This document shows positions 1 to 64,000 of a stretch of DNA of 64,000 nt, piece by piece. The position numbers and the translations under genes are program-made. The number at the start of each line of letters is the position of its first letter. Position 1 is the first letter of the stretch. The notes below the pieces were generated by a model. That model was not told the DNA's origin and ran no database searches. It saw only the letters and a list, made by a program, of their open reading frames with translations. The stretch comes from Chloranthus sessilifolius (lineage: Eukaryota > Streptophyta > Magnoliopsida > Chloranthales > Chloranthaceae), in NCBI GenBank assembly GCA_021018995.1, contig CM037589.1, positions 6,897,001 through 6,961,000 of the forward strand. The letters run 5' to 3'.

Positions 1-771
1 TGAACTCTCTCTTTGACTCAATAAATTTTGAGCGGGAAGTTTTGTGGGGCATTGATATGCAAAGTGTCCAAATCCGTGACACTTGTAACATTTGTTTTGA
101 CCACTAGTTTTGGGGTTCTCAACAACCGCTCCTTTCTCATTATCGATTTGGGGATTCGGAGAATTAATCAGGGGTTTTGATGGTTGAACCCCGAAATTAT
201 TTCCCTCTTTAGTGTAGGTTCTCTTTGACTCCAGTTGGTGTGTTTATGACACTTATCCACCTTAGCTTCTAACACCGTAAAAGGTAGCGGTGCGTGAAAG
301 GAACATACTTATCGATAAGTCGCTCATTCATGTCCTCCCATCGTGTGATGGGCTTACTTCGAAGTGACTCACGTCGAAACTCCACATTAGCTCAATAGGT
401 TTTGGCATGACTCACTAACCTCGTCTTGTTGTGGCTAACTCAACCTTTTACTCATCCAACACATCATACGAGTCAAAATACTCCTCCATACTAGACAACC
501 ATCCCACGAAGGATTTAGGGTTCTTCGTATCCTCAAAATCTGGGACTTCGATTTGAATAGACCTTAGAGAATTTCTATCAAGATCATGTCCGGGTTCACA
601 ATGATAAGAGCATCCCCTAAGTCTAATCTCATCATGACTTTCGAGACTTCGCCTAGGATTTGGAGTGCAACGGTTTCCTTGTTTGGCTAGTTCCCCCTCA
701 TTCATCACGATCATCGTGGCTTGGATGCTCCTAAGAGCATCAGCAATCTCACTCATACCCATGGTGATCAC
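1..771 (-). pseudogene. gag region of chromovirus E1 (fossil, runs off the left edge)
   Basis: Minus-strand gag of a Ty3/gypsy element, the structural protein of its virus-like particle. The readable start near 771 has a leading helical segment (MSEIADALRSIQ) like the gag starts of elements B and C. A CCHC zinc knuckle of the form CYKCHGFGHFAYQCP is read at about 46-90. It lies directly inside the primer site and LTR at 1083-1743, so this is the 5' end of an element whose pol would lie left of the window. Broken fossil. Confidence 0.8.
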
Positions 772-1082
772 GACACACTAAACAAGGGAGCTACAATGAA
801 CATGCAACTATGAACCAAAAGTAATAGAGTAATTTTAACAAACACAAGATGTGCACAAAAATGCGACTACACAACAAGTGAGTAATTTTAACAAACACCA
901 GATATGCATACAAATGAATACACAAATGTGACTACACAAACGACATCGAAATGACATACACACGTGAATCAAAATGAATGAGGACTTTCGTCAAACACTA
1001 GACATGCACACTAATGAACACAAATGAAATAAAGTGCAATAAATTTGAAATGGCATGCAAATATGTCCTAACCTAAAACCTA

Positions 1083-1095
1083 GGCTTTGATACCA
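1083..1095 (-). other. tRNA-Met primer binding site of E1
   Basis: Minus-strand reading TGGTATCAAAGCC is a near match to the initiator tRNA-Met primer site used by many plant LTR retrotransposons. It sits four bases inside the LTR edge at 1100. This orients E1 on the minus strand and identifies the adjoining LTR as its 5' LTR. Confidence 0.85.
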
Positions 1096-1099
1096 ACAA

Positions 1100-1743
1100 T
1101 GACGCAGGACAATGACCCTAAAATCCGTGAATGCCCATGATATGCTAATTTGTCGAAATTAAACTAATTAATTGAACAATTAGTTACAAATTAAAGTGAT
1201 ACCTTAGGGTTTCGTAGGGTTCCGACTAAGTGATCATGCTTGATTCATGTAGGGTCCAAGCCGATGCGCGAGATCCATTAGGAATGCAGAAGGGGTGATC
1301 CTAGAGATAGAACTCTAGCTTCGTCTAGGTCGGGGCGTTAAATCGTAGCTCGCGGTAGAATCGATAGTTCCTCGCTATGGCTTTTGAATTGAGGCGGTTA
1401 ATGGCGCAAATCGAACAAGCTCGAGCCCAACAACGGTCATGGATCGACGGGCTAAGATTGGATTCGATCCACAAGGATGGGCATCGAGGTTGTTCTAGAT
1501 CTAGGGTTAGAGATTGGAACAATCAGTTAAAAGGGGAAGAAATTGGATGCACGAGATTGATAAAATTGGGGGGAAATTAAACAAGAACAAGACTAAAAGA
1601 GAAGATCAAAGATAACATGGGTATCACACCCTTGGCCTCACACCAAAACCCATCACGGAGAAGAAGACTCACTCTTCAAAGCTCATCTCAAGCTCAAAAT
1701 GCAATACGCTTTCATTAATTTTTAACAACTAGTGCCAAAAATG
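1100..1743 (-). repeat. E1 5' LTR, piece 1 (R/U5 side)
   Basis: Begins TGACGCAGGAC next to the primer site. It shares with the other LTRs here the block near the LTR end (AACCCTAAAAT-type and GATAGAACTCTAGC-type motifs) and the GGCCTCACACCAAA block. The LTR is interrupted at 1743 by element A and resumes at 8563. Summed over its three pieces it is about 1.1 kb, the normal length for this lineage. Confidence 0.8.
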
Positions 1744-1932
1744 TGACAGGGACGCCGACATTGTAGACATTGGATACAGACTGTTTTGTGTGTACCGGCG
1801 TCGGAAGAAGCAAAACAGAAACGGAGATCGAAACCCGACTTAAAGAATCAGCCTGCTAGAGCAATGCCGGTCAATCGATCGACATCTGGTATTCGATCGA
1901 TTGACTGCGGCCTGTGAGGGAATATTTATGGT

Positions 1933-1972
<40 letters not shown>

Positions 1973-2870
1973 TCAATCGATCAAATTCCAAGAGTCGATC
2001 GATTGACTGTGCTGTGACCAGAGAACAAATTATATATATAAGTCAATCGATCGAATTCCATGTGTCAATCGATTGACTGGCGCGAACATGGGTTTTTCTA
2101 CATAATTCGAAGTTGAGTTTCTAGGGGCATACTTGTCTTTTAGTATTTGTTTTAGGGTTTTATTATGTTTCAGAGGCCTCCGATATAAGGTCTTTTAAAA
2201 AATATAATGTAATCAGTTGATTATTTAATGAAAAGAGCTTTTGCTTGTGTGCTTGAGATGAGCCTCCATGAAGATTGAATCTTCGCTTCCCGAGAAGGGT
2301 TTGGTGTGAAGTCAAGGGTGTGAAGCCCAAAATCTATCTTCTATCTATCTCTTGATTTTATTTTATTTTTCTCTGCTTGTTTTGATCCCATAAACTTCAA
2401 ATCCAGCCGTTATCTTTTCCCAAAATTCCTAAATCTGCACCATTGATTCGAACCAATCTCATAATCCTAAAATCAGACCATCCAACCTTTAAATATCCTG
2501 AAATTTATAAATCCTAGATCCCATCTAAGTCCCCAAATCGATCCGATTCAAGCCCAAACTTCATTCGAGCCATCAAACCAGCCCGAATCAGAACCCTTAG
2601 AGGACTTGTGATTCCATTATTGACCCACGAGCGGCGCCCTAATCTGGAAAAACTAGAGTTCTACCTCTAGACTGATTTACACCGCGAATCTAAAGGATCT
2701 AGCGCACAAACCGAACCCTACTCGAATCTAGCGCGATTTTTCAATGGAAAACTATGAAACCCGAAGGTATCTGCATTATTTTCAGATTTATTGTTTAATT
2801 AATTTAATTTAATTTCGACAATTAATTAAATCATAGCATTCACGTAGTTTAGGGTCCTTGTTCCGCATCA
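1744..2870 (+). repeat. element A 5' LTR
   Basis: Runs from TGACAGGGACGCC to CCGCATCA. The first ~100 bases repeat the end of pol. U3 then carries paired CGATCGA palindromes at about 1877-1910, 1975-2010 and 2040-2080, around a long TA microsatellite (1936-1971). It ends four bases before the primer site. Confidence 0.9.
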
Positions 2871-2874
2871 GTTT

Positions 2875-2887
2875 TGGTATCAAAACC
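2875..2887 (+). other. tRNA-Met primer binding site of A
   Basis: TGGTATCAAAACC, four bases after the 5' LTR, is a slightly altered initiator tRNA-Met complement. Confidence 0.85.
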
Positions 2888-3064
2888 TAATTTCTAGGTT
2901 AGGGCATATTTGTGTGACATTTAATTCCATTGCATTTTAATTTTCATTGCGTCTTATTTCAGTTCTTGTCAATGTGTGCACACCTAGTGTTTGATAAAAT
3001 TTCTCTTTCGTTGTGGTTTATATTTGCATGCCCATTTAGAACTCATACTAGTAGTTGTGGTCAC

Positions 3065-4226
3065 CATGAACATGAATGAGATTTTCGATGTTCTTAACGG
3101 TATGAGAGCTGAATTAAAAGCGATCAATGATCGAAAGGCTGCCATGAAGACAGCCTAAAGGAACCTTTAAACTTCCAATGATAGGTTGTTAGACCGAGTC
3201 AACCGGTTAAACGAGGATGACGAGTACCTCGAACTACACCGTGAGCGTAATGGTCTACGTTTCGAACAAAATGGCTTCCAACATAATCGAAACCGGAATC
3301 ATAGGATGGATCATCATTGAGATGACTACGACCCAGATGGGAAACTCCTTAAAAACGTCTGAGTTGAGTTCCCAACCTTCGATGGAAGCTCAGACCCTAA
3401 ACTCTTCCTCGATTGGTTATCCGACATGGACCAGCACTTTGAGTGGTTTGGTATGAGCAATGAGCGGTGCGTCAAGCTCGCCAAGATGAAACTCATCAGC
3501 CAAACCCGACTCTTTTGGGTCAACGTTGAGCGCATCAGGATGAATGCGAGATGTGCTCCCATTACCTGTTGGGAGGACCTGAAGGAGCGACTTACAGAGA
3601 AGTACGTTCTTTCCTCATACTAGCATCATCTCCTCGATCAATAGCAAAATCTACGCCAAGGTAGTATACTCGTAGTGGATTACATTGGCAAATTTGAAGA
3701 ATTCATGATGAGAGCCAAAGTGTCCGAAGGCCCCCAAGTCACTCTATCCAGATTTCGCACCGGATTGAGGTTTGACTTGCAAAAAGAGTTAGTCTCTCAC
3801 CCCGTTGAGACTCTTGCCAAATGTTACACCATCGTTCAAGACCTTGAACGATATTTGAAAATGACGGTGGTGAGGCGATCTGAGCCTCATATCGGTCAAC
3901 CTCGTACCGGCGAGGTGAGTAGTGCTGGAAACCCACCCACCAAACTCACACAATCCACATCCGATGTTCGGTTTGACAAAGGAAAGGGTGTGGTAGGAGA
4001 ATCCTCAAAGGGCGGTTCTCACATCAAGTGTTACAACTGTCAAGGGTTGGGACACTTTGCCGCCCAATGCCCTAAGAGAAACCCGCAAAGGAATCTCTAC
4101 GTCGAGGGAGAAGATAACGAGGATGACAGAATTTTAATAGAAGAGATCTTTGAGCCGGATGCCACACCTAGTGATGAAGAGGGTGATGTCAGTGGTCGTG
4201 CTCTTGCACAGCCTCAACGAGATTAA
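3065..4226 (+). pseudogene. element A gag (fossil)
   Basis: Starts with MNMNEIFDVLNGMRAEL, continues through a capsid-like region (WLSDMDQHFEWF, then FWVNVERIRMNARC) and ends with a CCHC zinc knuckle CYNCQGLGHFAAQCP near 4029-4072 and an acidic tail. This matches plant Ty3/gypsy gag, which packages the RNA. Broken fossil. Confidence 0.85.
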
Positions 4227-4298
4227 AAGGAGGATTGGTGTAGGGAAAATATCTTCCACACCTTCGCCAAATGCGGCGAGAAGAGCTATAAGATCATC

Positions 4299-4610
4299 AT
4301 GGACAACAAAAGTTGTATCAATGTGGTGTCAACACACACCATAACCCGCTTAGGGCTTACACTCGAAGCCCACCCGAGGCCATACAAAGTTGCATGGGTT
4401 GACTCTTCCTCCATTCCCGTGTCTCAGAGGTGTCACGCACCTGTTCAGCTAGGTTCATATTTGGGCACCTTGTGGTGCGATGTGGGATCAATGGATGTGG
4501 GCCACATCATCTTAGGGAGGCCATGGCTTTATGACTTGAACGTGACTATTTTTGGTCGATCTAACATTTATACGTTCATACATAATAGCAAGAAGATAAC
4601 TATTAACCCT
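4299..4610 (+). pseudogene. element A retropepsin-like protease region (fossil)
   Basis: Follows gag. Reads SCINVVSTHTITRLGL and later IILGRPWLYDLNVTIFGRSN, which match the start and the ILGRPWL end block of retroviral-type aspartic proteases in plant gypsy elements. Broken fossil. Confidence 0.75.
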
Positions 4611-4919
4611 TTAGCCCCCAAAGCATCGTCGACCAACAAAGCCGAGAAGGACGGTCAGTCTAAGACCATTAACATTGTGAGTCCTTTAGAGTTTGAAAAG
4701 GAGTCGTTAGACGGGAGCGTAGTGTACGTTGTTGTCACCATTGAGAGTACCACCGCGAATTCTTTCATTATCAGCTCAACCTGTGTGGCATTCAATTCGC
4801 GGATGTCTTCCCCGAAGACTTACCGAATGAGCTTCCTCCCATGTGTGGCATTCAACACGCGATCGATTTGGTTCCCGGATCTACCCTACCAAACATATTC
4901 CATTACAAGTTAAATCCGG

Positions 4920-6115
4920 TTGAGCACGCCGAATTGACTGGGCAAGTTAATGAACTCCTTCAGAAAGGGTTCATCCAAGAGAGTCTAAGCTCGTGTGCAG
5001 TACCCGCCCTACTCACTCCTAAGAAAGATGGTACATGGCGCATGTGTGTGGATAGCCGTGCGATCAACAAGATTACGGTTAAATATCGATTTCTCATACC
5101 AAGGCTAGACGATATGCTTGATATGATGGTTGGCGCCTCTATTAAAAGTGTCTACCATCAAGTTTGCATTCGCCCTGATGATGAGTGGAAAACCGCCTTC
5201 AAGACCAATGATGGTCTTTATGAGTGGATGGCCATGCCTTTTGGGTTATCGAATGCCCCGAGCACATTCATGAGGTTCATGACGCAAGTGTTGAGGCCGT
5301 TTCTCGGCAAGTTCCTTGTTGTATACTTTGACGACATCTTGATTTACAGTTATGACAGAGAACAACACATTATCCACCTAAAGTTGGTTTGTGAAACCTT
5401 GAAGGGAGAAAGGTTAGATGCGAATCTCAAGAAATGCACATTCATGTAACAATCCGTTGTATTCTTGGGATTCATTATCTCGGCTGATGGGATGGTTGCG
5501 GACCCTGAGAAGGTTAAAAATCCATTATGGAATGGCCCGAGCCTAGGAATATTCATGATGTCTGTAGCTTCCATAGATTGGCCATATTCTATCGTCACTT
5601 CATCCGGAATTTTAGCACCATTATGGCTCCTATTACCGATTGTATGAAAAAATGAGAGTTTCAATGGAGTAAAGCTGCGACGAGGGTCTTTGCCAAAATA
5701 AAAGAGAAAATGAGTACTGCACCTGTCATGCACCTACCTGACTTTTCTGAAGTCTTTGAAGTAGCATGTGACGCGTCGGGTGTGGGGATAGGTGGAGTGC
5801 TTAGCCAAGAGGGCTACCAAGTGGCCTATTTCAGTGAGAAACTTAATGAAGCAAAGCAAAAATACTCCACCTATGACAAGGAGTTTTATGCGGTGATCCA
5901 ATCTCTTTGGTATTAGAAGCATTACCTTAGACCGCAAGAATTCGTGTTGTTTTCTAACCATGAAGCCTTACGCTTCCTTGCTTCACAGAAAAAGTTGAAC
6001 ACAAGGCACATAAAGTGGGTTGAGTATCTTCAAGGGTTCACATTCGTGTTAAAGCATAAGGCGGGTGCCGAGAACAAGGCAGCCGATGCACTTAGTCGTC
6101 GAGTGGCGACTTTGC
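4920..6115 (+). pseudogene. element A reverse transcriptase and RNase H region (fossil)
   Basis: Reverse transcriptase motifs in order: [42 protein letters not shown] and the polymerase box YFDDILIYS near 5320-5350. RNase H follows from about 5750 ([20 protein letters not shown], then [14 protein letters not shown]) and ends at ADALSRR. The order is that of Ty3/gypsy. Broken fossil. Confidence 0.85.
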
Positions 6116-6311
6116 AATCCATGAGCACCGAGGTCATCGGATTTGAGCAGTTAAAGCAAGACTATCCCGAGTGCCCAGATTTCAGGGTGGAATACACTGC
6201 TCTCCGTAAAAATTCAAACATCATTAACTCCAAGTATACCCTACAAGACAAGTATCCATTCAAAGGAACTCGCCTATGCATCCCTCGCACCTCATTGCGT
6301 GACTTTCTCAT

Positions 6312-7500
6312 TTGGGAGTTCCATGCCGGATAGCTTGCCAAACATTTCGGGCGCAACAAGACCATTACACTAGTTGAGGATAAGTATTATTGGCCTAGCC
6401 TTATGAGAGATGTTTCACGAGTCGTAAAACAATGTCGTACATGCCAAGTAGCCAAACAAAATAAACAAAATATTGGTTTGTATACCCCGTTACCCGTGCT
6501 ACACACCCCGTGGCAAGATATCTCTATGGATTTCGTGCTCGGACTTCCCAAGACCCAACAGAAGCACAATTCTATTTTTGTCGTGGACCACTTCTCTAAG
6601 ATGGCCCATTTCATCCCTTGCTTTAAAACCTCTGATGCGGCTCACGTAGCCAAATTATTTTTCGGGGAGGTTGTGCGTCTCCATGGGTTACCCAAAACCA
6701 TTGTGTCGGATCGGGACATGAAATTCACCAATTACTTATGGAAAACTTTATGGCACATGATGGGTACCATGCTTCAGTTTTCTTCGGCCTATCATCCTCA
6801 AACCGATGGCCAAACGGAAGTCACCAATAGGAGCTTAGGTAATCTCCTTCCTTATCTAGTCTTTAATCATATTAGGACTTGGGATTCTACATTACCAATA
6901 GCCGAGTTTACATACAACAATTCTGTCAATAGGTCCCTAGGCATGAGTCCGTTTGAGGTCGTGCATGGACATAGGCCAAGGACACCATTAGATTTAATCC
7001 CCATATCTTCATATTATCGAGTATCTGAGTCTGCAGACGCATTTGCAAAACACATTCATAACTTGCACGCCGAAATTAGACAAATAATTAATTCAAGCAA
7101 TGAACATTACAAGATAACTGCGGATGCGCATAGGAGCTTCAAAGAATTCCAAGTGGGAGATTATGTGATGGTTCGGGTTAGGCCTGAATGATTCCTCGCG
7201 GTGCTGGGCCTTTTAGAATTGTGGCAAGGAGCAGTCCTAATGCGTATGTTTTCGAACTTCCGCCCCACAACCTCTACCATTTCCTTCCCCATGCAGGCAG
7301 AGGAGAGATGAAATCGAAGGGATACTTGATGATTTTGTGGTATCAACCCATGGTGGAGGGTTTCAGAAGTGCTTAGTTAAGTGGATGGGAAAGCCGGACT
7401 CCGAGAACACGTGGTTAACTGAAGACGAGGTGCGACACCTGGATCCCGACGTGCTTGATCGCTATCACCACGCCGCTTCATCGGGGATAAAGGCTTTTCG
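6312..7500 (+). pseudogene. element A integrase and chromodomain (fossil)
   Basis: Zinc-finger half (CRTCQVAKQNKQN), then the DDE catalytic core: [21 protein letters not shown] and [18 protein letters not shown] block follows (the GPY/F module of gypsy integrases). The last part, from about 7345, is a chromodomain of the form CLVKWMGKPDSENTW followed by LDPDVLDRYH. Chromodomains of this group steer integration toward particular chromatin. Pol reading continues into the 3' LTR. Broken fossil. Confidence 0.85.
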
Positions 7501-7512
7501 GCTAGGGAGAAT
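7499..7512 (+). other. polypurine tract of A
   Basis: GGCTAGGGAGAAT lies directly before the 3' LTR and is purine-rich, as expected for the plus-strand primer. It lies inside the pol reading frame, as in elements C and D. Confidence 0.7.
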
Positions 7513-7695
7513 TGACAGGGATGCCGACATTGTAGACATTGGATACGGACCGTTTCGCGTGTACCGACGTCGAAAGAAGCGAAACGAAGAAGCGAAACTC
7601 GAAAAGAATCGACTTAAGAATCGAGTTACGGTACCAATCGATCGACATCTGGTATTCGATCGATTGACTGCGGCCTGTGAGGGAATATTTCTAGC

Positions 7696-7755
<60 letters not shown>

Positions 7756-8557
7756 TCAATCGATCAAATTCCATGTGTCGATCGATTGACTGGCGCGAAC
7801 ATGGGTTTTTTTACAATTCGTAGTTGAGTTTCTAGGGGCATACCTGTTTTGTAGTATTTGTTTTAGGGTTTTCGTTATGTTTTAAAGGCCTCATAGATAA
7901 GGTCTTTTAAAAAGAATAATGTAATCAGTTGATTATTGAATGAAAAGAGCTTTTGCTTGTGTGTTTGAGATGAGCCTCCATGAAGATTGAATCTTCGCTT
8001 CCCGAGAATCGTTTGGTGTGAAGCCAAGGGTGTGAAGCCCAAAATCTATCTCTTGATTTTACTTTATTTTTCTTTGCTTGTTTTGATCCCATAAACTTCA
8101 AATCCAGCCAAAATTCCTAAATCTGCACCATTGATTTGAACCAATCTCAAAATCCTAAAATCAGCCATCCAACCTTTAAATGCCCCGAAGTTTATAAATC
8201 CTAGATCCCATCTAAGTCCCCGAATCGATCCAATTCAAGCCTAAACTTCATCCGAGCCATCAAACCAACCCGAATCAGAACCTTTAGAGGACTTGTGATT
8301 CCATCATTGACCCACGAGCGTCGCCCTAATATGGAAAAGCTAGAGTTCTACCTCTAGACCGATCTACACCGCGAATCTAACGGATCTAGCGCATGGACCA
8401 GACCCTACTCAAATCTAGCACGATTTTTCAATGGAAAACTACGAAACTCGATGGTATCCGTATTATTTTCAAATTTATTGTTTAATTAATTTAGTTTAAT
8501 TTCGGCAATTAATTAAATCGTAGCATTCACGTAGTTTAGGGTCCTTGTCCCGCATCA
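7513..8557 (+). repeat. element A 3' LTR
   Basis: Same ends as the 5' LTR. The first part still encodes the tail of pol (GYGPFRVYRRRKKR). The TA microsatellite (7698-7754) is longer here. The CGATCGA palindromes flank it. Confidence 0.9.
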
Positions 8558-8562
8558 AAATA

Positions 8563-8905
8563 GCTTACAAAATTATGCTTTATAGTAATTACAAATGAGA
8601 ATACCATAAAATAGAAATGTACTATGTTACCCAAAAGGGTAACTTACATTTGACATAAAAGACAAAGAAAAGAAAGGATAAAAGGGACAATCTCGACATG
8701 TGACTTGCTCGAGCGACTTTTGGTTCTTGCTCAAGCAGGAATCTTCACGAGGTCGCTCGAGCAACTTGAGGCCGAAAATTTTGGCCTTGATTTCTGGCAC
8801 GCTCTCGCTCGAGTGACCAAAACACGAAAGTTTTGGTCGAGTTTCTGAAGCGCCTCGCTCTAGCGAACCTCATTTTCACTTGAGCGAGCCTGGGCAGAGG
8901 CTCTC
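8563..8905 (-). repeat. E1 5' LTR, piece 2 (U3)
   Basis: The continuation of the E1 LTR after element A, still minus strand. It has a TATA-like ACTATAAAGC (minus) near 8578-8588. From about 8705 to 8890 there are repeated CTCGAGCGA / CGCTCGAGT palindromic motifs, the U3 signature of this family. It is cut at 8905 by element B. Confidence 0.7.
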
Positions 8906-9810
8906 TGACGCGGAACAGGAACCCTAAAATGCGTGAATATGATGTTTTGCAATTTTGTCGAAATTAAATAAAATTAAATCAAGCTTAATCTCAAAACTAT
9001 CTTAAATACCTTAGGGTTCAGAGAATTCAGGTTGGTAGATCACGCGAGATCCAGTTAGGGTCCAGTCCGATGCGCAAGTACTATTAGATTTGAAGCGAGA
9101 TCGGCCTAGAGATAGAACTCTAGCTTTTTTCAGGCTTGGGCGTTCGTCTTCGATCCGACGTAGATTCGTAGGCTCTAACTAGGGCTTTGGAAATAGGTGT
9201 ATGGTTTTGTAATGGGCTTATGGTTTGATTTATGGCTTAGAAAAGGGTTTTGGGCTCTGTTTGATTTAGGGTTCAAAAGGGGTTTAGGATTTTGGGATCG
9301 AAATCAATAGATTGAGATTTAGAAATTTAAATCAACACAGAGAAAGGTTAAGAAAACAGAGATAGATAATAGAGAAGATAACAAAGATTGCTTTTGGGAA
9401 TCACTCCCTTGGCCTCACACCAAACCCATCTCAGGCAGAGAATATTCAAGCATAAAAGCATTCAAAATATTCAATAACTAATTAAAAAGTCTTTACAAAC
9501 CTCAATATATAGGCCACCAATAATTAAATTCGAAATAAAGAGTCCTAATAACAATAAAACACTAAAAAGGAAAGTTTTCGTAACAAAAAACTTAAAATTA
9601 GAAGTCTCGTCACGACGTCCGTAGTGCTCCACGGACGTCTGTGACCTACGGACAGTGAGGGGGCAAAATCACGGACGTCTGTCATTGTTTCACGGACGTC
9701 CGTCACTGTTTATGTGAACAGTAACCTTTTTTTTTTTTTTTTTTTTTTTTTGAAGTTGAAATTCTGTTGCGGTTCAACTTCAATACTTTCGATCTTGACG
9801 TTCCCCATCA
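8906..9810 (-). repeat. element B 3' LTR
   Basis: Left edge TGACGCGG, right edge CCCCATCA (plus reading). The U3 part (9605-9725) carries several ACGGACGTC palindromes and a T tract at 9727-9751. Closely matches 14682-15636. Confidence 0.9.
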
Positions 9811-9965
9811 TTCTCCTCCACTCAAAATGTTTCATCACCGATAAAACACGCATGCTGTACTTAGGCTCAGGCTCCCTCTCATTTCTTTCAACGCCGGTAG
9901 AAATGATGTGGTCCGAATCCAATGTCCATGTATGTGGCGTCCCCGTTAATTCCCCTGGACCAAAA
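9811..9965 (-). repeat. second copy of the pol tail / polypurine junction in B
   Basis: On the minus strand the segment that ends pol in related elements (GATGAAACA, a purine run, then ACGGGGACGCC) occurs here, and a similar GATGAAACATTTT, GTGGAGGAGAA, TGATGGGGAACG series occurs again ~150 bases on, at the actual LTR edge. The LTR boundary of this family therefore seems to have moved to a duplicated junction. Confidence 0.65.
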
Positions 9966-11157
9966 AGGTTTTATCAGTGATGAAACATGCTCGTGGTAGA
10001 TGTCTATCAGGTCGGGGTTCAAGCGGCGAACTTCGTTCTCGTAGATCCAAGTGTTTTCGGACTCCGGTTTGCCGACCCATTTAACCAAGTACTTCTGGAA
10101 TCTCCCGTCATGGGTAGAGACGGCATGATCATTGATTATATCCTCTATTTCATCTATTCTCTGTCTGCTTGGGGAAGGAAGAGGTACAGGCTGCAAGGTT
10201 GTTGGGGCTGGGACTAGGAGGTGGCTAGAGTGGATTTTTAGAAGGTGGGGTGAAACCCAAGTAAGGAGCCAAGTCCTCCACATTGAACGTTGAACTAACC
10301 CCCGTACCTGAAAGAGGCTCGAGCACGTATGCTTTAGGACCACTCTTAGCCAAAATTCTAAAAGGCCCAGCGCCTCAAGATTGGAGTTTCTTTATGGATC
10401 CTGATGGGAACCGCTCAGGCCTAATCCAAACCATCACATAATCACCCACGTGATATTCTTTGAAATGCCTGTGAGCATCTACAGATAATTTATATTGACT
10501 ATTGCTTGAAATAATCTTTTGTCTAATTTCGGCATGCAAGCTATGTATGTGTTGTGCAAATGCATCGGCAGACTCTGACACTCTATGGGATGCAAACATA
10601 GGGATCAAATCTAATGGGGTCCTAGGCCTATGGCCATGTACTACCTCAAAAGAACTCATGCCTATGAACCTATTGACAGAATTATTATAGGCAAACTCAG
10701 TTGTGGGTAAAATGGTATCCCAGGTCCTAACATGATCATTGACAAGACTATGAAGGAGATTCCCAAGGCTTTTATTGGTGCTTTCGGTTTGACCATCCTT
10801 TTGAGGGTGGTAAGCTGTTGAGAATTGGAGCAATGTGCCCATCATGTGCCAAACGGTCTTCCAAAAATAGCTAGTAAATTTAACATCCCTATCATACACA
10901 ATGGTTTTGGGCAACCCATGAAGACGCACTACCTCTGCGAAAAATAGTTTAGCAATATGAGATGCATCGGAGGTTTTGGAATAAGGAATCAACTGGGTCA
11001 TTTTGAAAAATTGGTCCACTACGACATAGATGAAGTCGTGCTTCCTAGGGGTCATAGGAAGTCCAAGCACGAAATCCATAGAGAGGTCTTGCCACGGTGT
11101 GTGTGGCACAGGTAACGGGGTGTACAAGCCGGTATTTTGTTTGGTCTGTTTTGACAC
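9966..11157 (-). pseudogene. element B integrase and chromodomain (fossil)
   Basis: Integrase core with [23 protein letters not shown] and YHPQKDGQTE, then the connector SVNRFIGMSSFEVVHGHRPR. The chromodomain (YLVKWVGKPESENTW, then LNPDLIDIYHE) lies at about 9990-10106, preceded by a proline-rich linker. Broken fossil. Confidence 0.87.
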
Positions 11158-11450
11158 TTAGCAAGTACGACAATGCTTAACGACCCGAGCGACATCTCTC
11201 ATTAGGCTAGGCCAAAAGAACTTATCCTCTACGAGCACAACAGTTTTATTACGCCCAAAATGTTTGGCCATCCCTCCAGCATGTAACTCTCAAATGAGAA
11301 AGTCACGCAATGAAGTGTGAGGGATGCAAAGGCGGTTGCCTTTGAACAAGTACCCATCGTGGATGGTGTACATGGGGTGTGTGCTGGTCGGGTCACTAAG
11401 GATAGCAGTATACTCAACCCCAAAATCTGGGCACTCGGGGTACTCATCCT

Positions 11451-12572
11451 TTAACCTTTCGACCCGACGACCTCGGTGCTCATTGTGCGCAAAGTCACTA
11501 CTCGCCGACTAAGTGCATTAGCGGCCCTATTTTCAGCACCGGCCTTATGCTTTAACACGAATGTGAACCCTTGAAGGTACTCGACCCACTTCGCGTGCCT
11601 TGGGTTCAACTTCTTCTGTGAAGCAAGAAAGCGTAAGGCTTCATGGTCAGAGAACACAAATTCCTGCGGTCTAAGGTAATGCTTCCAATACCAAAGAGAT
11701 CGAAAGACCGCATAGAACTCCTTGTCACAGGTGGAGTATTTTTGCTTTGCTTCATTAAGTTTTTCACTAAAATAGGCCACGGGGTGACCCTCTTGGCTAA
11801 GCACTCCTCCTATACCTACACCCGAAGTGTCGCATGCGACTTCAAAGACTTTGGAAAAGTCCGGCAATCGCATGGCGGGTGCACTACTCATTCTTTGTTT
11901 GATCTCAGCAAAGACTTTTGTCGCCGCTTTGCCCCATTTAAAGTCCCCCTTTTTCATGCAATCTGTAATTGGGGCCATAATGGTGCTAAAGCTTCTGATG
12001 AAGCGACGATAGAAAGTAGCCAAGCCATAGAAGTTGCAGACATCGTGTATGTTCTTAGGTTCGGGCCACTGCACAATAGCTTTAACCTTTTTGGGGTCCG
12101 CAACCATTCCATCAACCGAGATAATAAATCCCAAGAAAACAACAGATCGTTGCATGAAGGTGCATTTCTTGAGATTTGCAAACAACCTCTCGCCCTTGAG
12201 GGTTTCACAAACCAACCTAAGGTGGGTCAAGTGTTGTTCCTTGTCATGACTGTAGATCAAGATGTCATTGAAATAAACAAGGAATTTGCCTAGAAACGGC
12301 CTCAACACTTGGGTCATGAGTTGCATGAAAGTACTCGGGGCGTTAGAAAGCCCAAATGGCATGACCATCCACTCATAAAGACCATCCTTAGTCTTAAAGG
12401 TGGTTTTCCACTCATCACCGGGGCGGATGCGGACTTGATGGTAGCCACTCTTAAGGTCTATCTTTGAAAAGATAGTGGCACCAACCATCATATCAAGCAT
12501 ATCATCGAGCCTTGGTATGGGAAACCGATACTTAATCGTAATCTTATTGATCGCACGACTATCCACACACAT
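11451..12572 (-). pseudogene. element B reverse transcriptase and RNase H (fossil, long readable stretch)
   Basis: A 373-residue stretch with [45 protein letters not shown], the catalytic box region near FLGKFLVYF, then VFLGFIIS and RNase H from [14 protein letters not shown] to [16 protein letters not shown]. Typical Ty3/gypsy order. It copies the element RNA and removes the RNA strand. Part of a dead element. Confidence 0.9.
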
Positions 12573-12671
12573 GTGCCACGTACCATCTTTCTTAAGAGCG
12601 AGTAGGGCAGGTACGACACACGAGCTCAGACTCTCTTGGATGAACCCCTTTTGAAGAAACTCATTGACTTA

Positions 12672-13415
12672 CTAAGTTAACTCGGCGTGCTCAACTGGAT
12701 TCAACCTGTAGTGGGGCAGGTTTGGTAAGGTAGATCCGGGAACCAAGTCTATTTCGTGTTGGATATCACACAGAGGAGGGAGTTCGTTTGGTAAGTCTTC
12801 AGGGAAGACATCCGTAAACTCTTTTAAAATCGGCTCAACCTCCCTGGGACCCTCGCTCGTCGACTCGGGAGCACTCTCTACGATGACAACTACGTACACC
12901 ACACTCTTATCTGTCGATGCTTTCTCGAATTCAGAAGGGCTCACAATATTAATGGATTTAGAAGACTCGCCCTTCTTTTCGACTGTGTTGGTCGATGGTG
13001 TTTTGGGAGGCAAAGTGATCTTTTTGCCCTTATGCATGAACGTACATATGTTTGATCGACCCGAAAGAGTCACGTTCATGTCATAGAGCCACGACCTTCC
13101 CAAAATGATATGACCCACATCTATCGGCACCACATCGCACCATAAAGTGTCCGAATAAGAACCTAATTGAATCGGTACACGACACCTTTTCGACACGGGA
13201 ATGGATGAAGAATTGACCCATGCGACTTTATAAGGTCTCGGGTGGGCTTCAGGTGTAAGCCCTAAGCGGCGTACTGCATGAATTGATATTACGTTGGTAC
13301 AACTACCGCTATCCACAATGACCCTACAATTCTTTTCACCAAATCTGGCATAAGTGTGAAAGATGTTCTCCCTACCAGTCATCCTTTTCATCCCGTTGAG
13401 GCTGTGCAAGGGCAT
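12672..13415 (-). pseudogene. element B protease and linker (fossil)
   Basis: Contains the aspartic protease motif VDSGSCTNVIS and the later IILGRSWLYDMNVTLSGR block. A linker follows, ending in [15 protein letters not shown], the conserved lead-in to gypsy reverse transcriptase. Confidence 0.85.
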
Positions 13416-13518
13416 ACCTCACAACCAAAGCATGACCAATAACATCACCCTCCTGATCACTGGGTGTGCTAACCGGTTCAAATACTTCTTCAACCACTAC
13501 CTCATCATCATCCTCATC

Positions 13519-14559
13519 TCACTCAATGAAGAGAGTCCTTTGGGGTTCTTTTGTAGGGCATTGGGCGGCAAAGTGTCCCATCCCATGACATTTATAGCAC
13601 TTTACTTGAGAATTAACCCTTGAGGATTCTCCTGCTACACCTTTTCCCCTTTCAAACCTCGAATTGGTGGGGGCGGATTGTGTAGGTTTGGGAGGAGGAT
13701 TAAATCGTCCCTCACCGGATTGTTGACCACTATATTGTGGCTCAGTTCTCTTCACCACTGTAATTTTTAAGTATCGTTCAAGATCTTCCACAACAGCATA
13801 ACATCTTTCAAGAGTTTCTACGGGGTGAGAAATCAACTCTTTTTGCAAATCAAGTCGCAATCCAGTGCGGAATCTAGAGAGAGTGATTTCAGGGTCTTCC
13901 GATACTTTGGCCCTCATCATGAACTCTTCGAATTTGGCAATGTAATCGGTCACGAGCATACCATCTTGACGTAAATTTTGCCACTGGTCGAGGTGGCATT
14001 GGTGGTATGATAAAGGAACATACTTCTCAGTAAGTCGTTCCTTCATGTCGTCCCAATGGGTAATGGGAGGACAACCCGCATTTACCCTGATGCGCTCGAC
14101 ATTGAGCCAGAAAAGTCGAGCTTAACCAACCAATTTCTTCTTAGCGAGTCTAATGCAACAGTCGTCATTCATGACATACCAATCAAAGTGTTGGTCCATG
14201 TCAGAAAGCTAATCGAGGAAGACGGTAGGGTCCATTCTTCTATAGAAAGTCGGAATCTCAACTCGGACGTTCTTAAAGAGTTGAACTTCGAGGTCATAGG
14301 CATCTCTATGATGATCCCTACGGTTCCGGTTGTCTTGGCGACCATTACGTTCAAAGTGAGGACACTCACGCTCTTGGTGTTGATTTTCCAACCCACCCAT
14401 CGCTTCCAATTGGTTGATTTGATCACGTAATCTATCATTACCAACTCCTAGGGATGTTTGCGCTTGTTCAATGGTATTCAAACGTGCACTAATCGCACCC
14501 AATTCTTCTCGTATAGCTCTAAGAGTATTAAGAACCTCATCCGAAGCCATGGTGATCAC
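13519..14559 (-). pseudogene. element B gag (fossil)
   Basis: Starts ASDEVLNTLRAIREELGAI and holds the capsid-like block with KEELISHPVETLERCYAVV-type sequence. The CCHC knuckle CYKCHGMGHFAAQCP is near 13560-13606. Broken fossil. Confidence 0.85.
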
Positions 14560-14664
14560 AAGGTCTATTAGGGTTCTAATATAGAATGCAATATGAACTT
14601 ACAAAAGAAAACAATGCAATAAAAAAATATGACAAGCAAAGATGCCCTAACCTAGAAAACTTAG

Positions 14665-14677
14665 GGCTCTGATACCA
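14665..14677 (-). other. tRNA-Met primer binding site of B
   Basis: Minus-strand TGGTATCAGAGCC, an exact initiator tRNA-Met complement, four bases inside the 5' LTR. Confidence 0.92.
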
Positions 14678-14681
14678 AAAC

Positions 14682-15636
14682 TGACGCGGGACGGGAACCC
14701 TAAAATGCATGAATATGATGTTTTGTGATTTTGCCGAAATTAAATAAGATTAAATCAAGCTTAATCTCAAAACTATCTTAAATACCTTAGGGTTCAAAGA
14801 ATTCAGGTTGGTAGATCACGCGAGATCCAGTTAGGGTCCAGTCCGATGCAGAAGTACAATTAGATTTGAAGCAAGATCAGCTTAGAGATAGAACTCTAGC
14901 TTTTTCCAGGCTTGGGCGTTCGTCTTCGATCCGACGTAGATTCGCAGGCTCTAACTAGGGCTTTGGAAATAGGTGTATGGTTTTGTAATGGGCTTATGGT
15001 TTGATTTATGGCTTAGAAAAGGGTTTTGGGCTCTGTTTGATTTAGGGTTCAAAAGGGGTTTAGGATTTTGGGATCGAAATCAATAGATTGAGATTTTAAA
15101 ATTTAAATCAACACAGAGAAAGGTTAAGAAAACAGAGATAGATAATAGAGAAGATAACAAAGATTGTTTTTGGGAATCACTCCCTTGACCTCACACCAAA
15201 CCCATCTTAGGCAATGAATATTCAAGCATAAAAGCATTCAAAATATTCAATAACTAATTAACAAGTCTTTACAAGCCTCAATATATAGGCCATCAATAAT
15301 TAAATTTGTAATAAAGAGTCCTAATAACAATAAAATACTATAAAGGAAAGTTTTCGCAACAAAAAACTCAAAATTAGAAGTCCTGTCACAACGTCTACGG
15401 ACGTCCGTAGTGCCCCACAGACATCCGTGACCTACAGACAGTGAGGGGGCAAAATCACGGACGTCCGTCATTGTTTCACGGACGTCCATCACTGTTCATC
15501 ACGGACGTCCGTCACTATTCACGGACGTCCGTCACTGTTCATGTGAACAGTAACTTTTTTTTTTTTTTTTTTGTTCTGAAGTTGAAATTCTGTTGCGGTT
15601 CAACTTCAATACTTTCGATCTTGACGTTCCCCGTCA
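14682..15636 (-). repeat. element B 5' LTR
   Basis: 955 bases, TGACGCGGG to CCCCGTCA (plus reading), with ACGGACGTCC palindromes at about 15390-15540 and a T tract at 15554-15571. Confidence 0.92.
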
Positions 15637-15641
15637 CTCTC

Positions 15642-15771
15642 CTTTTGGATTGATCTCTAGGGCCTTTCCTCAGCGGATCTTGACACTCCTTGGCCCTTCC
15701 GTCGCTTCTTCTTCTGCTGGTACGCCTTGATTGGCCTAAAACCTAGGTGATCAGTGTCAATGTCCCCATCA
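15642..15771 (-). repeat. E1 5' LTR, piece 3 (outer end)
   Basis: Resumes E1 after element B and ends at CCCCATCA, i.e. the minus-strand LTR start TGATGGGGACATTG. This agrees with the TGACGGGGACGCC-type start of sister LTRs. Confidence 0.65.
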
Positions 15772-16257
15772 CTTGGGACTGTGAGTTAAACTTCTACCAT
15801 AAAATATTATACTAGATGTTGACTTATCAAGTTGAATAGTTAAAAAGGAGATTATACAAACTGAGATGTACTTCAGTCAAAACAAGGGATAGAGAAGTAT
15901 CCATACTGATTCCCTATCTAAAGTTGTTTGACTATATTAGAACCACAAAAATCATTGGGAAATTGCAAGTACATCCTTGAGCTTTACACAATCTCAAGGA
16001 TTCCCATATGAAACAAACACATGTAAAAATATTTTAAATTAGTAGATGGTTAGGGTTAGGAAGAAGACGACGAAGAAGAAGAGTGGATGAAACTAGGGTT
16101 GAGGGAGTTGTTCTCTATCCCTCATATTATTAGGTTATGTACAATAAGAAAGATGAAAAACATATTATAACTTAGCCATACTTTTGACACACCCAATGGT
16201 CCTAGTGACACACCATCTATTTTAATACTACATTGCAAGGTAGTGCATAGATGTCAA
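15772..16257. other. gene-free stretch, Ty1/copia LTR-like remains
   Basis: No coding signal. The stretch 15930-16020 (GACTATATTAGAACC...TTTACACAATCTCAAGG) resembles 31500-31570, so both are probably pieces of one worn repeat. It adjoins the copia coding remains to the right. Confidence 0.4.
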
Positions 16258-17590
16258 TCATGCCAACGTGGTAGTGATATCTTTCAACCTGGTTCTTCCA
16301 ACAGCATTGGTGAGTATGTCAGCTAGCTGATCCTCAAAAGCAACTTGAGGTGTACAAAACTCCTGTTCTCTCGTATAAATGGCAGTCCACCTCAATGTAT
16401 TTGGTCCTCTAAGATAGATTGGGTTCTTGACAATGTGGAGCGTTGCCTCCTTATCACTATACAAGTTCATGAGGAGTCGAACTTGTATTCCAAGGTTAGA
16501 TAAAAATAAATTACAGCAAAAATAAAACAACTAAATTTGGCGAGTTGGTTAGGTGGGATACGAGAAATTCTTTTACCAATAAAAAAATAAATAAATAATT
16601 GCAGCCACATCCCTTCTCTAGCACCTTGGGAATGACCATGTATTGTGCTTCCATGCAGGAGTTGGATACCACATGTTTTTTGCTTTTCCACATGACCAAG
16701 TTTCATCCAAGGAATGCAACATAGCCTGCTATAAACCTCCTATCACTGATTGACCTAGCCTAATCAGCATTTGTGAATACCTCCACATCTAGATGTCCAT
16801 TATTCCCATGCAACAAGCCTCTGCCAGGACTTGATTTTAAATACCTCATCATTCTGTATACTGCATCCAGGTGTGTGGTGTGTGGAGAATGTGTATGCTG
16901 GCTAACAACACTGACTGCGTACATGTCAGGCCAAGTGATATATAAGCTTTCCAACAAACCTTTGGTACCGACTCACATCCTTGAGTTGTTCCCCACCTAT
17001 AAAATTTGTCTTATGGTTCTAGTCTACAGGAGCACCCAAGCATCCCAGCTTGTTTCAAGACATCTAACGTATATTTCCTTTCGGACAGAACAATTCCATG
17101 TGACCTTGCCACTTCAATGCCAAGAAAATCCACGATCAAAATGAAAACACAAATGGAGGTCAACTTTGCTACAAGAGCCAAGGTGACATCATAGACTAGA
17201 CTAGGTCTAACTAAATCCACGAGCCACTAGGTAAGCCTTATACCTCGCAACCCTATCATCTGAATTATGTTATGAAGACTCATCAACATCCAATTACTTT
17301 CTTTCCTGGAGGAAGAGGAACCGTATCTCTAGTATGATTACACTGGAACGAGGAATGGTAATGATATCCATAACAGTTATAAAAAACTTTTCTGAAGGAG
17401 ATGAAGCCCTATTGCAAACATACTTAGCAAGGGGGTAAGGAGTAACACGAACCCCCTTGCTATGAACAATTGAGATATCAAAATCTGAAGGAATAGTAAC
17501 AGGGCAACTAGCAGTCTCTATGCATAGGAAGCAATGAAGGGCAAGAAATACTATCGGAGTTACCTTCATGGAGGGCTGTGGTCGCTGCAT
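16258..17590 (-). pseudogene. Ty1/copia pol fragment (fossil)
   Basis: Minus strand, in order from high to low coordinates: a linker with SPSEKFFI, reverse transcriptase end (VDFLGIEVARSHGIVLSERKY, then LDVLKQAGMLGC), AVSVVSQHTHSPHTTHLDAV with RYLKSSPGRGLL, and copia RNase H (LYSDKEATLHIVKNP, then FEDQLADILTNA). Only the 3' half of pol is present and it is strongly degraded. It is older than element C, which sits to its right. Confidence 0.8.
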
Positions 17591-17998
17591 GAAAGAGGGA
17601 TGGCCATGCCACCTCCACTAAGTTTAAAATGAGTTAGTTTTGTTTTCTTCTGCTGCTATGAAGAGAGATGAACAATAGTAACAGGAACAGAGAAAGGAAC
17701 ATCCAGAAACCTGGTCCAATGCTATCAAGAAAGATATGTCACATCCTCAAAAAGGAAACATCCATGGAAGTAAAATAACTACGAGATGCAGGATTGATGA
17801 TAAATCTGTGCATCCCACTCAAAACCAATTGGCAACGAGTGGAGTGGCCCAGAATATTATAAGGGAAGAGACAAGGCTATAATTTACCCAATGTGGGACT
17901 AAACTTCAACAATTGAAACACTGATACACCTTGGAAAGAATCAAGCAATCAATAAATACACACAGGGTGACCTTATTGTCCAACTGGTGATGGCTAAA
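17591..17998. other. gene-free stretch with a dispersed LTR-type repeat
   Basis: Near 17826-17925 lies a block (AATTGGCAACGAGTGGAG, then AGAGACAAGGCTATAA, then ATGTGGGACTAAACTTCAA) that recurs at 62330-62420 and 63840-63920. It looks like the start of a copia-type LTR or a small relative. Nothing else recognised. Confidence 0.45.
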
Positions 17999-18629
17999 TG
18001 ACGCGGGACCGTAACCTTAAAATGTGTGATTAATGATTTAATGCAATTTGGCCAAAATTAAATAAAATTAATTCAAGCTTAATCTCAAAATTAACTCGAT
18101 ACCTTAGGGTTTTAGAAATCCGATAGGCAAATCTCAAAAGAGAATATATACAAAAAGATAACAATTGGGAATCGCTCCCTTGGCCTCACACCAAACTCAT
18201 CTTGGGAAGAAGAATATTCAAGCAATAATGCATTCAAAATATTGAATAATTCATTAAAAAGTATTTACAAGCCTCCTTATATGGGCCACCAAAATAAAAT
18301 TCGAAATAAAGAGTCTTAATAATGATAAAAGACTAAAAAAGGCAATTTCGCAAAAATAAAAATTTCCCGTCGCTAGTGGCACGACATCCACAGAAGTCCG
18401 TCCTCGGGTCACGGACGTCCGTGACCTATGGACACAAAAGCCACAGATGTCCGTGCACCAAAACAGTGAGGTGCACTAAATCCGGACATCCGTGCTGAAT
18501 CTATGAACGTTCGTTGCCTGATGTTGTCCTTTGCCTTCGTTTCTCCTTTAAAGCTGAGGTACTCAGGCTCCCTCTTCGCTTCTTTCGACGCCGGTAGAAC
18601 TGAAGTCCACGTACTTGGCGTCCCCGTCA
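17999..18629 (-). repeat. element C 3' LTR
   Basis: TGACGCGGG to TCCCCGTCA (plus reading), shorter than its partner. U3 palindromes of the GACGTCC type at about 18385-18520. The minus-strand start overlaps the pol end (GDAKYVDF). Confidence 0.88.
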
Positions 18630-19932
18630 ATTCCCCTAGACCAAAAAGGATTCATCATCGGTGAAACACGCTCGTGGTAGATGTCGATCAAGTCGGGGTT
18701 CAAATGGCGAACCTCATTCTCGTGTATCCAAGTGTTCTTGGACTCCAGTTTGCCGACCCATTTAACCAAGTACTTCTGGAATCCTCCAGTATGTGTAGAG
18801 ACGACATGATCATTTATTATATCCTTCTTTGTTTGCTCAGGGAAGGGAGAGGTACGGGCTGCAAGGTTAGTTTGGGGCTAGGGCTATGAGGTGGCTGGAG
18901 TGGGTTTTCAGGAGGTGGGGTGAAACCCAAGTAAGAAACCAAGTCCTCCACATTGAACATTAAACTAACCCACGTACCTGGAGAAAGCTCAAGCACGTTT
19001 GCATTAGGAGCACTCTTAGCCAAAATTCTAAAAGGTCCAACGGCTCCCGATGGAAACCGCTCATACCTAATTCGAACCATCACATAATCACCCACTTGGT
19101 ATTCTTTAAAACGTCTGTGAGTATTTGCAGATAACTTATATTGATTATTGCTTGAATTAATCCCTTGTATAATTTCGACATGTAAGCTATGAATGTATTG
19201 TGTAAATGCATCAGCAGACTTTGACACTCTATGGGATGCAGACATGGGGACCAAATCAAGTGGTGTCCTAGGCCTATGAACATGTACTACCTCAAAATGA
19301 CTCATGCCTATGGACCTATTAATAGAATTATTATAAGCAAACTCAGCTATGGGAAAAATGGTATCTCAAGTCCTAACATGATCACCGACAAGACTATGAA
19401 GGAGATTTCCCAAACTCCTATTGGTACTCTTGGTTTGGCCATTCGTTTGAGGGTGATAAGCCATTGAAAATTGAAGCATTGTGCCCATCATGTGCCAAAG
19501 GGTCTTCCAAAAATAGCTAGTGAATTTAGCATCCATATCAGACACAATGGTTTTGGGCAACCCATGAAGACGTACTACCTCTGCGAAAAATAATTTAGCA
19601 ATGTGAGATGCATTGGAGGTCTTAGAACACGGTATGAAGTGGGTCATCTTGGAAAATCGGTCTACCACAACAAAGATGGAATCGTGCTTCCTCGAAGTTT
19701 TAGGAAGTCCAAGCATGAAGTCCATTGAGAGGTCTTGTCACGGTGTGTGTGGTACTGTTAACGGGGTGTACAAGTCGGTATTTTGTTTGATTTGTTTAGA
19801 CATTTGGCAAGTACGACAGCGTTTGACGACTCGGGCGACATCTCTCATTAGGCTAGGCCAAAAGAACCAATCCTCTATGAGCGCGATGGTCTTATTACGC
19901 CCAAAATGTTCAGCCATCGCTCCAGCATGCAA
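18630..19932 (-). pseudogene. element C integrase and chromodomain (fossil)
   Basis: Integrase pieces [45 protein letters not shown] and YHPQTNGQT, then a proline-rich linker and chromodomain pieces ending in VRHLNPDLIDIYHERV near 18680-18770. A purine-rich tract (minus GGTCTAGGGGAAT) abuts the LTR at 18630. Confidence 0.82.
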
Positions 19933-19935
19933 CTC

Positions 19936-21300
19936 CTAAATGGGAAAGTCACGCAATGAAGTGCGAGGGATGCAAAGGCGATTACCTTTGAATAAGTACC
20001 CATCTTGTATGGCGTACACGGAGTGTGTGCTAGTCGGGTCACTAAAGAGAGCAGTGTACTCAACCCTAAAATTTGAGCACTCGGGGTACTCATCCTTTAA
20101 CCTTTCGAACCCGACGACCTCGGTGCTCATTGTGTGCAAAGTCGCCACTCGACAACTACGTGCACTAGCAGCCCTGTTTTCAACACCGACCTTATGCTTT
20201 AACACGAATGTAAACCCTTGAAGGTACTCAACCCACTTTGCGTGCCTCGGGTTTAACTTTTTCTGTGAAGCAAGGAAGCGTAAGGCTTCATGATTAGAGA
20301 ACAACACAAATTCTTACGGTCTAAGGTAAATGCTTCCAATACCAAAGAGATCGGACGACCGCATAGAATTCCTTGTCATAGGTGAAATATTTTTGCTTCG
20401 CCTCATTAATTTTTTCACTAAAATAGGACACTGGGTGACCCTCTTGGCTAAGCACTCCTCCTATGCCCACACCCGATGCGTCGCATGCGACTTCGAAGAC
20501 TTTGGAAAAGTCCGGCAATCGCATAACGGGTGCACTACTCATCCGTTGTTTAGTCTCAGCAAAGGCTTTCGTCGCGGCTTTGCCTCATTTAAAGTCCCTT
20601 TTTTTTTCATGCAATCAGTGATTTGGGCCATGATAGTACTAAAGCTTCTAATGAAGTGAAGATAGAAGGTAGCCAAGCCATGGAAGCTGCGGACATCGTG
20701 TATGTTCTTAAGTTCGGGCCACTCCACAATGGCTTTAACCTTTTCGGGGTTCGCAACCATTCCATCGGCCGATATAATGAAACCCAAGAAGATAACGGAA
20801 CGTTGCATGAAGGTGCACTTCTTGAGGTTCGCAAACAACTTCTCATCCTTTAGGGTCTCACAAACCAGGCTAAGGTGGTTCAAGTGCTGATCCTTGTCAG
20901 GACTATAAATTAAGATGTTATCGAAATATACAACAAAGAATTTGCCTAAAAACGGCCTTAACACTTGGGTCATGAGTCTCATGAAAGTACTCGGGGCATT
21001 AGAAAGCCCAAAAGGCATGACCGTCCACTCATAAAGACCATCCTTGGTCTTAAAGGCGATTTTCCATTCATCACTGGGATGGATTCAGACTTGATGGTAG
21101 CCACTCTTAAGGTCTATCTTTGAAAAGATAGTGCCACCAACCATCATATCGAGCATGTCATCGAGCCTTGGTATAAGAAATCGATACTTAACCGTAATTT
21201 TATTGATTGCACGGCTATCCACACACATGTGCCACGTACCATCTTTCTTAGGAGCGAGTAGGGTAGGTACGACACATGAGCTCAGACTCTCTTGGATGAA
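19936..21300 (-). pseudogene. element C reverse transcriptase and RNase H (fossil)
   Basis: [13 protein letters not shown], the catalytic-box region [20 protein letters not shown], then RNase [15 protein letters not shown] and [17 protein letters not shown]. Order and spacing as in B. Confidence 0.85.
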
Positions 21301-21327
21301 CCCCTTTTGAAGAAACTCATTGACTTG

Positions 21328-22010
21328 CTAAGTTAACTCGGCATGCTCAACCGGATTCAACCTATAGTGGGGCAGGTTTGGCAAGGTGGATCCGGGAACC
21401 AAGTCTATTGCGTGTTGGATATCACACAAAGGAGGGAGTTCGTTTGGTAAGTTTTCAGGGAAGACATCCGTGAACTTTTTCAAGATCGGCTCAACCTCCT
21501 TAGGGTATTCGCTCACCGACTCGGGAGCACTCTCAACGGTGACGACTACGTACACCCCTCTCATCAAACGACGCTTTCTCGAATTCTGAAGAGCTCAGAG
21601 TATTGATGGATTTTGAAGTCTCGCCCTTCTCGATTTTGTTGATCGATGTTGTTTTGGGAGGCAAAGGGTGTAAAGTAATCTTCTTGTCCTTATGCATGAA
21701 CATGCATATGTTTGATCGATCATAAAAGGTCACGTCCATGTCATAGAGCCACATCCTTCACAAAATGATATAACCCACATCCATCGACACCACATCACAC
21801 CATAAGGTGTCCGAATAAGAACCTAACTGAATCAGTACATGACACCTTTTCGACACAAGAATGGATGAAAAGTCGACCTATGCAACTTTATAAGGTCTCG
21901 GGTGGGCTTCGGGTGCAAGCCCCAAGCGGCGTATGGCTTGAGTTGACACTACATTAGTGCAACTACCGCTATCCACGGTGACCTTACAACTCTTTTCACC
22001 AAATCTAGTA
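21328..22010 (-). pseudogene. element C protease and linker (fossil)
   Basis: VDSGSCTNVVSTQAIRRLGL gives the aspartic protease start. The linker with FTDVFPENLPNELPP precedes the reverse transcriptase. Confidence 0.8.
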
Positions 22011-22129
22011 AAGGAGTGGAAGATGTTCTCCCTTTGCCAGTCATTCTTCTCATCCTGTTGAGGCTGTGCAAGGGCACACCTCACAACTAGAGCATGGCCA
22101 ATAACATCACCCTCCTCATCACTGAGTGT

Positions 22130-23214
22130 GTTGTCCAGCTCAAACACTTCCTCTTCAACCACTATATCACCTTCATCTTCCTCTCCCTCAATGAGGAGAT
22201 TCCTTTGGGGGTCTTTTGTAGGGCATTGGACGGCAAAGTGTCTCATCCAATGACATTTATAGCACTTTACTGGAGAGCTACGCCTCGAGGATTCTCCGAC
22301 TACACATTTTCCCTTTTCAAACCTCATATTGGTAGGGACATATTGTGTAGGTTTGGGAGGCTGGTTTCCGACACTAAATCGTCCCTCTCCGGAACGAGGA
22401 CCAGTGTGTTGTAGCTCACTTCACCTCACCACCAATGTTTTCAAATACCGTTTAAGATCTTGAACAAAAGCATAATACCTTTCGAGTGTTTCCATGGGGT
22501 GAAAAATCAACTCTTTGCAATTCAAATCGCAATCCGATACGGAATCTAGAGAGTGATTTCGAGGTCTTCCGATACCTTGACCCTCATCATGAATTCTTCG
22601 AATTTTTCAATGTACTCGGTTACAAGCATACCACCTTGGAGTAAATTTTGCTACTGGTCGAGGAAGCGTTGGTGGTATAATAAAGGAACATACTTCTCAG
22701 TAAGTCGTTCCTTCATGTCATCCCAATGAGTAATAGGAGGACAACCTGCATTCACCCTAATGCGCTTGACATTGAACCAGAAAAGTCGAGTTTGACCAAC
22801 CAATTTCATTTTAGCGAGTCTGATACAACGGTCGTCATTCATGTCATACCAATCAAAGTGCTGGTCCATGTCGAAAAGCCAATCGAAGAAGACTGTAGGG
22901 TACATTCTTCCATCGAAAGTTGGAATCTCAACTCTGACATTTTTAAGGAGTTGCACTTCGGGGTCGTAGTCATCTCTACGAGGATTCGTACAATTTTGAT
23001 TCCGATTACCTTGGCGACCATTGCACCCTTAGTGTTGATCCTCAAGTTCACCAACCGCTTCTAGTAGGTTGATTCGATCATGCAATCTATCATTACCAAC
23101 TCCTAGGGATGTTTGAACGTGCTCTATGGTATTCAGACATGCATTAATCGCACCCAATTCTTCTTGCATGCCTTGAAGGGTATTGAGAATCGCACTCGAG
23201 TCCATGGTGATCAC
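22130..23214 (-). pseudogene. element C gag (fossil)
   Basis: Starts DSSAILNTLQGMQEELGAI, the capsid-like middle has WLFDMDQHFDWYDM, and the zinc knuckle CYKCHWMRHFAVQCP lies at about 22220-22264. Confidence 0.83.
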
Positions 23215-23317
23215 AGATTCCTATTAGGGTTTCTAGAATGCAATATGAACTCACAAAAGAAAAGCAATGCAATAAAATAAATAAGACAAGCAACGATGCC
23301 CTAACCTATAAACCTAG

Positions 23318-23330
23318 GGCTCTGATACCA
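23318..23330 (-). other. tRNA-Met primer binding site of C
   Basis: Minus-strand TGGTATCAGAGCC, four bases inside the 5' LTR. Confidence 0.9.
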
Positions 23331-23334
23331 AAAT

Positions 23335-24288
23335 TGGCGGGACGGTAACCCTAAAATGTGTGATTAATGATTTAATGCAATTTGGCCGAAATTAAATAAA
23401 ATCAATTCAAGCTTAATCTCAAAACTAACTCGATACCTTAGGGTTTTAGAAATCCGATAGGCAAATCACGCTAGATCCGGCTAGGGTCCAGCATGTGCAA
23501 GTCCCGTTAGATTTGAGGCGGGATCAAACCTTGAGATAGAACTCTAGCTTTTCCAGGCTTGGGCGTTCATCTTCGATCCGATGTAGATTCGCGGTTCAAA
23601 CTAGGGTTGTAGAATTGGGTTTGGAATAGGTTTATGGATTTGTAATAGGCTTATGATTTTGGGATCGGTTTATGATTTTGTAATAGGCTTGTGGCTCTGA
23701 TTGATTTAGGGTTTCAGAAGAGGTTTAGGGTTTGGAGAAACAAACAGGGATCGATAGATGACAAATATAATAAAAGATCAAAAGAGAATAGATACCAAAA
23801 GATAACGGTTGGGAATTGCTCCCTTGGCCACACACCAAACCCATCTCGGAAAGAAGAATATTCAAGCAATAATGCATTCAAAATATTCAATAACTCATTA
23901 AAAAATATTTACAAGCCTCCTTATATAGGTCGCCAAAATAAAATTCGAAATAAAGAATCTTAATAATAATAAAAGACTGAAAAAGACAATTTCCGCAAAA
24001 TAAAGATTTATCATCGCAGGCGGCACGACGTCCACGGACGTCGGTCCTCGGGTCACGAACGTCCGTGACCTACAGACACAAAAACTACAGATGTCTGTGG
24101 GGCATTACAGACGTCCGTGCACCAAAACAGCGAGGTGCACTAAATCCAGACGTCCGTCGCCTGATGTTGTCCTTTGCCTTCGTTTCTCCCTTGAAGCTGA
24201 GGTACTCGGGCTCCCTCTTTGCTTCTTTCAATGCCAGTAGAAGCGATGTGCTCCAAAACCGATGTCCACGTACTCAGCATCCCCGTCA
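23335..24288 (-). repeat. element C 5' LTR
   Basis: 954 bases ending CCCCGTCA, with ACGTCC palindromes at about 24030-24150. Nearly the same length as the B LTR. Confidence 0.88.
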
Positions 24289-24379
24289 CTAAAACTAAGA
24301 TATTGAACGAGGCACGTGCACCCAAAAATACAAGGCTCTATTAGGAATATAGGATCCTAGGGATGCAAGGGAAAATTAG

Positions 24380-24756
24380 GAGTATAACGACCTAATGATC
24401 ATTGTTGATACATCTTGTATTTTATGAACCTGTGCTGCATGGAAACACCATCTAAGCCGTCTGATTTGGAATTTAGGAGCTAAAGATCATTGTTGCATAA
24501 TATCGGCAAGAAACACAATTTCTATCATACGATTCTACACAGTCAAAGGCCATCATCTTATTCAATGGTTGACTCTCTGTAATCGTATGATAGAGATCGT
24601 GTTTCGTGTCAATCTTTTTCATTAAGATCTTTAGATCATTACCTTCACAAATCAGGCTGCTTAGATAGTGTTTCCAAATGTCAAGTCCCCAAAATACCAA
24701 GTCTATCTTACAATTGTGAGTTTGGACCAACTTTGTATGTGCAAGTAATGGCTCCC
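24380..24756 (-). repeat. partial copy of foldback MITE family 2
   Basis: The right arm ends GCAAGTAATGGCTCCC as in the full copies at 36611 and 44636. The middle has CAAAATACCAAGTCTATCTT and AATCGTATGATAGAGATCGTG. The left terminus is not recognisable. Confidence 0.6.
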
Positions 24757-25192
24757 TCTATATTTGTTGTTACAAGCAATGATCACAATATTTATTTATC
24801 ATTCTTCTTTTTGCTGAGTTTTTTAGACCCCCTCGCCCCACCCAAAAAAAAATAGTAATAAAATGCAAATGAAAATAATTTTAAAAGAAAAAAGAATGAA
24901 AATTAAAATATTAAAAAAATGAAAAAATTGGCCTATTAGTACATTGGACTGACGGCAACCAAGAGGAAAAAATAAGATTCCTTTTCTTCACAATCTCATA
25001 ATCCAATGACTTCTTGGCCGAGAGAAGGATTTTAATAGACAATATAACTCCGAAACCACAAGTTCAACATGGATCAAACACTTTTCCCATGAGAAAATTA
25101 TCAAGTTCTAACCATAGCTATTAGGAAACCTTTCAAATACATAATCTCACATCCAGTTACCATCAACTTTTTCATGCATCTGGGTGCATACA
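24757..25192. other. gene-free AT-rich stretch
   Basis: A-rich runs near 24840-24930. No open frame, repeat match or motif was recognised. Confidence 0.4.
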
Positions 25193-26077
25193 TGACGGGA
25201 ACGTCGAGTATGTGGACATCGGTTTTGGAAGCAAAGAGGGAGCCCGAGTAGCTCGAGTTCTACAGCGTTAGGGGGAGAAAGGAGACAAAAATCGTCAACA
25301 GCTAATGGACGTCCGTCCCATCTCGACGAACGTCCGTAGTTTCAGCCCCTCACTGTTTAGTGGGGACGGACATCCGTGGATTACATTAAAGAGTCCTGGC
25401 GTCCGTGACCTCATTTTGGTAAAATTTTCCTTTTTCAGTCTATTATTATTATTACGACTCTTTATTTCGAATTTTACTTTGGTGGCCTATATAAGAAGGC
25501 TTGTAAATACTTTTTTATTAGTTTATTGAATATTTTGAATGCATTATTGCTTGAATATTCTTCTTCCCGAGATGGGTTTGGTGTGAGGCCAAAGGAGTCA
25601 TTCCCAAAGGTATCTTCTTATCTTTTCTATTCTCTTACTTCCTTATTATCTTCATCTAATCCATCTACCTTTTCTGAACCCAAATCTATTAGTTTCTTCG
25701 ATCCCAAACCTCTTTTGAAACCCTAAACCAATCAAAGCCATAAACCAAAACCAAAACCAGACCGTAAGCCTATCACAAACCATAAAAATATTTCCAAAAC
25801 CCTAGTGAGAGCCCGTGAATCTACATCGGATCGAAGACGAACGCCCGAGCCTAGAAAAGCTAGAGTTCTATCTCTAAGCTCGATCCCGCCTCAAATCTAA
25901 TAGTACTTGCATATCGAACTGGACCCTAACCGGATCTCGCGTGATCTACCCATCAAAATTCTTCAAACCCTAAGGTATCGAGTTAATTTTTAGATTAAGC
26001 TTGATTTAATTTTATTAATTTCGGCAAAATTGCATCAAAATCATATTCACTCATTTTAGGGTTACCGTCCCGCGTCA
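25193..26077 (+). repeat. element D 5' LTR
   Basis: TGACGGGAACGTCGAG to CCCGCGTCA. GACGTCC-type palindromes at 25310-25400; TATA-like CCTATATAAGAAGG near 25488-25501, followed by the transcribed part. Confidence 0.9.
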
Positions 26078-26081
26078 GTTT

Positions 26082-26094
26082 TGGTATCAGAGAC
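26082..26094 (+). other. tRNA-Met primer binding site of D
   Basis: TGGTATCAGAGAC, four bases after the 5' LTR. Confidence 0.88.
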
Positions 26095-26184
26095 CTAGGT
26101 TTCTAGGTTAAGGCATTCTTGCTTGTCATATTTATTTTATTGCATTATTTTTCTTTTACGAGTCCATATTGCATTCCATATTAG

Positions 26185-26700
26185 TTGATCACCATAGATT
26201 CGACTGCGATTCTCAATACCTTTAAAGGTATGCAAGAAGAATTGGGTGTGATTAATGCACGCCTGAATACCATAGGGCAAGCCCAAACATCCCTAGGAGT
26301 TGGTAATGATAGAATATATGCACGTTCATGCATAAGGGCAAGAAGATTACTCTACACCCTTTGCCTCCCAAAATGCCATCGACCAACAAAGTTGAGAAGA
26401 AGGGTGAGTCTTCTAAATCCATTAATATTGTGAGCCCTTCAGAGTTCAAGAAAGCGTCGTTAGATGAGAGTGTGGTGTACATAGTCGTCACCGTTGAGAG
26501 TGCTCCCGAGTCGGTGAGCGAGTGTCCCAAGGACGTTGAGCCGTTCCTGAAAGCGTTTAAGGATGTCTTCCCTGAAGACTTACCAAACGAACTCCCTTCC
26601 CTGCGTGATATCCAACACGCAATAGACTTGGTTCTCAAATCTACCTTACCAAACCTGCCCCATTGTAGGTTTAATCCGGTTGAGCACGTAGGGTTAACTC
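26185..26700 (+). pseudogene. element D gag start and protease linker remnants (fossil)
   Basis: The gag start (DSTAILNTFKGMQEELGVI) passes almost directly into the protease-end / linker part (MHKGKKITLHPLPPK, later [15 protein letters not shown]). The capsid and zinc knuckle seen in B and C are absent. Confidence 0.8.
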
Positions 26701-27950
26701 GACAAGTCAATGAGCTCCTTCAAAAGGGGTTCATCCAAGAGAGTCTGAGCCCGTGTATCGTACCTGCTCCTAAGAAAGATGGTATGTGGCACATGTGCGT
26801 GGATAGTCGTGCAATCAATAAGATTACGGTTAAGTATCGATTTCTCATATCAAGGCTCGATGGCATGCTCTATATGGTGGTTGGTGCCACTATCTTTTCA
26901 AAGATAGACCTTAAGAGTGGCTACCATTAAGTCGGAATCCGCCCCGGTGATGAGTGAAAAACTGCCTTTAAGACCAAGGATGGTCTTTATGAGTAGACCG
27001 TCATGCCTTTTGGGCTTTTTAACGCCCCGAGTACTTTCATGAAACTAATGACCCAAGTGTTGAGGTCGTTTCTAGGCAAAGTCCTTGTTGTGTGTTTCAA
27101 TGACATCTTGATTTATAGTCATGAAAAGGATCACCACTTGAACCACCTTAGGCTGGTTTGTGAGACCCTATAGGGCGAGAAGTTGTTTGCGAACCTCAAG
27201 AAGTACACTTTCATGCAACGTTCCGTTATCTTCTTGGGATTCATTATCTCGGCCGATGGAATGGTCGCGGACCCCAAAAAGGTTAAAGCCATTGTGGAGT
27301 GGTCCGAACCTAAGAACATACACGATGTCCGTAGCTTCCATGGTTTGGCTACTTTCTATCGTCGCTTCATCAGAAGCTTTACCACTATTATGGCCCCAAT
27401 TGCTGATTGCATGAAAAAGGGGGACTTTAAATGCGGTAAAGCCGTGACGAAAGCCTTTGTCGAGATCAAATAGCAGATGAGTAGTGCACCCGTCATGTGC
27501 TTGCCGGACTTTTCCAAAGTCTTCGAAGTCGCATGCGCATCGGGTGCAGGCATAGGAGGAGTGCTTAGCCAAGAGGGTCACCCAGTGGCTTATTTTAGTG
27601 AAAAACTTAATGAGGCGAAGCAAAAATACTCCACCTATGACAAGGAGTTCTATGCGATCGTCAGATCTCTTTGGTATTAGAAGCATTACCTTAGGCCGTA
27701 AGAATTTGAGTTGTTCTCCGACCATGAAGCCTTATGCTTTCTTGCTTCACAGAAAAAGTTAAACCCAAGGCACGCAAAGTGGGCTGAGTATCTTCAAAGG
27801 TTCACATTCGTGTTAAAGCCTAAGGCCGGTGCTGGAAATAGGGTTGTTGATGCACTTAGCCGTCGAGTGGCGACTTTGCACACAATGAGCACCGAGGTCG
27901 TTGGGTTCGAAATGTTAAAGGATGAGTTCCCCAAGTGCTCAGATTTTGGG
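26701..27950 (+). pseudogene. element D reverse transcriptase and RNase H (fossil)
   Basis: [75 protein letters not shown], then RNase [19 protein letters not shown] and [17 protein letters not shown]. Confidence 0.83.
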
Positions 27951-28019
27951 GTTGAGTACACTGCTCTCCTTAGTGACCCGACCAGCACACACCCTGTGTA
28001 CACTATCCACGATGGGTAC

Positions 28020-30264
28020 TAGTTTAAAGGAAATCGCCTTTGCATACCTCGCACTTCATTGCGTGACTTTCTCATTTGGGAGTTACATGCTTGAGGGATA
28101 GCCGGTCATTTCGGGTATAATAAGATCATTGCGCTCGTAGATGATAGGTTCTTTTGGCATAGCCTAATGAGAGATGTTGCCTGGGTCGTTAAACATTTTC
28201 GTACTTGCCAAGTGTCCTAACAGAGCAAACAAAATACCGGCTTTTACACCCCATTACCAGTGCCACACACACCGTGGTAAGGCCTCTCAATGGACTTCTG
28301 ATACGGGACGCCCAGATCAAGAGCCGTAGGTTTGAGCCACAACAAATTCTCCAGCCAAGAAGCGGAGCGAAAACCAGAACTAGGTGTAAAGACGACAATT
28401 CGGGAAAAGAGATTGACTGTCAATGGTGATATTTTATGTTTATGAGAATTTCGATCGGACGATTTTCAATTTTGATCGATCGAAATCGCGCCAAGCTGTT
28501 TTAGTTGCTTTAAACTTCTAAACTCGAACTTTAAACTTTAGGGGTTTAATTGTCTCTTAGTTAATATTCGTTTTAGGGTTTTCTTTTATTGTAAGACTCC
28601 TATATAAGGTCTTTAACCAATGTTATTAGGGAGTTGATTATTGAATGAAAGAGTGTTGCTTTTGTGCAAACCCTAGAGAGCTTGTGAAAAGTTTTTAATT
28701 GAGGGAGTGAATCCTTCAAACATTGAGTGAGCGATCGTCTCAGCTGATTTAGTGACGTCTGAAGCGGTCAACGGGTGTGAATCCTTGGAATCTATCCTTT
28801 TATTTTCTCTAGTTGTTGTCAGGTAATATCTTTCCTATATCCTTTGATAAAGAACAAAAATCTCAAAATCCCCGAGGAGTCAAGATCCGATATTGCAATT
28901 ATCGCTTGATACCCTAAACTAGAACGAATTCCGAGTTCCTTCATCGGAGCCGTTTTTCTATATCAGGAAAATTTTCATGCATGCAGACGCTAAACAGATT
29001 AATCTAATTGTTTTTATTAATTTCATTGAATTACTTTTATGTGTTGCTTGATTTTGGATATTCCCGCTATTCAATTCATTCTAAAAGTTAATCCCAAATT
29101 AGCATATTAAGATTTAGCGTTTGTCCCACGTCAACTTCGTGTTAGGACTTCCCAAAACTCCAAGAAAGCATGATTCCATCTTTGTTGTAATGGACCGATT
29201 TTCCAAGATAGCCCACTTTGTTCTATGACCTTCGATGCATCTCACATTGCTAAATTGTTCTTCGCGGAGGTAGTACGTCTTCATGGGTTGTCCAATACCA
29301 TTGTGTCTGATATGGATGTTAAATTCACTAGCTATTTTTGGAAGACCCTTTGGCACATGATAGGCACAATGCTTCAGTTTTCAACAGCTTATCACCCTCA
29401 AACAGATGGCCAAACCGAGGGTATCAATAGGAGTTTGGAAAATCTCCTTCGTAGTCTAGTCGGTGATCATGTTAAGACCTGAGATACCATTTTACCCACA
29501 GCTGATCTTGTTTATAATAATTCTGTCAATAGGTCCATATGCATGAGTCCCTTTGAGGTAGTACATGGTCATAGGCCTAGGACACCATAGGACACCACTA
29601 GATTTGATCCCCACAACAGCTTTCCATAGGGTGTCAAAGTCTGCCGATGCATTTGCACAACGCATTTATAGCTTACATGCCGAAATTAGACAGAAGATAA
29701 ATTCAAGCAACAATCAATATAAGTTATATGCAGATGCTCACAGGCGTTTTAAAGAATATCACGTGGGTGATTATGTGATGGTTCGGGTTAAGCCTAAGCG
29801 GTTTCCATCGGGATCCGCAAAGAGGCTCCAATCTCAAGGCGCTGAACCTTTTAGAATTTTGGCTAAGAGTGGTCCTAATGTGTACATGCTTGAGCCTCCT
29901 CTAGGTACGGGGGTTAGTTCAACGTTCAATGTGGAGGACTTGGTTCCTTACTTGGGTTTCACCCCACCTCCTGAAAACCCACTCCAGCCACCTCATAGCC
30001 CCAGCCCCAACCCAACTTTACAGCCCGTACCTCTCCCTTTCCCGAGCAGACAAAGAAAAGATGAAATAGAGGATAGACTAGGCGATCATGTCGTCTCTAC
30101 CCATGACGGGGGATTCCAGAAGTAATTGGTTAAATGAGTCGGCAACCAGAGTCTGAAAACACTTGGATCCACGAGAATGAAGTTCGTCGATTGAACCCCG
30201 ACTTGATCGACATCTACCACGAGCGTGTTTCATCGGTGATGAAACATTTTTTGTTCAGGGGAAT
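28020..30264 (+). pseudogene. element D integrase and chromodomain, split by a solo LTR (fossil)
   Basis: The zinc-finger part lies at 28020-28298 and the catalytic core from 29134 ([32 protein letters not shown]). Then FRILAKSGPNVYMLEPP and chromodomain pieces (NTWIHENEVRRLNPDL) near 30160-30230. The polypurine tract TTCAGGGGAAT ends at 30264. Confidence 0.82.
28299..29133 (+). mobile_element. solo LTR of a sister chromovirus family, inside D
   Basis: 835 bases from TGATACGGGACGCC to GTCCCACGTCA, with exact target duplications ACTTC (28294-28298 and 29134-29138). No internal region, so probably left by LTR-LTR recombination. U3 has ATCGATCGAAATC palindromes (28440-28490); TATA-like CCTATATAAGGTC is at about 28590-28602. 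Younger than element D. Confidence 0.92.
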
Positions 30265-31241
30265 TGACAGGGACGTCGAGTACGTGGACATCGGTTTTGG
30301 ACCACATCGCTTCTACCGGTGTCGAAAGAAGCGAAGAGGGAGCCCGAGTACTACAGCGTCAGGAGAAAAAGGAGACAAAAATGTCAACAGATGACGGACG
30401 TCCGTCTCATCTCAACGGACGTCCTTAGTTTCAGCCGCTCACTGTTTAGTGGGGACGGACGTCCGTAGTGCCCGCCCCACGGACATCTGTGGTTTTGTGT
30501 CCCTAGGTCACTGACGTCCGTGACCTCGTGACCTCAAGGACGGGCATCCGTGGACGTCGTGCCGCCAGCGACGGGATTTTCTAATTTTGGCGAAATTTTC
30601 CTTTTCTAGTTTTTATTATTATTAGGACTCTTCATTTCAAAGTTTACTTTGGTGGCCTATATAAGGAGGCTTGTAAATACTTTTTTTATTAGTTTATTAA
30701 ATATTTTGAATGCATTATTGCTTGAATATTCTTCTTCCCGAGATGGGTTTGGTGTGAGGCCAAGGGAGTGATTCCTCTTTTCTATTCTCTTACTTCCCCA
30801 TTATCTTCATTTAATCCATCTACCTTTTCTGAACCCAAATCTATTAGTTTCTTCAATCCCAAAACCCCAAATCTCTTTTGAAACCCTAAACCAATCAGAG
30901 CCATAAACCAAAACCAAAACCAGACCATAAGCCTATCACAAACCATAAACCTATTTCCAAAACCCTAGTGAGAGCCTGTGAATCAACATCGGATCGAAGG
31001 CAAACGCCCAAGCCTGGAAAAGCTAGAGTTTTATTTCTAGGTCCGATCCCGCCTCAAATCTAACAGTACTTGTGCATCGGACTGGACCCTAGCCGGATCT
31101 CGCGTAATCTACCCATCAAAATTCTTCAATGCCTAAGGTATCGAGTTAATTTTGGTATTAAGCTTGATTTAATTTTATTTAATTTCGGCAAAATTGAATC
31201 AAAATCATATTCACGCATTTTAGGGTTACCGTCCCGCGTCA
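30265..31241 (+). repeat. element D 3' LTR
   Basis: TGACAGGGACGTCGAG to CCCGCGTCA. The start encodes YVDIGFGPHRFYRCRKKR, the end of pol. GACGTCCGT palindromes at 30395-30555; TATA-like CCTATATAAGGAGG near 30655-30668. Confidence 0.9.
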
Positions 31242-31584
31242 TACAATTAATGATGTCGTAAAATGAGATGCCACTTGAATTTCCCACTTCTGTTTCTCAT
31301 TCTGGATCTTTGGGTCTCTAATACTAGACGTTAAACCAATCTACTAACCTGGTAGATCACATGACGGAAGATCCCCCATTGATCTTTAGGATTGTGGCTC
31401 AAATAGTATGATGACAAATTTTCAGGAAAGGAGTTGTAGCAATCTTGGATGCACTTCATGTAGAACAAGACTTGTATTGTGCACTGACCCAATTGATGGT
31501 TGCTCAACTATATTAAATCCTCAGCAATAAAATGACAATTACAAGCATATCCTTTGACTTGTACACAATTAGGGTTGTTCAACT
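31242..31584. other. gene-free stretch, worn copia-like repeat
   Basis: 31500-31570 resembles 15930-16020. No frame or other feature recognised. If the WD40 exon downstream belongs to a working gene, this would be intron sequence. Confidence 0.35.
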
Positions 31585-31905
31585 GTAATCAGAGTAAACT
31601 CAGATTTGCCCAGAATTTGAGTTGCTAAAATTCCTAGCTTTTTTGGGGAAATGCTCAGAATCTGAGCAGGGAAAAATCTGTTTTGGTGGTCTCAGATGCT
31701 GAGGTCAGAATCTAAGGACCTCTAAAAATTTTTTAGGTTTGACTGTTTTAGTGCTTTTGATCTGATCAAACCACTCCTCGAAGCACCCACTCAGAATTTG
31801 AGGTTACTAAAACAAATCTTGTACGATACTCAGAAAAAATGAGATTTTCTGAGTGGGTCCCACACCCCCGAAAGAATACAGGAATGTTGCTAAAACTCAG
31901 AAACT
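31585..31905. repeat. foldback repeat with CTCAGA..TGAG motifs
   Basis: The left arm AATTTGAGTTGCTAAAATTC pairs with the right arm (reverse complement GAGTTTTAGCAACATTC). Several further CTCAGAATYTGAG near-palindromes lie between. A small DNA element of unknown family; no clear target duplication. Confidence 0.5.
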
Positions 31906-32192
31906 TAAGTCATATTTGTGATTTGTAACACGTAAGAGCAGAAAATTAACGTCGAAATTATTACTGAATGTTGCTTTCACAATAAACATAGAGCACTTGG
32001 GTTGAGCCTCATATAGTAGCAATTAGTTCATACATGTCACCATTTATGTCATCGATTGACTTCAGTTCCTGCTTACGGTCGTAAAAAGCAAAAAATTAAC
32101 TACCACAAATTAGTTTGTAATATTAACTTTTTTTCTAATATTATTTTCGTTTAAATGTCTGCCCTAATCTGGCTGTGTGAATTTTGCAACAG

Positions 32193-32339
32193 TCAATTCA
32201 ACTGTGGAGTGTGATGGAGAGGAAAACAATGTCAATTCCTGCTGCGCACAAAGAGTTAATTGTTTCGCTTGCAGATTGTCCTACTATGGAAATGGTCGCA
32301 TCAGCGAGCCATGACCACTCTGTGAAGCTTTGGAAGTGA
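32193..32339 (+). CDS. last exon of a WD40-repeat protein (partial gene)
   Basis: An acceptor (TTTTGCAACAG) at 32192 opens a 48-residue frame ending in TGA at 32337-32339. It begins SIQLWSV, the end of one WD40 blade, and continues with AHKELIVSLADCPTMEMV and ASASHDHSVKLWK, the classic last blade of a beta-propeller (H, S..HD, then a W-K end). WD40 propellers are scaffolds, so no reaction is implied. No upstream exon could be found within ~1 kb, and further upstream lie retroelements. Either the gene has a very long intron filled with elements, or this is a cut-off remnant. The exon itself is clean, with no damage in 147 bases, which favours a living gene. I cannot name the family member. It converges with the LEA gene. 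Confidence 0.7.
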   Translation, partial: SIQLWSVMERKTMSIPAAHKELIVSLADCPTMEMVASASHDHSVKLWK

Positions 32340-32457
32340 ACTTTTCTCCGGCGGTGAATGGTCATAAACATAAACAGGGGTGTTTCTCATGGATTTTTGA
32401 GCACATAAATGAGTGTCTCAAATGTGGCTTTTATTCATGTTTGAGCAATAACACCCA

Positions 32458-32669
32458 ATGTCAGTTCTCTCTATAAAAATAGAGGAAGACCAATGCTCCC
32501 ACCTGAACGAAAATGCCTCTCAAATGCATTCAGATTTTCTTACAGAACACACATTTTTGAATAAATTCGAATTTACTTCCAGTTTTCCTGAGAGAACAGA
32601 TTTGGAATTTTCCTTCATGGGATTATTTTCCCGGTGCGATGCTAATAAATTGCTTCTTGTGTTTAGGAG
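32458..32669 (+). other. possible short exon or gene fragment, unrecognised
   Basis: An ATG frame (MSVLSIKIEEDQ...) follows a TATA-like TCTATAAAAATAG by a few bases and meets a good donor (GAG|GTATGT) at 32669/32670. The part FPERTDLEFSFMGLFSRCD faintly recalls DENN-type domains, but the match is far too weak to assign. It may equally be chance sequence in the 3' region of the WD40 gene. Confidence 0.2.
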
Positions 32670-33434
32670 GTATGTATCCGAATTCCGAAACGGTAACAAA
32701 GATTTTTGCGTTTACTTATTATTGTTCTGTTTCAGTCAGAACCTTCTGTATATATGTTCCTCCCAGTTTGTATAAACTCTTACAGATCTGCATCACACCT
32801 TCAAATGTAGATATCTCATGTTCAAATTGATGTGGGTAGCCTAATGGTTCTTTATGAATCGACATGAACTAGTTGCACCTAGAAACGTAGATACCTGCAG
32901 AGTTTGTATGCAATTTGCATGAGCAGAACCTAGTAGTTGTGCAATTCACTCTTTCAGGCCTAGGTGTACCGCTACACCAATTTATGTTACAGCCACCTCA
33001 CTAAGTCATGGCAAATCACCTATCAACGGCAAACATAGTTCAGTTCTTTTTTTGGTATGTGCGCCACATGGAATGAACATTTGACGGTCAGATGATGGCC
33101 CATGATCTCAAAGATCTTGTGTAGAGATGAGACAAAAAAACTGTCCATCATATGATCCAAAGCAGTCAATTGATGCAATATAAAGTCTTGTGGCAGTAGC
33201 ACTAGCTTTGATTTTCTTGGTCATCTTTTCCTAAAAATAGGAGTCTTCCCTTTGTGGTTATTATATTGATTCTTAGGCCTACCTATTTGCTGTTGAACAA
33301 ACTTTCAGTAATTCTAACATTTATCTACCTCGATACTATAAACTGTGCCTTAGCACCGGAACTGATATTCTTAACATGCCCCGCACATGTCAACACATTT
33401 TAACCGCCTGTGTGCTTGGATTCATTGGAGGGAA
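32670..33434. other. gene-free stretch with a half copy of MITE family 1
   Basis: 33060-33195 carries GCCACATGGAATGAAC, CATGATCTCAAAGATC and a worn AAAGCAGTCAATTGATGCAA, the right arm of MITE family 1. Nothing else recognised. Confidence 0.5.
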
Positions 33435-33625
33435 CCTCAAGGGGTTAGGTGAGCTGGCTAGGTGCCTGCTTTCAAAAGCAGGAGACCTCTGAATCCCCTC
33501 CCCACTTGAGGCCATCCTAGGAATTTATATCATGTACTGAATTTGGGGTGTGTATGTGCCCCTGAGATTAAGTGGGCACTTTAAGAGGCCTAGATACCCA
33601 AGTTACAAAAAATTTAAAAAAAAAT
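33435..33625 (+). mobile_element. tRNA-derived SINE
   Basis: The first 77 bases (33435-33511) resemble a tRNA: ends CCTCAAG and CTTGAGG can pair as a 7-bp acceptor stem, CCTGC/GCAGG forms an anticodon-type stem, and TGGCTAGGTGCC and GACCTCTGAATCCC stand where the RNA polymerase III A and B boxes lie. A ~100-base unrelated body and an A-rich tail (33605-33624) follow. That layout is a SINE, not a working tRNA. No clear target duplication. Confidence 0.65.
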
Positions 33626-34849
33626 TGATAACTCTTGTCATTAAGACTTAGTGTAAGGCACCTCACCCGAGCACTCGGGAAAGGTCAAACAAAACTGAAG
33701 TTTTACTTATTTGTATGCTCATAAATAGCAGTCCCCGCTACTCTGACCATATGTGCCTTCGGTGGCCCATAGATTTTACCAGCTCCTCTTTTATAGACAC
33801 AACACATCAGATAAGCCAAGTTAAACTATATGCAAGATGCCATTAATCGCCTAAAAGCACATGCCTCTTAAATATTTTTTCTTTTTTTTAATAAATCTTT
33901 ATAATAAAGCAGAGCAGAACAATGCCTGGAGAGTTTCATGATCACCTCCTGCGCGAGATGATGCCATGTATGATAGGTGATACCCAGCTGTTGTCAATAG
34001 GCCACTCGCCACTGGCCACTCTACTCAGCCCTAAATTCTTAAGGTTGCTGCGGCCTTATAACTTTTAACTAAAAACTGACATAACGCCGATTTCCTTAGG
34101 GTTCAAAAATTGGGGTGTCAAAAGGTCAGCCTAAATCGCTCTTTTTGCAAACAAAATTTTAATTTGTTATATTTTTATTATTTTAAAATAATAAAGGTGC
34201 TTCAATATTGGCCGGTGTGGCCAATACGTCTGGCCGATATATCTAATAAAAAAATTGCTCAAGTATCGGATAAGCCTGGGACCGGCCCTTATGGATATAT
34301 ATGTATTAAACCCTATTAAGAATAAAAAAAATTGCTCATAAGTAGTAGATATATATAAGCCTGGGAACGCCCCTTATGGATATATATCGGACTTTAAACC
34401 CTATTAACAAGTGATAGCCCTTAAACCTGTTCCCATGGATTCCAAAAGCTTGAAAATCATGGGAGGGAGGGTTATATATAGCCAAAAGACCTCCAAGCAC
34501 ACAGGCGGTGCCCCGCACATGTTGAGGGATTGAGCCTAATCACGTAGCCTACGAAGCCTAAATTATATATAGTACAAGACCTCTCCGAGCACACGTCAAT
34601 GTAAGGACTATTCTTGACCCATACATCCGTCAATATCAGTCAAATATATCTCAGTCACCATCACCCATATTACCCGATATGTATCAACCATACTTCTTAT
34701 TAATTATTAAAGTTTTTATATACATTTTTAATATTTCAAAATTATTAAAGATTTTATATACATTTTTAATATTTCAAAATTATAAAAGTTACTACAATAT
34801 CAGGATTAATATCAGGATATAACCGACCGATACAACCAATACATATCGA
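33626..34849. other. gene-free stretch with CGATAC-type dispersed repeats
   Basis: Blocks of TATYGGCCGATAT-like sequence at 34196-34260 and 34660-34849, plus a local direct duplication at 34320-34400 of 34240-34320 (AATTGCTCA...GCCTGGGA). No gene recognised. Confidence 0.45.
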
Positions 34850-35427
34850 CGGTGGCGGAACCACATACAGCCGAGGGCGGGCACAACCCAAAAACTAAAC
34901 GATTTTTTATGTTTTCTTTAAGAATACCCTTTTACGGTCGCCCTCCCTAAACCAAAAACGTATAAGGCACTCTAAAACGCAACCTCAAACCCTCTTTCTC
35001 TCCTCTCTAAAACCAAAATCAGAAATGACTAAACCCTCTGCGGCGCCCTCTCTTAAGTCTTAATCTATGTTCTCTCGGCTCTCAGTTTCCCCACCTGTAC
35101 CCGACGCCCGTGACGTCGGCCGAAGCCCTCTCCTGTCGGTAAGATCTCTCTCTTCTTCTTCGTCTCTATTTTTTATTCTTCTTCTGGTTGATTTAAGAGC
35201 CTTTATTCTTCTTCTATGGTTGATTTGAGAGCCCTAGATTGTTCTTTTTCTTAATGGTGTAGTGGTGTGGATCTGGTAATCTTGCGTGACATATATATAT
35301 ATAATATTAAAAATATTTGTTAATTTCTTTGAAATTTTGCAATTTTGGAGATATGAAAAAAATGTCTTTAAAAGTTTCATCCAAACCCTGTTTCAACGAA
35401 TTTCGCAAAATCCTAGTTCCGCCACGG
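34850..35427. mobile_element. hAT-like non-autonomous DNA element
   Basis: Inverted ends CGGTGGCGGAAC and GTTCCGCCACGG, with flanking CATATCGA (34842-34849) and CATATCGG (35428-35435), an 8-bp target duplication with one change. Eight-base duplications and G/C-rich GTGGCGGAAC-type ends fit hAT elements. 578 bases; no transposase. The interior is CT-rich (34990-35230). It lies inside a CGATAC-type repeat. Confidence 0.7.
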
Positions 35428-35584
35428 CATATCGGTTTTGAACCCCTAATGTAAGATTACAAATTGACGAGACTGGTAAGATTACAAATTAACGAGGCTG
35501 GTTCCCAATGGAAGAAGACTAAACATCATTAAAAGTTAAAAAAAGTAGGGAGAACGATTATCCATATATATATTAAAAATATAT

Positions 35585-36111
35585 CTACCAATCTTCTTTC
35601 CCCTTCTTTTTAGCTTCTTCCTTACTCTCCTCACCGTTCCCTACAACCGTCTCTTTAATCTTCTGTGTCTTCTCCACTGCCGTTTCCCATGCATCTTGTA
35701 CCGTCTGCTTCGTCTTCTCTGTTAGATTCTGTGCATTCTTAGCCGCCCAATCTTTTCCTTCCTTAGTCTTCTCCTTCGCCGCTTCCGCTTGAGCTTTGGC
35801 TCTTTCAGCGGCTTCTTTGGTGGTCTCTTCGGTTTTGTGTGGAATGCTTGACCCTGTTTGTTTAGTCTTCTCCTTGGCTTCCTCTGCTTTCTCTTTTGCT
35901 GACTCTTTTGTCTCCTCGGCTTTTGATTTGACAGACTCGTTTGCCTCCTCTGCTTTAGATTTTGCAGACTCCTTTACCTCCTCTGCTTCTGCTTTTGCTT
36001 TTTCTAGGCTTTCTGACCTGTTTGAACCGCTCTCTCTCCTTTCTTCTGCTGCATTGTGACCCTGAAACCAAAACCCAACAAGGAATTTTACAAGTATTAG
36101 CAAGTTTAGAG

Positions 36112-36174
<63 letters not shown>

Positions 36175-36294
36175 CTTGGACGATTTGGAGGCGAAAGTGA
36201 AACAAACCCTCGAAGTTTTGTGGCACTGGTATCCGTGGGGATCAAACTTGGAGATGTTGAAGAAACGAGTCCTAGCTATAGACATCGACGCCAT
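35585..36294 (-). CDS. group 3 (LEA_4) late embryogenesis abundant protein, two exons
   Basis: Exon 1 is 36175-36294 (40 codons) and exon 2 is 35585-36061 (158 codons plus TAG). The 113-bp phase-0 intron has donor AAG|GTAAGA and acceptor TTTCAG|GG. The product is 198 residues. Residues 60-103 are four tandem 11-mers: EKAKAEAEEVK, ESAKSKAEEAN, ESVKSKAEETK, ESAKEKAEEAK. More Lys/Glu/Ala-rich sequence follows to EDW. This is the 11-mer amphipathic-helix pattern of LEA_4 proteins, which are disordered in water, fold on drying and protect membranes and enzymes. Exon 1 (MASMSIARTRFFNIS start) is basic, rich in Ser and Arg and nearly free of acidic residues, so an organelle presequence, mitochondrial or plastid, is likely; that is inference. 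TATA, RY and ABRE motifs lie upstream. No damage was seen. Confidence 0.9.
36115..36170. repeat. CT/GA microsatellite in the LEA intron
   Basis: An unbroken CT run of over 50 bases directly next to the splice donor. On the sense strand it is a GA tract occupying about half of the 113-bp intron. Confidence 0.95.
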
Positions 36295-36334
36295 TGTGTT
36301 GACCTGTGTTTGCTTCTGGAGAGAGCATCATCGG

Positions 36335-36345
36335 CTTTTAAATAG
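36335..36345 (-). promoter_or_regulatory. TATA box of the LEA gene
   Basis: Minus-strand CTATTTAAAAG, about 40-50 bases before the start codon. This implies a short leader of roughly 15-20 bases. Confidence 0.65.
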
Positions 36346-36397
36346 GTTGGTAAGGAGGGAGGTGGATGATACGTTAGAGAACCATGGACACGTTTCC

Positions 36398-36405
36398 TGC
36401 ATGCA
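36398..36405. promoter_or_regulatory. RY (CATGCA) element
   Basis: The palindrome TGCATGCA contains the RY motif bound by B3 factors of the ABI3/FUS3 type in seed promoters. About 60 bases upstream of the TATA box. Confidence 0.55.
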
Positions 36406-36443
36406 GACTTGCTGAGGAGCTCCCCCCAGTTGGTCAACACTTT

Positions 36444-36451
36444 ACACGTGT
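36444..36451. promoter_or_regulatory. ABRE / G-box
   Basis: The palindrome ACACGTGT has the ACGTG core of abscisic-acid response elements bound by bZIP factors. A second, partial ACACGTT is at 36388-36394. RY plus ABRE is the usual pairing for seed-stage LEA genes. Confidence 0.6.
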
Positions 36452-36610
36452 CTCAAGTCTTGATGACATTCAGAGTTTTGGCGGTGCACCATGTAAAGAT
36501 TTATGCTCTCAATCGGACGACGGAGATTACTTTTCGTTTCAATCTGTAGCCGTAATTATAGACATTGAATTGTTATTTCATGTGACACACATTTTAAAAA
36601 TGGCCCAAAA

Positions 36611-37006
36611 GGTTGCCATTACTTGCACTCGGAAATTTGGCCCTTGCACCACCGAATTTAAAATATGGACTTCCATGTTTGGTGATATAAAAACATCATT
36701 TTAATAGTTTGATTTAAAGTTCCTCATTTATAGATATTAAGTGCAAAAAATTAGTATGAAATATAATTTTTATCATGTGATTAAATATAGTCAAAGATTA
36801 TTATTTGATTCAATGATTGACAATAATAGATCCTATGATAAGTATTGTGTTGTGCTCTAATCTTAATCCACATACAATTTATAGATCATGAACTTTAAAT
36901 CAAACTGCCCATATTACATTTTTACATATCATGTGTCCCTAAGATACAAAGTCTTTATTTAATTTTAGTGCAAAGGCCACATTTTCGAGTGCAAATAATG
37001 GCTCTC
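36611..37006. mobile_element. foldback MITE family 2, full copy (Mutator-like)
   Basis: Inverted ends GGTTGCCATTACTTGCACTCG and CGAGTGCAAATAATGGCTCTC. Flanks GGCCCAAAA (36602-36610) and GACCCAAAA (37007-37015) are a 9-bp target duplication with one change, as in Mutator-like elements. 396 bases, nearly all arm: AACTTTAAATC and GATTTAAAGTTC mark the paired halves. No coding capacity. Confidence 0.8.
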
Positions 37007-37015
37007 GACCCAAAA

Positions 37016-37588
37016 TTGTGATATATATTACACTCAAAACGTAATTTTAATATTACTTTTTAGGATGGATGAACAAAAATTGATCGTCTGATAGTACGCT
37101 CATGATCTCAAAATTCATTGTATAAAAGATTGGGACGAAAAAATAATCTATATCCTCAAAGTCAAAGCAGTTGATGATTAAATTACCTATTCAATGGGAT
37201 GAAATGACATTTTCGTAAGGTGCTAGTAGGGGCACCCCAATAGTTATGGGAGTGACTATTTAAAAGCAAGGAACAAAATTTTGAGTTAAATTTCGATTTC
37301 GGACATGACTGAAACAGAAACCAAAATCCAAAATTTTGGATCTCATACAAAAAATTCTAAATTTTGGGTTTTGGTTTCGGTGGGGACCGAAACTGAAATT
37401 TCAGTGGTTTTAGCCGAAATTTTGAACTTTACTTAAAACCCTAAAACTTGTGTTGTTGCACCTTATTTAAAAGAAATATTTGATTTTTTTAAATACGGGC
37501 AAATTAAACACCATTTAAATTGGCTATGATCTAAAGATCCTTAGTATAAACAATTGGCATGAAAGAGGATCTCTATTATATGATTTAA
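37016..37588. other. gene-free stretch: half MITE 1 and GAAATTTCGGT repeat
   Basis: 37066-37195 is a worn right arm of MITE family 1 (CATGATCTCAAAATTC, AAAAGATTGGGACG). 37290-37440 is an A/T-rich palindromic repeat with GGTTTCGGTGGGGACCGAAA, related to 61555-62065. 37500-37588 looks like part of another MITE arm into which the Mutator-like element inserted. Confidence 0.5.
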
Positions 37589-38307
37589 GGGAAATTTATC
37601 GGATCAACCTTGTCAGATATACCTTTTTCGTCAGAGACCCTATATTTTCACTTTTATCACCAGCTTTTAGCCAAGCAATTTTCAGCTAGCACAAAAAGTT
37701 TGAAATACCCCTTCTGACACTTTTTTTTGTTCTTGTAATAGTCCTACAATTCTGAACAAGAACCTGACTGTTTCAATATGCATGCTCGACACAAAAATCG
37801 AGACATATTTAAAAAATTTAAATTAATATTATTAGAAATAATATTAATCCACATGTAGGTGAAGTCATATGTGACTTCTCGCTTAAATCCAAGTCTTGTA
37901 GGACGTTGGTGGAGCGTGCTACGCTATAGCATTAGTATGAGCACTTCACACCGGAGCCAAGCTTAGGGAGTAAACTGAAATATCAGAGATATTTCAGTCC
38001 CTTAGCTTATAAGAGAAGAAATGAGACCTAGAATGTTTATTTTCCTTCTTCTTCTGCTTGTTCTGATAAACCTAAACCTAAGCTAAGAGATGATCGTTTG
38101 AATTGCTTTTTCGGAAAATCGTATGTGAGAGAATCTAGATTAGCGATTACTTGAATAGAGACGGTGAAATTGACGTTAGTACATCGAATCTTCTCAGCGG
38201 AGGTGTGCTATTGCTACGTGTCGAATCGAAGCCAATAATCTCCTTGTCTGAGTCATACCGGCGATAAATTCAGAGAGTCGGATCCGAAACCCTCTTTGGA
38301 TCGCGTT

Positions 38308-40143
38308 TGTCGAGACCCCGAAATGGCCCAAATAGATGTGAGCCTTTGCATTTAAGAAGGGCAAGATTAACGCCTCTTATATTGTGTTTATATGTTTGTA
38401 GAGATTGTTAGAAACCATTAATAAAAAAGGGGTTAAATGGGTAAAATAGGTGACCGCCATTAATGACAGAGAAACTGTCATTATTGATCGATCAATCCTG
38501 AAGATTGATCGATCAATACTGGGTTGATCGATCAATGAGAAGCATTGATCGATCAATTTGTATTAAAATAAAGAGGGAACAATAGAGTTAGTTTTCTGGA
38601 AGTTCAGTGCTCGAGAGGCATTGATCGATCAATTATGAGGATTGAACGATCAGAGAAAGAGTGATCGGTAAAGATTGATCAATCAATAAGGGTATTGATC
38701 GATCAATAAGGACATTGATCGATCAATCTGTATAAAGTGAGAATGATAACAGGAAGAGGGAAATTTAAAATTTTAGGTTGGTAATCGATTAATGAGACAG
38801 ATTGATCGATCAAATAAGTTAGTGATCGATCAATTTTCCTCTGTCAAGTGTGAAGAGTAAGGAACTATTGATCGATCAATTAAAGCATTGATCGATCAAT
38901 GAGAGGAGGTGATCGATCAATAGAGGCTATTGATCGATCAATTAGCCTTGTTACTTGTGAGTATTTGGAGGGGATTGATCGGTCAATGAGGTCATTGATC
39001 GATCAAGGAGGAGGATTGATCGATCAATCAAGGTGTTGATCGATCAATCACCCATGCTTTTGATATGTTTTGGTTTTGTAAATTAAGTGCTACTGAACAC
39101 TGCGACAGTTAATGTTCTGGCATCCCTGACACCTAGTGTACTATATTTATGATCTAGGATCAGACCTTGACGCTCTGAAAAGCTTTGGATTTGCTTAGAA
39201 AGATGTCTGATCTAAGGTAGGGGAAATCCAACCTAAAATATTTTTTATTATGATTTCATGATTCTTTCATATCTGCATCCTGATTTCTGTTTTCACAAAC
39301 AATCTTACATATCATAAATCTCTTATTTGTTTCCTGTTTTGATATTTTGAAACCTGCTCATGATTTCTGCTATCTGATTTGTGAGGTCTATGTGTGTATG
39401 TGATTTAATGATTTAATCAGATGATCCCCACCGACTCGGCGGTATATCCTTGCCTGGAACACTTGTGCATCTACTTTGTTAATCTCTCGGCACAATTGCA
39501 CCCCATAGATGAGGCATTGTTGCACCCTGAAATTGTTCATGTGAACAATGATTGGTTGGGGTTTCCTATCGGTAGATTCCTGATTACTCCGTGTTATATA
39601 TTCACAGGAGTTTCTTAAGTTAGAAAAATATATAGAAATTAAGTCACCGATTATAATCATGCATAGCATTTGTTTCTTGTTTAAATGCTCAGTAAGTGAT
39701 CTGATTTTGCCCTGTCTGCACGTTCTGATTTGATTTTCTGCTTTGAGGTATCATACCTTGCATATTCAATACATTTTTAGTTGGAATTATTCTATTGAGC
39801 TTAGACGTAGCTCACCCTGTTTTCTATAATATTTATAGATTCTGAGGCTAGAGCTCCGACCGAGAGCGATTCGATTACGATCGATCCAGAAATTTGAGGG
39901 CGAGGCCGAGCGTCTAGCACGATTTTTATCCATAGCCTGGGTATTTTAGTCTTTTTTTTAGAATTTTTGTATGATACTCTAGATCATCGTGTGTCTGGTG
40001 GCCACTTTCTGTATTTATTATCTATAGATGTTTTTATTTGTATTATTATACATTCTATAAGAATCACTATCAGGAACCATTGTTTGGGTGATGGATGTCC
40101 ATCACCAGTTATTCTTCTTGGTTCCTTTTTGAGGATGTATATT

Positions 40144-40205
<62 letters not shown>

Positions 40206-40342
40206 ACTCAATCTGCCACTGCTGAACAGTGTCTGCTCCGATTTCTGCTAGATGAGCAGACACTTTGTGATTTATCCCGGAATCATCCAGAGCATGATCC
40301 TGATGGCACAAATTTTCGGGCGCAGAAATTCGGGCTGTCACA
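38308..40342. mobile_element. large LTR (probable solo LTR, 2.0 kb) inside the Mutator-like element
   Basis: Begins TGTCGAGACCCCGAAATGG and ends CAGAAATTCGGGCTGTCACA, the TG...CA ends and CCCGAAAT/ATTCGGG partial inversion typical of plant gypsy LTRs. No coding region, and no clear target duplication (flanks GCGTT and GTTCT). It contains the TGATCGATCA array (38483-39053) and a TA microsatellite (40147-40202). An LTR is the best reading, not proven. Confidence 0.6.
38483..39053. repeat. array of ~20 ATTGATCGATCAAT palindromes
   Basis: About 20 copies, some 16 with an intact TGATCGATCA core, in clusters whose nearest neighbours are often 19-22 bases apart. Sequence between copies is A/G-rich and not conserved. 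Both strands read the same, so the array has no direction. Confidence 0.92.
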
Positions 40343-40411
40343 GTTCTACATGGTTTAAAATTTTAAATATTTGCACTTTTCTATATTTATGCAGTGTGGA
40401 ATGCGATTTAT

Positions 40412-40624
40412 GTCATCTGATTTGAAGGTCATAATATAAAATTGATGGCGCCAAAGATAGACACGAAAAAAAGTGATATCGCCTCTTTAAAAAAAAAAAA
40501 AACTTTTTTTAAACAATCGATGGCGACTCTTAACACAGTTGGTACCAATTGTTTTAAAAGTTGCCATCGACTATTTATTGTAAAAAGCGAATGCCATCGA
40601 CTAAAAAATTATTTGTTTACGGTC

Positions 40625-40660
<36 letters not shown>

Positions 40661-40905
40661 CCGATGGCGATTGTTTTCACAGTTTGTACCGATTGTCTAA
40701 ACAGTCGATGGCAACTCTTAAAACAATCGGTACCGACTGTGTTAAGAGTCGCCATCGATTGTTTTAAGAATTGTCATCGACTATTTTAAAAGTCTCCATC
40801 GATTATTTTAATTATTTTTTTTTAAAAGGCGATATTGCCTCTTTTTTCGTGTCTATCTTTAGTGCTATCGATTTTATATTGTGACTTTCAAATTATATGG
40901 CATAG
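40412..40905. repeat. foldback element with GATGGCGACTCTTAA arms
   Basis: The left arm AAAGATAGACACGAAAAAA with GATATCGCCTCTTT is mirrored on the right (GCGATATTGCCTC, TTCGTGTCTATCTTTAG). Inside, the unit CGATGGCGACTCTTAA occurs repeatedly in both orientations, with a TA microsatellite at 40626-40659. A small inverted-repeat element; its outer ends are hard to fix because the host element's own inverted repeat is near. Confidence 0.6.
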
Positions 40906-41080
40906 ATGTAAACCATATAGAACAAAAAAAAAGTGTAAAAAGGGATATTTTGGACTTTTTGTATTAGCTGAAAATGACTTGACCAAAAGCTAGTGGGTTT
41001 GGATAAAGGTGAAAATATAGAGCCTATGACGGAAAAGATGTATCTGACATGGTTGATACTGTAAATTTCCCATGATTTAA

Positions 41081-41785
41081 AACAGTCAAATCTCATGTTC
41101 CGATTAGATTAAACAATATAATAAAGATTATATTTTGTGGAATTCTTTAACAGCAAAGATCTCTATATCATGAATTTCAAATCAAACCCTTAGATGATAT
41201 TTTAAAGGAGGTAGCTAATACTTTCAAATCTTCTTCCATTGGAAAGCTGGGTTCTTAAGAGCTCCAAGATAACCCACCTTCGTAGAAGAGGGCTTTCACA
41301 AAGTGAATATTATTTTGGGGGAGTCGCCCTCTGAAGAGAGTCTTAACCGGAGGACAGATTTGTTGCGGAAAAAGTACATGTGGCACAACGCCATTAGCGG
41401 TATGAGTAGTGAGACTCAAGTAATACAGGTCGGTGTAGTCAATTACATCAGCCACCTGTACTTCGGCTACATCAAATTTATCCTCCATTTAACATTTTCA
41501 TGAATAAATGGACGTCACATATATCCCTTCGATGACAAAATGCTTACAAGCAATCTTCTTATGTCACATGGCATACACTTCTAACCAATCTGAATCGGCC
41601 ATACAGTAGAACAGTAAAACATTTACCCAAAAAACAGGAGATGCTTTGAAGCATTCAATAGATATGATCAATCGGCTGTTGCTTGTTCATATCTAAAGGT
41701 AGTCCATAATCCATATTGAACTGTCTTGATTGGATGGTATGAATCTGCTAATGGATATAATCTTTTATCTTATGCTAACGAGCAT
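41081..41785. other. gene-free stretch with one unexplained open frame
   Basis: Left part is MITE-like. The minus-strand frame 41255-41488 (78 codons, starts MEDKFDVAEVQVADVIDYTD) has more even composition than its surroundings and could be an exon remnant. I recognise no domain in it. Confidence 0.3.
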
Positions 41786-41905
41786 CACTACAAAAGGTAA
41801 GATTTTTAGCGACAGCCAGAAACTGCCACCAATATCCTTAACGGCAGTTTTTTGATTAATAGCCATAGTTTTTAACTGCTGCTAGTAATCTTATTTATTG
41901 TAGTG
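41786..41905. mobile_element. tiny CACTA-type MITE (120 bp)
   Basis: Ends CACTACAAAAGGTAAGA and TCTTATTTATTGTAGTG (inverted). The interior has AACTGCCACC and GGCAGTTTTTTGATTAATAG. The CACTA terminus suggests a non-autonomous CACTA-like element; no clear 3-bp duplication. Confidence 0.65.
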
Positions 41906-41957
41906 CACATACTAACTTAGGGTGCACACATGCTCTTAATAAGGTGTCAACTTGAGT

Positions 41958-42190
41958 ATCAATACCGGGTATTGGTCCATGGAGGACTGATACGAATCAG
42001 TCGATATGTTTTGACTAATATCGAGTTGTATTGGTGCCTTTTTTTAAAATAAAATAATAAATAAGCAAAAATAGAGATATTGACCAATACCTGATACATA
42101 TCAATCGATACCGATACTAATATACGAGTTTTGATGCCTTATATGTATCGGTTGGCTGAAAAACCGATACATATTAGTATTATTTAATAC
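41958..42190. repeat. CGATAC/GTATCG dispersed repeat
   Basis: Short inverted pieces (AATACCGGGTATTGG, CAATCGATACCGATACTAA, GTATCGGTTGGC) that recur at 34660-34849, 44450-44515, 52765-52862 and 62145-62310. Looks like a family of worn palindromic repeats; class unknown. Confidence 0.55.
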
Positions 42191-43747
42191 CATGGCTCTT
42201 AGGATTAGTCGGTTACTCTAAGAAGCCCGGACACCCATATTATTTTTAAAAAACATATCTTCTAACCTTTTCCTTAAGTTCATAATAATATCGAAGTATC
42301 CAACCATGTAGACAAAGTAAATTGATTAAAATTGGTGCAATGCTGACAAAGTGAATTGATAAATATAGGTGCAATGTGGAAATTATGCCAATGAAAGTGC
42401 TACCTATATATAAGTAACCAGAGTAAAAAAGACAACCAGTAGCAGTAAGTACCATAGTTACTAAGCTGGGGTTCGCAAATAATTTTGCAAGGTTATAATT
42501 CGGCAAATTCTGGAAAATATTGGGGGAAAAAATTGGAGTGACAAATCTTTTTAAGAAAATAAAATTAAAAAGTATAAAAGAATATTAAAAAAGTGATTTA
42601 TTAAAAAACTTATAAATTCATGAATTATTCATGACTTTTAAAAACGCTCGAACTTTTGAAAAGTTTGGAAATAATTCGCATAACCTAGCTCAAATTTGAG
42701 AATTATTCGCAAATATTTTAAAAAATAAAAAATTTTGATAGCTATAATAAGTTGATAAGGATTAAGGAGCACCATAACTTATATTGTATAGGGCACGTAA
42801 ACTATTACTCTTGTGTGCGGAACCACATATTGGAGTGTGGGGTTGTAGCCTCATTTTAACTTCTGAAAGTGCGTAGAATAGGCTTCTTCTACAGCCTTTT
42901 TCTATATGCAGCGGCGGATGTATAACAATAAAAGTGGCACGTAGGTGTCATGTGCAGGCATTAAACATTAAACATGTTTGGGGGCTTAGTCGGGTGCTAA
43001 AATAGCCTATTATTAAAAATAAATAAAAATATTAGCGGCAGTTAATAAAAAACTGCTGCTATTCATGTCGTTATCAAAAACTGCCGCTATTAGTCCTCTC
43101 GCTACCAACAACTGCCTTAACAGCAAGTGTCAATGAAACACCTTATTTTTATAAAGGCCCCATATATCTCTCATCAAAAAAAATTTACGATGAAAATTTA
43201 TTTAAATATATCAACTATTGCTAGACCCCACTTGAAAATCCTGGCGACGCTCTTGGTCTTGGACATCCGACTATGATTCGTGAAAGTCAAAATACAGACA
43301 ACCCAATGGAATCGTCATTAGTTGTTCCTAGGGAGAAAAACTGTTGTAAAGGTAATCTCTTCTCAAGGTCTAGGTAACTTATTGGTCACTTTAGAAAAAC
43401 AATTTTAAAAAAGAAACGTTTCAGCAAAAAATCCAGAACTTAAACGTTTTAAAAAATTAATGCTTTTACAATTTTTTGAAGATTTGAGATCGGTGAAAAC
43501 ATTATTTTTTTTAATGAGGATTTGAGATCTCACAGATCTCAGAAATTTAAAAATTCGTGAAAACATTGTTTTTTTAAAATGTTTAAGTTCTTGATTTTTT
43601 GCTAAAGCATTTATCTTTTAAGATTTTTTTCTAATTTTTCCTAAATTATTTAGACTCATGTTATATCAATAGTTGCTATCTCTCACTAGATTACATAATC
43701 GGGTGTCACTTTATTAAGCAAGTTGATGATTAGAACAATTATATATC
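42191..43747. other. gene-free AT-rich stretch with repeat scraps
   Basis: 42520-42740 (AATTATTCGCAAATA type) recurs at 52600-52720. 43005-43160 is a worn relative of the CACTA-type MITEs (AACTGCCGCTATTAGTC). 43430-43620 has an imperfect inverted repeat around TTGAGATC. No gene recognised. Confidence 0.45.
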
Positions 43748-44153
43748 GAGTACCTTTAAATCCACCAATCAAATCTTTGAGATCACTCCACTGAAAAACA
43801 TTAATTGCATTGAATCAGACAATAAAGATTGTTTATCGTCCCACACAATCGATCTTGAGATCATGGGCATATCATCAAACGGTCGGATTTTTATATCATG
43901 TGATACACAGTCTCAAAAAAGTGACTCTAAAATCAAATTTGAGTATGCACGTGATATTAAGGTCACTTATTTGAGATGTGTGCCACATGAAATAAAACAA
44001 TGATCATTTGATGGTACACTCATGATCTCAAGATCCATCATATAAAAGATTAGGAGAATAAATGCTCTTCATCATTTGATTCAATGCAGTCAATGTGTTT
44101 CAGCGCGCTGGAAAACTCAAAGATTCGATCCGCGAGTAAATTTAAAGGTAGTC
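43748..44153. mobile_element. foldback MITE family 1, full copy (Mutator-like)
   Basis: Ends GAGTACCTTTAAATCCACC and AAATTTAAAGGTAGTC; flanks TTATATATC (43739-43747) and TTATATATT (44154-44162), a 9-bp target duplication with one change. Arms of ~160 bases each: CATTAATTGCATTGAATCAG and GATCTTGAGATCAT on the left, CATGATCTCAAGATCC and GATTCAATGCAGTCAATG on the right. No coding capacity. Confidence 0.85.
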
Positions 44154-44162
44154 TTATATATT

Positions 44163-44626
44163 TGCACCGTTAACAATGTCAACCGTATAGAAAATTATGT
44201 ATAAAATATCGTTATTTTTTGTATAATTGATTTGATTTTATTTTATTTCTTTGTAAAAGAAATAAAATTCAATAGTCCTATCATCGGCTCATTCATCCAC
44301 ACATGAGAACCCAACTAGTTGATTCGTTTTCATATGGGATCAGATCATATAATCGGATGTCACCAAAATGAGAGTAGCCTGTTCATGATGAAAGAAGTAT
44401 AAGGAAGAATAAAAATTAGATAATCGAAATATTTGAGTGATCAATGGTTTCAAATATCTGCCAATGATACGTATTGGTATTTTGGCCAACCGATACCGAC
44501 ACCAGATTACCATGTGAGAGGCAGAGAGCAAGGAAGCAGCTCGTCCCATGATAAGTGATCATTACAATCAATATTATGTTTTTATGGTAACTTATCCTTA
44601 CTAATCATATCTATGCTGCTCTCTAA
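44163..44626. other. gene-free stretch
   Basis: A CGATAC-type scrap at 44450-44515 (CCAACCGATACCGACACC). Nothing else recognised. Confidence 0.4.
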
Positions 44627-44635
44627 AATATAAAT

Positions 44636-45328
44636 GGGAACCATTACTTGCATACGCTTTTTAAGTGATTGCACAGATGTTAAAAAAAAATTTTGTGTTT
44701 TAGGAAATGTGACATGTGAAAATGTAATCTAGGTTGTCTGATTTAAATTTTATGATCTAAGATTAGAGCAAAACATGATATTTATCATATGATCTATTGC
44801 TGTCAATCGTTGAATCAAATAATAACCTTTGATTATATTTAATTATATGATGAAGATTTTATTTCGTGTCAATCTTATCCACTAAGGATATATAGATCAT
44901 GAACTGTTAAATTATAAAATAAAGAAGAAAATAAGAAGGCTAAGAGAAAATATGATAGTAGAAGCAATGCCAGGATCATGGCTCTAATACCATATTAAAA
45001 TTATAAAATAAAGAAGAAAATAAGAAGATGATGAAAGAGAGAAGGAGAAGAAAAATGGCCACAATCGATTACATTGTTTACGATTTTGTTTCTGTATTCT
45101 CACACCAGAAAGTGTATAAATAAGATTACAAATATAACCGTCAGCGATTATCTAGAAGTGGGTATGAATATGGGTAAGTGGATAGTTATCTAATAAGGTA
45201 TATTCTAATATGAACTTTAAATCAGACGGTCCAGATTGCATTTTCACATATCACATATCCCTAAAATACAAAGTCTTTCATTAACCTCGATGCAATCACT
45301 TAAAAAGCGTGTGCAAGTAATGGCTCCC
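44636..45328. mobile_element. foldback MITE family 2, full copy with a nested LTR relic
   Basis: Ends GGGAACCATTACTTGCATACG and GTGCAAGTAATGGCTCCC. Flanks AATATAAAT (44627-44635) and AATATTAAT (45329-45337) match at 8 of 9. Without the 306-base nested element and its duplicated target it is ~380 bases, like the copy at 36611. The ends AAGCGTGTGCAAGTAATGG and CCATTACTTGCATACGCTT define the arms. Confidence 0.83.
44905..45210 (-). mobile_element. TRIM-like / copia-type LTR relic nested in MITE 2
   Basis: Starts TGTTAAATT, flanked by TGAAC on both sides (44900-44904, 45211-45215). A minus-strand primer-site-like TGGTATTAGAGCC (near 44980-44992) adjoins an LTR-like part (44993-45210). A short copy of its inner end (TTATAAAATAAAGAAGAAAA) lies at 44911-44938. 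At ~300 bases with no coding part it resembles a terminal-repeat retrotransposon in miniature, or what is left of a copia element. Confidence 0.6.
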
Positions 45329-45562
45329 AATATTAATATGATGTATTATTTTTTCATTTTAAATGATTAATTATTTCCCCAATTTTTAAAATTACTAAAC
45401 AACCCTTAATTAAGCTCTACCGCTGCACGGTTGTCAATGGGCACCTGAACCCACCGGCTGAGAGTAAGATTTGGGCTTAAATAAAAAGTGTGAGCCCGAA
45501 AGGCCCGGATTGAGCCCGGCCCAACCTCGCCGTTGATAGCCCTACTGCTACATATAATAATA

Positions 45563-45958
45563 GAGTACCTTTAAATCCACCCATCAAATCTTTGAGTTCA
45601 TCCACGCTGAAACACATTAATTGCGTTTAATCAGACAATCGAGATCGTTAATCCTCCCAATCTTTTAGAAGATGAATCTTGAGATCATACGCGTTCCATA
45701 GTGTTTAATTTCACGTGCAACACATCTCAGAAAAGTGACCTTAACATCACCAGCATGATCAAAATTGATTTTAAGGTTAATTTTTTTGGTGTACCCCATG
45801 AAATAAAAAACCAACCATTTGATGGTACTCCCATGATCTCAAGATCCATCTTGTGAAAGGTTGGGAAGATAAACGATATCCATCATCTGACTCAATGCAA
45901 TCAATGCGTTTTAGTGTGGGTAAACTCAATAATTTGGTAGGTGGAATTAAACGTACTC
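45563..45958. mobile_element. foldback MITE family 1, full copy (Mutator-like)
   Basis: Ends GAGTACCTTTAAATCCACCC and AATTAAACGTACTC with perfect 9-bp target duplications ATAATAATA (45554-45562 and 45959-45967). 396 bases; arms as in the copy at 43748. This copy fixes the element boundaries. Confidence 0.88.
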
Positions 45959-45967
45959 ATAATAATA

Positions 45968-46517
45968 TTATGAGGAGCAACGAGATAGGATTTTCTAACA
46001 ATGAGAGAAAAATGAAATAGTCTTAGGTAAGCGGAGCGAGCGCCGGGTGACTTGGTACGCTGGTCACATCGTGTAATGTATGCCATCTCAAAATTAACAT
46101 GTATACTAATGATAGGCGCCAAGATCTAAAATCATGGTGTAACGATTGGGACAAAAAACAATTTCCATGGTTCGAATCAAAGTCTTCAAAACCTTAAGGT
46201 CGGATGTTCGAGCCTAGCTTACCTATCAAAAAAGAAAAAAATCAAAGTTGTCAAATGCCTTCTAAAATTAATGTTAACCATGTAAGTTCAACATACATAC
46301 CAATCATTTTAAATGGTGTTTGGTTGTATTGAATCAAATGATGGAGATGATTTTCATTCCAATCTTATACTAAACGAAATTTTATGAATACCGGCGCCAA
46401 AAAATGGAACATGAGCTTGAGCCTGTAGCACAATGAAACAACTTTAGTTGTTGCCAAATTTCCTCTGGGATTTCCTATTGGAATTGGCAAGCTTAAAACT
46501 TTCGGATTGGGATCCGG

Positions 46518-46563
<46 letters not shown>

Positions 46564-46566
46564 GAT
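45968..46566. other. gene-free stretch with MITE 1 scraps and a TA microsatellite
   Basis: 46110-46180 and 46310-46385 are worn arm pieces of MITE family 1. A TA run lies at 46520-46561. No gene. Confidence 0.5.
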
Positions 46567-47384
46567 CAAAATAGATTATGTGGTTGGAAGAGTAAATCGC
46601 TTTCGAAAGGAGTGAGATTGATTCTTACTCAATCTGTTATTAGTGCTCTCCACATATTTTCTCTGGTACAAATGTCCTTCCAAAGTTCGGAAATTTAAAG
46701 GTAGGAGAAGAAATTCCTGTGAGACAATATAGGTGAAGCATGAAAAGTCCTATCTTATTAGTTGGGAAAATATCATGAAGCCAAAGTGGGCAGGCATTAG
46801 CCCAGTTGACAAAACTAATCAAGGACTTCTCATAAAATGGTGGTGGCCTCTCGGTGACCAAATAAACAAATGTGAGTAGAGTAGTGGAAGGAGAAACTAT
46901 GCAAAATCAATTTTTAAAAAAAAAAAGGATCAATGGAAAGCCATAGTCATTCATAAATATCGCACTTATGAAATGGGATGGGATGTCGAAAGGGAAAGTA
47001 CCAAAACTCTTCTTGGTGGTAGAAAAGCATCATCTCCGCACGAGATGAGTTTCTTATGAATATTCAGTTTAAAATTATCAGGGTAGATCGCGTTTGTCTA
47101 TTGAGTGATATATGGGAGAATCTTGACCGTCCTCTATACTTTCAAATCGGACGGTAACTGGGTAATAGAATTCAAAAGGAGATTAACTGATGTTGAAATT
47201 GTTGATTACAATATTCTCTCAAACATCATCGACAAAGTCACTATCAGGACTTCTTTATCTAATCAACGGAATTGGAAACGCAACAGCAGCCATTCATTTT
47301 CGGTTAAATCAGCTTTCAATGCCATAAATCTCAGCCTCATTCCGATTGATTGGAAATTCATATGGGACTTCAAAGTGTGGCATA
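46567..47384 (+). pseudogene. L1-type LINE reverse transcriptase 3' part (broken)
   Basis: Three frames in a row recall the C-terminal part of plant L1 reverse transcriptases: GWKSKSLSKGVRLILTQSVI (46579 on), then YLISWENIMKPKW and LLIKWWWPLGDQ (46740-46870), then the zinc-finger-like tail with NWKRNSSHSFSVKSAFNAI and FIWDFKVW (47260-47384). Reading moves between frames, with stop codons between the parts, and no 5' half is present: an ordinary 5'-truncated, old LINE copy. It is cut at 47389 by a solo LTR. Confidence 0.75.
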
Positions 47385-47389
47385 TCTGG

Positions 47390-49824
47390 TGTGACGACCC
47401 GACTTTTCTAATCCCTAAGGTATAGGAAAGGCCGGTTCGCCAACCTATCGAATAAACGATAAGCCGGACAAACAGGGCACATATCAGAGTAAAGCGCAAT
47501 AAATATCCATAGCTAAAATAAATGCGGAAGCAATTAAAAGTAAAGAACCACCGATGATGGCCGACCATCATCGAAACATGGCTCATAACAGAAATCAACG
47601 TCAAATATAAAACTATGGTATCCAACTAAAATGGGCCCACAAATTCAAGTCTAACTCTCACCACAAATAAGAAAATCAGTAAGTTCTATACTGGGAAAAA
47701 CTCCTCAGGAGGAACCTCAAGCTCTTCCTCAGCACGCGTAGTCGATCGTCTCACGATCGAATAGCCACGTCAATACGAACTCAGCGGCGTATAGTGAGTG
47801 AGCTAACCAACAAAGCTCGATGAAGAAAGACATCTACGGCATTTTACTTTAACTAACATGATTTCAAAACAAATATCGAATATAGCTTGTCAAACATATA
47901 AGCGATAATAAAGCTGAATTTAGGTGCGGAAATCATATGTAAGATTTATTTCTAAATGTGTGAAAACAGTTTCAAGAATGTATCAAAGGTGTTTTGATGT
48001 CTTAGTTTCTCTAACTTCTATGCAAAGTTCGAATTCATGACTTAATCCTCAACTTAAAATACCTCCCGAGTAAACTATATCTCGAGAGCGAAATATAGCC
48101 GATGGGAACCCCTACCTACCATCGCTGCTCATAAACCCTTTTTCGGATGCAACAAGCCCTCGTAATGAGGGAAACTTGTGCGAAGTTGTTCAGAATTTTG
48201 AGGGTCGTCAGTCAATCATAAAACAAATGCGATACTAATATAATCGGATGGAAGTCTCTTATACATACAGTTCGGTTCTTGATTTCAGATCTTGAGCTTA
48301 AGCGATTCAGTTTGAGATTGGTAGATTTAGATTTTTAGTCATTCATATCAATTTCAATTTACAGATGTGATTTCAATGGCATATGCAAGTTCAAAGATTT
48401 TAATTCAAAATATCCATGCGAATTAAAATAAAATACTGTAAAGATGAGATTCTCCTACCTAAAACTCGGAGTTATGCGAAGTCAAGCAAGGTCCTATTGA
48501 TGGCCTCTCGCCCTCAATCTACATCACAATATACATTCATGCATTAAGATAAACTCTAATTACTAATAATATAGACCTATTTAAGCGTTTCCTCAAAAAC
48601 AAGTCAAAACAGGCAAGTTGCGCCAATCCTAAAATTTGACGTAACATTCTCATATTTTTTTGACTATCAAGACGATTGATTCATGTGTTGGTCAAAACAT
48701 AAAAGTTGTAGATTGTTATATTAGCTTTCCAACGCAAAACGAATCGTCTCAATCAGAGTTTGAGATAAAAAGTTATGACTAAAATACTAAGGCAATACCG
48801 GAGTTCGGTGATACCTCGCTCGAGCGATGATAATAGCTCACTCGAGCGATTTGACGTAACATTCTCATATTTTTTTGACCATCAAGATGATTGATTCATG
48901 AGTTTGTCAAAACATGAAAGTTGTAGATTTTTCTATTAGCTTTCCAACAAAAAAAGAATCATCTTAATCGGAGTTCGGGATAAAACGTTATGACTAAAAT
49001 ACTAAGGTAATATCGGAGTTCGGTGATACCTCGCTCGAGCGATGATAATAGCTCGCTCGAGCGATTTGACGTAATATTCTCATATTTTTTTAACTATCAA
49101 GACGATTGATTCATGAGTTGGTCAAAACATGAAAGTTGTAGATTTTTCTATTAGCTTTTCCAACGCAAAAAGAATCGTCTTAATCATAGTTCAGAATAAA
49201 AAGTTATGACTAAAATACTAAGGCAATGTCGGAGTTCGGTGATACTTTGCTCGAGCGATGATAAAAACCGACGGGTTTCCTCAACGATTCGCGCCGCGAT
49301 CGATCCCACGAGTTCACAGAGACAACTCCAACACGCCCCCAATGATCTCAACCTCTCCCAATAGCCAACTACGAATCCAAGGTTGATTCAAGTTCTTTCT
49401 AAGGTTTAAGTGTTTTCAACAAAGAGGGTTCTAGAGAAGGAGGTTTTCTAAACCGATCTCCTACGATGATTGAAAAAGAGAGAAGAAGGAGTTTCACACG
49501 GTTGGGTAACTATCCTCTCTTAACAAAACCTAGTATAATACGAGAATGCAATTCCTTCTTATAATAGGATTGCTCACAAAGTAAAACACACACACACATC
49601 TTATGTATTATACACTTCTAATTTTAAAACTCAAGTCCAGTGTTGAGCGGCTACACCGAGGTCGGTGCACAACTTTCGCACGAGGGTCCAAATGGGCTCT
49701 AAATTAAAATCTGTCTGCACAATCACATCTAGATAAAAATCTAAAACAAATGGTGACGTCGGTTGCCGAGCCAAATACACACACAGGGTCAGTCTAACTC
49801 GGGTTCAAAATACGGGTCTTTACA
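47390..49824. mobile_element. solo LTR, 2.4 kb, gypsy-like
   Basis: TGTGACGACCCGAC to CGGGTCTTTACA with exact target duplications TCTGG (47385-47389 and 49825-49829). The inverted GACCCG/CGGGTC ends are common in plant gypsy LTRs. No coding region inside. Contains three 215-bp tandem units ending in CTCGAGCGA palindromes. Inserted just past the LINE tail. Confidence 0.85.
48634..49262. repeat. three tandem 215-bp units with CTCGAGCGA palindromes
   Basis: Units start at 48634, 48849 and 49064 (ATTTGACGTAA...). Each carries AAAGTTGTAGATT, TTAGCTTT(T)CCAAC and AGTTATGACTAAAATAC-like blocks and ends in CTCGCTCGAGCGATGATAA. The third is slightly shorter. Confidence 0.92.
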
Positions 49825-49829
49825 TCTGG

Positions 49830-51280
49830 GCTAGGTGCTTCAAAGCCTTTGGCACATCCTCTTGCCTTGTCAAAAGAGTCACCGAGTTGATCTTAGGTTG
49901 GGATAAACTTCTGTTTGGCGGGGTAAAAAAACTGGTTATGAGACCATTTTCACATCTAAGTTCTTTGGATCACTACAAAAAATAAGATCATTAACGATAG
50001 CTAAAAACTGTCGCTAGTAATAAAAGAAATGCTGTTAATACCCTTATCGCTAGTAGTCTTAATAATTTTTTTGTTAATAGCGGCAGTTTTTGATTAATCA
50101 AGAATAATATCAGATGCACTGAGGGTTCTTTCATCGAAGACGAGCTTTTCAGGGATTGCATTATTATGGTCTGTATGCGGGCGGTAGCTTCCGGGTTTGA
50201 CAATATATCTATTTTCAGCCTCTACCGATTCGAAAACAAGCAGCTTATATCCTTTTTTAATTCTATGTAATTGGATTTTTTCCGAGTTGGTATGGGTTCA
50301 GGTTTCTTTTAGGGAGTTTTTTTTTTTTTTTTTTTTCTGTGTAATCTTTCGAGGTTTTTTCTGGACATTTTGGTTTCCTCATGATGTTTTTTGGACATTT
50401 TGGTTTCCTTATGATATAAGTTTTTTGTCCTTTTCTTTGGGATTCCTACAATTTCCGTGATACCTACCTATCCTGATTTTCTATGGGTAATTTGGCTTTC
50501 CAGATAGCAATGCCAGCTGTCCGTACATGTTTTTTTATCAGGCCTTCTGAGCCACATGTATAGCTTTCTTTAATATAAAAATAATTTATTTTACAAATAA
50601 AAGAATGATAAAATAAAATAACATAAAACACATGATGGTTCTCTATGGATAAATCCTAGAAAATGACTTGAGTGCCAAGATTTTCAATGCTCAAATCAAG
50701 CACCTAAGGCATACTCAAACTATTAGGACAGTGGTTGAGAGCATGATTTCAAATATCGGAATCGATCATCGGGTCGGTCAACCCAAAACCGATCCGGGAT
50801 CACTATCGGCGGATCAGATCGGGTGATCCTAATGCCACATGTTTGAGGGCAAAATTGCAATAGTTAAACAATTTTTTACTGTATCATGCCAAATAAGTTA
50901 TTCAAATCAGTCGCTGATTTTTTCAATTTAATGTACAATGCATAATACGCCATAAGTTTATTCCAATTTTATATTTACAACACCCACATTAAGAAAAAAA
51001 AATAGCTCATTTACACTTAAATATACAAATAAATGATTTCCATCACTTGATTCAAAGCAATCAATATTTTTTTAAACAATAAATAAAAATTTTATAATTC
51101 TTAAATATAATATAAAATTTTATAACTCTTAAATATAATAGATATATATATATATATATATATAGAGTACTCTCCAAAATTTTCCTTGACATTTATCCAA
51201 ATGGGCAATGTCCTCCAACAAGCTACGTTTCACACTTAATAACTACCTAGTAAAAGTGCCCGTGCGTTGCATGTATTAAT
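49830..51280. other. gene-free stretch with a CACTA-type end
   Basis: 49971-50100 starts CACTACAAAAAATAAGATC and contains GGCAGTTTTTGATTAAT: the left part of the same small CACTA-type family, with no matching right end. 50320-50337 is a T tract, and 50745-50835 a GATC-rich scrap (AAACCGATCCGGGATCAC). A TA run is at 51142-51163. No gene. Confidence 0.5.
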
Positions 51281-51289
51281 ATAAATGTG

Positions 51290-53470
51290 AAGACAACACA
51301 AATTCGTCTGATTTAAATGTCACATTTTAAAGATCTTCTATCTCTATAGTAAGATTCAACACAATAAATGGCTATCATCTCATCCATATTTGATTGCTTT
51401 GAATCATATAAAAGAGATCTTTTTATACCAATATTTTGTATTAAACATTTTTAGATCATGACCTTCAAATTCGATGGCTAAGATAAAGATTTCACTTTGC
51501 TTAAGTCCTCCAAATACCAAGTCTTTCTTTTAAATGATAGCTCTAATTATACCAACCAGGTATCTAATTGCACAACATTCGAAAAATCAATAACTAATAT
51601 GAATCAGATGATGGAGATCAATTTTCTTTTCAATCTTACACATAATGGAGCTTGAGATCAATGGCGTACTATTAGGCTATCAATTTATGATTCCATGTGG
51701 CACACATCCCAAAAAAGTAATCGAAAATCATGTGGCACACATCATACTCAAACGTGATTTTCGATCACTTTTGGGGATTGTTATTTGTATCACGTGCAAT
51801 AAAAAGTTGACTGTCAGTACACTCATGATCTCAAGATCCATTATGGGTACGATTGGGACAAAAACGATCATTATTACCTGATTCAAACAATCAATGGTAT
51901 TCAGCTATGGTGCTCTTCCACACGATGATCCTGAGGTAAATGATGCACCAATAGATGATTAATTTTTAATCCACGTGACACACATCCAAAAAAAGCAACT
52001 AAAAGTTATGTGGCATACATCATGCTCAAACTTGATTTTCGATCATATTTTGAAAAGTGCAACACCTAAAATAAAATATTGATTGTCGATACACCCATGA
52101 TCTCATACATTATGGGAAAGACTGAGCGACAAACGATCTCCATCGTCCAATTCACAATAGTTAATGATTTCGATTTCGATTATCGTTTTAATCGTTTACA
52201 CAATGGATCTTTACATCAATGGTGTACCATCAAAGGCTCAATTTTTTTAGCCCACCTAACACACATTCTACAAAAATAACTAAAAATCATGTGACACACA
52301 TCATATTCAATCGTGATTTTCAAACTTTTTACGATGCATACCACATGAGGTAAATAATTAATTGTCAATACTCTCATTATCTCAATATCGATTATGTAAA
52401 ATATTGAGATGAAAAATGGTCTGTATCAGATGATGCAAAGTAATTAATGAGTTTCGGCTCTGGTGCTGTTAAAAATTCGGTCACTGTAAATAGAATGGTT
52501 TTATTTTCGTTTTAATCTTTCATCCAAAAAAATAACTAGAAATCATGTGGCACACGGTATTATATCCAATTAAAAATTATAAAAGTGAAAAAATAAATAA
52601 TTTTGACCAAATTCAAGAAAAAAAAGTCGTTAAATTAGCATATAATTTGAGAAATTTGTGAATTATTAAAAATTTTGGATTTTATTTGTAAATTCACGAA
52701 TAATTCAAATATATATATTTTTAAGTCAACGAATTTAGTCACTACAGTCATAATTAAGCAAATTATCAAGTATTGGTCAATACCGATACGTATTGGTTTT
52801 TTGGCCAACCGATATGTATCAGCCCCGATACAATATCGGGATCAATCTCGGTATCAGCCACATGGAATCAACATGTGACCTTCTGATAGGTGCGTCATGA
52901 TCTCAAGATCTATTGTTGGAACATTGGGACGAAAAACGATCTCCATTATCTGATTCGAGGCAATCAATGATTTTCTACTGTGGTTGTAGAGAGAATGTAG
53001 AAGTGATTGAAGGAGAATGAGATGATAAAGAATAAGAGAAAATCTGACTTGGCTCTGAGGGTGAAGAAGGTGAAAGAGAGGTTTGTTAGTGTTTCTTGTT
53101 TTATTGTTAAAGCTGTCTTGGAATATTGATTTTTTTACATTGCTGAAGTAGATTTGGCAGAGTAGTAAACTATATAGAAGATGACTTTGTCTGCAACACA
53201 TGAATTTTTAGTTTGATTATTACTATTACTATTTTATTTTATTTTTTATTAGGTTAGGATTTTTGCAATTCACGATTCGATTTTTGCAAATGATAATTCC
53301 ACTGTTAAAATTATTGATTGCTTTGAATCAGACGGTGGAAATCATTTTTCATTTTTTGTCCAAATCTTTCAAACAATATGTCTTGAGATCATTGCTCACT
53401 TATCAAACAGTTAAATGTTACTCCACATGGAATACATCTCCAAAGTGACCTAAGAACTCTTCTCATAGAA
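51290..53470. repeat. cluster of worn foldback MITEs (families 1 and 2)
   Basis: 51290-51560 resembles family 2 (CAAATACCAAGTCTTTC). 51570-52480 holds about three half or whole copies of family 1 in a row (GATCTC.AGATC, GTGGCACACATC, GATGGAGATC / GATCTCCATC). 52850-52990 is a right arm and 53262-53470 a left arm of family 1. 52765-52862 is a CGATAC-type repeat. No coding signal in this cluster. Confidence 0.65.
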
Positions 53471-53535
53471 CGTCATGATCACGATTACTTTGGGATGATA
53501 AAGGTGAAATTAGAGTCCACTGCCGAAAAATGTGA

Positions 53536-53665
53536 AACAATGGTGGTCGATTCTCATTTGTTAAACCAGGTACCATGTGACTGGACAACCCATTTTTTAA
53601 ACAATGGTGGTCGATTCCCATTTTTTAAACTACGTACCACGTGATTGGGCAACCCATAAAGCATA
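53536..53665. repeat. two ~64-bp direct repeats
   Basis: ACAATGGTGGTCGATTC...GACAACCCAT near 53537 recurs from about 53600 as ACAATGGTGGTCGATTCCC...GGCAACCCAT, a recent local duplication. Confidence 0.8.
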
Positions 53666-53669
53666 TTGT

Positions 53670-55229
53670 TTTGGGTATTAGGTGCCACAAGCATGGACAA
53701 TCCAAAACGGGTATTGGTTTAGGTGTCAAGTGTCATCACGTCACACCATGGTTATCAAAATTGGCATTTTTTTCAAGTGTATTTTAATTGTACTTTTTTT
53801 AAAAGGCTTTGGGGAGTATATGTCCAAGCGCATAGGATGACCCGTGCGCCCCAATAGTCAGATCACATGCCACGGGGCATGCTCAACCCAAAACAAATCC
53901 CGTTTTGGGTTGATCATCCATGAGACATATGATTTAAAAAAAATATTATTATTTTTTAACTTTTTTGTCCTCCACTTGCAGTCAAAGATAAGGCAACGCC
54001 CTAAAACTTTGGTGCATTGATTTTTGCAATTTTAACCATAGTTTTAACGGTGAAAAATTCATAAAAAGAAAATTTTCTTTTTTGAATCGAATCTGACCTA
54101 CCATGCCTAAGTTGCCATTGCACCCGATCCTCACGATGGACGCCACACGATGGCCACCTGATGGTGGGCGTAGAGAAATTTTTACCCTGGACGTATAGTT
54201 CGTGGCCTCTTTGTAAATAACGAAATCGTATGTTTTTTAAATAAAACATTAATAACGTGATTAAAACACCTTTTTTAATAATTTTCTATTTTAAATATGA
54301 TTTTTATGATTTTCTTCTTATTTTTCTTAAATTATTCTAAAACATATGTGGACTAAAATTTCATGAGGGTTGATATCCGTTCAAAATCTATCATGAGGAA
54401 GTTTCTTATGTTGTTCTACTAAATGTGTAGCCAACATGTATAAGTAAATAGAAAGTGTTTGGTGAGACAGAGGAAGAATACTAAGAGTTATTTTAGAAGT
54501 TTTATTTTGAAGACATAGATGAAGAATACTGGTTGGATTAGGAAGTTTCTAGGGATATTTTTGGTATAGTAAAAGTTTTATTTTGAGGAGACTAGTTGGA
54601 TTAGGATGCTTATTGACTTTTTTGCGAAGAGAAAAAGTAGAAAGAAAACATGGGAAAGAGTAGATAAGGTGAAAAAATAGGAAGAAAACATGGGAAAAGA
54701 TAGACAAGGTAAAAGTTAGGGGTACATAAGGTGATTTAGGAGTATTTTTTTTCTAAAAGATATGGAAGCACCAAAATTGACATAAATATAATGTCATATT
54801 TGTACTTTTATATAGTAGTAAGGATAACGTAACCAAAAGGCCAAACTAAAGTGCAATAATAAAAAAGAAGAGAAAAAAAACTATAGACCATGCACTTCAT
54901 GTCGGAGACTTCTTTGCTAAAATCATTAAGAAGCATGTATGTAACTGTTGGTTAATTTCAAAATAGTGACATCAAAATATAAGGATTGAGAAGATTGTTA
55001 ACGATCATTAATCTTCATATGATCAATAATCACCAATATCATCCGATTAAAAAAATATATTATAAAAATATTTAAAAAATAAATAAATACATGTAAGGTT
55101 CTAACAGACGCACATGCTTCTTTTGTCTTTATACCTCACTATTTGTTCTACAAAATTTGGTGGTAAGTAAAAGTCTTTGCAAAAGGAAAGAGGTCTTGGA
55201 CGCTAGGACTTTAGAAGATTATATCTAAC
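53670..55229. other. gene-free AT-rich stretch
   Basis: No gene recognised. 54480-54740 shows internal near-repeats (AGAAAACATGGGAAA twice, GGTTGGATTAGGA and TAGTTGGATTAGGA). 55070-55130 is A/T-rich. Confidence 0.4.
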
Positions 55230-55367
55230 CACTACAAACACTAAGAATATTAGCGGCTCCAAAAAATTATCGCTATTAACAAAAAAACCTATTAAGATTA
55301 TTAGCGGCAGTTTTTTGTTAATAGCGATAATTTTTTGCTGCCGCTAATAGTCTTATTTTTTGTAGTG
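55230..55367. mobile_element. tiny CACTA-type MITE (138 bp)
   Basis: Ends CACTACAAACACTAAGA and TCTTATTTTTTGTAGTG. The interior is itself an inverted repeat, TTAGCGGC...GCCGCTAA, with TTATCGCTATTAACAAAAAA paired to its complement. Sister of 41786-41905. Confidence 0.7.
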
Positions 55368-56983
55368 TATTTTGAGTGCAAGCTTAAGATTTGAGTTTTT
55401 TTTGTTTTTTTTTTAACTTTAAAATTTACATTCGGTGTCAACCGTAGAATATTATTTATGTTTATAAACTCTTCTTATCGGTGGATTGGCGATCTAATTT
55501 AAATATCAGTTGAGATCGGCCGATCCGGAGCGATCTAGCCGATCCTCGGCCAATACCCGTGTATAAACAATCCAACCTATGAAATTGGTATTGTTTGGGC
55601 TAAAACTGATCCGAAACGGTCTCAGCCCAACCCTTGGTACTACTGTCACATTTTGGGATATAAGCTATGTGAAAACATCATGTATGTCCGTGTGATCTGA
55701 GTCCTGTAATCTCAAGAATTATTGTAACAAATATTATTAAAAAAATATATATTATATCATCTAATTCATTGCAATTAAATACCATCTAAATTTTATTTTC
55801 TTTTTTAAATAACCATCTAAAATTAATAATATGTTTGATTAGTATGGCATTCATTAATTTTAGATGGTGTTCCATTATTGTGAGCCAAACGAGATTGTTC
55901 TTCCTAATCTTTTCTATCAAGGGTCTTTAGTCACGGTGCACCCAATCGACACGGCTACGCATGTTAATTAAAAATGACCAAGAAACAAAACTTGGGTCCA
56001 CCACCATAGAAATTGTGTTTTGACGCAAACGTTGATCCAACAAAGCGTCTGCATATGGGAAGTTCACATTAGATGGCATGCTTGATAATAAAAAAAAGTG
56101 CAATGCGTGCATAACTAATAATACTTTCCCATTGACCATTTGAAGCGAGTCCATTGCCTGAATGAAGTCATGTCATGTATTAGGGGTATTTTAGATTTCA
56201 ATGCTGTCTTTCATTTAATTTTAGACTATTATCTTAGTTGGAATAGTTTTAAAAAAATATCTTTTTACGTCTTTTAAACACACGGTTCAACTCAAAGGAA
56301 TATTCGTTTTAGATTAATCAGTCACATATGATATAATTTCAAAATATTCTCTTTAGACTTTTCTATCTTTTATTTGATGGGTCAAAGATAATCTAATTTC
56401 GAGACTCAATTTAGGACATTGAATTTATATACTTTTGACCACATTTTTAACAATTAACATATATTGAATCATACCGAAAAGTTTTGATTAATACTTGATC
56501 ATCTTTGGGTAAATTGTCGTGACGTTGGATCCTTGAATATGTGACATGTGGATCTCACGCAGCGATGAGCATTTTTATACCATTCGAGTTAGGATAAGTT
56601 CCTAAAGAAGTTGAAAGTAGGCAATTCTCTTCCCATGAGATAAAAAACGTGGCATTCATCTTCACATGTAAATGTCAAGTGAGCTATATTTGAAAGGTGT
56701 GAGATGGGGGTTAAAAGGGTACAAATGCTAACATGTTACACAATGACTTTCCAATGACCTAGATGACCTATGTGTAACCCAGCTACAACATAAATGACCC
56801 GAGGAGGACAATGGCTGGCATTGCTCAGACCACCGCACCTAAAGCAACTCCTAGGATTAATCATATATTTTTAAAGTGGAGCCCAAAACATGTCACATCC
56901 ATATTTTCATAATACGAGCGTCTATGTGTATGGTGGGCCCCTTATCATCCCTACTCGTGTTTCTTGATGTGATCATTAAACCT

Positions 56984-57034
<51 letters not shown>

Positions 57035-57430
57035 CTTACCCCAATGACCTTTATAACTGAGTAATTCGTCTTCATCATTTATTAGTCACGCTAGTCAAGC
57101 AGCCACGATTAAACATTACAAAAACTAAGATTATTAAGGGCAGTCATCTTTATCATTTATTAGTCACCCTAGTCAAATAGACACAATTAAATACTACAAA
57201 ATATAAGACTATCAGGGCCGGTCAGAAACTACTGTTATTAATCAAAAATGATTGCTATTAGTCTTATCGTTATCAAAAAAATGTCTCTACAGACCTTAAT
57301 AACATGTGCAATTGAAACACCTTATTTTATTTTTGTAATGAAAATATTATTTTAGTTGAGGGTACCATTATTTGCACCCATCTAAATCATGGTAATATTT
57401 TAGTTAAGGGTACCATGATTTGCAGCCGTG
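55368..57430. other. gene-free AT-rich stretch with MITE scraps
   Basis: 55505-55640 is a GATC/CGAT-type scrap (GATCGGCCGATCCGGAGCG). A TA run is at 56990-57031. 57110-57340 is a worn CACTA-type relative with its own partial duplication (TTTATCATTTATTAGTCAC at ~57070 and ~57150). No gene. Confidence 0.45.
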
Positions 57431-57439
57431 AAATAGTAA

Positions 57440-57651
57440 TCACAGCCTAACAAAAAAGGTAATCTCATGATTGATCTATTTTTAATTGGACGCTGAAGAT
57501 CATATTTCATTCAAATCTTTCAAACAATGGATCTTGAGATCATAGGCAAGCCATCATACAGTCTGCTTTTGATTTTATAAGGCATACATCCCAAAAAATA
57601 CCTAAAAATCATGTGGCAAACGTCACGCTTAAACCTAATTTTAGGATTTGG
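57440..57651. repeat. MITE family 1, left half, split by an LTR element
   Basis: Carries GGATCTTGAGATCATAGG and ATCATGTGGCAAACGTCACGC, the left arm and centre of family 1. Its right arm (CAGATCTATTATTAGAAAG, ATCTCCATCATCTAC) continues at 60885-60990 beyond the inserted element. Confidence 0.7.
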
Positions 57652-60600
57652 TGTTGGAAAAATTGTGAAATGTTGACCGTAAATAATACAGGGAATTGGT
57701 CTAAGGCACCAAAAATATCGTTATCTTTAAACCAATATCTTCCCCCACTACTTTAACAAAATGGTCACCAATAGGTTACCGACAAATTGGTTTCAGGTTA
57801 TAACAAACTGGTTGTGTATTCTTGTGAACATTTGGTGAATCTGTTCACACTATCCGAACACTAAATATTGCAATAACGTTCTTATTAAAACCTTTAAAGA
57901 TAAAATCAGAGAGTAAGGAGACTCCAATGTGTTGTAAACAATAATTTTAGATTCCTTAAATGAAAAATGAAGTGGTGTGTTAATGCACTATTTTCCTATG
58001 AAAATATACTACAGGCATTCCTTCGGAAAAGACACATCACTTTGGAAAGACACTTCTCTTAGAATAACACATAACTTTGAAAAGACATACCTCTTTGGAA
58101 AAGACAAGTTTCAAAAACTTTTAAATATCCAACAATCCCCAACTATTTAAAAGTTATTGATAAGAGCAAAGCCAGAAATATTTGTATAAATGAAAATGTC
58201 TTATAGACTCAAATGTTCACTTAACGATCTTATACGACAAATCGAAACTTTTCCATACACATATTTTATATATATAGTGTTTAATAAATAAGTTAGCACA
58301 TTTAGGCCTTATGCTAATACCATTATTTTCATAAGCATTTATAAAATAAAGTTATGTCTCATTGAAGACGGCTCCACCCTCACACTTAGGTAGACTTATA
58401 AGAAATATCCCTGTAACTTTAACATCTCAACACAGTGTTATAACATATATTAAAAGCAATGCTCAACCTTCTTTTATCCATTATAGGTAAAACCCTACCC
58501 TTCTTAAGATGTTTATGAGAATTTAATTCTCATCAATGAAGTGTTGTTTTGTCCATCACGAATTTATGACTTATTCTCCTCTTTGAACCTAAACATTGAC
58601 CAAACAAATATTAGGTAGGATTCTCATCGTAAGTAACTGTTTAGTTAGATGATTTGAAACTCATCTCGATTCTTCTTTTAGACTAATAATTGCTCATAAT
58701 TACGATTATCAACATATAAAGTATTTCTTCAAGCATTTCTGCGTGAAATCACATATCATTTGCTTTATTATTTATTGATAAGGAAACAAGTTCCAAAATG
58801 AATTTAAAAGTTTTGACTTAATCTTTATTAGTACGTCTACCAATAAATTCTTAAATCACTTCATTTCTCAACCTATTTCAATACAAGTAACACACTCAAT
58901 GAGATTTATAATTGCTTCTTCATGTCACTTGTAAAATCATTCATTCCTTCATTAAAAGGAAATCATCCTTAAACGATTTAGATTTTCAAATATAAATCCA
59001 TTATCTTCTTAAGATAATTCTTAGCATTTATGCATAATTTCATTTTTCAATGAACTCAATGTAATAAAACAATCATGTAATGGAAGATATTAGAGTTTCA
59101 TGTATGCATGAAACAAAATAATTATGTTCTTTAAAGCAAATAATTAAGAAATCTATAAAATAAATATAATAATCTAATCAAAATTATTTGAACATCTATA
59201 ATGAACCTATCAATCTTTTTTGTAATAACTCGATGATATCAAAAAATTATGGGCATTTGATCATTGCTAATGATTCAACGACATGCCCAATCAATCAAGG
59301 CCGCTCAATAATCATAGAACTAAATCCAATCATTTAATCAAAATCACGCATATGTGATCACATTTAACACATGAATGCTAAATCTTATCTCAATAAAAAT
59401 TTACAAAGTTTTCGTGTCACTCATTTAATGAGTCAACCCCTACAACATAAATAATAAAGAAATAACATTAATGTCCACTTTTAGCAATATGATGCACATG
59501 TTAGATCTATCAAAGTAGTCGATCAAAATAGTCTAACAATCATCTCATCATTGACACATGATTTATTCAAAATCACATCAGTGGATTCTATCCATCTTGA
59601 TTATTAGGATTGTCATGCATCATAATAGTGGAATGATATGCCTATATAATCCTTAAATTAATAAAAAAAAAAATTGTGAAACTAATGTTTAGAAGAAGTA
59701 TCATGTTCGTGCTTCTTCAAACATCAAAACAAATCCTAACAAGTGTAATTGCATATGACTTTAAAACGGCACAATCAAATTAAAAATTAATAATAATAAA
59801 TGAAGTCAAATTTTATTTATCCGTTACTAAAGGGAAACATAAATCAACTTCATGAAACGATTTTTTCGTGCTTCTTCAAACATATTCGTGCTAATGAAGT
59901 CAAATCCTAATGTTTAGAAGAAGTACCATGTTCGTGCTTCTTCAAACATCAAAACATAAATCATATGACTTTGAAACGGCACAATCAAATTAAAAATTAA
60001 TAATAATAAATGAAGTCAAATTTTATTTATTCGTTAATGAAGGGAAACATAAATCAACTTCATGAAACGATTTTTTCTCTTTGGCCATCTACAACATTCT
60101 CACTCTCTAGACTTTCACGTGTAGGAACTAGACACAATAACCACCAAAATCTAAAACGTCACCTCAAATCCAACAGTACGTTCAGATGAGTCATCACCGA
60201 TCTTGACTCCATGGTGTGCTTCTTTACATGAAATAAAGAATTTCAAGTATAAAAATGATCTCTCTACTATAAGATGGGCGTGCCACCGTAGTGCTCCGTA
60301 ATAGATTTCGGCATCACGATTCTTCTGTTATAACTCATTTGAAATTAACAAATATTGGTTTAAAATTATTGAAAAAATTCTTAAATATTGACCCTAAATA
60401 ATACAGGGAACCGATTCGAGACACTTGAAATATCAGTCTTTAAACCAATATTTTCCCTCACCACTTTGACAAATGGTCACCAACAGGTTACTGAAAAACT
60501 GATTTTAAGATATGATTAATCGAATGTGTATGCTTGTGAAGGATTTGGTGAATCTGTTCACGCTATCCGAACACTAAATATTATAAAAACGCTTTGATCA

Positions 60601-60884
60601 AGACCTTTAAAGATAAAATCAGAGAAAAAGGAGACTCCAATGTGTTATAAGCAATGATTTTAACTTACTTAAATAGAAAATCAAGTAGTGTGTTAATACA
60701 CTATTTTCTTATAAAAGGTGTTATAAGCAAATCTTGAGAAAAGAAACATTATTTTGAAAAGACACTTCTTTTGAAAAGACAACACTTTGGATAGACACTC
60801 ATTTTAGAAGGATACAGAACTTTAAAAAGATACACATCTTTCGAAAAGATAAATTTTAAAAACTTTTAAATATTCATTTAAAAA
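57652..60884. mobile_element. 3.2-kb non-coding LTR element (LARD-like)
   Basis: Direct repeats at 57652-58135 (TGTTGGAAAAATTG...ATCCAACA) and 60367-60884 act as LTRs of about 0.5 kb. Flanking TTTGG (57647-57651 and 60885-60889) is a likely 5-bp target duplication, and the split MITE on both sides confirms the insertion. The 2.2-kb interior is AT-rich, with no gag or pol and no tRNA-Met primer site. LTRs differ at well over ten percent by eye, so this is an old copy. Order or family cannot be told from non-coding sequence. Confidence 0.72.
59683..60077. repeat. direct duplication (~180 bp units) inside the 3.2-kb element
   Basis: TAGAAGAAGTATCATGTTCG...CATGAAACGATTTTTTC at about 59683-59865 recurs at about 59907-60077, separated by ~40 bases that repeat CGTGCTTCTTCAAACAT. 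Confidence 0.85.
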
Positions 60885-60990
60885 TTTGGCCAATTAATGA
60901 TATGCCGATAATCTCCAGATCTATTATTAGAAAGAGAGAGAGAGAGACAAAAATTATCTCCATCATCTACTTTAAAGCAATCTATAGTGC
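60885..60990. repeat. MITE family 1, right half of the split copy
   Basis: ATATGCCGATAATCTCCAGATC, then a GA run, GACAAAAATTATCTCCATC and AAAGCAATC, matching the right arm of family 1. Confidence 0.65.
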
Positions 60991-62490
60991 GATTACCTTT
61001 TTGGTTTGGGTCAGATTACAGTTTAATGGCTAACAAATAACGATACCCTTTAATTAGGTGAATGGGAGGAGATGTAATAGACTTATGCTATTAGTATATT
61101 ACAAATAACAGATGACAGAGTTCCGGACACCATCTTTTGTCATTTATATCAGGTAAATCTCTATTTTTGTAGACATGTTAGTGAATTTGGACCGTCCAAT
61201 CGTTTGATCACATCTGCAAGGACTATTGTCCAAAATTCAAATTATTGGAAACTCTTTAACGTCAGCTTACTTCGCCCTCAGTTTGATGGTCTGCTGTTGA
61301 CTTATTAATTTGACACATCAGGTAGATATGATTCAAGATTTGACACATCGATCAGGTAGATAAGATCTTGGACCCTTTAAATACTTAATTTATAGATCAG
61401 ATGGTCTGGATCGCATGTGCGAAAAGGAGTTAATTGGAGATTACGAAAATGGATACCGGAACACAGCAAAAACAACAGCTTCTACCGCGCGCGTAGGATA
61501 TCCTTCTGTCTCTTACAAGGCGGGAATTTTGTTGGGCGATCACAAGCAAAGGGTCAAAATATCCGGCAAGATTTCGGACCGAAATTAAAATCCGATAATT
61601 TGGCTGAAATTATGGTCTAAAATTTTATTTTAATAGGGACTGAAACCAAAAATTTGGACCGAAATTTCGGTCATTTGGGCCAAAATTTTGAACCTTCCTC
61701 TCCAGTCTCAAATAGTAATGAGAGAGGACGATAGCATGTGCCACTTCACCACCAAAGTCAGTAGTTGCCATTACCCAAAAAAAAAAAGGAGTATTAATGT
61801 GGCATGACCATAGTGACAATTTTCGTTTTCGGTGGGGTTGTTTCGGTTCATTTTTGATAAATTTTAGGAAAAATTTAAAAAATTATCAAAAAAAAATTCA
61901 GGGAGGTTTAATATTTATTAAAATATTATTATTATTTAAAAAGGAAGTGAAAATTTTTATTAATTTCAGTAAAATTAACAAAATTTCGGAACTTTTAGCG
62001 AAATCAAAGAAATTTCACTCAAAGTTTCGTCTAACCCTTGTTTCGGTTAAATTTGGAATTTTTCACCGAAAGTTGTTATTATGTGATAAATCTGTGCAGC
62101 CAACTCAAAACTACTTGGCTATGAGTAAAGGGGCCTAGGATCAAGGTGTCAAACTCGGTATCAGTATCGGTATCGGATATTAATCTATAGAGGACTGATA
62201 CGAATCGATCGATATCGAGTTGTACTGATACCTATTTAAAAAAATAAAAAATAAAAAATAAAGGTATCGGGTGATATTGATACTAATACCCGAGTTGATA
62301 CATGATACACATCGATTTACTTGATGTGGGACTAAACTTTACTTGATATTTGATATTTGATATCATGCCAAGGATACTATAAGGGAGAGACAAGGCTATA
62401 ACTTACTTGATGTGGGATTAAAATTTAACCCTATAGGCGTGACAACATTTACACTACTAAAGTCCTAAATCGCACACTTTGTTTTTTTAA
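60991..62490. other. gene-free stretch with GAAATTTCGGT and CGATAC repeats
   Basis: 61555-61700 and 61810-62065 carry GGACCGAAATTTCGGTCAT-type palindromes, also at 37290-37440. 62145-62310 is a CGATAC-type block. 62330-62420 repeats the ATGTGGGACTAAA block seen at 17900 and 63900. No gene. Confidence 0.5.
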
Positions 62491-62491
62491 T

Positions 62492-62492
<1 letters not shown>

Positions 62493-62522
<30 letters not shown>

Positions 62523-62531
62523 AAGAAGAAA
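62493..62531. repeat. GAA microsatellite
   Basis: About 13 AAG/GAA triplets in a row. Confidence 0.95.
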
Positions 62532-62640
62532 GGACACATTATTTATTTTATTTTTAGAAGGTAAAATAATTTTTTGAAAAAACAAGAAACTAAGATACAA
62601 CAACAATAAAGCTAGAGGGAAGAAATATGTAATCAATCTC

Positions 62641-62778
62641 ATTAGTCCAAGTGTCAGTTACACATTTCTCAATTAAAGATGAGCATAATTTTGTAGCCTA
62701 TATATTTTAATTAGTCCAAGTGTCAGTTACACGTTTCTCAATCAAAGATGAGCATAATTTTATAGCCTATATATTTTA
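62641..62778. repeat. two 69-bp tandem repeats
   Basis: ATTAGTCCAAGTGTCAGTTA...TATATATTTTA occurs at 62641-62709 and 62710-62778 with about three differences, a recent tandem duplication. Confidence 0.92.
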
Positions 62779-63217
62779 ATTTCATAAGTGAGTTGTCACT
62801 TTTATTGCTTGAATTGCTCACATCATATACTTTAACGCTGAGTCAGGAATGATAAAATATGTTACCATAGAGAAACACTCAATCATTCCAGTAGACAATT
62901 TTTTACAGACAATTTTGTATGTAATTTATGTGGTATGATATGACTGCCTACATATATAATGGGGCTCAAACACTTCAACCAGTCCTCTCATGCCATATAA
63001 ACTGCCTTTAAAATTATCTATTAAATATTGTCCATCATTTATAATTTTTCTAATAATTTATACCGGTAGTACTAGTAATAACATTCTCGTAGGTCCCTTA
63101 GGAAAAAGAAAGCAGAAAATTCGATGTGGAAGCAAGAGAGCCAAGATTCCAGAGTCGTATGACGCTGCGTTGGGACCCACAATCGACGTGTCATATGTCC
63201 TAATACCATCATGAAAC

Positions 63218-63227
63218 GCCACGTGGC
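63218..63227. promoter_or_regulatory. G-box palindrome GCCACGTGGC
   Basis: A perfect 10-base palindrome with the CACGTG G-box, the best class of plant bZIP/bHLH site. A second ACGTGTC (ABRE-like) lies 30 bases upstream near 63186-63192. Confidence 0.5.
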
Positions 63228-63296
63228 ATGGAGAACGAGGTGATGACAGGTGCCGTGACGATAGAAGACTAGTGGATGGAGTCAGTACTTACTACT

Positions 63297-63310
63297 TAAT
63301 ATATATATTA
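63297..63310 (+). promoter_or_regulatory. possible TATA box
   Basis: TAATATATATATTA lies about 70 bases after the G-box. It is self-complementary, so direction is unknown. If it is a promoter toward the right, the gene body would start near 63330 and its coding exons would lie beyond the window. Confidence 0.3.
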
Positions 63311-64000
63311 GGCAGGGAGGCAGCAAGAGCAAGAGAAGAAGCATGTTGGGTTACGATTTCTGATACCAAATAATATAATAATAGTTAAAAGGATAAAATA
63401 AATGGTGGAGTGAGATCTTGGTCGTCTAAAATAATGGTCAGGCTTTCATGGGTAAAGATGGCGTGGATTTGATTCTTTGGTCCCCTCTCTCCACACCCCC
63501 ATCCCCCAACCCCTTCCCTGAGAAGTGAGAACCCCCTCCTTATCCAACCTCCCTCCATAGCATTTTCTTTCTTTTATGTTGGTCTAAACAGGGAATCTCG
63601 TCTGGTGGATGTGCGTGGTGGGATCCACAACTCATCACTCGATTGACGGACACCGACCCTCTCGTTTCTTCCAACATTTATTGGTTTCAGATTTACCATA
63701 TTCACACATACTCATTCTATGTATAATATATTGTCTGAAACCTATACGTTTCGACTCAGGCGTCCAATGATACATATGTAACCTATGGGTGTAGCCAAGG
63801 AGAGAGAGCTAAGGTAATAGATTTGAGTATTTTTCTCAAAATTAATTGGCTATGAGTAGGGAGTGATCTTATCAGTGGAGAGACAAGGGTATAAATACTC
63901 AATTTGGGACTAAACTTCAAAACGCCCTGCACGTATTAGTCAGATTGAGCCAAATCACGTGGACAATTAAATAGATTGATGTGGAGCGAAAAAAATTCTA

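Follow-up and report, generated by a model that had tools for sequence, protein, structure and literature searches.

Arrays of regularly spaced palindromes in the LTRs of Chloranthus sessilifolius retrotransposons, candidate docking sites for a dimeric DNA-binding protein

A solo LTR with a palindrome array

The DNA analysed here, called the window throughout, is a stretch of 64,000 nucleotides from Chloranthus sessilifolius (C6:6897001-6961000), and the genome that was searched amounts to 2.17 Gb in 32 contigs. The window contains a solo LTR which carries, at LTR positions 750-1315, an array of short palindromes. The features of this locus are listed in window coordinates, with the strand where one applies.

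37729..37733, + strand: 5' target-site duplication GTTCT, matching 40343-40347; the point where homology to other copies begins
37734..40342, + strand: solo LTR of 2609 bp, TGTAATAG...GGGCTGTCACA, with homologous copies elsewhere that have their own 5-bp duplications
38483..39048: palindrome array, 21 ATTGATCGATCAAT sites, with 16 exact 10-mer cores and 10 exact 14-mers
38483..38557: block 1, four sites, 21, 19 and 21 bp apart
38620..38727: block 2, six sites, of which three carry changes (a single base in one case)
38780..38834: block 3, three sites, the core of the first being TAATCGATTA
38867..38942: block 4, four sites, 20, 21 and 21 bp apart
38974..39048: block 5, four sites, offset by 106-107 bp from block 4, of which it is a diverged duplicate
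40343..40347, + strand: 3' target-site duplication GTTCT, matching 37729-37733

The limits of the LTR follow from the GTTCT repeats flanking 37734-40342 and from those of homology. In flank alignments, the four copies that reach that far begin to match at 37734-37754, and the match ends at about 40342. Copies elsewhere have duplications of their own, namely agcct (L006), gtgcc (L007), tagag (L010), atatc (L005) and ttatg (L014); no 5-bp duplication was found for L008 or for the two L012 copies, and the L009 copy is without a 3' end. The preliminary description had placed the LTR at 38308-40342, a start that these flanks and homology limits show to be wrong. On the array itself it was accurate in both coordinates and counts, having given about 20 palindromes and 16 exact cores.

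There are 1,665 genomic junctions of this LTR end with a primer binding site (GGGCTGTCACA-N0-6-TGGTATCAGAGC), while the reversed control gives 0. We take the LTR to be of the Tekay-like chromovirus type, a clade name assigned from features of the LTR and of the end of pol. Among the 20 matches listed for relatives of the LTR inside the window, the TA run alone matches. This perfect run of 27.5 units lies near the LTR 3' end (40147-40201), and runs resembling it are present at 7699-7753 and 56989-57031. Elsewhere, the insertion site of a TGATCGATCA solo LTR in L007 (3980-6688) lies next to or within a cluster of a different palindrome, TGGGTACCCA (L007:3823-3947 and 6720-6729), and L012 holds two LTRs of the family in opposite orientation, at 2389-4400 (minus) and 5897-7864 (plus), whose similar arrays lie about 1.5 kb apart.

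The exact copies of TGATCGATCA in the array fall at 38485-39046. The window total is 17, the remaining copy being isolated at 21713. The number expected in the whole window is 0.07, and none of 100 dinucleotide shuffles reached 17. Together with the 30,732 exact 14-mers (ATTGATCGATCAAT) in the genome, as against 1 for the reversed control, these shuffles rule out a chance origin of the array. With near copies included (at most three changes in the 10-mer core and at most five in the 14-mer), the 21 sites form five blocks of 4, 6, 3, 4 and 4. Gaps within blocks are 19-21 bp, with the single exception of one of 14 bp, and the steps from block to block, start to start, are 76, 66, 46 and 45 bp. 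In a self-comparison of the window, blocks 4 and 5 align at 77% over 165 columns at an offset of 107 bp. They are a diverged duplicate, so that longer units account for part of the growth of the array. The CpG observed/expected ratio is 1.26 in the array versus 0.80 in the remaining LTR, largely because the palindrome itself contains CG.

Conservation, spacing and recurrence of the arrays

Site conservation was assessed on 176 sites from ten arrays, the window array together with nine from loci surrounding the first 14-mer matches on C1; two of ten targeted loci, L011 (no cluster) and L013 (only ATCGATCGAT), were left out of this count. Bases 3-13 of the 14-mer (TGATCGATCAA) are each conserved in 94-99% of the sites, which were picked by their likeness to the palindrome. 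The second base (T) is conserved in 84%, the first in 73% and the last in 68%, and flanks outside the 14-mer hold less than 0.7 bits per position. Because it was the palindrome that led to the ten arrays, this conservation is partly conditioned. The central CpG is the pair of core bases most often changed, yet it is kept in about nine of ten sites. Gaps of 19-21 bp make up 135 of the 166 (11 of 19 bp, 59 of 20 bp and 65 of 21 bp).

Full-length alignment of seven LTRs (the start of L008 being set by estimate) gives 21 pairwise comparisons. The palindrome 12-mers are 90-98% identical, a figure favoured by the definition of sites through palindrome likeness, as compared with 32-76% for the spacers within blocks; the longer gaps are 41-88% identical and the remaining LTR 56-81%. 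Columns with a site in one copy only number 0-16 among the window, L006, L007, L008 and L014, 12 for L005 versus L010, and 98-167 when the first group is compared with the second. The block layout is common to the copies, and their spacers share a purine-rich bias. The spacers are not conserved along with the palindromes, as they would be in a simple tandem repeat, and this difference in identity rules out plain expansion of a longer unit as the whole story, although such expansion holds in part for blocks 4 and 5. The preliminary description had argued that the palindrome, rather than some longer unit, is what selection or copying acts on; the identities and the gap lengths bear this out, as does the 22-bp preference of a sister family given below, with the duplicated blocks as the part that does not fit.

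The arrangement is a real and strongly conserved genome-wide architecture. Pairs of TTGATCGATCAA with 8-9 bases between them (a period of 20-21 bp) number 23,724 in the genome, and pairs of TCAATCGATTGA, the palindrome of a sister family, with exactly 10 bases between them (a 22-bp period) number 18,872; the control is 0 for both. When the ten next longer spacings (N11-20) are pooled, they yield 1,402 TCAATCGATTGA pairs. A search of viral contigs for the spaced pair returned 0. In 39 loci covering 337 kb, adjacent exact gaps below 40 bp are of 22 bp in 12 of 12 cases for TCAATCGATTGA and in 3 of 3 for CGCTCGAGCG. Those of TTGATCGATCAA measure 19 (7 cases), 20 (29), 21 (24) and 23 bp (2), and 13 of the adjacent 10-mer gaps in these loci are of 23 bp. 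Spacing thus differs between families, and also within one (gaps of 19, 20 and 23 bp in L042, see below), so that there is no single helical rule.

Neighbouring sites are to some extent correlated. For the outermost base of the 14-mer, covariation between neighbours is seen in 94 of 155 pairs versus 75.6 in shuffles (71 of 115 versus 56.3 when distinct pairs are taken); across the dyad of the site itself there is none (104 of 206 versus 101.4). This covariation is carried by the 20-bp gaps (30 of 44 versus 20.8) and is absent at 21-bp gaps (29 of 52 versus 28.4). Further out, own-dyad bases exceed the shuffles at two places (55 of 206 versus 42.3 and 54 of 206 versus 36.5), which suggests that shared descent may contribute to the covariation. 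At the spacer ends of the first-listed 22-bp pairs, the counts are 21 of 42 versus 14.5 and 24 of 42 versus 19.0, and at the second spacer base of 23-bp pairs 18 of 23 versus 10.7; the remaining spacer positions of the 22-bp and 23-bp pairs are near or below shuffles. Changes in the core are compensated in a neighbour, in the five families, in 5 of 57 cases (4.2 in shuffles), 3 of 19 (1.2), 8 of 14 (6.4), 2 of 24 (2.9) and 8 of 90 (13.8), none of which is significant. Compensation across the own dyad is rare, at 4 of 39 for the TGATCGATCA palindrome, 0 of 45 for TCAATCGATTGA, and 9 of 26, 6 of 48 and 6 of 94.

The feature recurs across the genome with several different palindromes, and constitutes a class rather than a single case. 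Clusters, for which a palindromic 10-mer had to occur three or more times within 1 kb, are present in 5 of 15 stretches taken at round positions (130 kb), with CGCTCGAGCG, CAATCGATTG (twice), CACCTAGGTG and CGATTAATCG. The controls for these stretches are 1 of 15 for mirror words and 0 of 300 for base shuffles. Twelve further loci were taken by the LTR-primer binding site junction alone. Within 1.5 kb, TGATCGATCA arrays are found in two of them (L035 and L036), CAATCGATTG in one and CGATTAATCG in three, always at the edge of the stretch, with two copies in each of two loci and a single copy in the remaining one. In the other six, the visible LTR (1.5 kb) shows no repeated palindrome. An identical LTR end can thus go with different palindromes, or with none in view. 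The preliminary description would have counted family members lacking the array against its reading, a question that the two TGATCGATCA arrays among these twelve loci answer by half.

Within the window, related arrangements are present in three other elements:

1871..2076: element A, 5' LTR (LTR pair from self-comparison), three pairs 22 bp apart
7634..7789: element A, 3' LTR, two pairs 22 bp apart, both deviating by one base from exact inversion
15396..15533: element B, of another chromovirus family, six CACGGACGTCCGTG-like sites (1-2 changes) with gaps of 20, 40, 21, 23 and 20 bp
30393..30552: element D, repeat end, palindromes of the CACGGACGTCCGTG-like family (1-3 changes)

One of the three pairs in the 5' LTR of element A is an exact reverse-complement pair (TCAATCGATCGA-N10-TCGATCGATTGA, 1871-1904), and the other two are one base off. 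Element B has a chromodomain ORF. At L040:530-560, the units CGATCAATCG and CGATTGATCG lie 21 bp apart and are exact reverse complements of each other without each being palindromic. Palindromes resembling TCGCTCGAGCGA are found at window 8705-8887, at window 48816-49258 (inside 215-bp tandem repeats) and at L015:1966-2405, with pairs 22 bp apart at the latter two places. Long arrays of CACCTAGGTG (about TTAGGCACCTAGGTGCCTAA), mostly with a period of 29-30 bp, occupy L023:3198-4136 and L005:2102-2500.

A full-length relative and its extra ORF

The two junction loci with TGATCGATCA arrays, L035 and L036, lead to a more complete element, which is contained on the minus strand of L042, the stretch beside L035. 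Its order is LTR end, primer binding site, gag, pieces of protease, RT, RNase H and integrase, SH3_Tf2-1 and chromodomain, a second array, an extra ORF, a purine tract and the 3' LTR. The domains above cutoff are Retrotrans_gag, RVT_1, Integrase_H2C2 and Chromo (PF00385), and the match to the integrase core is below cutoff. The 3' LTR starts at about 1782 and has its own array at about 618-1024, with short gaps of 19, 20 and 23 bp. Two features of this element are of particular concern here:

L042:3636-3793, minus strand: second TGATCGATCA array, six sites spaced by 23, 23, 23, 52 and 23 bp, between pol and the extra ORF
L042:2962-3573, 1980-2510 and, weakly, 2707-2931, minus strand: extra ORF in pieces, in the same sense as the element, between pol and the 3' LTR

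The second array lies directly upstream of the extra ORF. This ORF has no match in Pfam or NCBIfam, and a PDB search with it gave a single chance-level match. A homologue is present in L009 (E 8e-19), the two being 32% identical over 182 residues, and the L009 ORF has a sub-threshold match to Transposase_32 (E 0.0041). Further relatives are found in L021 and, weakly, in L022 (phmmer E 0.002 against L009), which brings the ORF-bearing elements seen to four (L042, L009, L021 and L022). Searches of Pfam, NCBIfam and PDB recognised no DNA-binding domain in the extra ORFs, and no family named VANC is among their Pfam matches.

The L022 element, whose integrase rve domain is above cutoff, presumably belongs to another lineage, Athila-like. 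It contains CAATCGATTG pairs (L022:7393-7886), nearly all exactly 22 bp apart, between the integrase and the extra ORF (6697-7206, minus strand). Another array in L022 precedes the ORF at 5101-5535. There is no palindrome cluster in L021, and the only one in L009 lies in an oppositely oriented LTR. These two results count against a tight link between the palindromes and the extra ORF.

A proposed docking array and its alternatives

On the evidence of the sequence architecture, the array in this Tekay-like Ty3/gypsy chromovirus LTR probably serves as a docking platform with many sites, to which a sequence-specific DNA-binding protein would attach as a dimer. The preliminary description had put forward dense sites of a dimeric protein, besides a template for hairpins, and the former is also the reading that we prefer. 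Sites that are kept, spacer letters that are free, a spacer length that is held and perfect twofold symmetry together point to protein dimers about two turns apart. In the proposed mechanism, each palindrome would take one dimer, and neighbouring sites about two helical turns apart would bring the dimers to one side of the DNA, where pairwise contacts between them could form. With many sites side by side, recruitment would be strong, cooperative and element-specific, and such recruitment would turn the LTR promoter on or keep it unsilenced. Different families of elements would use different palindromes, and the layout would expand by duplication, the sites being kept while the spacers drift. 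The binding protein may be a host transcription factor or the product of the element's own extra ORF. Protein binding, the dimeric state and the activating or anti-silencing effect are all what we infer from these regularities.

Two alternatives dispense with a bound protein. Neighbouring palindromes might pair as stems of 12-14 bp with loops of 6-11 nt, in RNA or in single-stranded DNA, and serve in RNA dimerisation or processing, or give rise to small RNA. As RNA, the array folds much more stably than shuffles do (z -14.8), as any palindrome array would. The covariation of the outermost base and of some spacer edges between neighbours fits hairpins as well as a dimer of dimers, and the exact inverted pairs of non-palindromic units in element A and L040 are also in keeping with hairpins. 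However, covariation is flat at 21-bp gaps and at the other spacer bases, shared descent may contribute to it, and compensation of core changes between neighbours does not exceed shuffles in any of the five families. Nor does a hairpin need a loop of exactly 10, the spacing at which TCAATCGATTGA pairs outnumber those of the ten next longer spacings so strongly. A spacer whose length is held and whose letters are free fits the geometry of a protein better than RNA loops, and we consider hairpins an improbable explanation. The other alternative is a neutral product, in which a unit of about 20 bp that happened to hold a palindrome was duplicated in tandem and homogenised by conversion. The duplicate of blocks 4 and 5 at 107 bp, the shared block layout and the purine-rich spacers would all be accounted for, but the palindromes are kept while the spacers of the same units drift, which disfavours this origin, and clusters are found in 5 of 15 stretches versus 1 of 15 for mirror words. 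In addition, the top recurrent word with drifting flanks is, or overlaps, a palindrome in the window and in L022, though not in L018, L023 and L024. A neutral product is, in our judgement, very improbable.

The docking explanation itself comes in two versions. If the palindrome is the site of an ordinary dimeric host factor, the array would be an enhancer of the host transcription-factor type, comparable to the short motifs repeated in the U3 of Tnt1 or Tto1 and to the heat-shock elements of ONSEN. This accords with dense, conserved dimer sites in an LTR and makes an element-encoded protein unnecessary, which would suit solo LTRs. It also accords with the likeness that we assume between CAATCGATTG and the HD-ZIP site CAATNATTG, and with the presence in CACCTAGGTG of what we take to be the MYB core TAGGTG. 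It is weakened by the presence of at least six unlike palindromes in one genome, which would require several unrelated factors to share the same array format; our impression is that each palindrome belongs to one element family. A host factor is a serious possibility, if still short of probable. In the version which we regard as possible but rather doubtful, the extra ORF encodes a family-specific, VANC-like regulator, which would recognise the palindromes of the element's own LTR and those preceding the ORF itself, and would counter silencing, the palindrome and the protein diverging together. VANC proteins of Arabidopsis bind short tandem motifs in non-coding parts of VANDAL elements, and these motifs differ between related families (PMC5735166, PMC10398659). 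Likewise, among the 12 LTRs with the same end, the motif array differs between related families (TGATCGATCA, CAATCGATTG and CGATTAATCG). L042 has the TGATCGATCA palindrome at two places, inside the LTR and immediately before the extra ORF, and L022, of another lineage and with another palindrome, likewise has an array between integrase and a related ORF. The fast divergence of the extra ORFs (between L042 and L009) and the weak Transposase_32 match of L009 are further points in favour. Set against an element-encoded regulator are the DNA-binding domain that the searches of the extra ORFs did not recognise, the lack of a cluster in L021, the location of the only L009 cluster in an oppositely oriented LTR, the small number of ORF-bearing elements (four), and the fact that reported VANC motifs are not palindromic.

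The likeness to VANDAL and VANC extends to the repetition of short motifs outside the coding parts of a transposon, to an additional fast-evolving protein encoded by the element and to arrays that expand and contract. The differences are that VANDALs are DNA transposons, whereas the elements described here are Ty3/gypsy retrotransposons whose arrays are candidate binding sites, and that VANC motifs such as YAGTATTAY, unlike the present arrays, are not palindromic. The words palindrome and spacing are absent from the main text of PMC5735166. In Retand elements, tandem arrays and antisense TRP28 ORFs lie between pol and the 3' LTR, and both DNA binding and a role in regulation have been suggested (PMC11963269). 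The extra ORF beside repeat arrays in this position is a shared feature; Retand, however, is non-chromoviral and its ORF is antisense, whereas the ORF described here is in the sense orientation and arrays are also found inside the LTR. Sunflower Athila elements have a 3' aORF with Transposase_32 and sunflower Tekay elements a 5' aORF (PMC11728184). They resemble the present case in encoding extra proteins with predicted nuclear localisation, in belonging to the same two lineages and in the similarity to Transposase_32; the Tekay aORF differs in lying at the 5' end instead of between pol and the 3' LTR. Neither PMC11963269 nor PMC11728184 contains the word palindromic. For further extra ORFs, we direct the reader to the lists in two reviews (PMC7264820, PMC6317226).

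Arrays of short regulatory motifs in transposons are thus already known. Among LTR retrotransposons, the BII boxes of Tnt1, the 13-bp repeat of Tto1 and the heat-shock elements of ONSEN are reportedly short repeated LTR motifs that serve transcriptional activation. They are alike in offering several copies of a short cis element in the LTR; to our knowledge, they have few copies, no perfect 14-bp palindromes and no genome-wide format of multiple palindromes at a preferred spacing. Of 36 papers containing one of the palindrome strings, 30 were listed, and no title among these concerned LTR arrays. The top literature results likewise contained no description of palindrome arrays in LTRs, which is weak evidence of absence because subscription journals are poorly covered. 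What we did not find described is that several retrotransposon families in one genome each have their own perfect palindrome, repeated many times at a preferred spacing.

The arrays provide a handle, available from sequence, on the escape of LTR retrotransposons from silencing in large plant genomes and on the role of extra ORFs. The wider class of palindromes and the array beside an extra ORF make up the more interesting part of the finding, and the type of palindrome is predicted to follow the type of extra ORF. A broader proposal, which we put forward as speculative and consider unlikely as it stands, is that two lineages, chromovirus and Athila-like, may each have evolved regulators of their own, consisting of a fast-evolving extra ORF and a palindrome private to each family, the palindrome being repeated both within the LTR and ahead of the ORF at a constant spacing of two turns. 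If this were true, the genome would harbour many mutually exclusive codes for self-activation or anti-silencing, and an arms race like that of VANC would be under way in retrotransposons over a sizeable part of a 2.2-Gb genome.
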